From a virus, in the IMG/VR virus record IMGVR_UViG_3300003702_000318, positions 1 to 34,177 of that record: 34,177 nucleotides of DNA; one strand, 5' to 3'. Position numbers and translations under genes: made by a program. Of the stretch, positions 1-34,177 are shown piece after piece. Below the pieces are notes generated by a model. The model had not been told where the DNA came from and ran no database searches. It was given only the letters and a program-made list of their open reading frames with translations. Position 1 is the first letter of the stretch. Each line of letters opens with the position of its first letter.

Positions 1-1
1 T

Positions 2-34
2 TTAAAAGATGAAGAAACAGAAGTAAATGACTAA
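2..34 (+). CDS. 3' end of an upstream gene (possibly prohead core gp67-like)
   Basis: The frame starting at base 2 reads LKDEETEVND and then stops at 32-34. The tail is acidic, as in the T4 core protein gp67, which lies upstream of genes 68-21-22-23 in T4. It overlaps the next start codon by 8 bases, which fits the packing seen elsewhere here. Only ten residues are visible, so the identity rests on position and acidity alone. Confidence 0.35.
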   Translation, partial: LKDEETEVND

Positions 35-278
35 AAGGTTTACCAAAATTTATAGTTCAACTGTATTAGAAAAAGATGAACATAAAAAATCTCGGCAGTA
101 TAAGAAATTATCTCCGAAAATGAAAAGTGCTGTTGATCAAATTTTCGGAATTATGGATTCTAAACCTTCAGATTTCCTAAATACTTTTGAGAAAACTATG
201 CGTGAAGTCGCAAAAAAGTTTAAAGTTTCCGAAAGGGAACTTATGAATTATTTTGAACAAGAAATGTTATCAATATAG
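27..278 (+). CDS. Small basic protein, probable prohead core component (gp68-like position)
   Basis: An 83-residue, lysine-rich protein with predicted helical character (for example residues 30-80, ending FEQEMLSI). It lies just upstream of the prohead protease and scaffold genes, where T4 has gene 68, a small prohead core protein. No diagnostic motif is visible, so the gp68 assignment is positional inference. If right, the protein would sit in the scaffold core and be cleaved by gp21 during head maturation. The stop codon at 276-278 overlaps the AGGAG ribosome site (277-281) of the next gene, so the two are probably co-translated. Confidence 0.55.
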   Translation: MTKRFTKIYSSTVLEKDEHKKSRQYKKLSPKMKSAVDQIFGIMDSKPSDFLNTFEKTMREVAKKFKVSERELMNYFEQEMLSI

Positions 279-287
279 GAGTGGACA

Positions 288-665
288 ATGGCAGTCGTAT
301 TACAGGAAATAAAAGATTCTGATTTTGAGTATGTACTTAAAGCTACTACTACAGGTACAAATAGTGCTGCGAGTCTTGTAGATGTTTCTGCTGCTGAAGG
401 TGCTGCAACTGATCCAAGACTTTCAATTGTCGCAATTTCTTGGTCGCTTGCAGCTCAAACCGATATTTTATGGGATGCAACATCAAATGTGGTTGCTCTT
501 TCATTAAACGGAAGTGGTAATTATGGACAGGCACATTGGATGCCGTCGATTCCAAATAATGCTGGAAGTGGTGTTACAGGAGATGTTCTTATAACTAATG
601 GAACTTCTGTTGGAACTATTATAATTAAATTCAAAAAAGTATCTGGTTGGGACAATATTACTTAG
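288..665 (+). CDS. Hypothetical structural protein, beta-rich, in the head gene cluster
   Basis: 125 residues with alternating hydrophobic/polar segments and many Gly, Ser, Thr and Ala (GSGNYGQ, NNAGSGVTGDV), suggesting an all-beta fold with little helix. It has no signal peptide or membrane segment. It sits between the core protein gene and the gp21 protease gene, and a good AGGAG site at 277-281 precedes ATG 288. The composition would suit a capsid decoration or other virion surface protein, but no family was recognised. The gene ends at 665, where the stop codon overlaps the AGGA site of gene 21. Confidence 0.75.
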   Translation: MAVVLQEIKDSDFEYVLKATTTGTNSAASLVDVSAAEGAATDPRLSIVAISWSLAAQTDILWDATSNVVALSLNGSGNYGQAHWMPSIPNNAGSGVTGDVLITNGTSVGTIIIKFKKVSGWDNIT

Positions 666-674
666 GAAAAAAAT

Positions 675-1334
675 ATGAACACGGTAAAATTATTTTCAGA
701 AGCAATAGAACAAGAAGTAGAGTATATCTGCGAAGAAAAAGAAGATGGTAAGAAGAATTATAAAATTCGCGGTATCTTCATGCAGGCAGATGTTAAGAAT
801 CGTAATGGCCGTATATATCCTTTGGATGTTCTTCAGAAAGAAGTTGTTAAATATAATAAGAATTTTATTCAAGAAAATAGAGCATTTGGAGAATTGGGTC
901 ATCCAGAAGGCCCGACAGTAAACTTAGAAAGGGTGTCACATATGATTACATCGTTGACCCCTGATGGTAAGAATTTTATTGGTGAAGCAAAGATTATGTC
1001 TACACCGATGGGCGAGATTGTAAAGAGTCTTATGGATGAAGGCGCAAAATTAGGTGTTTCTTCTAGAGGAATGGGTAGTCTAGATCAAAAAAATGGCGCC
1101 AATTATGTAAGAGATGATTTTTATCTTGCAACGGCTGCTGATATTGTTGCAGACCCCTCCGCTCCAAATGCTTTTGTAGAAGGTATTCTGGAAGGAAAAG
1201 AATGGGTTTGGAATAATGGAGCGCTTATTGAAGCGGAACTTGTAGAACTTCGCCAAAAATTTGATGTTAAGAAACGTCAAAGAAATGCAAAATTTGACGC
1301 TTTAGAATTTGCTAAGTTCCTCAAAAGATTATAA
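675..1334 (+). CDS. 21: Prohead core protease gp21
   Basis: Serine protease that cleaves the scaffold and the capsid protein N-terminus during T4-type head maturation. The 219-residue protein matches the family in length (T4 gp21 is about 212). The histidine motif GELGHPEGP lies at residues 72-80 (H76) and the nucleophile region LGVSSRGMGS at 126-135 (S129/S130). An N-terminal segment reading VKNRNGRIYP (40-49) is also typical. AGGA at 664-667 precedes ATG 675. The gene is followed by the scaffold and major capsid genes, the standard T4 order. In the phage it should act inside the prohead and be inactivated or expelled after maturation. Confidence 0.93.
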   Translation: MNTVKLFSEAIEQEVEYICEEKEDGKKNYKIRGIFMQADVKNRNGRIYPLDVLQKEVVKYNKNFIQENRAFGELGHPEGPTVNLERVSHMITSLTPDGKNFIGEAKIMSTPMGEIVKSLMDEGAKLGVSSRGMGSLDQKNGANYVRDDFYLATAADIVADPSAPNAFVEGILEGKEWVWNNGALIEAELVELRQKFDVKKRQRNAKFDALEFAKFLKRL

Positions 1335-1336
1335 TT

Positions 1337-1344
1337 TATAAATA
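1337..1344 (+). promoter_or_regulatory. T4-type late promoter box TATAAATA upstream of gene 22
   Basis: Exact match to the T4 late -10 consensus recognised by the gp55 sigma factor. It is placed 31 bases before the SD-linked ATG at 1376 (AAGGAG at 1361-1366). It lies in the 41-bp gap between genes 21 and 22 and would drive scaffold and capsid expression. Confidence 0.7.
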
Positions 1345-1375
1345 TAACAACAGCAAAGGTAAGGAGACACATCCT

Positions 1376-1655
1376 ATGTCAGAATTAGAAAAAACAATAG
1401 AAAGCTGATAAAATTAAGGGCAAGACCCCAGGCGGCGAAGTAACCGATGTTGGTGGTGCTGACCCAGAAGCTAAAGTAGAAAAGGGCGGTGATGAAGATC
1501 GTCCAGAAAAGGCAACCGGAAAGAAGGCTTCTGCTGCAGCTAAGAAAGTAAGTAGCGATCCTCAACAGAAAGGTGCAAAACCAGCTGAGGGCCCGAAGAA
1601 GTTAGCAGCTGGTGACGAAACCGACCATGATGGTGAGGAACTTGCTGAGAGGGAA
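1376..1655 (+). other. 22: Frameshifted N-terminal coding segment of gene 22
   Basis: A strong AAGGAG at 1361-1366 points to ATG 1376, which reads MSELEKTIES and then hits TGA at 1406-1408. From 1401 onward a different frame is open and runs without interruption into the gp22 frame: ADKIKGKTPGGEVTDVGG, then a Lys/Ala/Asp/Glu-rich stretch. That frame is closed upstream by TAG at 1398-1400. The switch therefore has to happen inside the 11 bases 1398-1408. Skipping one base there joins the two halves as MSELEKTIE-ADKIKGK. The second frame contains no ATG, GTG or TTG before 1656. This is either a one-base sequence error, a real mutation, or a programmed +1 shift at AGC-UGA. Confidence 0.7.
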
Positions 1656-2561
1656 ATGCCTAAGACGAAGAGAGAAATGGTAGGTAATCTTACAGCTGCC
1701 ATGTCTAAAATGAAGAAATCTGAAATGGAAAACCTCTATGCTGCGTATCTTAACAATGATCATGATGAAGATGCTGAAGAGACAGAGGAAGAGAAAGAAA
1801 AGGCTGAAGCAGTCGAAGCTCGTATTAAAGACATTGATGTTAAAGAAGATGTTCATGCTTTGATGAGCGCGGATGACAGTCTTTCTGAAGATTTCAAAAT
1901 TAAGGCTGCAACTATTTTTGAGGCAGCGGTTAAGTCAAAGGTACGTTCAGAAATTGAACGTATTCATGAAGAAGTAAGTTCTGAAAAAGATAAAGAGATG
2001 GATACTTTTAAAGATGAACTTACAGAAAAAGTAGATACTTATCTAAACTATGTTGTGGAATTATGGACTAAGGAAAATGAGTTAGCAATTGAACGTGGAT
2101 TAAAGGGTGAGATTGCAGAAGACTTTATTTCTGGTATGAAACAATTATTTGAAGACCACTACATTGATGTTCCAGACGAGAAGTATGACGTTCTGGAAGC
2201 TCAATCTGAGAAGATTTCCGAACTAGAAGAGAAGTTGAATGAGACAATAGAAAAGACTGTTTCTCTTACTTCTTCTAATTCTAAACTAGTTCGTGAACAG
2301 GTTATTTCTGAAATTTCTGAGGATTTAGCCGATACCGAAATTGAAAAGTTTAAAACTCTTACAGAGGATGTTACTTTTACGGATGAAGAGTCTTACCGTG
2401 AAAAGCTTAATACCCTGAAGGAAAGTTATTTCCCGAAAACTCCTGTAGCAGAACAAACGATAGATGATGAAGATGGTAGCACCGCACAGGACGTTGATAC
2501 GACAGATGCAATGAAAGCGTACTTGTCGGCAATCAGTCGTAATCAAAAGGCGAGTGCATAA
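1656..2561 (+). CDS. 22: Prohead core scaffold protein gp22 (uninterrupted part)
   Basis: A highly charged, Glu/Lys-rich, largely alpha-helical protein with coiled-coil character around residues 170-225 (EAQSEKISELEEKLNETIEK), as expected for the T4 internal scaffold around which the gp23 shell assembles. It is placed exactly between the gp21 protease and gp23 capsid genes. The uninterrupted frame with an ATG gives 301 residues. With the frameshifted leader segment (1376-1655) it would be about 394 residues. The start at 1656 has only a weak purine-rich site (GAGAGG), so the native start is more likely ATG 1376. The protein is expected to be degraded by gp21 during maturation. Confidence 0.88.
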   Translation: MPKTKREMVGNLTAAMSKMKKSEMENLYAAYLNNDHDEDAEETEEEKEKAEAVEARIKDIDVKEDVHALMSADDSLSEDFKIKAATIFEAAVKSKVRSEIERIHEEVSSEKDKEMDTFKDELTEKVDTYLNYVVELWTKENELAIERGLKGEIAEDFISGMKQLFEDHYIDVPDEKYDVLEAQSEKISELEEKLNETIEKTVSLTSSNSKLVREQVISEISEDLADTEIEKFKTLTEDVTFTDEESYREKLNTLKESYFPKTPVAEQTIDDEDGSTAQDVDTTDAMKAYLSAISRNQKASA

Positions 2562-2603
2562 AACATTATATTAACAGATGTAAAATAAAAAGGAGAAACA
2601 AAA

Positions 2604-3896
2604 ATGTTTCAGACAGAACATCTACAAGAAAAGTGGCAGCCAGTCCTAGAACACCCTGATCTTCCACCGATTACGGGGGAAGATCGTAGTTTCCTTTCTG
2701 AGGCTGTTCCTGTTAACGCCATGGGCGGCGGGCAGATGGACACATGGGACCCAATTTTGATCTCATTGGTTCGTCGTGCAATGCCTAACCTGATTGCGTA
2801 TGACGTATGCGGTGTGCAACCGATGACTGGGCCGACTGGTCTTATCTTTGCAATGCGCTCCTCGTACCTGTCACAAGACGGTGCTGAGGCTCTCGTTGAC
2901 GAGGCTTTGCCTGGTGGTACAGGTAAATCAAATCAGAACTTGGCCGGTACTATTGGTGGCGGTGATGTTGGTGCGACTGAGACTAACCCTGCGGTTTTGA
3001 ACGATAGTCCTTCTGCTGGTACTTACACAAGTGCTACAGGTATGACGCGGACACAGGCTGAGGCTTTGGGTGATAGCGGCAATAATGCTTTTGCTCAGAT
3101 GGCTTTCTCAATTGAGAAATCAACTGTTACTGCTGTGTCCCGTGCTCTAAAGGCCGAGTACACAATGGAACTTGCTCAGGACTTGAAAGCAATCCACGGT
3201 TTGGATGCAGAGACAGAACTTTCCAATATTTTGAGTACTGAAATTCTCGCAGAAATTAACCGTGAGGTTATTCGTTCTTTGTATGTCACCGCTGTTAAGG
3301 GTGCTGCGATTAATACGACAACTGCTGGTATTTTTGATCTTGATACCGACTCAAATGGTCGTTGGTCAGTTGAGAAGTTCAAGGGTTTAATGTTCGCTAT
3401 CGAGCGTGATGCCAATGCGATTGGTCAAGAGACTCGTCGTGGCAAAGGTAATATGATCATCTGCTCCGCTGATGTTGCTTCTGCACTTCAGATGGCTGGT
3501 GTTCTGGATTACACTCCTGCTCTTAACAACAACCTTAATGTTGATGATAATACTACTACATTTGCTGGTATTATGAATGGTCGTTATAAGGTTTATGTTG
3601 ATCCTTATTCTGCTAACGCAGCTGCTTCGCAGTACTATGTTGTTGGTTATAAGGGTACTTCACCTTATGATGCTGGATTCTTCTATTGCCCATACGTTCC
3701 TCTACAGATGGTTCGTGCGGTTGGTGAGAATTCCTTCCAGCCTAAGATTGGTTTCAAGACACGTTACGGTCTTGCTGCTAATCCTTTTGCCGCCAAAGGT
3801 GCGGCGGCTGCGGCCGATTCGCCGAGCGCTACGGCCGCATTGACTGCGAATACCAATGCTTGGTATCGTCGGGTTAAAGTCACAAATCTTATGTAA
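2604..3896 (+). CDS. 23: Major capsid protein gp23
   Basis: 430 residues with strong gp23 signatures. These are LVRRAMPNLIAYDVCGVQPM (residues 55-74), the helical motif YTMELAQDLKAIHGLDAETELS, ILAEINREV, GFKTRYGLAANPFA and the terminal WYRRVKV. The prohead cleavage site is recognisable as FLSE-AVP, with the cut expected after Glu33; this corresponds to FLTE-AEI of T4 gp23, as I recall that sequence. The propeptide is therefore about 33 residues, against 65 in T4. AAGGAG at 2590-2595 precedes ATG 2604. Codon use is richer in G and C than in the neighbours, as is usual for a very highly expressed gene. A strong terminator follows at once. Confidence 0.97.
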   Translation: MFQTEHLQEKWQPVLEHPDLPPITGEDRSFLSEAVPVNAMGGGQMDTWDPILISLVRRAMPNLIAYDVCGVQPMTGPTGLIFAMRSSYLSQDGAEALVDEALPGGTGKSNQNLAGTIGGGDVGATETNPAVLNDSPSAGTYTSATGMTRTQAEALGDSGNNAFAQMAFSIEKSTVTAVSRALKAEYTMELAQDLKAIHGLDAETELSNILSTEILAEINREVIRSLYVTAVKGAAINTTTAGIFDLDTDSNGRWSVEKFKGLMFAIERDANAIGQETRRGKGNMIICSADVASALQMAGVLDYTPALNNNLNVDDNTTTFAGIMNGRYKVYVDPYSANAAASQYYVVGYKGTSPYDAGFFYCPYVPLQMVRAVGENSFQPKIGFKTRYGLAANPFAAKGAAAAADSPSATAALTANTNAWYRRVKVTNLM

Positions 3897-3921
3897 AATA
3901 AGAAACTTTCGAGTAAACTTA

Positions 3922-3952
3922 GGGAGGCTCATAATCGGGCCTCCCTTTTTTT
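3922..3952 (+). terminator. Rho-independent terminator after gene 23
   Basis: A perfect 7-bp GC-rich stem, GGGAGGC (3922-3928) with GCCTCCC (3939-3945), has a 10-base loop and is followed by seven T residues (3946-3952). It closes the head gene transcript 25 bases after the gp23 stop codon. Confidence 0.9.
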
Positions 3953-3976
3953 ATTACAATCCATAATTTATAACCT

Positions 3977-3984
3977 TATAAATA
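3977..3984 (+). promoter_or_regulatory. T4-type late promoter box TATAAATA upstream of pyrB-like gene
   Basis: Exact late -10 consensus just after the gene 23 terminator. The box ends 7 bases before ATG 3992, so transcription starting the usual 5-8 bases downstream would begin at or next to the start codon. No Shine-Dalgarno sequence is present in between. Confidence 0.6.
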
Positions 3985-3991
3985 GATCAAT

Positions 3992-4798
3992 ATGATGAAG
4001 CATCTTATATCAATAGATGATTTAACAGAAAAAGATATTGAAACTCTATTTAATTGTGTTGATAAGATAAAAAATAATCTTTATATATCATATAAAGAAT
4101 CATTAAAAGGTAAAATACTCACCAACCTTTTTTACGAACCATCCACTCGTACCAGTTCTTCCTTTCACGCCGCCATGTTAAAACTTGGCGGTGAAGTTTT
4201 ATCTATCAACGAGATTAATTATAGTAGTGTATCTAAGGGAGAAAATTTACAGGATACAATTCGTACTATGGGTTGTTACAGTGATATAATTGTATTGAGA
4301 TCACAAAATGCTGGTGATGCAAAATTAGCTGCAGAGGTTAGTGAGGTTCCAATTATTAATGCTGGCGATGGTAAAGGTGAACATCCTACACAGACTCTAT
4401 TAGATTTATATACCATTTATGAAAATTTTAGTAGGATAAAGAACTTGACAATTACATTTGTAGGTGATATAGTAAATGGTAGAACTGTACATTCTCTCTC
4501 TAAATCTTTAAAGAATACCTGTGAAATAAATTATTGTGAAACATATAATAGTGATAAACTACCAAAATCCGATGTTTATTATTTGACTAGAGTACAAAAA
4601 GAAAGAGGAAGCACAGGTTCGTACCAACTAACAGAAGAACATGTAAAAGAGATGCCAGATAATTGTATTGTAATGCACCCATTTCCTAGAAATGAAGAAA
4701 TACCAAGATGGTTTGATGATGATTCCAGAGCTAAATATTTTGAACAGATGAAAAATGGTTTATATATAAGAATGGCTCTTTTAATGTTATATAAATAG
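3992..4798 (+). CDS. pyrB: Aspartate carbamoyltransferase (ATCase catalytic chain)-like, compact
   Basis: Would catalyse carbamoyl phosphate + aspartate to carbamoyl aspartate, the committed step of pyrimidine synthesis. Motifs in order: carbamoyl-phosphate loop YEPSTRTSSSF (48-58), KGENLQDTI (82-90, K82 like E. coli K84), VLRSQ (R103), GEHPTQTLLDLYTIYE (H131, Q134), GDIVNGRTVHSL (R164), TRVQKER (R200, Q202), MHPFPRNEEI (228-237) and NGLYIRMALL near the end. The key binding residues known from E. coli PyrB are kept. At 268 residues it is about 40 shorter than E. coli PyrB (311), mostly through loss between R164 and R200 in the aspartate domain and a shorter loop after R200. No regulatory chain (pyrI) is nearby, so it is expected to act as an unregulated trimer. 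ATG 3995 is an alternative start. Ornithine carbamoyltransferase is unlikely given HPTQ and TRVQKER. Confidence 0.92.
   Translation: MMKHLISIDDLTEKDIETLFNCVDKIKNNLYISYKESLKGKILTNLFYEPSTRTSSSFHAAMLKLGGEVLSINEINYSSVSKGENLQDTIRTMGCYSDIIVLRSQNAGDAKLAAEVSEVPIINAGDGKGEHPTQTLLDLYTIYENFSRIKNLTITFVGDIVNGRTVHSLSKSLKNTCEINYCETYNSDKLPKSDVYYLTRVQKERGSTGSYQLTEEHVKEMPDNCIVMHPFPRNEEIPRWFDDDSRAKYFEQMKNGLYIRMALLMLYK
4790..4797 (+). promoter_or_regulatory. T4-type late promoter box TATAAATA upstream of tail-tube-like gene
   Basis: Exact late -10 consensus overlapping the last codons of the pyrB-like gene (stop codon 4796-4798). It ends 5 bases before ATG 4803, giving a predicted start of transcription at about the ATG itself and no room for a ribosome site. 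Confidence 0.6.
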
Positions 4799-4802
4799 TT
4801 AC

Positions 4803-5390
4803 ATGGTAGCTGCAACATCGCCTCTCGCAAGACAACCAGATAAGTTAGACTATGCCAGTCCAACACAGTTTCGTTTCGGTATTCATCAATTACCGAAAGT
4901 AGAATTCTTTACGATTGGTTTAAATCTTCCCGGCATTTCATCTGGTGTGGTAACTGTATCTACTCCATTTAAAGATATTCCTACAATGGGGGATAAGTTG
5001 ACATATGGAAATTTAACAATTACTTTTATTGTAGATGAATATTTGGAAAATTATACCTCTCTCCATAATTGGATGACAGGATTTGGATTTCCTAAAAGTA
5101 GAGAACAGTTCTCTACTTTTAGAGATGTAACATCAAATACGCCTGTTACACCAAAATCAAAAACAAGTGCAGAAACGGTTAAACGAGCTACACCTGATAA
5201 AGCAATGTATGCAGATGCATTTATTCTGATACTTTCTAATAAAAATAATCCTATTGTAGAAGTAAATTTTCAAAATGTATTTCCTATATCTTTGGGTGAA
5301 TTAAATTTTACCCAAACTGCAACAGATGTAGAATATATAACGACCACTGCTGAATTTGCATATCAGATTTATGAGATAAAAACATTATAA
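4803..5390 (+). CDS. Tail-tube-fold structural protein (gp19/gp54-like)
   Basis: 195 residues with the layout of the T4 tail tube fold shared by gp19 and gp54. An N-terminal beta half (FRFGIHQLPKVEFFTIGLNLPGIS) is followed by a segment reading LTITFIVDEYLENYTSLHNWMTGFGFP (residues 60-87). The C-terminal part reads NVFPISLGELNFTQTATDVEYITTTAEFAYQIYEI. The same arrangement (IxFxxDxxxxNYxxxxxW, then FxxxxPxxxxxxxxxxxxxxxxxxxxFAYxxxxx) is what I recall from T4 gp54. It probably forms part of the tail tube or the tube-baseplate junction. In related marine phages this slot between gene 23 and uvsY is often called gene 3; the sequence here looks like a tube fold. It is preceded by a late promoter box, as a virion gene should be. 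Confidence 0.75.
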   Translation: MVAATSPLARQPDKLDYASPTQFRFGIHQLPKVEFFTIGLNLPGISSGVVTVSTPFKDIPTMGDKLTYGNLTITFIVDEYLENYTSLHNWMTGFGFPKSREQFSTFRDVTSNTPVTPKSKTSAETVKRATPDKAMYADAFILILSNKNNPIVEVNFQNVFPISLGELNFTQTATDVEYITTTAEFAYQIYEIKTL

Positions 5391-5393
5391 ATA
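5386..5393 (+). promoter_or_regulatory. T4-type late promoter box TATAAATA before uvsY
   Basis: Exact late -10 consensus overlapping the stop codon (5388-5390) of the tail-tube-like gene. The next clear gene starts 114 bases downstream (uvsY, ATG 5508). The 5394-5507 gap holds only very short reading frames (5 and 14 codons) and a weak AGAGT/ACTCT hairpin (5467-5482), so the box may serve uvsY or be a chance match in AT-rich DNA. Confidence 0.4.
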
Positions 5394-5507
5394 TGTTTGA
5401 GCAGATATGATAAACTTTAACAAAATATCAAATCTTAGACTTAAATTTTAGTCAATATAGACCAAGAGAGTAATCAAACTCTGCTCACCACTCAAAAGAA
5501 TTATATT

Positions 5508-5939
5508 ATGAACTTAGACCAATTAAAAGAAGAATCAAAAAAAGACCTTATTATTGAAAATAAGGAACAACTTGGTTCTGAATCCCTTAAAAATCAAAAA
5601 ATTAAATTAAAATATCTTGATCAGAGATCAAGATTTCAATTATTATTACAGAAAGCTAATGGCGATTATCAGAGAATGTATCGACAAAAATGGGAGTATT
5701 ATGGCGGTAAAGCTGATGTTAAAATTTATGTGTCAAAACCATTTGATCTAAAAGTTTTAAAAAATGATTTAGCAATGTATATTAGTTCAGATGAAGAAAT
5801 TATTCAGTTGATGGACAAGATTGGTTATTTAGAAATTGTAATAAAATATCTTGAAGGGATTATCAAGTCAATTGATAATCGTGGATGGGATATTAAAAAT
5901 GCAATCGAATGGAAAAAGTTTGAAGCCGGTATGATGTAA
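5508..5939 (+). CDS. uvsY: UvsY recombination mediator
   Basis: Loads the UvsX recombinase onto gp32-coated single-stranded DNA in T4-type recombination-dependent replication and repair. The 143-residue protein matches T4 UvsY (137 residues) in length and pattern: an N-terminal helical region, YRQKWEYYGGKAD, KPFDLKVLKNDL (residues 77-88), SSDEEIIQL and the C-terminal NAIEWKKFEAGMM. It is helix-rich with no membrane segment. Its partner UvsX is encoded far downstream at 31229 and the replication helicase UvsW just downstream. The stop codon overlaps the start of the next gene by one base (TAATG). Confidence 0.93.
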   Translation: MNLDQLKEESKKDLIIENKEQLGSESLKNQKIKLKYLDQRSRFQLLLQKANGDYQRMYRQKWEYYGGKADVKIYVSKPFDLKVLKNDLAMYISSDEEIIQLMDKIGYLEIVIKYLEGIIKSIDNRGWDIKNAIEWKKFEAGMM

Positions 5940-6468
5940 TGGACATAGAGAAATATATTGGATATTACAAGAATGTAGTTCCAAATGATGTTTGTGAAAA
6001 TATTATGGATTTTGATCTCAATTTTCAACCTTCCACATATTCAAGTCATAAAGGTAAGACAGGCAATAGTGATGAACGTGTACAAATGGATGAGTGTTGG
6101 GTAAGAAATGATAGTCCACTCTATGGAGATTTAAAAACATCTTTTGAAAATACATGTCGTAGATATTCAGAAGAATTTCCTTTATTCAGTGTTCAACGTA
6201 TGACAGATTTTAGGATTAATCGTTATTCTGAAGGTGGTTTTATGTCAATATTCATCATAGTCACGGCCAACAATACGGATACCCACAAGTTTCAGTTATT
6301 CTTTATCTGAATGATGATTATGAGGGTGGTGATTTTTATGTAGCAAATAAAAGGTTTGAACCAGAGAAAGGTTCTGGAATTATATTTCCTTCCAACTTTA
6401 TGTTTCCACATCAAGCAAAAACTGTTACCAAAGGAATTCGTTGGAGTATAATAACATGGTTGATGTAA
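5939..6468 (+). pseudogene. 2OG-Fe(II) oxygenase with a frame break at about 6246
   Basis: The first frame (from ATG 5939) reads normally through VQRMTDFRINRYSEGGFMS and then degenerates, stopping at 6308-6310. From about 6244 a second frame continues the protein: NIHHSHGQQYGYPQVSVILYLNDDYEGGDFYV, then a segment ending RWSIITWLM, with a stop at 6466-6468. Together they form a typical phage prolyl-hydroxylase-like oxygenase of about 176 residues. Compared with the pattern I remember for this family (FM-x-x-H-V-D-NIHHSHG), the iron-binding HxD part between FMS and NIHH is missing. A deletion of about 13 bases would explain both the loss and the frame change. As written the gene cannot make an active enzyme. 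It could be a decayed gene or an assembly error. The terminal ATG overlaps the next gene. Confidence 0.75.
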
Positions 6469-7085
6469 ATAGAGAGTTAATGTTTCCCACACCTTTAACC
6501 ATTTTTAATTGTGGATTTAAAGATTTGAGTAAACTTGATAGAATGAATATGATTTCATATATTCGACAGAATGCAAATAAAAATAAATCACCACACCAAA
6601 CAATAGATGATTTATATAAACTTTCAACATTTAAAAAATTATATGATATTATAATGGAACAGTGTCATATTCATATACAAGGGTTAGAGTATGAATATGA
6701 CAAATTAGATATGACTTCAATGTGGGGAAATTATTTGATGCCTGGCGAATACCATCCACCCCATACACATTCTAATAGTTTTATATCTGGAGTATTTTAT
6801 TTACTCTCGTCAGATGGGTCTGATGAAAAACCAGCTGCACCAAGCATTGAATTTACTGACCCTAGAGTGCAATCTATAATATTGGTTCCTAGAAGAAAAA
6901 AATATAATGAACTCAATTCAAATATGTTAGCGTATCCCTGTACTGAAGGATTGGGTTATATTTTTCCATCATGGCTACAACATACAGTTAAAACAACTCT
7001 TGTAGATAGAATGAGTATTTCATGGAATATTCTTCTTAGAGGTGATTACGGAGAACCAAACACTTTGCAAAATGCTCATATCTAA
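6456..7085 (+). CDS. 2OG-Fe(II) oxygenase-like protein (PF13759-type)
   Basis: A 209-residue protein from ATG 6456; TTG 6441 would add five residues but lies deeper in the upstream gene. The start MFPTPLTIFNCGF-like region, WGNYLMPGEYHPPHTHSNSFISGVFYL (mid-protein, Fe-binding HxxxH/HxH region), a beta segment with PRVQSI and the distal YIFPSWLQHTVKTTLVDRMSISWNI (third His and 2OG-binding Arg) match the double-stranded beta-helix oxygenases common in marine T4-like phages. The substrate is unknown; roles proposed for the family include protein or nucleic acid hydroxylation. It overlaps the frameshifted oxygenase upstream (13 bases) and uvsW downstream (14 bases), forming one operon. Confidence 0.8.
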   Translation: MVDVNRELMFPTPLTIFNCGFKDLSKLDRMNMISYIRQNANKNKSPHQTIDDLYKLSTFKKLYDIIMEQCHIHIQGLEYEYDKLDMTSMWGNYLMPGEYHPPHTHSNSFISGVFYLLSSDGSDEKPAAPSIEFTDPRVQSIILVPRRKKYNELNSNMLAYPCTEGLGYIFPSWLQHTVKTTLVDRMSISWNILLRGDYGEPNTLQNAHI

Positions 7086-8538
7086 AAAAAATGAAGTTTA
7101 CTTGATTCTAAGTAACTTAGACCCATCGACATCACAAGAGTTATCAGAATTTTTCACGTTTGAGGTTCCAGGCTTTAAATTTATGCCCATGTATCGTAAT
7201 CGTATGTGGGACGGCAAGATACGTTTATTTAGTCCTGGCTCTGGTGAAATATATGTTGGACTATTACCATACATTAAACAATTTTGTTCTAGAAACAAAA
7301 TAGAATATACAATAGAAGAAGGAGTAGAAGATGTTAGGAATGTTGTACGTCAGAGTGTTAGAGGTTTTATCAAATCACTCAAACCAAAATCAAAAGGTAA
7401 ATCACTCAAAATTAGAGACTACCAAATTGATGCGGTACATCATGCTATTTCTAGCAATCGTGCTCTTCTTGTTTCTCCTACGGCTAGTGGTAAATCCTTA
7501 ATAATATATGCACTAGTTCGTTATTATCATATGATGGGGCTAAAGACTTTGATACTAGTCCCTACTACATCTTTAGTTGAACAGATGTATTCTGATTTTC
7601 AGGATTATGGTTGGAGTTCAGGAACTTATTGCCAAAAAATATATCAAGGCTATGATAGAGCTGTTACTAAAGACGTTGTAATATCAACATGGCAATCTAT
7701 CTATAAAATGCCTAAAAAATATTTTGAACAATTTGGTTGTGTGATTGGAGATGAAGCTCATCTATTCAAAGCAAAGTCTCTTACGGGCATAATGACTAAG
7801 TTACACCAATGTAAGTATAGATTCGGCCTTACAGGAACGCTAGACGGCACACAGACACATAGACTTGTATTAGAGGGACTATTTGGTGCGGTAGAAAATA
7901 TAACAACTACAAAAGAATTAATGGATAAGAAGACTCTAGCAAATTTGAAAATTAAATGCATTATCTTAAACCATTCAGAAACTACTGGAAAATTAATTAA
8001 AAATTATAGTTATGCAGAAGAATTAGAATTTATTACAGGATTAGAAAAAAGAAACAATTTCATATGTGGTTTATTAAAACATCTAGATGGAAATACTCTT
8101 TGTTTATTTCAACTTGTGGAAAAACATGGTAAATTATTATATAAATTAGTTAAGGATGAAATAAATGATCGTAAAATATTTTTTGTTTATGGTGCAACAA
8201 ATGCAGAAACAAGAGAAAATATTAGAGCTATTGTGGAAAATGAAAAAAATTCAATCATTATTGCAAGTTATGGTACTTTTTCTACTGGTATCAATATTCG
8301 TAGTATCAATAACATCGTGTTCGCTTCGCCCTCAAAGTCCAGAATTAGAGTTCTCCAATCAATTGGAAGGGGATTGCGTACTAGTGAAAATAAAAATTCT
8401 ATATTAGTTTTTGATTTATCAGATGATATATCTTATAAAGGAAGAAGAAATTTCACATTAATTCACTTTACAGAACGAATAAATATATACAATGAACAAC
8501 AATTCAAATATGAAATTAGCAAGGTAAATCTATCATGA
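7072..8538 (+). CDS. uvsW: UvsW DNA/RNA helicase
   Basis: Superfamily 2 helicase that unwinds R-loops and branched DNA and switches T4-type phages from origin- to recombination-dependent replication. N-terminal DNA-binding domain: LSEFFTFEVPGFKFMP and RMWDGKIRLF. Motif I: SPTASGKSL (about residues 135-143). Motif II: DEAH at 227-230. Motif III: GLTGTLDGT. Motif VI: QSIGRGLRTSE. From ATG 7072 the protein has 488 residues, close to T4 UvsW (503). An in-frame GTG at 7042 would add ten residues of poor similarity, so ATG 7072 is preferred. It overlaps both neighbours slightly. Confidence 0.95.
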   Translation: MLISKKNEVYLILSNLDPSTSQELSEFFTFEVPGFKFMPMYRNRMWDGKIRLFSPGSGEIYVGLLPYIKQFCSRNKIEYTIEEGVEDVRNVVRQSVRGFIKSLKPKSKGKSLKIRDYQIDAVHHAISSNRALLVSPTASGKSLIIYALVRYYHMMGLKTLILVPTTSLVEQMYSDFQDYGWSSGTYCQKIYQGYDRAVTKDVVISTWQSIYKMPKKYFEQFGCVIGDEAHLFKAKSLTGIMTKLHQCKYRFGLTGTLDGTQTHRLVLEGLFGAVENITTTKELMDKKTLANLKIKCIILNHSETTGKLIKNYSYAEELEFITGLEKRNNFICGLLKHLDGNTLCLFQLVEKHGKLLYKLVKDEINDRKIFFVYGATNAETRENIRAIVENEKNSIIIASYGTFSTGINIRSINNIVFASPSKSRIRVLQSIGRGLRTSENKNSILVFDLSDDISYKGRRNFTLIHFTERINIYNEQQFKYEISKVNLS

Positions 8539-8939
8539 ATGAATCTACATGTAAAGTTGTAAAATTAATAAATGGAGAGAATATTATTTGTGAACTTGGT
8601 GATGGAAATACTGAAAATGAATATGAAATAGGCTATCCTCTTAAAATGGAAGTTCAATCAAAGATGACTGAAAATGGTATTATAGAATCTTTAAATCTCA
8701 CTCGCTGGGTTGGACCTTATACAGAACAACCATTCTTTCTTATTAAAACTTCTCATATTCTTTTAATAGCTGAAGCTTCTCATGGATTAAGTCGATATTA
8801 TGAACATGTAAGAGAAGAACTTAATGAATGGGATAATAACAAAGCAAAAAAAAGACAAACTCTAGATGATATTGATAATGAAGAAGTATACGATGAATTG
8901 TTAACAGAATTTCCATTACTAAGTAAATTAATTCATTAA
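8535..8939 (+). CDS. Conserved phage protein, probable Sm-like (Hfq/LSm-type) fold
   Basis: 134 residues. The N-terminus VVKLINGENIICELGD resembles the Sm1 motif of Sm/LSm proteins (LxNGxxxxGxL), followed by strand-like segments and a charged helical tail (YYEHVREELNEWDNNKAKKRQ). A novel Sm-like protein of putative cyanophage origin has been crystallised from marine metagenomic data, and this protein seems to belong to that type, but that is from memory. If correct it would form a ring and bind RNA. It is translationally coupled to uvsW (ATGA-type overlap at 8535). It is the last gene before the gp55 promoter region. Confidence 0.6.
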   Translation: MNESTCKVVKLINGENIICELGDGNTENEYEIGYPLKMEVQSKMTENGIIESLNLTRWVGPYTEQPFFLIKTSHILLIAEASHGLSRYYEHVREELNEWDNNKAKKRQTLDDIDNEEVYDELLTEFPLLSKLIH

Positions 8940-8997
8940 CAGAGTCACATACTCTATTATACACACTTTTTTTGTTTTGTCAAGACCCTTTTTATAC

Positions 8998-9026
8998 TTG
9001 ACTTTTACATCGTAATAGTGTATATT
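8998..9026 (+). promoter_or_regulatory. Sigma70-type promoter for gene 55
   Basis: TTGACT (8998-9003), a 17-base spacer and TATATT (9021-9026), with a leader of about 28 bases to ATG 9062 containing AAGGA (9048-9052). A late-type box lies over and beside the -10: TATAAATA on the - strand (9023-9030) and TATAAATG on the + strand (9029-9036). The same gap (8940-9061) has a weak AGAGT/ACTCT hairpin (8941-8955) followed by a T-rich run (8968-8978) that may end the uvsW transcript. Confidence 0.75.
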
Positions 9027-9061
9027 TATATAAATGATACTTAGTATAAGGAATAATAATA

Positions 9062-9628
9062 ATGACAGGAATAAAAAAGTCCAAGGGCACACATTACGTT
9101 GATAATAAAAAATTTCTTTCAGCTATGATTGAGTTTAAAGAACTATATTATATTGCAGAAGAAAATAAAGAAGAGCGACCTCCTGTTTCTAATTATATTG
9201 GAGAGTGTTTTTTAAAGATTGCAACTCATTTATCATACAGACCAAATTTTATTAATTATACTTATCGGGAAGATATGATATCTGATGGCATTGAAAATTG
9301 TTTACAATATGTTCAGAATTTTAATCCAGAAAAATCCAGTAATCCTTTTGCCTATTTTACTCAAATCATCTATTACGCCTTTCTTAGAAGAATTGCAAAA
9401 GAAAAAAAACAAACTCATGTGAAAAATAAAATGATACAAAATATGAGTTATGAATCTTGGACAACGATGGAAGGGGATAATTCACAATATGTTGTAATGG
9501 GGTTTGATCCAAATATTATGCTTCCAGATGAAGATGTATATAAACCAAAAAAGAAATTATCGGAAAAAACTAAAGGTCTAGAATCGTTTATGGAAGAAGA
9601 TGAGAAAAAAAGGAATAAAAAAGTTTGA
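9062..9628 (+). CDS. 55: Late transcription sigma factor gp55
   Basis: Directs host RNA polymerase to TATAAATA late promoters, acting with the gp45 sliding clamp. The 188-residue protein matches T4 gp55 (185). The sigma region 2-like core is clear: YREDMISDGIENCLQYVQNFNPEKSSNPFAYFTQIIYYAFLRRIAKEKKQ (residues about 76-125), followed by a charged tail ending in FMEEDEKKRNKKV where the coactivator-contact segment of the family lies. The start is ATG 9062 with AAGGA at 9048-9052. The stop codon overlaps the TTG start of gene 47. Confidence 0.95.
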   Translation: MTGIKKSKGTHYVDNKKFLSAMIEFKELYYIAEENKEERPPVSNYIGECFLKIATHLSYRPNFINYTYREDMISDGIENCLQYVQNFNPEKSSNPFAYFTQIIYYAFLRRIAKEKKQTHVKNKMIQNMSYESWTTMEGDNSQYVVMGFDPNIMLPDEDVYKPKKKLSEKTKGLESFMEEDEKKRNKKV

Positions 9629-10680
9629 AAATTGGTATTATTACAGATACACATTTCGGCGCAAGAAATGATAATTTAAATTTTAACGACTACTTCTATA
9701 AATTTTATGACAACATATTTTTTCCTGTTTTGAAGGAAAGAGGAATTACTACTTGCGTTCATATGGGAGATGTTGTTGATCGGCGTAAATTTATAAGTTA
9801 TCGTATTGCAAATGATTTTCGTAAAAGGTTTATTAATAAATTTCAAGAACTAGGTATTGATTTACATATTATTATTGGCAATCATGATACCTATTATAAG
9901 AACACTAATGAAGTAAATTCTATGGAAGAGCTTGTTGGTTCTGATAGATTTAAAATATATACTGAATCAGAAATTGTAGAATTTGATGGTATTCCTATTT
10001 TGTTTGTACCGTGGATTAATGTAAACAATTACGATAAATCTGTAAAATTACTTAATACTGCAAAATCAGATATTATTATGGGTCATTTGGGAATCTCTGG
10101 TTTTCAAATGTATCGCGGTCAAGTTTCAGTAGAGGGACATGAAAAAGAAATGTTTCGTAGATTTGATACTGTTTTTAGCGGGCATTTTCATCATAAGTCT
10201 GATGATGGACAGATTTATTATTTAGGAACACCATATCAAATTACTTGGAGCGATTATGACGACCCAAAAGGATTTCATATTTTTGATACAGAAACAAGAG
10301 AACTTGAGCGCATTATAAATCCTTATATACTTTTCAGAAAGATATATTATGATGACACTCAAGAAGATTATAATAATCATGATTTTACTCAATATGAAAA
10401 TCAGTATGTAAAATTAATTGTGGTTAATAAGAAAGATTTATATGAGTTTGATAAATTTGTTGATAGACTTCTTATGGCTGATGCATTTGAAGTAAAGATT
10501 ATTGAAGATTTTTCTGAACTTGATGCAAGTAATGTATCAGATGATATTGTTGAAAATACAGAAGATACGATGACTCTTTTAGAAAAATATATTGATGAAT
10601 TGGATGTGACATTAAATAAAGATAGATTAAAAAATACAATGAGAAACTTATATATTGAGGCACAGGACTTAGAACTTTGA
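9625..10680 (+). CDS. 47: Recombination endonuclease subunit gp47 (Mre11/SbcD-like)
   Basis: Nuclease subunit that with gp46 resects DNA ends for UvsX-driven recombination. It has the phosphoesterase motifs GIITDTHFGARND (residues 4-16, D8 and H10), HMGDVVDRRKF, IIGNHDTYY and SGHFHHKS, each with its metal ligands. The 351 residues compare well with T4 gp47 (339). The start is TTG at 9625, which overlaps the gp55 stop as TTGA; no ATG lies upstream of the catalytic motif, so TTG is required. AGGAA at 9611-9615 is a plausible ribosome site. Confidence 0.95.
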   Translation: MKIGIITDTHFGARNDNLNFNDYFYKFYDNIFFPVLKERGITTCVHMGDVVDRRKFISYRIANDFRKRFINKFQELGIDLHIIIGNHDTYYKNTNEVNSMEELVGSDRFKIYTESEIVEFDGIPILFVPWINVNNYDKSVKLLNTAKSDIIMGHLGISGFQMYRGQVSVEGHEKEMFRRFDTVFSGHFHHKSDDGQIYYLGTPYQITWSDYDDPKGFHIFDTETRELERIINPYILFRKIYYDDTQEDYNNHDFTQYENQYVKLIVVNKKDLYEFDKFVDRLLMADAFEVKIIEDFSELDASNVSDDIVENTEDTMTLLEKYIDELDVTLNKDRLKNTMRNLYIEAQDLEL

Positions 10681-12386
10681 TTCAATTTAAATATGTAAGA
10701 TGGAAAAACTTCTTATCAACTGGTAATAACTTCATTGAAATTCAATTAGACCGAAATCCAACAACACTTATTATTGGAGAAAATGGCGCTGGCAAATCAA
10801 CTATTCTTGATGCTTTGTGTTTTGGTTTATTTGGCAAACCCTTTCGTGGTGTTAATAAACCTCAATTATTAAACTCTGTCAATAATAGTTCTGGTTTGGT
10901 TGAAGTTGAATTTAAGATTGGTTCTAAGAATATTAAGGTGATTCGTGGTATTAAGCCAAACATCTTTGAAATATACGTTAATAATAAAATGTATAATCAA
11001 GATGCAAATGTAAGAGATTATCAAAAGTATTTGGAACAACAAATACTCAAATTAAACTATCGTAGTTTTACTCAGGTTGTTATTTTAGGGTCATCGACAT
11101 TCATTCCATTTATGCAATTAAAGGCTCGTTATCGTAGAGAAGTTGTGGAAGAGATTCTTGATATTCAAATTTTCTCTCTGATGAATATGTTATTGAAACA
11201 AAAACTTAAAACCATATCTGATGACCTTCGTGATATTGATTTTCAAAGGGAACTTACTACAGAGAAAATTGAATTACAGAAAAAATATATTGATAACGTA
11301 AAAAAGGATAAGGATAAAATAATTAAAGAAAAGACTAGTCTTGTTTCTAGCAATGAAGAAGAGATTTTTGTACGACAAGGAGAGATTGATTTACTTAAAA
11401 AGGATAATGATGTCTTATTAACTCAAATCTCTGATACTAACAAGATACAAAAGAATTATAATAAGTTAAAAGCTATTCAAGCTACTTTGGTTGAAAAACA
11501 TAAGTCTCATTCTAACGTCGTTGATTTTTTTGAAAATAATGATGACTGCCCTACTTGTCAACAACACATAGATGAAATTTTCAAGAAAGAAATGATATCT
11601 GATAAACAGAAAGAAGTAATCAAATTCTCTGATGGTCTGGATGAACTAGAAGTAGAGTTAAGGAAGTTAAGAGATAGACAAAAAGAAATATCTGATATTA
11701 CAGACAAAATACGAGAGAATGAAGTTCAGATTGCAAAAGACAACAGTTCTGTTGTACAATTAGAGAAATTTAATTCCACCTTACAAACTGAAATTAAACA
11801 ATTACTAACTGGTGATGTGAGCAAGTTTGATTATGACAAGTTAAAAAAATCAAAAGATAAACTAAAAAGTATAGATTCACAAAAAACAAAGTTGAGAGAA
11901 GATAAAATTTATTCTGAAGCTGCAAAGAATATGCTGCAAGATACAGGTATTAAGACTAAAATTATTAAGCAATATCTTCCTATTATGAATAGACTTATTA
12001 ACACATATTTATCTTCTATGGAGTTTTATATTAATTTTACATTGAACGAAAGTTTTGAAGAAACTATTAAGTCAAGATTTCGGGACGAGTTTACCTATGA
12101 TTCATTTAGTGAAGGCGAAAAGATGCGTATTGATTTAGCCCTTTTGTTTACATGGAGAGCTATTGCTAAGATGAAAAATAGCACAAATACAAATCTTTTG
12201 ATGTTAGATGAAATTTTTGATAGCTCACTTGACAGTGCTGGAACAGATGAATTTTTAAAGATTTTGAATACCCTTGCTGATGAGAATGTATTTGTGATTA
12301 GTCATAAACAAGATATATTGGTAGATAAGTTTAGAAGCACAATTAAATTTGAGAAGATAAGAAACTTCAGTCATATAACGGAGTAG
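10677..12386 (+). CDS. 46: Recombination endonuclease subunit gp46 (Rad50/SbcC-like ATPase)
   Basis: SMC-type ATPase partner of gp47. It has Walker A GENGAGKS at 34-41, long coiled-coil arms (about 175-285 and 300-400) and a zinc-hook CPTC at residues 291-294. The ABC signature is SFSEGEKMRIDLALL and Walker B LLMLDEIFDSS has D511/E512. The 569 residues match T4 gp46 (560). The start is TTG 10677, overlapping the gp47 stop as TTGA, so both nuclease genes are read by stop-start coupling from weak start codons, which would keep their dose low and linked. Confidence 0.96.
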   Translation: MIQFKYVRWKNFLSTGNNFIEIQLDRNPTTLIIGENGAGKSTILDALCFGLFGKPFRGVNKPQLLNSVNNSSGLVEVEFKIGSKNIKVIRGIKPNIFEIYVNNKMYNQDANVRDYQKYLEQQILKLNYRSFTQVVILGSSTFIPFMQLKARYRREVVEEILDIQIFSLMNMLLKQKLKTISDDLRDIDFQRELTTEKIELQKKYIDNVKKDKDKIIKEKTSLVSSNEEEIFVRQGEIDLLKKDNDVLLTQISDTNKIQKNYNKLKAIQATLVEKHKSHSNVVDFFENNDDCPTCQQHIDEIFKKEMISDKQKEVIKFSDGLDELEVELRKLRDRQKEISDITDKIRENEVQIAKDNSSVVQLEKFNSTLQTEIKQLLTGDVSKFDYDKLKKSKDKLKSIDSQKTKLREDKIYSEAAKNMLQDTGIKTKIIKQYLPIMNRLINTYLSSMEFYINFTLNESFEETIKSRFRDEFTYDSFSEGEKMRIDLALLFTWRAIAKMKNSTNTNLLMLDEIFDSSLDSAGTDEFLKILNTLADENVFVISHKQDILVDKFRSTIKFEKIRNFSHITE

Positions 12387-12388
12387 TT

Positions 12389-12607
12389 ATGAAAAAGATA
12401 ATACATGTGAATATGCACAAGATTCGTGCGAATAAGAAACACGGTACGAATGAGCCTGTGATTACTGTAAAGACATATAAGAGCAATACTTATTGTCATG
12501 AGGCTGAGATATTAGGCCCAAGTAAAGTCGTATATAGTCCAATTAAACCACTTTCTTGTGGTGCAAGAGTATGGATAGAAACCAATGCAGACGTTATTAC
12601 CAGATAA
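12389..12607 (+). CDS. Conserved small protein of marine T4-like phages, unknown function
   Basis: 72 residues with a Lys/His-rich N-terminal half (VNMHKIRANKKHGTNEPVITVKTYKSNTY) and a C-terminal half reading GPSKVVYSPIKPLSCGARVWIET. I recognise the pattern as a short conserved protein seen in marine T4-like phages, but no function is known to me. It has no signal peptide or membrane helix. It starts two bases after the gp46 stop and overlaps the following methylase by 23 bases, so it is part of the 55-47-46 transcription unit. Confidence 0.8.
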   Translation: MKKIIHVNMHKIRANKKHGTNEPVITVKTYKSNTYCHEAEILGPSKVVYSPIKPLSCGARVWIETNADVITR

Positions 12608-13169
12608 AAAGTATAGAGTAATTTATGCAGACCCTCCGTGGAATTTTAAAAATTGGAGTGATAAGGGAATGTATGTTGCACCCGTTAAAGGTAAGGGTGG
12701 TGGTAGTAAAAATGCTAAGATGCATTATCCCTGTATGTCTATCAAGGATATATGTAATATTCCCGTGGCCAATATTGCAGATGATAATTGTGTGTTGCTT
12801 ATGTGGACGACTGATCCTATGTTGGAAATGTCATTTAGTGTCATACAGGCTTGGGGATTTAAATATAAGACGATGGGTTTTGTATGGGCAAAGACGAATA
12901 AACATAAACTTGGTTTTTGTAAAGGATTAGGATATTGGACTAGAGCAAATCCCGAATATTGTCTACTTGCAACAAAAGGAAATCCAAAACGTGTATCGAA
13001 CAATGTTGATACATTAGTTGTAAGTCAGAGAAGAGAACATAGTCGTAAACCAGATAATATGTATTATCACATAGAAGAGTTATTGGCTGGCCCCTATATC
13101 GAATTATTTTCAAGAACTCTACCAAGAGAAGGTTGGGATGCTTGGGGAAATGAAACAGGAAAATTTTAG
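12585..13169 (+). CDS. MT-A70 family adenine N6-methyltransferase
   Basis: Likely methylates adenine in DNA (or RNA) with S-adenosylmethionine. The catalytic DPPW motif lies at residues 16-19 within YRVIYADPPWNFKNW. The family features LLMWTTDPMLEMSFSVIQAWGFKYKTMGFVWAK and LATKGNPKRVSN follow, and the C-terminal REHSRKPDNMYYHIEELLAGPYIELFSR is typical of MT-A70 proteins. At 194 residues it is a compact single-domain enzyme without a separate target-recognition domain. The phage could use it to protect its DNA from host restriction; there is no cognate endonuclease next to it. The start at ATG 12585 lies inside the preceding small gene. Confidence 0.93.
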   Translation: MQTLLPDKKYRVIYADPPWNFKNWSDKGMYVAPVKGKGGGSKNAKMHYPCMSIKDICNIPVANIADDNCVLLMWTTDPMLEMSFSVIQAWGFKYKTMGFVWAKTNKHKLGFCKGLGYWTRANPEYCLLATKGNPKRVSNNVDTLVVSQRREHSRKPDNMYYHIEELLAGPYIELFSRTLPREGWDAWGNETGKF

Positions 13170-13187
13170 AATGATGGAGTTTATATA

Positions 13188-13703
13188 ATGGCAACATATC
13201 CACTACTTGAGAATAACAATCCGATTCTTAGCATTACTCTTTCGGGATGTAGTGAAGATTTGGACAGACAAGAATTGAAAGACAATTTGATTGAAACAAT
13301 GAAACAATATCATGGAATTGGTTTGTCTGCAATTCAATGTGGTATTATGGAACGTGTGTTTGTCATGTATTCTGATGTAAGTAAAAAAGAGATTATAACA
13401 TGTTTTAGTCCTAAGATTGTTAATCAAAGTCCAGAAACGATTCTTATGGATGAAGGATGTTTAACATATCCCGGCCTTTGGTTAAAGGTTAGACGCCCGG
13501 AAGCAATTTCTTGTACATATGAGAATGAGGAAAAAGAGATTCAAGAAGTTCAGATGTATGGACTCGAAGCGCGAATCTTTCAACATGAATATGACCATAT
13601 GGAAGGCACCAATTTTACAGAACATGTCAGCAAGATGAAATTGAAGATGGGCAAGAAAAGAGCGGCCAAGATGAAGAAAAAGTCAATGTTTTCAACGACT
13701 TAG
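13188..13703 (+). CDS. def: Peptide deformylase
   Basis: Removes the formyl group from the N-terminal methionine of nascent proteins. All three family motifs are present: GIGLSAIQ (43-50), EGCLTYPG (89-96, metal ligand C91) and QHEYDH (132-137; H133, E134, H137). The 171 residues include a Lys/Met-rich C-terminal tail (KLKMGKKRAAKMKKKS) that may contact the ribosome. Phage deformylases are known in marine T4-like phages, where they are thought to keep pace with phage or organelle-type protein synthesis; that role here is inference. GGAG precedes ATG 13188. It is the last gene of the 55-47-46 unit before a control region. Confidence 0.96.
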   Translation: MATYPLLENNNPILSITLSGCSEDLDRQELKDNLIETMKQYHGIGLSAIQCGIMERVFVMYSDVSKKEIITCFSPKIVNQSPETILMDEGCLTYPGLWLKVRRPEAISCTYENEEKEIQEVQMYGLEARIFQHEYDHMEGTNFTEHVSKMKLKMGKKRAAKMKKKSMFSTT

Positions 13704-13712
13704 CGTGATAGT

Positions 13713-13730
13713 TGTGACAAATATGTCACA
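13713..13730 (+). promoter_or_regulatory. Perfect inverted repeat, candidate operator (copy 1)
   Basis: TGTGAC-AAATAT-GTCACA (13713-13730) followed by CTT. A close copy, GTGATAAAAATGTCACACTT, occurs at 16133-16152 upstream of the second gene of the pair. Each copy lies just after a stop codon and upstream of a near-identical promoter. The half-sites recall a CRP site, but the spacing is two bases too long for CRP. Confidence 0.5.
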
Positions 13731-13813
13731 CTTTAATCTAAAATCAAAGAAAATGAGTAGAAAAAAAACTCTAATTTTGTCTTTAATTTCAATGACTTAA
13801 CAGGGGGGCTGAT

Positions 13814-13842
13814 TTGACAAAACCTGTTGAGCCTGTTAGTAT
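13814..13842 (+). promoter_or_regulatory. Sigma70-type promoter for the metallopeptidase/VWA gene
   Basis: TTGACA (13814-13819), a 17-base spacer and TAGTAT (13837-13842). Start of transcription is expected at about 13849-13851, at the ATG itself. The spacer carries CCTGTT twice (13823-13828, 13832-13837), and the inverted form AACAGG lies just upstream (13799-13804), a possible repressor site. The rest of the 13704-13850 gap holds the inverted repeat and a weak stem (GAGT/ACTC near 13755-13772). Confidence 0.75.
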
Positions 13843-13850
13843 AAGACATA

Positions 13851-16133
13851 ATGAAAAACAAATCGACACTTGCAAAACTTCTCGCTGAAGAGGATATTTT
13901 TGTCGTCCATAAACAGATGGAAACGGCATATTTCAATTCCAAGAGTCGCGAACTGGGTCTTCCTATCTGGAAAGATGAGGAAATGACCAAGGATATTTAC
14001 GATCTTATGGTTTGCCATGAGATCGGTCACGCGCTCTGGACTCCTCTTGATATGCTTGAGGAGGCTCAGATTCGCAAGATTAACCATAGTTTTGTGAATA
14101 TTATTGAAGATGCTCGGATTGAAACCCGTGTCAAGAGTAAGTATCCTGGCGCGATTGGTGTTTTCAATCGGGGATATGTTGATTTAGTCAAAAGGAATTT
14201 TTTTGGTACTGTTGATAAAGATATTAATTCGTTCAATTTGATTGATCGAATCAATATATTTTTCAAGTCAGCTGACAAAAATATTTCATTTTCTGATGAA
14301 GAACAGGTTTGGGTTGATCGAGTTTCATCTTGCACAACTCCTGATGAAGTTCTTGATCTTGCTGAAGAGCTTTATGCTTGGATGGCAGAAAATGCGCCAG
14401 AGGAAACTGAAGAACTTCGTGATCTCCCCGGCATGCCTGGTGAGTCTGATGAGTCTGGTGAGTCTGATGAAAAAGATGGTGGAAACTCTGATGGTTCGGA
14501 TGATAATGCCGAAGATGGAGAATCTGGAAATGATGCTTCTGAAAGCAAATCATCCGAAACTGGCGAAGATGGCGATGAAAACGAATCTTCTGCTGATAAA
14601 TCTTCTGATGAAAAAACAGATGAAAATGACATAAATTCCTCTTCTGATGGAGAATCTTCATCTGAAGTTGGTGGCAAGGAAAGTACTGACAAGGGCGGCT
14701 CGCCTGAGGCCAAGACTGATACTGCTTCTGATAAGGTTATGGACGCGCTTCGGGATAAGACTGCTCAGGATAGGATTTATGCTCGTATCCCCAAGATTGA
14801 TCCAAAGGAAATTATTCTTTCTTACAAAGATGTTTTAGATGAGTTTATTCCTTGGTATCTAACGCAAAAGTCTGAAAATTCACCGCTGTATTGGGATAAG
14901 ACTCTTGAAGAGATTGAAACTCTCAAGCTTGATTCCAAAAAAACTGTTGCTTATATGGTTAAAGAATTTGAGATGAAGAAGGCTGCTGATCAGTATGTTC
15001 GCGCCGCGACCTCTAAAACTGGTTCTTTGGATATGAATAAACTTCATTCATACAAGTATGAAGAGGATTTGTTTCAGAAGGTTACTACTTTGCCTGGTGC
15101 TACTAATCATGGCCTGGTGATGGTTCTGGATTGGTCTGGTTCTATGAATGAGAATCTTACAGGCACTTTGAGTCAGATGTATAATTTGATTTGGTTCTGC
15201 CGCCGGACTAAAATTCCTTTTGAGGTTTTTGCTTTTTCTGATCGTTATGGCAGCTGCAATGGTAGGTATTATCGGGGCAAGGGTTTATTAGAAGCTGCTG
15301 CTAACACTTTCAAGGCTGGTGATATTGCTTTGAATCGTTTCAAGCTTTTGAATTTCTTCTCCAGTAATATGACTATTATTGAAGAAATGAATATGATGCA
15401 TATTCTTTGGATGTATGCTGCGAGGTATGCTAGATATAGGGATTGGAGCAAGGATGGATATCCTTACTCTCCGCCTGGTAATCTTGAATTAGGTGGCACT
15501 CCATTGAATGCTGCGATTATCGCAATGATGGATATTGTTCCTCAGTTCAAAAAAGATACTGGTGTTCAAAAGGTTAATACAATTTTTCTCACCGATGGTG
15601 CTTCGCATCATCTGGAGGGTATATTTGACTTTAAATTGAATAAGGAAACAGGTGATCATACCGAAAGTATTATTTCTTTTGGATTCTCCTTTAAAGAAAT
15701 GAAGTATATTATTACTGATCCAGTAATGAATAAGACCTATGAATGTGAAACTCATAAAGGAATGACTAACGATCTGCTTCGGATTCTCAAGAATCGGGTT
15801 GCTGGAATGAATATAATTGGTTTCTTTATCGCGGGTTCAGGCCGTCAAGGCAAGGTTTCCAAACGGACTCTTCAGTATCTTTTGAGTTCTAATGAAGTGG
15901 TAAATGGAATCAAATTTTTGAATAAGAACAAATATCTTGCAATCAAGCAGTTTGGATATGATGAGTATTATATCCTGCCAGGCGGTTCTGACCTGAAGCC
16001 TGAAAACGAAACTCTTGATGATGATTTGGTTGGTGCGAGTAAGGCGAAGCTCAAGAGTGCTTTTGGTAAGATGTCCAAAGGTAAAATCTCAAGTCGCCAA
16101 TTGCTCAATAAATTTGTGACGATGGTGGCATAG
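13851..16133 (+). CDS. Zinc metallopeptidase-like / VWA domain protein (CobT-like architecture)
   Basis: 760 residues in three parts. The N-terminus has a zincin motif HEIGH (H56, E57, H60) followed by NIIEDARIE (83-91), which could supply a third ligand. Residues about 190-300 form a very acidic Ser/Asp/Glu/Gly linker with short repeats (SDESGESDE). The C-terminus is a von Willebrand A domain with MIDAS residues DWSGS (D427, S429, S431), GGTPLNAAI and FLTDGA (D582). It is paired with a MoxR-type AAA+ ATPase immediately downstream. MoxR/VWA pairs remodel or insert cofactors into target complexes, and cobaltochelatase CobS/CobT is one such pair. The peptidase motif makes a protein-processing role more likely than cobalt insertion. 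There is no Shine-Dalgarno before ATG 13851. Confidence 0.9.
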   Translation: MKNKSTLAKLLAEEDIFVVHKQMETAYFNSKSRELGLPIWKDEEMTKDIYDLMVCHEIGHALWTPLDMLEEAQIRKINHSFVNIIEDARIETRVKSKYPGAIGVFNRGYVDLVKRNFFGTVDKDINSFNLIDRINIFFKSADKNISFSDEEQVWVDRVSSCTTPDEVLDLAEELYAWMAENAPEETEELRDLPGMPGESDESGESDEKDGGNSDGSDDNAEDGESGNDASESKSSETGEDGDENESSADKSSDEKTDENDINSSSDGESSSEVGGKESTDKGGSPEAKTDTASDKVMDALRDKTAQDRIYARIPKIDPKEIILSYKDVLDEFIPWYLTQKSENSPLYWDKTLEEIETLKLDSKKTVAYMVKEFEMKKAADQYVRAATSKTGSLDMNKLHSYKYEEDLFQKVTTLPGATNHGLVMVLDWSGSMNENLTGTLSQMYNLIWFCRRTKIPFEVFAFSDRYGSCNGRYYRGKGLLEAAANTFKAGDIALNRFKLLNFFSSNMTIIEEMNMMHILWMYAARYARYRDWSKDGYPYSPPGNLELGGTPLNAAIIAMMDIVPQFKKDTGVQKVNTIFLTDGASHHLEGIFDFKLNKETGDHTESIISFGFSFKEMKYIITDPVMNKTYECETHKGMTNDLLRILKNRVAGMNIIGFFIAGSGRQGKVSKRTLQYLLSSNEVVNGIKFLNKNKYLAIKQFGYDEYYILPGGSDLKPENETLDDDLVGASKAKLKSAFGKMSKGKISSRQLLNKFVTMVA

Positions 16134-16152
16134 TGATAAAAATGTCACACTT
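16133..16152 (+). promoter_or_regulatory. Candidate operator (copy 2)
   Basis: GTGATAAAAATGTCACACTT directly overlaps the stop codon of the VWA gene and matches the 13714 copy (GTGACAAATATGTCACACTT) at 18 of 20 positions. It lies 23 bases before the -35 box of the ATPase promoter. Confidence 0.5.
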
Positions 16153-16175
16153 CATAAAAAAAAGTTTTTTTGATG

Positions 16176-16204
16176 TTGACAAATCCTCTTGGATATGTTA
16201 GAAT
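16176..16204 (+). promoter_or_regulatory. Sigma70-type promoter for the MoxR-like ATPase gene
   Basis: TTGACA (16176-16181), a 17-base spacer and TAGAAT (16199-16204). The expected start of transcription is about 16211, the A of the first ATG. The sequence closely resembles the 13814 promoter (TTGACAAA-CCT-TTG ... TGTTAG-AT), suggesting a duplicated control region. An A8-G-T7 run (16156-16171) lies between the operator copy and the -35 box. Confidence 0.75.
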
Positions 16205-16210
16205 CTATAT

Positions 16211-17383
16211 ATGATGAGAAATGGAAAAGGACCAATCGTGAATCTTACTCCTCGTAAAAAGTTGTTTGTGGATACCGCCGCTGAAATGTTCGGTGATGGT
16301 GCCACTTTGACAAAGACTCAGACCAAGGCTGCCGCTGAGAAAGCCGGCATTCCGTTTCCAACTTGGTTTCGGAAATATTGCTCTGTTGGATATAATATGT
16401 ACGAACTGCCTTCTGAAGCTGGTTCTACAAACTCTGTTGTTTCTACTCCTGTCGAAGCAGATGCTGCGATGGTTAATCTGGTTGCGACTGGCATAGCCAA
16501 ACAGAATCTTGTTCCCGCTCCATTTGAAGGGTTTGTGCCCTGGGGCAATTTCTCAAAGATTGAGAAGGTCGTTAAGTCTGGTTTGTTTTATCCGATCTTT
16601 GTTACTGGTTTATCTGGTAATGGTAAGACGTTGATGATTGAACAGGTTCACGCCAAATTGAATAGGGAACTTATTCGGGTGAATATCACCATCGAGACTG
16701 ATGAGGATGATTTGCTCGGCGGGTTTCGTTTGATTAATGGTGAAACCAAGTTTGTACCCGGCCCTGTTATCGAAGCGATGGAACGTGGTTGCACTCTGCT
16801 TCTAGATGAGTGCGATCTAGGTTCCAACAAGTTGCTTGCTCTGCAGCCGGTGCTTGAGGGTAAGGGTGTTTATCTCAAGAAGATCAATCAGTGGGTTACT
16901 CCAAAGGATGGTTTTAATGTGATGGCAACTGCTAACACTAAGGGTAAGGGTTCAGAAGATGGACGGTTTATCGGAACCAACATTCTCAATGAAGCATTTT
17001 TAGAGCGGTTTGCAATTACGCTGGAACAGCCCTATGCAACTGCTAAGACTGAGAAGAAGATCGTAATCAACTCTATGAAAAAATATGGTGAGGTTGATGA
17101 GGATTTTGCAAACAATCTAATCACTTGGGCTGAAGTTATTCGTAAGACCTTCTATGATGGTGGCGTTGATGAAGTCATCTCGACTCGTCGGTTAGACCAT
17201 ATTGTAAAGGCCCTTACCATCTTTGGTGATAAGATGGAAGCAATCGAACTCTGCGTTGCTCGGTTTGATGAAGACACTAAGGCCTCCTTCCTTGACCTTT
17301 ACACCAAAATTGATGCTGGTATTGTTACCAGTGAAGAAGATGCTGCTGAGGCAAAGGTAGAAGAAAAAGAGGAAGCGTTTTAA
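16211..17383 (+). CDS. MoxR/CobS-like AAA+ ATPase
   Basis: 390 residues. AAA+ core: Walker A GLSGNGKT (K139 counting from ATG 16211), the MoxR-type segment TIETDEDDLLGGFRLINGETKFVPGPVIEAMERGC, Walker B LLLDECD (D199/E200), sensor-1 region NVMATANTKGKG and ILNEAFLERFAITLEQPY. These segments are the ones by which marine phage proteins get labelled CobS, but the same residues occur throughout the MoxR family. Its partner is the upstream VWA/metallopeptidase protein. The start is uncertain: ATG 16211 coincides with the predicted transcription start, while GTG 16238 has a good AAAAGGA (16225-16231) and begins NLTPRKK. The first ~110 residues form an extra N-terminal domain with a helix-turn-helix-like TKTQTKAAAEKAGIPFPTWF. 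It ends in an acidic tail. Confidence 0.93.
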   Translation: MMRNGKGPIVNLTPRKKLFVDTAAEMFGDGATLTKTQTKAAAEKAGIPFPTWFRKYCSVGYNMYELPSEAGSTNSVVSTPVEADAAMVNLVATGIAKQNLVPAPFEGFVPWGNFSKIEKVVKSGLFYPIFVTGLSGNGKTLMIEQVHAKLNRELIRVNITIETDEDDLLGGFRLINGETKFVPGPVIEAMERGCTLLLDECDLGSNKLLALQPVLEGKGVYLKKINQWVTPKDGFNVMATANTKGKGSEDGRFIGTNILNEAFLERFAITLEQPYATAKTEKKIVINSMKKYGEVDEDFANNLITWAEVIRKTFYDGGVDEVISTRRLDHIVKALTIFGDKMEAIELCVARFDEDTKASFLDLYTKIDAGIVTSEEDAAEAKVEEKEEAF

Positions 17384-17402
17384 AAAAAGTTTTGTATAGG
17401 GG

Positions 17403-17434
17403 TTGAAATTTTTATTTTAATCCCTATATATAAT
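17403..17434 (+). promoter_or_regulatory. Sigma70-like promoter upstream of the hsp20 leader
   Basis: TTGAAA (17403-17408) and an overlapping series of -10-like sequences within TATATATAATATA (17425-17437). TATATA at 17425 or 17427 gives spacers of 16 or 18, and TATAAT at 17429-17434 gives 20. It lies just after the ATPase gene and would start RNA at about 17440. Confidence 0.5.
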
Positions 17435-17474
17435 ATACAAGATAAGCGTGGGGTTCAAAATTACTATCACGGCC

Positions 17475-17502
17475 AAGTCATTGAAATCATTGACTTTTTT
17501 TT
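17475..17502 (+). terminator. Terminator/attenuator-like hairpin in the hsp20 leader
   Basis: AAGTCA-T-TG / CA-T-TGACTT forms an 8-bp hairpin with one T-T mismatch and an AAAT loop (17475-17496), followed by eight T residues (17495-17502). It would end either the MoxR transcript or a roughly 60-base RNA started by the promoter at 17403-17434. Confidence 0.65.
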
Positions 17503-17519
17503 ATCTTGTATGTGTTATC

Positions 17520-17604
17520 CCGCAATCTGTGGGAAAGAGTTTTGGTAGTTTCTCTTAGTAAGGCCAAGAGGTCACACAAAAAAACTACCACTTAACGCAC
17601 CGCC
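17520..17604 (+). ncRNA. Structured 5' leader of hsp20 (possible RNA thermometer or riboregulator)
   Basis: Three nested or serial hairpins can be drawn. CCCGCA-ATC-TGTGGG spans 17520-17534. TGGTAGTTT (about 17550-17558) pairs with AAACTACCA (about 17582-17590) and encloses CTCTT/AAGAG. Then GCACC pairs with GGTGC close to the gene. TCTCTT in the middle hairpin can also pair with AGGAGA of the Shine-Dalgarno site (17637-17643). Heat-shock genes are often controlled by such leaders; that use here is inference. Confidence 0.45.
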
Positions 17605-17649
17605 ATAATGGGGTGCATAACGCAATCTTGCTTAGTAAAGGAGATTAAA

Positions 17650-18087
17650 ATGGTTACAAGCAATGCACTAAGTCTATTCGACAACTTCAATAAACTAACG
17701 CCCTATGCAGTCGGGTTTGATCGAGTTTTCGACAACCTTCAACGCTATGTGGACAATAATGTAACGTCCACAGGGTTTCCACCTTATAACATTCGGAAGG
17801 AAGGTGATTACAAGTATGTAATTGAGATGGCCCTTGCCGGATTCGGTAAGAAGGACATTGAGGTGGAAGTTTCTGATGGTACTCTTTCTATTCGTTCAGT
17901 GAAAGAGAACATCGAGGATGATGACACGATTTATCGTGGAATTTCCTATCGGCGATTTGAACGTAAGTTTACTGTCGCTGATGATGTTGTTGTTAACAGC
18001 GCCTCTTTGGAAAACGGTATGCTCATGGTTGAACTTGAACGCATCGTTCCAGAGGAAAAGAAGCCTCGTATTATTACGGTAAAGTAA
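17650..18087 (+). CDS. hsp20: Small heat shock protein, Hsp20/alpha-crystallin family
   Basis: A 145-residue chaperone of the IbpA type that holds unfolding proteins. It has an N-terminal segment with SLFDNFNKLTPYAVGFDRVFDN, which recalls IbpA, and the alpha-crystallin domain from PYNIRKEGDYKYVIEMALAGFGKKDIEVEVSDGTLSI. The family motif near the end reads SASLENGMLMVELERIVPEEKKPRII (GxLxxxLxR type). The start is ATG 17650 with AAAGGAG at 17637-17643. An in-frame upstream ATG (17608) lies inside the structured leader and lacks a ribosome site. Phage hsp20 genes are common in marine T4-like phages and may help virion assembly. It is bounded by a long structured leader and a downstream hairpin, so it is probably a single-gene unit. 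Confidence 0.94.
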   Translation: MVTSNALSLFDNFNKLTPYAVGFDRVFDNLQRYVDNNVTSTGFPPYNIRKEGDYKYVIEMALAGFGKKDIEVEVSDGTLSIRSVKENIEDDDTIYRGISYRRFERKFTVADDVVVNSASLENGMLMVELERIVPEEKKPRIITVK

Positions 18088-18112
18088 ATAATACTTTAGG
18101 TTAAAATTAAAA

Positions 18113-18146
18113 AGGAAAAGGGAGTTGACTTTGACTCCCTTTTCCT
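18113..18146 (+). terminator. Long perfect hairpin after hsp20, overlapping the next promoter
   Basis: AGGAAAAGGGAGT (18113-18125) pairs perfectly over 13 bp with ACTCCCTTTTCCT (18134-18146), with an 8-base loop. On the + strand GGGAGT/ACTCCC followed by TTTT could act as a modest terminator. On the - strand the full stem is followed by a T run and looks like a stronger terminator. The -35 box of the next promoter begins at the last base of the left arm and runs into the loop. Confidence 0.6.
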
Positions 18147-18153
18147 ATATTAT
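18125..18153 (+). promoter_or_regulatory. Sigma70-type promoter for the clamp/clamp-loader region
   Basis: TTGACT (18125-18130), a 17-base spacer and TATTAT (18148-18153). The leader is about 20 bases with AAGGAG (18168-18173) before ATG 18180. The spacer contains the right arm of the hairpin, so hairpin formation in the upstream transcript and promoter use share the same DNA. Confidence 0.7.
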
Positions 18154-18179
18154 GTTATATTATGATAAAGGAGTCATAA

Positions 18180-19187
18180 ATGAAAATATTTGAATTTAAT
18201 AGTCCAGAAGAAATGAAAGATGGAGCTGTTGCTAAACGAGTTGATGGAGAGGGCAATCCAGTTGATGAAGATGGTACTCCTATAGTTACAGTAGATTCTG
18301 CTGTTGATCAGGGAAAGTCATTTGACGGAGAAACTGAAGATGCTAAATATGCTCGCGAAGAAACAAAACGAATCTTTGAAGAAGAAACAAAAATGCTCGA
18401 AGAAAATCATGGACTAAGTTTTGCGATTCGTCCTATTAAAAATTTCTGTATAGGCAGAATTGAATTTCCTATGGAAATTATTGATGAGGTTAATGAACAT
18501 ATTGATAATAAAATTATACCACACTCAAAAAGTTTTGCTGATGGTTTGGTTGGTCAACTTAAAAATGATAAAAAATCAGCACAATTAGATTTTCCTCTTG
18601 ACGATGATATTGGTCAACAATTAAAAACAGTTTTCGATCAAGTAGGCACTACTTATTTGAAACAAGGTTATGAGAGAGATGCAACAGCAGAGTGTTTTCA
18701 ATGTTGGACAAATCATGCTTATGCTGGAGATTATAATCCTTATCACGATCATGGCACCCAGTCGCTTGCCGGTTTATCTGGATTTCTTTGGTTAAAAGTT
18801 CCAGAATGTATTAGTGAACTTAATGAAGTTCCAGAAAGCTTAAATAATGCAAGTGGTTCTATTGATGGATTTACTCACTTGGTCTGGGGCACAAATTCAC
18901 GAAGAGATGTTCTTCAATTAAAATGTCAAACTGAAGATTATGTTAAACCAGTGGTTGGAGTTATGTTAGTATTTCCCTGTTGGTTGAAACATGCAGTTTT
19001 ACCTTTTTTTGGTGAAGGTGAAAGACGTTCAATGGCTATGAATTGGAACGTAAAAGATTCAGAACAGGAATTATTTAAACATTTATCGGAACGTGAGAAG
19101 AAAAATTATAGTAAAATAAAAATTGAAAAAGAGGAACTTACTAAAAGTAAGCCGGTATTGGAAGCATCAGATATAGGACCAGTATAG
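18180..19187 (+). CDS. 2OG-Fe(II) oxygenase-like protein with acidic N-terminal extension
   Basis: 335 residues. The first ~80 are acidic and disordered-looking (DGEGNPVDEDGTPIVTVDSA). The oxygenase domain follows: NHAYAGDYNPYHDHGT (Fe-binding His residues), LSGFLWLKVPE, SIDGFTHLVWGTNS, VFPCWLKHAVLPFFGEGERRSMAMNW (distal His and Arg). The gene at 21597 is a clear paralogue sharing HxYAGDYNPxHxHGT, DGxTxxVWG and PFFGEGERRxM, but lacks the acidic extension. The C-terminal 45 residues are Lys/Glu-rich. Substrate unknown. It is the first gene of the operon containing the sliding clamp and loader, so it is probably expressed early with replication genes. Confidence 0.82.
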   Translation: MKIFEFNSPEEMKDGAVAKRVDGEGNPVDEDGTPIVTVDSAVDQGKSFDGETEDAKYAREETKRIFEEETKMLEENHGLSFAIRPIKNFCIGRIEFPMEIIDEVNEHIDNKIIPHSKSFADGLVGQLKNDKKSAQLDFPLDDDIGQQLKTVFDQVGTTYLKQGYERDATAECFQCWTNHAYAGDYNPYHDHGTQSLAGLSGFLWLKVPECISELNEVPESLNNASGSIDGFTHLVWGTNSRRDVLQLKCQTEDYVKPVVGVMLVFPCWLKHAVLPFFGEGERRSMAMNWNVKDSEQELFKHLSEREKKNYSKIKIEKEELTKSKPVLEASDIGPV

Positions 19188-19206
19188 GGTGTTGTTAAAC
19201 CATTTG

Positions 19207-19485
19207 ATGAAAATTGAATACAAGTATAATGAAGATAAAGCATTAGCTGAACTCTCAAAGTATATTGATTCTACATATGATGAACATTATAGCAAGAACA
19301 AGTTTCAAGCTACAGAATTTATCATAGATGGTGGTCATGGTGAAGGGTTTTGTATCGGCAATATACTAAAATATGCACAACGGTATGGAAAGAAGAATGG
19401 TAAGGATAGAAGAGACTTGCTAAAAGTGATACATTATGGTATCATAGCGCTATACATTAATGAAATGGAGAATAGTGAAGAATGA
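19207..19485 (+). CDS. DUF3310/SaV-like small protein
   Basis: 92 residues from ATG 19207; a GTG at 19189 would add six residues but has no ribosome site. The C-terminal half, GEGFCIGNILKYAQRYGKKNGKDRRDLLKVIHYGIIALYI, matches the pattern of DUF3310 (phage nucleotide kinase-like, F-GNxxKYxxRxGxK-xxDLxKxxxYxxxxL), a short helical domain common in phages. Its function is not established. The gene ends in an ATGA overlap with gene 45, so it is coupled to clamp synthesis. Confidence 0.75.
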   Translation: MKIEYKYNEDKALAELSKYIDSTYDEHYSKNKFQATEFIIDGGHGEGFCIGNILKYAQRYGKKNGKDRRDLLKVIHYGIIALYINEMENSEE

Positions 19486-20144
19486 AATTAAGTAATGAAA
19501 CGGTATCTGTATTGAAGAATTTTGCTACAATCAATCAGAACCTTGTGATTAAGAGTGGTCAGAAGTTAACTACAATGTCTGCGATGAAGAATATTGTAGC
19601 AAAAGCTACAGTAAAGGAAAAGTTTCCTAAAGAGTTTGCTATCTATGATTTAAATGAATTTTTATCGGCAATATCTTTGTTTACAAAACCAGAGTTAGAT
19701 TTTAAAGATGACTTTGTTGTGATTACAGAAGAAGGCAATAAAGAACGATTGAAGTATTGGTATTCTGATCCGTCAGTGGTTACTACGCCGACTAAAGATA
19801 TTACTATGCCAGAGTGTGAAGTAAAATTTAATTTATCTAGTGATCAACTTTCAACAATTACTAAAGCGGCCGCAGTTATTGGTGCGCCTGATATGTCACT
19901 TGAAAATGGAAGTCTTAAAGCTACAGACAAAAAGAATGATACTGCAAATGACTATGTAATGGATTTGGAAGTTGATAGCAAAAGTAGTGATTATAATTTC
20001 TGGTTTAGGGTTGAAAATTTAAAACTTATTCCTGGCTCTTATGATGTTCAAGTATCTTCTAAAAATATTAGTCATTTTAGGAATTCAACAGGAAATGTTG
20101 AATACTTTATTGCTCTGGAACCAGAGTCTAATTACAATGCCTAA
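19482..20144 (+). CDS. 45: Sliding clamp gp45
   Basis: DNA polymerase processivity clamp and coactivator of late transcription. The 220-residue protein fits T4 gp45 (228). It starts MKLSNETVSVLKNFATINQNLVIKSG, a typical gp45 N-terminus. It then shows alternating beta segments with IYDLNEFLSAISLF, a segment around LKYWYSDPSVV and the C-terminal YFIALEPESNYNA. It is followed by gene 44 and, after three inserted genes, gene 62. The order 45-44-62-regA-43 is that of T4. It would link replication with gp55-dependent late transcription. Confidence 0.94.
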   Translation: MKLSNETVSVLKNFATINQNLVIKSGQKLTTMSAMKNIVAKATVKEKFPKEFAIYDLNEFLSAISLFTKPELDFKDDFVVITEEGNKERLKYWYSDPSVVTTPTKDITMPECEVKFNLSSDQLSTITKAAAVIGAPDMSLENGSLKATDKKNDTANDYVMDLEVDSKSSDYNFWFRVENLKLIPGSYDVQVSSKNISHFRNSTGNVEYFIALEPESNYNA

Positions 20145-20161
20145 TTTGAGGATTTTATATT

Positions 20162-21097
20162 ATGGAAACATTTTTGTGGGTAGAACAGTACCGTCCCAAG
20201 GACATAGAGTCGTGTGTACTTCCCAAGACTTTAAAAGATACACTAACTGATTTTATTAGTGAAGGTAAATTACCAAATTTAATTTTTTTTGGTCCGCCCG
20301 GTGTTGGTAAAACAACAGCTGCTAAAGCATTAATTGAAAAAATTAATGCAACTTATATAATGATAAATGGTTCTGAGGAATCTGGAATTGATGTTTTAAG
20401 AACCAAAATTAAAAATTTTGCGTCCACTGTTTCGCTTCATGGTGGTCGTAAATATGTTATACTTGATGAAGCAGATTATTTAAATCCACAATCAACCCAA
20501 CCAGCTTTGCGAGGGTTTATAGAAGAGTTTCATAAGAACTGTGGATTTATTTTTACTTGTAATTATAAAAATCGTTTGATACCACCACTACATTCTCGTT
20601 GTAGTGTTATTGATTTCTCTATTCCAAATTCAGAAAAACAGAAACTTGCTTCTGAATTTTTTAAAAGAGTCATAACAATTCTTCAAGATCAAAATATTGA
20701 ATATGATAAGAGAGTTGTTGCAGAAGTAATCAATAAATACTTTCCAGACTGGCGTAGGGTGTTAAATGAACTACAAAGATATTCTGTGTCAGGTGCAATT
20801 GATGCAGGCATACTTGTAGATATTGCGGAAGTAAATATCAAAGAGTTAATGCACTCTATGAAGAATAAGGAGTTTACTAATGTTCGCAAGTGGGCTGTCG
20901 ATAATTTGGACAACGATCCAGTTCGGTTGTTTCGTCGTATCTATGACAATCTTTATGACTATGTGGATAGTAACAGTATTCCCCATGTGGTTGTTGTTCT
21001 CGGCGAGTATCAATATAAAGCAGCGTTTGTCGCAGACCAAGAAATTAATTTAATGGCTTGTCTTACAGAAATAATGGCTCGGACAAAATTTAAATGA
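20162..21097 (+). CDS. 44: Clamp loader large subunit gp44
   Basis: AAA+ ATPase that with gp62 loads the gp45 clamp. FLWVEQYRPKDIESCVLP at the N-terminus, P-loop GPPGVGKT at 44-51, Walker B ILDEADYLN, arginine-finger/SRC motif PPLHSRCSVIDF, and the C-terminal helical collar region. The 311 residues compare with T4 gp44 (319). GAGG upstream of ATG 20162 is a reasonable ribosome site. The stop codon overlaps the next start as ATGA. Confidence 0.96.
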   Translation: METFLWVEQYRPKDIESCVLPKTLKDTLTDFISEGKLPNLIFFGPPGVGKTTAAKALIEKINATYIMINGSEESGIDVLRTKIKNFASTVSLHGGRKYVILDEADYLNPQSTQPALRGFIEEFHKNCGFIFTCNYKNRLIPPLHSRCSVIDFSIPNSEKQKLASEFFKRVITILQDQNIEYDKRVVAEVINKYFPDWRRVLNELQRYSVSGAIDAGILVDIAEVNIKELMHSMKNKEFTNVRKWAVDNLDNDPVRLFRRIYDNLYDYVDSNSIPHVVVVLGEYQYKAAFVADQEINLMACLTEIMARTKFK

Positions 21098-21597
21098 TTG
21101 ATGTATATGATAATGTATTAGAAGAACACAACGCTATATTGGTTGATGATGAAGTTAAAAAGATAAGTTGGAAATACGATTATTCATCTGAACCTAGTAA
21201 ACCAAATAAACACTGGCATGTTCTTTGCGGTCATAATGAAAAAGAGTGTGGCACATCAGGATATATTTGGGCCAATGATATATTTAATGCGTTCGTAAAT
21301 AAATTTAATTTCAACTCAAAATATAATGTTGAAGATTATGAAAGAATTTATTGTAATGCTCATACACATGGAATAGAACCTCATCTTCATATAGATGATG
21401 GTGATTTCACAATGATATACTACCCCCGAATCGATTGGAAAAAAGAATGGGGTGGTGGTCTTCCTCATATGGCTATGCCGGTATCTAGGGAATGTTATGA
21501 ACTAAGGACTAATGTTGTTTTTAAATGTTTTGAACCATCACATGCTTGGAACCAAGTGTCAGCGTTTGAAGATAATTTCGAGGGCAGTATATCATAA
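21094..21597 (+). CDS. 2OG-Fe(II) oxygenase-like protein
   Basis: 167 residues with a compact double-stranded beta-helix pattern. YCNAHTHGIEPHLHIDDGDFTMIYYP supplies an HxD-type iron site (HIDD), a strand pair reading WKKEWGGGLP follows, and NVVFKCFEPSHAWNQVS carries the distal histidine. The Gly-rich GGG sits where the family has EGGxL. Translation is coupled to gene 44 (ATGA at 21094) and to the next oxygenase (TAATG at 21597). Substrate unknown. This family is repeatedly present in marine T4-like phages, and the position inside the clamp-loader operon suggests early expression. Confidence 0.75.
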   Translation: MIDVYDNVLEEHNAILVDDEVKKISWKYDYSSEPSKPNKHWHVLCGHNEKECGTSGYIWANDIFNAFVNKFNFNSKYNVEDYERIYCNAHTHGIEPHLHIDDGDFTMIYYPRIDWKKEWGGGLPHMAMPVSRECYELRTNVVFKCFEPSHAWNQVSAFEDNFEGSIS

Positions 21598-22298
21598 TGA
21601 CAAATAATAAAATAGTCCAGTTTGAAACTATACCACAAATAAAATTAGGTTTTGCTTCAATATCTTTAGATGAGGTGGATATTATTAATAAGTATATTGA
21701 TGATAATATTCATAGATTGCCAGATTTATCACACCAATTGGTAGGACAAATAAAACAAAACAAAAGATCATCACAACCAGAATTTAATTTAAATGATGAA
21801 GTTCCTAGACAATTAGGTAATTTCTTTATTCAATGTGCAAAAGAATATGCTGCTGAACATCCATTGTCGGATCGTATGAAACAAACTATTGGACTTAAAG
21901 AAGATTATATTATTAAAAGCATGTGGTCGGTACATAGTTATGCTGGAGATTATAATCCTTTACATGAACATGGAACTATGAGTGGAAGAGGAATATCTAT
22001 TATTGTATTTTTAAAACTTCCTCCACAAATAACTCTATTAGCAGATGGAATGGAAGGTGAAATAGCTGTACAACATGGAAATTCTGGTAGTACAGATGGT
22101 TTAACTCAATTTGTTTGGGGTGGAGACAGTATGTATGATATGGCTAGATTTAAGCATCCCTCCTTTGCACATGTACATCCAGAAATAGGAAAGGCTGTTA
22201 TATTTCCGATTTGGTTGTTTCATCAAGTATCTCCATTTTTTGGAGAAGGGGAAAGACGAACAATGTCTTGTAATATTAATATAATTAATCATGTATGA
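21597..22298 (+). CDS. 2OG-Fe(II) oxygenase-like protein, paralogue of the 18180 gene
   Basis: 233 residues. VHSYAGDYNPLHEHGTMSGRGISIIVFLKLP carries the first iron ligands, then STDGLTQFVWGGDS, AVIFPIWLFHQVSPFFGEGERRTMSCNI with the distal His and Arg. It matches the C-terminal two-thirds of the protein encoded at 18180, including HxYAGDYNPxHxHGT and PFFGEGERR, and also the upstream LVGQIKQNKRSSQPEF (paralogue LVGQLKNDKKSAQLDF). The pair probably arose by duplication, and the 18180 copy has an acidic extension. It overlaps the next small reading frame by 8 bases. Confidence 0.8.
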   Translation: MTNNKIVQFETIPQIKLGFASISLDEVDIINKYIDDNIHRLPDLSHQLVGQIKQNKRSSQPEFNLNDEVPRQLGNFFIQCAKEYAAEHPLSDRMKQTIGLKEDYIIKSMWSVHSYAGDYNPLHEHGTMSGRGISIIVFLKLPPQITLLADGMEGEIAVQHGNSGSTDGLTQFVWGGDSMYDMARFKHPSFAHVHPEIGKAVIFPIWLFHQVSPFFGEGERRTMSCNINIINHV

Positions 22299-22410
22299 AT
22301 TAAAAGTTAAAAATGGAACGTATAAAGAAAACAGTTTAATATCTTTATTGTGGACTGTATTTTGTCATAGATTTCATCATTGGAAAAGAGGTGAAGGGTT
22401 TATAGACTAA
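22291..22410 (+). CDS. Small ORF (39 residues) between gene 44 block and gene 62
   Basis: ATG 22291 reads MYELKVKNGTYKENSLISLLW and continues with a His/Arg-rich end (CHRFHHWKRGEGFID), stopping at 22408-22410. It overlaps the upstream oxygenase stop by 8 bases and joins gene 62 by TAATG. Its first 16 bases (ATGTATGAATTAAAAG) are repeated exactly at the start of gene 62 (22410-22425). Without it there would be a 110-base untranslated gap in an otherwise gapless operon. No family recognised; no clear ribosome site. Confidence 0.55.
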   Translation: MYELKVKNGTYKENSLISLLWTVFCHRFHHWKRGEGFID

Positions 22411-22808
22411 TGTATGAATTAAAAGATTATCTTAATGCGATAAATTACACAAAAGAAAATCTGTTAGATACAGAAGATGAACAATGGGAGAAGAAATATT
22501 TTCCATTTATTGTAAATAAATGTGTAGCTCCATTTCCTGATACCATCATGTTAGTGAATGAGATTAACCAATTGCATTATCTAGATAAGAAACTCCAATT
22601 TGATTTTTTGATAAATAGTCTAAGACCAAGGAAAAGATATACACCTTGGCTGAAGGCGAAGAAATTAAAAAATCTAGAGTATGTTAAAGAGTATTATGGA
22701 TATAATAATGAAAAAGCAAAAGTCGCTCTTGATATACTAAATGATGAACAAATTTCTGCCATAAAAAGAAAATTAAATAAAGGTGGAAGAAATGCAGGAA
22801 ATTATTAG
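22410..22808 (+). CDS. 62: Clamp loader small subunit gp62
   Basis: 132-residue partner of gp44 in the clamp loader. It is not an ATPase and has no P-loop. The sequence is of gp62 type: an N-terminal helix, NKCVAPFPDTIMLVNEINQLHYLDKKLQFDFLINSLRPRKRYTPWLK in the middle, then VKEYYGYNNEKAKVALDILNDEQ. T4 gp62 is longer (187), so this is a short form, as I recall for marine relatives. The position between gene 44 and regA supports the call. Confidence 0.88.
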   Translation: MYELKDYLNAINYTKENLLDTEDEQWEKKYFPFIVNKCVAPFPDTIMLVNEINQLHYLDKKLQFDFLINSLRPRKRYTPWLKAKKLKNLEYVKEYYGYNNEKAKVALDILNDEQISAIKRKLNKGGRNAGNY

Positions 22809-22824
22809 TTGGACACAAGAGCAT

Positions 22825-23199
22825 ATGTTAGAAATTGGGTTGAAAGAACCTGATGATTTTTTAAAGGTACGCGAAACTCTATCTCGTATTGGTGTTGCTT
22901 CTAGAAAAGAAAGAAAACTATATCAGTCTTGCCATATTTTACATAAGCAGGGGCGTTATTATATTGTGCATTTTAAAGAATTATTTGCACTTGACGGCAA
23001 AAATACAAATTTGTCAGAGAATGATATTGCAAGAAGAAATACGATTGCAAATTTATTAAAAGATTGGGGTCTTATTAATGTGATTGGAACTGTGACAACT
23101 GTAGCTCCATTAAGTCAAATAAAAGTATTATCCTTTCGTGAAAAGAATGATTGGACATTAGAAACCAAATATAATATAGGTAAGAAAAAAGAAGTCTAA
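22825..23199 (+). CDS. regA: RegA translational repressor
   Basis: RNA-binding protein that blocks translation of early phage mRNAs at their start sites, including its own and those of genes 44/45 in T4. Starting at ATG 22825 the protein (124 residues) begins MLEIGLKEPDDFLKVRETLSRIGVASRK, which lines up with the T4 RegA start as I recall it. Then come LYQSCHILHKQGRYYIVHFKELFALDG and LLKDWGLI, both strongly conserved. An in-frame ATG 22792 with an AAAGG site upstream would add 11 residues and is a possible alternative. The stop overlaps the next gene by TAATG. Confidence 0.95.
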   Translation: MLEIGLKEPDDFLKVRETLSRIGVASRKERKLYQSCHILHKQGRYYIVHFKELFALDGKNTNLSENDIARRNTIANLLKDWGLINVIGTVTTVAPLSQIKVLSFREKNDWTLETKYNIGKKKEV

Positions 23200-24584
23200 T
23201 GGAAAATTTCAAATCTTTTATAACAGAGGAAAAGTCCGAAAATTATCGTCTGGTTGTTGTAACCAATAAACCAGATAAAAATGAATATTTTCATACGACT
23301 CAAAGACTGTTAGATGAGGCTAAAAAACTTGGTATTCCTGCTTATGCATTGATGGCAGAATCTGCAAATATTGTAGATGGTCAAGTTTGGAACTCAGGTG
23401 ACGAAAAAAATAAATTCGATATATCTCCAGATGATACCATATGTATTATTCGTGGGTCTGTCGCTCGTAGAGATGCTTATCTTGATCTAGTTTCTCAATT
23501 AGAAAAACTAGGTGTGTCTGTAGTAAATAGTAGAGATTCAATCTCAATATGTGTTGATAAATATCGTAGTTCATTACGATTTGCTGATACAGGTGTTCCT
23601 ACACCAAAAACTGCATTGGTACAGAGTGAGGAAACTTTACAAGCTTCATTAGACATTATTGGTGAAGAGTATCCAATAATATTAAAAACTCTTAGAGGTT
23701 CAAAGGGTGTTGGTGTTATCTTTATTGAATCTAAACGACAATTAACTTCTCTGGTTCAGTTACTATGGAAGCAAGATGAAAAAACTGAAATACTTTTACA
23801 ATCCTATATCAAATCAGATTTTGATGTTCGTGTGTTAGTTCTTAACGGTAAAATTTTAACTGCAATGCGTAGAGATGTGTTGGAAGGCGATTTCAGAAGC
23901 AATTATTCCCAAGGTGCTAAAGTTAAAGAATATAAGTTAAATGATAATGAAATTGCAATTTGTCTTAATGCTGATAAAGCAGTTGGTGGTATCTATACTG
24001 CTGTTGATTTTATTAAGACCGGCAAGGATATTTTTGTATTGGAAGTTAATAGTTCACCTGGCACAGAAGGTATTGAAGAAGCAACTGGTCGTAACTTGAT
24101 AAAAGAAATTCTTGTACATTTTAAGAATAGAGAAAGTTGGCGTTGGGTTGCTGAAGAAATTGGTAGATTTGAATTATTACATATAGAAGGTGTTGGAGAC
24201 ATTGTTGCAAATTTTGATACTGGTAATAGTGCTAGGTGTATTATTCATGCAGACAAATATAATGTAAAGGGTGACACAGTAACTTGGGAAGCCCAAGGTA
24301 AAAAATATAAACATAAATTAGAAAAAATGACAAAGTGGGAAAGAGGAGCGCTTGCTGCTGAGGTTATTGAGCGTCCACTTATACTGCTGGATATTAATTT
24401 TAATGGTACATTATACAAAGATGTTAAATTTGCTATAGATGACAGAACCGAAAAAACTACAAAATGTTTGATGAACCAAGATTTTATGAAGCGTGCTAAA
24501 GTTATGATTAATCCATCAAGAAAATTTGTGGTTACAGATAGACATGATGATTTTGAAATATTTGATAACCCCCTTGACAATTAA
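23199..24584 (+). CDS. RimK-type ATP-grasp ligase fused to a RimB-like retropepsin-type protease
   Basis: 461 residues in two domains. Residues about 15-310 form an ATP-grasp ligase of the RimK (ribosomal protein S6 glutamate ligase) type. Visible are VNSRDSISICVDKYRSSLRFADTGVPTPKT, the glycine-rich ILKTLRGSKGVGVIFIE (161-177), DVRVLVLNGKILTAMRR and the metal-binding LEVNSSPGTEGIEEATG (281-297). Residues about 325-455 carry an aspartic protease DTG motif (340-342, in ANFDTGNSARCIIHAD) and the distal pattern ERPLILLDINFNGTLYKDVKFAIDDRTEKTTKCLMNQDF, matching the RimB/ATP-dependent zinc protease family PF05618. In bacteria RimK adds and RimB removes glutamates on S6. Here both are in one chain, between regA and DNA polymerase. 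Confidence 0.85.
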   Translation: MENFKSFITEEKSENYRLVVVTNKPDKNEYFHTTQRLLDEAKKLGIPAYALMAESANIVDGQVWNSGDEKNKFDISPDDTICIIRGSVARRDAYLDLVSQLEKLGVSVVNSRDSISICVDKYRSSLRFADTGVPTPKTALVQSEETLQASLDIIGEEYPIILKTLRGSKGVGVIFIESKRQLTSLVQLLWKQDEKTEILLQSYIKSDFDVRVLVLNGKILTAMRRDVLEGDFRSNYSQGAKVKEYKLNDNEIAICLNADKAVGGIYTAVDFIKTGKDIFVLEVNSSPGTEGIEEATGRNLIKEILVHFKNRESWRWVAEEIGRFELLHIEGVGDIVANFDTGNSARCIIHADKYNVKGDTVTWEAQGKKYKHKLEKMTKWERGALAAEVIERPLILLDINFNGTLYKDVKFAIDDRTEKTTKCLMNQDFMKRAKVMINPSRKFVVTDRHDDFEIFDNPLDN

Positions 24585-24602
24585 CTTCAAAGGTGATATA
24601 GT
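24574..24602 (+). promoter_or_regulatory. Sigma70-type promoter for DNA polymerase gene 43
   Basis: TTGACA (24574-24579), a 17-base spacer and TATAGT (24597-24602). The predicted start of transcription is about 24609, exactly the ATG that begins MNFYTNVIQW. The -35 box overlaps the last codons of the RimK-RimB gene. Confidence 0.7.
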
Positions 24603-24608
24603 TACTAT

Positions 24609-24805
24609 ATGAATTTCTACACAAATGTAATTCAATGGGGAAATAATCTCCTTGTTCGTGAAATTAAAAATGCACTCTTTATGCTTTTGTAAAAGAGAAA
24701 ACTCCCTATAAAACACTTGAAGGCGAATACGTTACAGATATATCTTTTGATACAATTAAAGAAGCTAAAGAGTGGATAGAAAACACTAAAAGTCAACCAG
24801 AACTT
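24609..24805 (+). other. 43: Frameshifted N-terminal coding segment of gene 43
   Basis: ATG 24609 reads MNFYTNVIQWGNNLLVREIKN, the usual start of marine-phage gp43, but then goes out of frame and stops at 24690-24692. From 24668 the polymerase frame is open: CTLYAFVKEKTPYKTLEGEY, continuing without a stop into the gp43 body. This frame is closed upstream by TAA at 24665-24667 and contains no ATG before the GTG at 24806. The residues normally found between REIKN and TLYAF (about eleven, from memory of relatives) are absent, so a deletion of some 30 bases with a frame change sits at about 24671. Confidence 0.75.
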
Positions 24806-27064
24806 GTGTATGGCAATACACAATATCCCTACACTTATATTTCTGACACTTATAAAGGTAGAGTTAATTGGGACTTAGAAAAACTTCTAATGGTCACAAT
24901 TGATATTGAGGTTCAGTGTGAAAATGGTTTTCCCTCTCCCAGTAAGGCTGAAGAAGAACTATTATCCATTACAATCAAAAATCATCAAAGTAAACGTATT
25001 GCTGTTTGGGGTATCGGTGATTTTAAAACAGATCGTGAAGACATAACATATATAAAATGTGAAAGTGAAGTACATCTACTAAAAGAATTTCTTGTGTTCT
25101 GGGAAAAATATTGGCCCGATATTGTTACAGGGTGGAATTCGGAGTTTTTTGATATTCCTTATATTTGTAATAGAATCAAAAAACTTTTTGGTGAAAAAGA
25201 ATTAAAACGTCTGTCTCCTTGGGGTGGCGTCAGAGATCGTGAAGTTTATCAGATGGGCCGAACTCATCAAGTGTATGATATACAAGGTATTGCTGCACTG
25301 GATTATTTTGATTTGTACCGAAAATTTACTTATTCTGCTCAGGAATCATATCGTCTAGACCATATTGCATTTATTGAATTGGGAGAACGTAAAGAAGGTA
25401 ATCCTTATGAGACTTTTCGTGAGTGGTATACGAAAGATTATCAATCATTTATTGAATACAATATAAATGATGTTGAGTTGGTTGATAAACTAGAAGACAA
25501 AATGAAACTAATTGAATTATGTTTAACTATGGCTTATGATGCTAAAGTTAATTATACAGATGTGCTTGGTTCGGTTCGTTATTGGGATATTCTTATATAT
25601 AATTATTTGAGGGAAAAGAATATCGTTATTCCTCAGAAATCAAAATCAGAAAAGGTTGAGAAATTTGAAGGTGCATATGTAAAAGACCCTCTTGTTGGTA
25701 TGCATAAATGGGTTATGTCGTTTGATTTAAATTCTCTATATCCTCATTTAATTATGCAATATAATATTTCACCAGAGACATTGGTTTCTTCTAGTGAAAA
25801 GAAAGATGGTTTAGTTAATAAAATACTTAATGGTGAAATAAAGAATGACACTGATTATTGTATGACTCCGAATGGCGCATTTTTTAGAAAAGATAAAAGA
25901 GGATTTCTGCCAGAAATTATGGAGATTATGTATAATGATCGTACAAAATATAAAAAACTTATGCTGGATGCTAAGCAAAAATATGAAGATACTAAAGACC
26001 CTAAACTTCTCAAAGACATTTCAAAATATAACAACATTCAAATGGCAAAAAAAATCTCTCTTAATTCTGCTTATGGTGCGATTGGGAATAATTGGTTTAG
26101 GTATTTTGATCTTATGGTTGCTACAGCTATTACGCTTTCTGGGCAACTATCTATACGATGGATTGAAAAAGCTCTTAACATTTATCTCAACAAACTCTTG
26201 GACACAAAAAATGAAGATTATGTTATTGCATCTGATACTGATTCCGTTTACATTACTTTTGACAAGTTGGTTAATAACGTGTTTAAAGAGGGAACAGAAC
26301 CTAGCAGAATTGTCGATTTCTTGGACAAGATTGCAACTGAGAAGTTGGAACCTTTTATTGATAAAAGTTTTACAGCTCTTGCTAAGACTGTAAACGCATA
26401 CGATCAAAAAATGATTATGAAACGTGAGGTGATTGCGGATAAAGGAATCTGGACTGCAAAGAAAAGATATATTTTGAACGCCTGGGATGTTGAAGGTGTA
26501 CGATACAAGAAACCTCAACTCAAAATCATGGGCATTGAAGCAGTCAAGTCATCCACACCCGCTGTATGCAGACAAAAGATTAAGGACGCATTGAATATTA
26601 TTATGACGGGTGATGAGAAAGAATTAAATAATTTCATTCAAGAGTTCAGAGAAACTTTTATGAAACTACCACCAGAAGATGTTGCATATCCTCGTTCGGT
26701 AAATGGACTTAAAAAGTTTTCCTCTTCTAATGGCATGTTTGCAAAAGGGGCTCCTATTCATTGTAAGGGAGCAATTTTGTATAATTATTTGTTAAAGAAA
26801 AATAAATTGTCTCATAAATATCCTGCAATTCTAGAGGGTGATAAAATTAAGTTTCTTCATTTGAAACAACCAAATGTTTATACATCAAGTGCATTTTCTT
26901 TTATAACTTTTATGCCAAAAGAACTTGACATTATGGACAAAATAGACTATGATATACAGTTCACCAAGAGTTTTGTTGAGCCGTTGAAATTTATTACTGA
27001 GAAGATACGTTGGAAAATTGATGACAGTTATGGAACTCAGGGAACATTAGAGGACTTTTTTTAA
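24806..27064 (+). CDS. 43: DNA polymerase gp43 (family B), uninterrupted part
   Basis: Replicative polymerase with 3'-5' exonuclease. Counting from GTG 24806: Exo I TIDIEVQ (D33, E35), Exo II NSEFFDIPY, Exo III YNINDVELVDKLE. Polymerase motif A is FDLNSLYPHLI (D307), motif B KISLNSAYGAIGN and motif C ASDTDSVY (D477, D479). The C-terminus QGTLEDFF is an exact clamp-binding (PIP-like) motif QxxLxxFF for gp45. The 752 residues lack the first ~60 of the N-terminal domain, which are encoded upstream but out of frame. GTG 24806 has no ribosome site and is not a convincing native start. The downstream gene begins one base after the stop. Confidence 0.95.
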   Translation: MYGNTQYPYTYISDTYKGRVNWDLEKLLMVTIDIEVQCENGFPSPSKAEEELLSITIKNHQSKRIAVWGIGDFKTDREDITYIKCESEVHLLKEFLVFWEKYWPDIVTGWNSEFFDIPYICNRIKKLFGEKELKRLSPWGGVRDREVYQMGRTHQVYDIQGIAALDYFDLYRKFTYSAQESYRLDHIAFIELGERKEGNPYETFREWYTKDYQSFIEYNINDVELVDKLEDKMKLIELCLTMAYDAKVNYTDVLGSVRYWDILIYNYLREKNIVIPQKSKSEKVEKFEGAYVKDPLVGMHKWVMSFDLNSLYPHLIMQYNISPETLVSSSEKKDGLVNKILNGEIKNDTDYCMTPNGAFFRKDKRGFLPEIMEIMYNDRTKYKKLMLDAKQKYEDTKDPKLLKDISKYNNIQMAKKISLNSAYGAIGNNWFRYFDLMVATAITLSGQLSIRWIEKALNIYLNKLLDTKNEDYVIASDTDSVYITFDKLVNNVFKEGTEPSRIVDFLDKIATEKLEPFIDKSFTALAKTVNAYDQKMIMKREVIADKGIWTAKKRYILNAWDVEGVRYKKPQLKIMGIEAVKSSTPAVCRQKIKDALNIIMTGDEKELNNFIQEFRETFMKLPPEDVAYPRSVNGLKKFSSSNGMFAKGAPIHCKGAILYNYLLKKNKLSHKYPAILEGDKIKFLHLKQPNVYTSSAFSFITFMPKELDIMDKIDYDIQFTKSFVEPLKFITEKIRWKIDDSYGTQGTLEDFF

Positions 27065-27065
27065 A

Positions 27066-27587
27066 ATGTTAGATTGGAATAGGTTTAATTGGCCAGAAAT
27101 TTTTGGTACAATTTATGCTTGCAAAGCTTTGAAAGGCCTGCAATATAATTTTATGAAATCTGATATACAAGAGAGGTCGGCCGAAAAATGGAGTGATGGT
27201 CAACTTAATTATGTAGGCAATATTGTAACTGGAAGAGATTATGATGGTGTTGATGATTTCCGATATGAATCCAAAACAGTTGAAGGGTTGCTTCTTGGTA
27301 GTAATAAACCTCACACCAAAGATATAATACTGAAAAATTTTGCTGGAAATTCCACTGGTATTCCAGAACAGACTTTCGATTATATGATTGCATATGATAC
27401 TACCAAAAATGTAGTATTACTTGCTCCTTGGGATGTTTGTATGAAGATGGTTGAACGGAAATCTGCGTGGGTAACAACAAAATTGTTAGTTGGTCAGTGC
27501 GATATTCTTGCACAAAATGTTGAGCCAACTAAAAAGAAAATTAACATTCAAGAAGAATATAATAATTTTTTGAAGAAATTGATATGA
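27066..27587 (+). CDS. Hypothetical protein with PD-(D/E)XK nuclease-like pattern
   Basis: 173 residues following DNA polymerase. A segment reading GRDYDGVDDFRYESKT (56-71) offers D60/D63/D64 and E68-x-K70, spaced like the active site of PD-(D/E)XK nucleases. The later FDYMIAYDTTKNVVLLAPWDVCMK resembles the strand-rich second half of restriction-endonuclease folds. No specific family was recognised. A nuclease beside the polymerase could act in host DNA degradation, repair or recombination. Polymerase and this gene are almost contiguous (one base apart), so they are probably co-expressed. Confidence 0.6.
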   Translation: MLDWNRFNWPEIFGTIYACKALKGLQYNFMKSDIQERSAEKWSDGQLNYVGNIVTGRDYDGVDDFRYESKTVEGLLLGSNKPHTKDIILKNFAGNSTGIPEQTFDYMIAYDTTKNVVLLAPWDVCMKMVERKSAWVTTKLLVGQCDILAQNVEPTKKKINIQEEYNNFLKKLI

Positions 27588-27694
27588 AGGGACTTGACTT
27601 TAGTAAAGAACTTATATATAATGAGTATAGTAATTGGATGTTCCTTTTACTATTAGAGAAAGGTAGAATGTTTCTACCTAGTCATAACCAGTAG
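27584..27694 (+). CDS. Possible 36-residue ORF overlapping a promoter (weak)
   Basis: ATG 27584 overlaps the preceding stop codon (ATGA) and reads MKGLDFSKELIYNEYSNW, followed by MFLLLLEKGRMFLPSHNQ, ending at 27692-27694. The ATGA junction resembles others in this genome, but there is no family match and the same DNA holds a good sigma70 promoter. It may be real or fortuitous. Confidence 0.25.
   Translation: MKGLDFSKELIYNEYSNWMFLLLLEKGRMFLPSHNQ
27594..27622 (+). promoter_or_regulatory. Sigma70-type promoter for the ParB-like/methylase operon
   Basis: TTGACT (27594-27599), a 17-base spacer and a perfect TATAAT (27617-27622). The leader to ATG 27705 is about 75 bases and contains a hairpin AGGTAGAA-TGT-TTCTACCT (27661-27679) and GTAGGAG (27691-27697). 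Confidence 0.8.
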
Positions 27695-27704
27695 GAGAAA
27701 AACT

Positions 27705-28784
27705 ATGACAAAAATTATGTTTGACGTTAACAAATCACTCGCTGAGTGTCCACCCGAAATCTATTATTCACAATTAGGTGTTGATGGGAAGTCATTATTC
27801 CACGGCATTCATCATAAGAAGCGAATAGTCTTAAATCGCAGTCTTGTTACATATCGTATCGGAGATCAAACTCGTGAATTAGATTCTGGAGAGGATCGTG
27901 TAGAAGGTATACAGTGGTCTTATAAGAATGTTGGGTTTCTCAATTCTAAAATTCCACAGTCAGTTATTGTAGACCCAAATGATCCAAAACGATTTCTTGG
28001 TGTAGTGGGTTATGGTCGAGATGAAGCACAAGAAAATCTTGGTTGGGAAACTGCAATTTATGATGTTATCGAATATGATAAACCTATTGACCTTGAAGCG
28101 TTTAAGGTTTGTTCAAATGATGATGAAGATCATGTTCCAGCATTCCCGAATACTAAAGCTACCATTCTAAAGTCTGTTGTTAATGCAATTGGCAAGGTAA
28201 TTGAAGATGATGATGATGCCATTCTTGTATATCTTAAACGTATTGCACGAAGCAAACCAAACTGGCATCCGGTTATCCTTTCGACTATTCGTAAGGAACA
28301 TATCTCTCGCTGGCCGACTATGAAAGCTTTCAGTACGAGTCGAGCAAAGAAAGAAGCGGTTCGATTAGGTCTTCCCTATGAAGGAGACAAAAATAAGAAA
28401 ACTATTTCTCTAGGATATGCTCGGAAGTTTACTTCGTTGAAGAACTTTTTTTACGATGGTTTTACTGCGAGTACGAAACATGGGTTTTCAAAGGTTTATC
28501 TTTCCACTTGGGTTGATGAACCGAATCCAAAAAGTCTTCCTACAGATCGTAAAGAAATCAAAGAAGATTTTGATAAAATGGAAAATATGTTTAACATTTG
28601 GGTTTCTAACTATCTTGATATGCCTATCAAGAAGGTTCGGGAAAAGGGAGAAGGTAGATTTCCTCTCGTATTCAATGGTTTTTTTGCTCAGGATAAAGAG
28701 ATACAAACTGATAACGGTGGAGTTTCCAAAGAGGTTGATTTAGTAGGTGAAGACGGCAAGCCATGGAAGCGTCTTGATATATAA
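27705..28784 (+). CDS. ParB/sulfiredoxin-like domain protein (unknown function)
   Basis: 359 residues. Between about 75 and 145 the sequence VNVG-like strand, VIVDPNDPKRFLGVVGYGRDEAQENLGWETAIYDVIEYDKPIDLEAFKVCSNDD fits the ParB N-terminal pattern (VDPxxPxxLxxGxxRxxAxxxLGWxxIxxxV). Here the usual GxxRxxA motif reads GYGRDEA. The C-terminal 200 residues include an Asp-rich helix, STIRKEHISRWPTMKAFSTSRAKKEAVRLG and positively charged stretches that could bind DNA. ParB-like proteins occur beside phage methylases, and some cleave or nick DNA. The gene directly precedes a cytosine methylase with only 10 bases between them, so they may act together. The start has GTAGGAG at a spacing of 7. Confidence 0.6.
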   Translation: MTKIMFDVNKSLAECPPEIYYSQLGVDGKSLFHGIHHKKRIVLNRSLVTYRIGDQTRELDSGEDRVEGIQWSYKNVGFLNSKIPQSVIVDPNDPKRFLGVVGYGRDEAQENLGWETAIYDVIEYDKPIDLEAFKVCSNDDEDHVPAFPNTKATILKSVVNAIGKVIEDDDDAILVYLKRIARSKPNWHPVILSTIRKEHISRWPTMKAFSTSRAKKEAVRLGLPYEGDKNKKTISLGYARKFTSLKNFFYDGFTASTKHGFSKVYLSTWVDEPNPKSLPTDRKEIKEDFDKMENMFNIWVSNYLDMPIKKVREKGEGRFPLVFNGFFAQDKEIQTDNGGVSKEVDLVGEDGKPWKRLDI

Positions 28785-28794
28785 ACCATACACA

Positions 28795-29979
28795 ATGCAA
28801 GACGTACATAATGCGTCTGCACAAGAGAAGTTTAAAGTCATCTCCACCTTCGCTGGTGGGGGTGGCTCTTCTACAGGTTATCGTCTTGCTGGTGGTAAGG
28901 TTTTAGTCATCAATGAGTTTGTGGAAGAAGCCCAGAAAACTTATGCTGAGAATTATCCAGAAACAATTATTCTGCCCGGCGACATCAAGGCGTTAACTGG
29001 CAAGGATTTCCTAGATGCAGTTGGTGTCGATGTAGGTGAGATCGACATCCTAGATGGCTCACCACCCTGCTCAGCGTTCTCTGTGGCGGGTAAACTATCT
29101 CACAACATCCATGAGGAAGAACATGTTGACTTGTGGGGAAATGTAACAATAGAGAAGGTGCCAGGCAAACATTCTGATGGATGGGGGCAAACTAAAAATT
29201 ACTCTGATGGTAAGATGGTTGAAAACATAGAAGACTTGTTCTTTGAGTTTTTAAGAGTTGCGAAAGAAATTAAACCGAAAGTTATTGTTGCAGAGAACGT
29301 AAAGGGGTTGACTATCAGTGAGGCCAAGAAATATTTTAACAAGATACTTAACACATTTGAAAAGATTGGTTATGATGTTTGCGCTAAGGTATTGGATAGT
29401 AGATATTATGGGGTATCTCAAACAAGGACTCGTGTTATTTTTATTGGCGTGCGTGAAGATGTGGCAGAGAAAACTGGATATAGTTTTATGAACATCTCAC
29501 AAATATTCCCAGAACCAGATAAAGAAATTATTCCTGTTAAGGATGTAATGGTTGGTTTGGAATATGATCTAAAAGAGGTAAAGTATCTGACTGATAAATT
29601 TACCAACACAGCATATTGGAAACAGACAGGTAGTAAGATGCCCATTGATCCTGATAAGGTTTTAACTGGAATGGATTATCATCCCAAAGGGCATCATTTT
29701 AATTTGAAAAGAATTTCACAGTATCAACCTGCTCCAACTATCACGGCGATGGGTTCAGCCGATACAACTGCTGGAGCGTTTCACTGGATTGAACCAAGGA
29801 AGTTGACTTTGGGTGAATTAAAGCGTATAATGAGCTTACCTGATGATTTCAAGTTGACAGGTAAATGGAATCAGAAGGCAGAACGCTGTGGTCGCATGGT
29901 TCCACCGCTAATGATGGAAAGAATTGCTTCGTCAATTTATGAGAAGGTGTTGAAGAAATATAATGAATCCGTTAAATAA
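28795..29979 (+). CDS. DNA cytosine-5 methyltransferase (Dcm-type)
   Basis: A C5-methylase of 394 residues from ATG 28795; an in-frame ATG 28747 lies inside the upstream gene and is less likely. Motif I: STFAGGGGSSTGYRLAGG. Motif IV: DGSPPCSAFSVAG with catalytic Cys92. Motif VI: AENVKGL. Motif VIII: YYGVSQTRTRVIFIG. Motif IX/X: APTITAMG, RKLTLGELKRIMSLPDDF and GRMVPPLMMERIASSIYE. The region between VIII and IX (about 215-320) would be target recognition. It would modify phage DNA against restriction or mark it for regulation. It overlaps the next gene. Confidence 0.95.
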   Translation: MQDVHNASAQEKFKVISTFAGGGGSSTGYRLAGGKVLVINEFVEEAQKTYAENYPETIILPGDIKALTGKDFLDAVGVDVGEIDILDGSPPCSAFSVAGKLSHNIHEEEHVDLWGNVTIEKVPGKHSDGWGQTKNYSDGKMVENIEDLFFEFLRVAKEIKPKVIVAENVKGLTISEAKKYFNKILNTFEKIGYDVCAKVLDSRYYGVSQTRTRVIFIGVREDVAEKTGYSFMNISQIFPEPDKEIIPVKDVMVGLEYDLKEVKYLTDKFTNTAYWKQTGSKMPIDPDKVLTGMDYHPKGHHFNLKRISQYQPAPTITAMGSADTTAGAFHWIEPRKLTLGELKRIMSLPDDFKLTGKWNQKAERCGRMVPPLMMERIASSIYEKVLKKYNESVK

Positions 29980-30502
29980 ACAATTAAGACAACACAACGG
30001 CCCAGAATGTTTTAATGATAAAGTAGAAAGAGATGCCTTGAGAAAGTTTGCGTTAGAAGATAAACGATTTCAAAAATTTATTATAGAACAGTTTAGATTA
30101 ACTGCACCAGTAGATGAATTAAGAAATGATCCATTGGGTTTATATAAAGTTGATCTTGGGTTATATCGAAATAATGTATTGTTGGGGTTAATAGAAGTAG
30201 ATTATTACAAAAAGTTTTGCCCAAATTGGCCAAAAAATTATAGATGGTGTCATGCATTGGTTAGAAAATTAAAGTATTGGCAAGAGTTAAATTTACCATA
30301 TATTGCCTGCACATTTAATACAGAACATGATAAGATGATCGTTAGTACAAATCAAATGCAGGCTAAATATATGCACACAAGAAAGAGAAAACCAGTTGAA
30401 CTAAATGGAGAAACAGTAATGGATTGGTTTCTAGAAATTCCATTATCTATTGCTAAGAAATTTGGTGAGTGGGAAGAAGAAGAATTACGGAGAGTTTCAT
30501 AA
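29963..30502 (+). CDS. Hypothetical protein, possible nuclease-like
   Basis: 179 residues. A segment YKVDLGLYRNNVLLGLIEVDYYKKF (61-85) has D64 and E78-V-D80 with K83, arranged a little like a PD-(D/E)XK core, and the protein has Trp/Tyr-rich basic segments (CPNWPKNYRWCHALVRKLKYW). The end reads MDWFLEIPLSIAKKFGEWEEEELRRVS. The pattern is not convincing enough to name a family. It overlaps the cytosine methylase by 17 bases and the following methyltransferase by one base, so the three genes are expressed together. Confidence 0.7.
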   Translation: MNPLNKQLRQHNGPECFNDKVERDALRKFALEDKRFQKFIIEQFRLTAPVDELRNDPLGLYKVDLGLYRNNVLLGLIEVDYYKKFCPNWPKNYRWCHALVRKLKYWQELNLPYIACTFNTEHDKMIVSTNQMQAKYMHTRKRKPVELNGETVMDWFLEIPLSIAKKFGEWEEEELRRVS

Positions 30503-31197
30503 TGACTGATTTTACTTTTGCTCACAGGCAAGAAGGATTTGATGAACATATTGATTGGAGTATTAGAGGGTATCGTAATCTATTAGATGATGTTATAAAT
30601 CTTTCAAGGTATTTTGTCGAAGCTGATACGAAGGTTGTAGATATTGGTTGTTCTACGGGCAAACTTACAGCAAGGGTTATGGAATATAACAATGATGTTT
30701 GTCCTAATGCAAACTATGTTGGTGTAGAAGTTGCAGAAGGATTCTTTGGTAATATTGAGGACAGAAAAAAAGAACTTGATAAAAAATATCCCAATACAAA
30801 GGTTGATTTTATTCTTGATGATATTCGTAATTATGAATTTGATAATTGTTCTCTAGTAACATCTCTATTCACTCTACAGTTTATGCCATACGCTTCTAGG
30901 TCGCAAGTAATCCAGAATGTATATGATGGACTGAATGAAGGCGGCGCATTTATCTTTGCAGAAAAGATTGATACTAGGCATAGTCGGATTGAAAATATGT
31001 TACGAACAATATACTACCAATTTAAGAATCAAAAGTTTCCATATGATGATATCATGGATAAAGAGAAGGTTTTACAAAATATGTTAAAACCAAATTCTTG
31101 GTGTGAAATTGAGGATATGTTGGATAACGCTGGTTTCAGGATTATCCAATCGTTTTGGCAGAATCATCTTTTTATCGGTGCAATTGCGATAAAATGA
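30502..31197 (+). CDS. CmoA-like SAM-dependent methyltransferase fold protein
   Basis: 231 residues from ATG 30502 (TAATG overlap). It follows E. coli CmoA along its length: FDEHIDWSIRGYRNLL, VVDIGCSTGKL (motif I), DDIRNYEFDNCSLVTSLFTLQFMPYASR, YDGLNEGGAFIFAEK, then DIMDKEKVLQNMLKPNS and FWQNHLFIGAIAIK. CmoA makes carboxy-SAM for wobble uridine modification of tRNA. In E. coli the carboxylate-binding Arg199 lies in ISQKRSML; the aligned segment here is IMDKEKVL, so that Arg is replaced by Glu. The protein may therefore use ordinary SAM or another analogue. No CmoB gene is in the window. The 33 upstream bases add an improbable longer start. Confidence 0.8.
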   Translation: MTDFTFAHRQEGFDEHIDWSIRGYRNLLDDVINLSRYFVEADTKVVDIGCSTGKLTARVMEYNNDVCPNANYVGVEVAEGFFGNIEDRKKELDKKYPNTKVDFILDDIRNYEFDNCSLVTSLFTLQFMPYASRSQVIQNVYDGLNEGGAFIFAEKIDTRHSRIENMLRTIYYQFKNQKFPYDDIMDKEKVLQNMLKPNSWCEIEDMLDNAGFRIIQSFWQNHLFIGAIAIK

Positions 31198-31228
31198 GTT
31201 TAATTTTTAAGTAGGAGATATATAATAC

Positions 31229-32251
31229 ATGACGGAGTTTCTAAAGAATATAATTAAAGAAGTTGGAAATGAATATGCTTCAATAGTATATGATGGCGTA
31301 GAAGCCGGAGATGTTGACTCTTTTATTGATACTGGGTCATATATTCTCAATGCTCTTCTTTCGGGTTCTCTTCATGGCGGACTTGCATCAAATAAAATAA
31401 CCGCGCTTGCAGGGGAATCTGCAACAGGTAAAACTTATTTTCTTATGGGAATTGTAAAGAATTTTCTCGATAAAGACCCAAAGGCGGGCGTTATATATTT
31501 TGAGAGTGAAAGCGCTATTACGAAACAGATGGTCATAGATCGTGGTATTGATTCTAAACGCATGGTTATGATGCCTGTTACTACCGTACAAGAATTTCGT
31601 ACTCAGGCATTAAAAATTCTGGACTCATATCTTATACAAAATGAAGCAGATAGAAACCCTTTGTTTCTATGTCTTGATTCTCTTGGTATGTTATCTACAA
31701 CTAAAGAAGTAGAAGATACAGCAGAAGGTAAAGAGACAAGAGATATGACAAGAGCGCAAGTTCTTAAAGCTGCATTTCGTGTGTTGACTTTGAAATTGGG
31801 CCGTGCTAAGGTTCCTATGGTGGTTACGAATCATACCTACGATGTTATTGGTTCAATGTTTCCCACAAAAGAAATGGGCGGTGGTCAGGGGTTAAAATAT
31901 GCTGCATCATCAATTATTTATTTATCCAGAAGAAAAGAGAAAGTCGGTACAGAGGTGGTCGGTAGCATTATTCATTGTAAGAATCACAAGAGTCGTCTTA
32001 CTGTTGAAAATAAAATAGTTGATGTCCGGTTGACATATGATAAAGGACTTGATAGATATTACGGTCTATTGGAACTTGCAGAGAAATATAAGATTTTCAA
32101 AAAAGTTTCTACAAGGTATGAACTTCCTGATGGTTCCAAACAATTTGGTAAGACTATTTTAAATAATCCAAAAACGTATTTTACAGAAGAGATTATGCAC
32201 GATTTAGAAATAGCAGCAGAAACGGAATTTAAATATGCTAGAAGTGATTAA
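31229..32251 (+). CDS. uvsX: UvsX recombinase (RecA/Rad51 family)
   Basis: Strand-exchange protein of T4-type recombination, loaded by UvsY. Walker A GESATGKT at 62-69, the preceding [30 protein letters not shown], Walker B-type [11 protein letters not shown], and the L2-like region [32 protein letters not shown]. The 340 residues are shorter than T4 UvsX (391). GTAGGAG lies at 31211-31217. The last residues ([10 protein letters not shown]-like) are overlapped by the next start codon (32235). Confidence 0.96.
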
Positions 32252-32741
32252 CAATTGTTGTTCCAAACAATATCTTGATATGATATTTTATGCTGCTGAA
32301 AATTCAGAAGAGTGGCATTTCAAATATCCTCTTGGAACGAAATTTGAAGATAAACATTTGAAGATGGATGTCATAGAAAATGCTCCATCAAACGAGTTGA
32401 TAGCTGGTATGGCAATGGGACTTCTGATTCAGATTTATGATAAGAGAAGCGATTTGTTTTATCCAGAGGTTTCTTATTGTGGTATAAGTATTAAAGATAA
32501 ACACAGATTAGATAATAGTCATATAGATCATGAAAACCATAAAGATTATATCAAAATTCTTGGTTTGTTGAATAGTGATTGGGGCCCACAAGATGGTGGA
32601 TTATTTCTTCACGGAGATGAAGCGATTCCTCTGGTGCCAACAACTTTTGTAGTTTTTGATCCAAGAATTCAACATTGTGCTTCTGAAATAACCACAAATA
32701 AAAAAAGATTAGGAATTGATTTTACAGTAAAGAAAAAATAA
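32235..32741 (+). CDS. 2OG-Fe(II) oxygenase-like protein
   Basis: 168 residues with the prolyl-hydroxylase-like pattern: [35 protein letters not shown] gives HxD (HID) plus the GGxL turn, and [31 protein letters not shown] gives the distal His and the Lys/Arg that binds 2-oxoglutarate. The N-terminal half is helical. Substrate unknown. Overlaps uvsX by 17 bases and the next gene by one base (TAATG). Confidence 0.8.
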
Positions 32742-33298
32742 TGTTTAATTATGTTAAAATTTATAATGATGTTGTTTCTGATTCAAAATGTAAAGAATTA
32801 GTTGATAGGTTTGAATCTGATACAAAATATCATGAAATTCAGAATAATGGAAATGGAACTACTCTTACACAAATAAATTTATTAAATTCACCTAATACTA
32901 TTTGGAAAGATGATGCAAATTTTTTGGTAAATGTTATTATGGAACATGTTGAAAAATATAAAAAAGATTGTGACATAAAATCTTTTCAGTGGCCAGATAA
33001 ATTTGGTATAGAACCCCTCAAGATAAAAAGATATTTACCAGACACAACAGATATGTTTCCTGATCATGTAGATGTTCTTAATTATAGAACTGCTAGAAGA
33101 TTTTTAGTTATGTTTCTTTATCTCAATAATAATGAAGGTGGACAAACTATAATTAAACCGAAGGATGACACGTTTGTATCCTTTTGCAAACGAGGTTCTT
33201 TGTTAATTTTTCCACCATTTTGGCCATGGATTCATTCTGGCGAAAAACCAGTAAATATACCAAAATATATTGTAGGAACTTATTTGCACTATGTCTGA
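32741..33298 (+). CDS. 2OG-Fe(II) oxygenase-like protein (prolyl 4-hydroxylase type)
   Basis: 185 residues. The iron site is FPDHVDVLNYRTARRFLVMFLYLNNNEGGQTIIKP (HVD, then EGGxT), and the distal part SFCKRGSLLIFPPFWPWIHSGEKPVNIPKYIVGTYLHYV supplies the second His and basic residue. This is the usual prolyl-4-hydroxylase layout of phage and bacterial enzymes. A different sequence from its neighbour at 32235, so not a recent duplication. It overlaps the next gene by 8 bases. Confidence 0.82.
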   Translation: MFNYVKIYNDVVSDSKCKELVDRFESDTKYHEIQNNGNGTTLTQINLLNSPNTIWKDDANFLVNVIMEHVEKYKKDCDIKSFQWPDKFGIEPLKIKRYLPDTTDMFPDHVDVLNYRTARRFLVMFLYLNNNEGGQTIIKPKDDTFVSFCKRGSLLIFPPFWPWIHSGEKPVNIPKYIVGTYLHYV

Positions 33299-33593
33299 TA
33301 TAAAAAGTAAATATATGTTTGTTTCTCAGGTAGAAGATGAATGGGCTTCTGTTTGTATTAAGGGCGGAAAGTTTGATGGTGTAATATATAATTATGGAAA
33401 AGTGTCTGTTCCAAAAAAAGAAAATGACGATGGAACCTTGCCTTTTCGGTTTGAATATAATATAATAGATAATGTAGGAATATCAAGAGAAGAATTCGGT
33501 GAAGAATTTTTTATTCTTCTTGGTGATATTCTAGTAGATATTATAGATGACCAATTAAAGGAGAATAAGCTAGGTTATGTCCCAGACCATTGA
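33291..33593 (+). CDS. Conserved small hypothetical protein between uvsX and gene 41
   Basis: 100 residues starting MSDIKSKYMFVSQVEDEWASVCIKGGKFDGVIYNYGKVSV. It has a mixed alpha/beta appearance with an acidic C-terminal half (EEFGEEFFILLGDILVDIIDDQLKEN). Similar small proteins sit in this position in marine T4-like phages as I recall, with no known function. It overlaps gene 41 by 17 bases. Confidence 0.8.
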   Translation: MSDIKSKYMFVSQVEDEWASVCIKGGKFDGVIYNYGKVSVPKKENDDGTLPFRFEYNIIDNVGISREEFGEEFFILLGDILVDIIDDQLKENKLGYVPDH

Positions 33594-34177
33594 ACGAACA
33601 GCTCTTACACAATTTGTAACAAACGAGAAATATGCTCGTAAAGTTCTTCCTTTTATGAAGAGAGATTATTTTTCTGATAAAATAGAAAGAATAATATTTG
33701 AAGAGATAATAAAGTTTGTAGACAAGTATAATAAGATTCCTACGCAGACTTCTTTAGAGATTGAAGTACAAGGAAGAAAAGATTTAAACGAAGAAGAATA
33801 TAAAAAAGTTGTTGCGGTTATACAAACATTAAGTTCTACTGATGTAGACTTCGATTGGTTAGTGGATACTACTGAACAATTTTGCAAAGATAAGGCGGTA
33901 TATAATGCGATTGTGGAAAGCATTTCTATTATTGATGGAAAGGATAAGAATAGAGGCTCAGATTCTATACCTAACATTCTTACAGACGCCCTCGCTGTGG
34001 GGTTTGATAATAGTGTTGGCCATGATTATTTGGTTGACTCAGAGTCAAGGTTTGATTACTATCATAAAATAGAAGAAAAGATTCCATTTGATTTGGAATT
34101 CTTTAATAAAATAACTAAGGGTGGACTTCCACCAAAGACATTGAATATTGTTCTTGCTGGCACTGGTGTAGGTAAAT
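33577..34177 (+). CDS. 41: Replicative helicase gp41 (DnaB-like), N-terminal part, cut by window end
   Basis: ATG 33577, with AAAGGAG at 33557-33563, opens a frame that runs off the window for 200 codons: MSQTIERTALTQFVTNEKYARKVLPFM and so on. The helical N-terminal domain is followed by FDYYHKIEEKIPFDLEFFNKITKGGLPPKTLNIVLAGTGVGK, where AGTGVGK is the Walker A motif of the RecA-like helicase domain. T4 gp41 is the 5'-3' replicative helicase that works with primase gp61 and polymerase gp43. The gene is expected to continue for about 250-280 residues beyond the window. Confidence 0.93.
   Translation, partial: MSQTIERTALTQFVTNEKYARKVLPFMKRDYFSDKIERIIFEEIIKFVDKYNKIPTQTSLEIEVQGRKDLNEEEYKKVVAVIQTLSSTDVDFDWLVDTTEQFCKDKAVYNAIVESISIIDGKDKNRGSDSIPNILTDALAVGFDNSVGHDYLVDSESRFDYYHKIEEKIPFDLEFFNKITKGGLPPKTLNIVLAGTGVGK

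What the first reader, a model, noticed from the sequence alone, without database searches (positions are those of the whole stretch)
23199..24584. RimK ligase and RimB-like protease fused in one phage protein
An ATP-grasp glutamate ligase domain is joined to a DTG aspartic protease-like domain (D340) of the PF05618 type. In Pseudomonas the separate RimK and RimB proteins add and remove glutamates on ribosomal protein S6 and change which mRNAs are translated. A single phage chain, located between the translational repressor regA and the polymerase, could be a ribosome-reprogramming enzyme with writing and erasing activity in one molecule.
Basis: partly seen in the sequence, partly recalled or inferred. 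Interest (0 to 1): 0.75.

Follow-up and report, generated by a model that had tools for sequence, protein, structure and literature searches.

The report
Phage glutamate ligase fused to protease
A marine phage gene joins an enzyme of the kind that adds glutamates to proteins with a retroviral-type protease of the kind that cuts poly-glutamate; the gene arrangement was first reported in 2008 before the protease half was understood, and its target protein is still untested.

Summary
The 461-residue ORF at 23199-24584 (+) carries a RimK-family ATP-grasp ligase (residues ~97-310) followed by a PF05618 retropepsin-like domain with D340-T341-G342, between regA and a T4-type polB. Sequence profiles, AlphaFold/Foldseek (closest: RimK crystal structures; RloA, Lpg0085 and HIV-1 protease) and relatives all agree. 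In 74 full-length relatives both active sites are invariant. Of loci with enough flank, 68 of 70 have regA directly upstream and 62 of 65 have polB downstream.

It is not a new kind. Monier et al. 2008 (PMC2530865) already described regA-rimK-polB marine phage contigs, several with a C-terminal DUF785 (= PF05618). Ligase-protease fusions also occur in bacteria (protease first; one is a proven protease) and haloarchaea (same order as here). What can now be added is that DUF785 is a poly-glutamate-cutting retropepsin in studied relatives, so the phage chain is plausibly a writer plus trimmer.

The S6 ("ribosome reprogramming") part is unproven. All phage versions score far below the S6-ligase model that true RimKs pass; one poly-glutamate contact (R8) is lost; the one bacterial hybrid tested did not glutamylate S6; and a Yersinia phage homologue is found in virions. 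Verdict: real, conserved, mostly known; target open.

The parts
23199..24584 (+). Fused gene: N-terminal RimK-family ATP-grasp ligase plus C-terminal PF05618 retropepsin-like domain, 461 aa (called RimKB here)
23247..24128 (+). Ligase half: RimK pre-ATP-grasp-like N-terminus plus ATP-grasp (residues ~17-310; PF08443 at 120-305). Catalytic/ligand residues K121, K163, R211, D270, E282, N284
   Evidence: PF08443 E=7.8e-40; Foldseek best hits RimK 5zct, 7qys, 5zk6, TM by target length 0.82-0.87; residues invariant
24150..24551 (+). Retropepsin-like PF05618 domain (residues ~318-451)
   Evidence: 27.6 bits, above cut-off; 41 of 41 relatives match; profile vs 9g59 E=6.5e-8, 2pma E=2.8e-4; Foldseek 9g59, 2pma, 9g58, HIV-1 protease
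24216..24224 (+). D340-T341-G342, predicted catalytic aspartate motif
   Evidence: invariant in 74 relatives; aligns with the DTG of bacterial RimB
22783..23199 (+). regA translational repressor, directly upstream; its TAA overlaps the RimKB ATG by one base
   Evidence: PF01818, phrog_242
24806..27064 (+). T4-type family B DNA polymerase downstream (annotated frame lacks its N-terminus; see Noticed in passing)
22410..22808 (+). Clamp loader small subunit (gp62-like), conserved neighbour
20162..21097 (+). Clamp loader large subunit (gp44-like), conserved neighbour
19482..20144 (+). Sliding clamp (gp45-like), conserved neighbour

Best explanation
The gene encodes a two-domain protein-modifying enzyme of marine T4-like phages. 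The N-terminal half is an ATP-dependent RimK-family ligase that, by homology, joins L-glutamate to the C-terminus of a protein. The C-terminal half is a PF05618 retropepsin that works as a dimer and trims poly-glutamate chains, so that one polypeptide both writes and limits the modification; it may also tune the ligase, as free RimB does. It is co-transcribed and probably translationally coupled with regA in the phage replication operon, so it acts early to middle in infection. The target is most likely a protein of the translation machinery (S6 first candidate), but this last step is a guess. Shown: fold (by prediction), both active-site motifs, gene order, purifying selection. Inferred: glutamate as the added residue, poly-glutamate as the protease substrate, dimerisation, timing, target.
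For: Ligase: PF08443 and TIGR00768 above cut-off; fold closest to RimK incl. the poly-glutamate synthetase and RimK-RpsF structures; Mg/ATP residues and the poly-glutamate contacts R64, R189 and N262 of RimK (PMC10092738) invariant as R85, R211 and N284. Protease: PF05618 in 41 of 41; fold RloA/DUF785/HIV protease; DTG invariant in 74. Both characterised PF05618 groups cut poly-glutamate: RimB with D31 essential (PMC11957791) and RloA (PMC12239564). Both domains under purifying selection. regA directly upstream in 68 of 70 loci, often overlapping or within 3 nt. YerA41 homologue is middle-expressed (PMC7354516).
Against: No activity has been measured for any phage member. Ligase is far below the S6-ligase equivalog cut-off (101.6 vs 331; controls pass). 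R8, a poly-glutamate contact of RimK, is not conserved (N23), and H215/R216 are S237/Q238. The conserved LLGR motif of PF05618 is LMNQ here: G lost, R present in 46 of 74 and Q in 25. Desulfotalea RimBK did not glutamylate the S6 offered (PMC11957791). Melnitz phages keep only the ligase at the same locus, and YerA41 and L049/L050 carry the gene away from regA, so neither the eraser nor the regA link is universal.
Confidence: 0.5

Rival explanations
1. Same enzyme chemistry, but the target is not the ribosome: it modifies a phage or other host protein (replication or virion protein), or makes free poly-alpha-glutamate, as RimK does when stimulated by RimB.
For: The YerA41 homologue (g112) is packaged in virions by LC-MS/MS and sits next to ribonucleotide reductase genes (PMC7354516). 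Phage members fail the S6-ligase equivalog. RimB diverts RimK to free poly-glutamate (PMC11957791). The marine copies sit in the DNA replication operon.
Against: Virion proteomes of large phages can contain incidental enzymes. Neighbour regA regulates translation. No conserved Glu-tailed partner was found: the one window ORF ending in SEE (19189-19485) does not keep that tail in relatives.
Confidence: 0.33
2. The retropepsin domain is not a protease in this phage but a dimerisation and regulatory module of the ligase.
For: The LLGR motif, equivalent to the retropepsin GRN/D motif (own knowledge), is altered to LMNQ in the window and lacks G in the relatives aligned; score to PF05618 is weak. 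Free RimB changes RimK ATPase activity (PMC10092738, PMC11957791). Melnitz dispenses with the domain.
Against: D-T-G-N-S, R392 and R416 are invariant in 74 relatives down to 36% identity, and dN/dS of this domain is 0.07-0.15, hard to explain without catalysis.
Confidence: 0.15
3. A LysX/ArgX-, MptN- or CofF-like ligase acting on a carrier protein or cofactor, unrelated to protein glutamylation.
For: The MptN model scores higher than the S6 model (148.5 vs 101.6 bits). The YerA41 record notes a LysW-like ORF a few kb away.
Against: All of these equivalogs are far below cut-off (MptN 350, LysX 275.6, CofF 300). No LysW- or cofactor-pathway genes were seen beside the gene in the window or in Mosig. 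The fused retropepsin has no role in those pathways (own knowledge).
Confidence: 0.05

Closest known systems
Marine phage RimK with C-terminal DUF785, Monier, Claverie and Ogata 2008 (Genome Biol 9:R106, PMC2530865)
   Same: Same architecture (ATP-grasp then PF05618), same regA-rimK-polB context, more than 100 GOS contigs with phage RimK; the authors proposed S6 modification by analogy with the T7 kinase.
   Different: DUF785 had no known function then; the writer/eraser reading, invariance of both active sites, structural model and probable independent origin are added here.
Bacterial hybrid RimBK (Desulfotalea psychrophila DP2392; JBC 2025, PMC11957791); Thioclava L101
   Same: RimK and RimB domains in one chain; protease activity shown for Desulfotalea.
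   Different: Opposite order (protease N-terminal); ligase part groups with bacterial RimK, not with the phage clade; Thioclava passes the S6-ligase model, the phage protein does not.
Haloarchaeal 'RimK/LysX family protein' (L098, L099, L106, L111)
   Same: Same order, ligase then PF05618.
   Different: Separate clade in both domain trees; no phage context; uncharacterised.
Pseudomonas RimK + RimB
   Same: Ligase and retropepsin of the same two families, opposing activities on S6 tails.
   Different: Separate proteins; the phage ligase is about 25% identical to RimK structures and its protease matches no RimB equivalog.
Pelagibacter phage Mosig gp5 (QOI68969, 'putative glutathione synthetase') and Yersinia phage YerA41 gp66 / GN1 ('structural protein')
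   Same: Full-length homologues at 44% and 36% identity; Mosig and GN1 pass the PF05618 cut-off.
   Different: Mosig keeps the regA-polB context; YerA41/GN1 sit beside ribonucleotide reductase genes and the YerA41 protein is virion-associated.

Membership tests
RimK family alpha-L-glutamate ligases (TIGR00768 / PF08443) | Profile score above curated cut-off | tested here: met
   TIGR00768 175.8 bits vs 143.4; PF08443 136.9 vs 21
RimK family alpha-L-glutamate ligases (TIGR00768 / PF08443) | ATP/Mg and substrate residues (E. coli K141, R189, D248, E260, N262) | tested here: met
   K163, R211, D270, E282, N284 invariant
RimK family alpha-L-glutamate ligases (TIGR00768 / PF08443) | Glutamate is the amino acid added | not testable with these tools
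   needs biochemistry
30S ribosomal protein S6--L-glutamate ligase (RimK proper, NF007764) | Equivalog score above 331 bits | tested here: not met
   101.6 bits; E. coli 670, Allocoleopsis 424, Thioclava 379 pass
30S ribosomal protein S6--L-glutamate ligase (RimK proper, NF007764) | Poly-glutamate contacts S7, R8, S14, R64, S68, R189, N262 (PMC10092738) | tested here: inconclusive
   R64, R189 and N262 kept; S7 and S14 are Thr; R8 is Asn; S68 ambiguous in alignment
30S ribosomal protein S6--L-glutamate ligase (RimK proper, NF007764) | Glutamylates S6 | not testable with these tools
PF05618 retropepsin-like peptidases | Profile match | tested here: met
   27.6 vs 27 bits for the domain; 41 of 41 relatives match; Mosig and GN1 pass as full proteins
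PF05618 retropepsin-like peptidases | Retropepsin fold | tested here: met
   Foldseek of the predicted model: 9g59, 2pma, 9g58, then HIV-1 protease E=6e-4
PF05618 retropepsin-like peptidases | Catalytic DTG | tested here: met
   D340-T341-G342 invariant in 74
PF05618 retropepsin-like peptidases | LLGR (GRN/D-type) motif | tested here: not met
   LMNQ in the window; roughly L-x-[ND]-[RQ] in relatives. A typical rather than a strictly defining feature of the family
PF05618 retropepsin-like peptidases | Poly-glutamate cleavage, dimeric | not testable with these tools
   needs biochemistry
RimB equivalog (NF052261) | Score above 200 bits | tested here: inconclusive
   Window has no match at E<=1 while RloA2 matches at 5.6e-5; but a RimB encoded beside rimK (Salinivibrio) also scores only 134.6, so the cut-off is very strict
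Bacterial RimBK hybrid | PF05618 domain N-terminal to RimK | tested here: not met
   Order is reversed
Marine phage RimK-DUF785 of Monier 2008 | Ligase, C-terminal PF05618, regA flank, T4-like polB contig | tested here: met

The most novel reading that the evidence does not exclude
A phage-specific, independently formed writer-plus-trimmer of C-terminal poly-glutamate that reprograms host (SAR11/OM43) ribosomes during infection, encoded in the core replication operon of widespread ocean viruses and, in one lineage, carried inside the virion.
Probability: 0.22. Interest if true: 0.75.

Novelty: new member of a known kind. Interest (0 to 1): 0.42.

Why it matters
If the activity is real, a widespread group of marine phages encodes both the writer and the eraser of a protein modification in one chain, next to the regA translation repressor. 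Phage RimK has been on record since 2008, no test of it was found here, and retropepsin-type RimB was explained only in 2020-2025, so the target question is now directly testable with purified protein or with cultured phages (Mosig, YerA41).

Tried and rejected
(1) Rfam search for a glutamine riboswitch or other RNA near the gene, prompted by the glutamine riboswitches reported for Melnitz and Mosig (PMC9004378): nothing in the window. (2) A Glu-tailed phage protein as substrate: the ORF at 19189-19485 ends in SEE but its relatives do not keep the tail. (3) Common origin with bacterial RimBK or with haloarchaeal fusions: both domain trees keep the phage proteins as their own clade; long branches limit this, so a single very old fusion is not excluded. 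(5) Host S6 tail: no SAR11 genome could be reached. (6) LysX/MptN/CofF: all far below their cut-offs. (7) Paper search for SAR11 RimK: none found.

Full report
WHAT IS THERE. The ORF 23199-24584 (+) codes for 461 residues and starts inside the regA stop codon, TAATG. Pfam finds a RimK ATP-grasp (residues 120-305, E=7.8e-40) and, after it, PF05618 'Zn_protease' (335-445, E=4.2e-5; a shade below cut-off in the full chain, above it when the domain is scanned alone). Upstream are the T4-type clamp, two clamp loader subunits, two ORFs (one a 2OG-Fe(II) oxygenase) and regA; downstream is a family B polymerase.

STRUCTURE. An AlphaFold model made from 41 relatives has mean pLDDT 82.9 and pTM 0.76. 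Its best PDB matches are RimK structures: the poly-glutamate synthetase 5zct, Pseudomonas 7qys and 7qyr, and the RimK-RpsF complex 5zk6. The C-terminal domain modelled alone (pLDDT 81.7) matches, in order, P. aeruginosa RloA2, Legionella Lpg0085 (DUF785), P. fluorescens RloA, and then HIV-1 protease.

BOTH ACTIVE SITES ARE KEPT. In 74 distinct full-length relatives, down to 36% identity (Yersinia phage GN1, the same at YerA41), K121, K163, D209, R211, D270, E282, N284 and D340-T341-G342-N343-S344 never vary. Pairwise dN/dS is 0.08-0.20 for the ligase and 0.07-0.15 for the protease. One caution: the LLGR motif of bacterial PF05618 proteins is LMNQ in the window.

DISTRIBUTION. Of 86 loci examined, 68 of 70 with enough sequence have regA directly upstream and 62 of 65 have polB downstream; these loci were chosen by similarity and are not independent. 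Named full-length relatives are Pelagibacter phage Mosig (annotated 'putative glutathione synthetase') and the Yersinia phages YerA41 and GN1. Melnitz methylophages have a ligase-only version before polB and after the clamp loader genes, nested in the phage clade, which suggests loss of the protease; its branch is long. Cyanophages carry a different ligase-only RimK that groups with bacterial RimK.

FUSIONS ELSEWHERE. Bacterial hybrids have the protease first (Thioclava; Desulfotalea, PMC11957791). Haloarchaeal plasmids have the same order as the phage. In trees of each domain the phage proteins form their own clade (96/92 and 100/99), so the phage fusion is probably separate, though long branches leave an old common origin possible.

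WHAT IT PROBABLY DOES. The characterised members of PF05618, RimB and RloA, both cut poly-glutamate (PMC11957791, PMC12239564), and RimK makes it. A fused pair is best read as a glutamate writer with its own length limiter. Whether the target is S6 is open. Against S6: the ligase fails the S6 equivalog that E. coli, cyanobacterial and Thioclava proteins pass, the R8 contact is lost, and the tested hybrid did not modify the S6 offered to it (PMC11957791). In favour: only the regA neighbour and family analogy. The YerA41 homologue is middle-expressed and found in purified virions (PMC7354516), which allows delivery with the DNA but may be incidental.

NOVELTY. Monier, Claverie and Ogata (2008; PMC2530865) reported this gene in marine phage contigs: rimK flanked by regA on a polB contig, several with C-terminal DUF785; they also noted the bacterial and haloarchaeal fusions and suggested S6 modification. 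The window protein is therefore a new member of a known kind. Added here: identification of DUF785 as a retropepsin in this context, invariance of both active sites, the fold, the failure of the S6 equivalog test, linkage counts, probable independent origin, and the virion-associated relative.

Noticed in passing
24585-24810: The 5' part of polB is broken in this record: the first 25 residues of a relative's polymerase match one frame and residues 38 onward match another. The apparent gap after RimKB is thus coding; could be an assembly error or a real lesion.
   Followed up: partly
L021 3607-4992, L091 5748-7106, L097 5738-7111: In these contigs the clamp, clamp loader and regA neighbours are about 70-86% identical to the window's but RimKB only 46-48%, as if two alleles of RimKB were exchanged within an otherwise similar operon.
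   Followed up: no
L021 (PAWD01000042.1): A contig filed in a Thaumarchaeota MAG carries the phage clamp-regA-RimKB-polB operon; most likely a phage contig binned by mistake.
   Followed up: no
L049, L050: Two contigs carry RimKB away from regA and polB, beside ORFs resembling a carbamoyltransferase fragment and a radical-SAM-like protein (identified by eye only).
   Followed up: no
16211-17383, 17608-18087, 18180-19187, 21597-22298: Other typical marine T4-like phage genes: a phrog_249 ATPase labelled porphyrin biosynthesis, an Hsp20 protein and two 2OG-Fe(II) oxygenases.
   Followed up: no
L105 2462-2896 (huge phage LR756502): A stand-alone PF05618-like protease with DTG and LIGR motifs in a 642-kb uncultured phage genome; BFVD also lists stand-alone phage PF05618 proteins.
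   Followed up: no
MT647606 Mosig_00005 (L015 4995-6380): The homologue is annotated 'putative glutathione synthetase', and YerA41 gp66 'structural protein'; both names hide the RimK-retropepsin architecture.
   Followed up: yes
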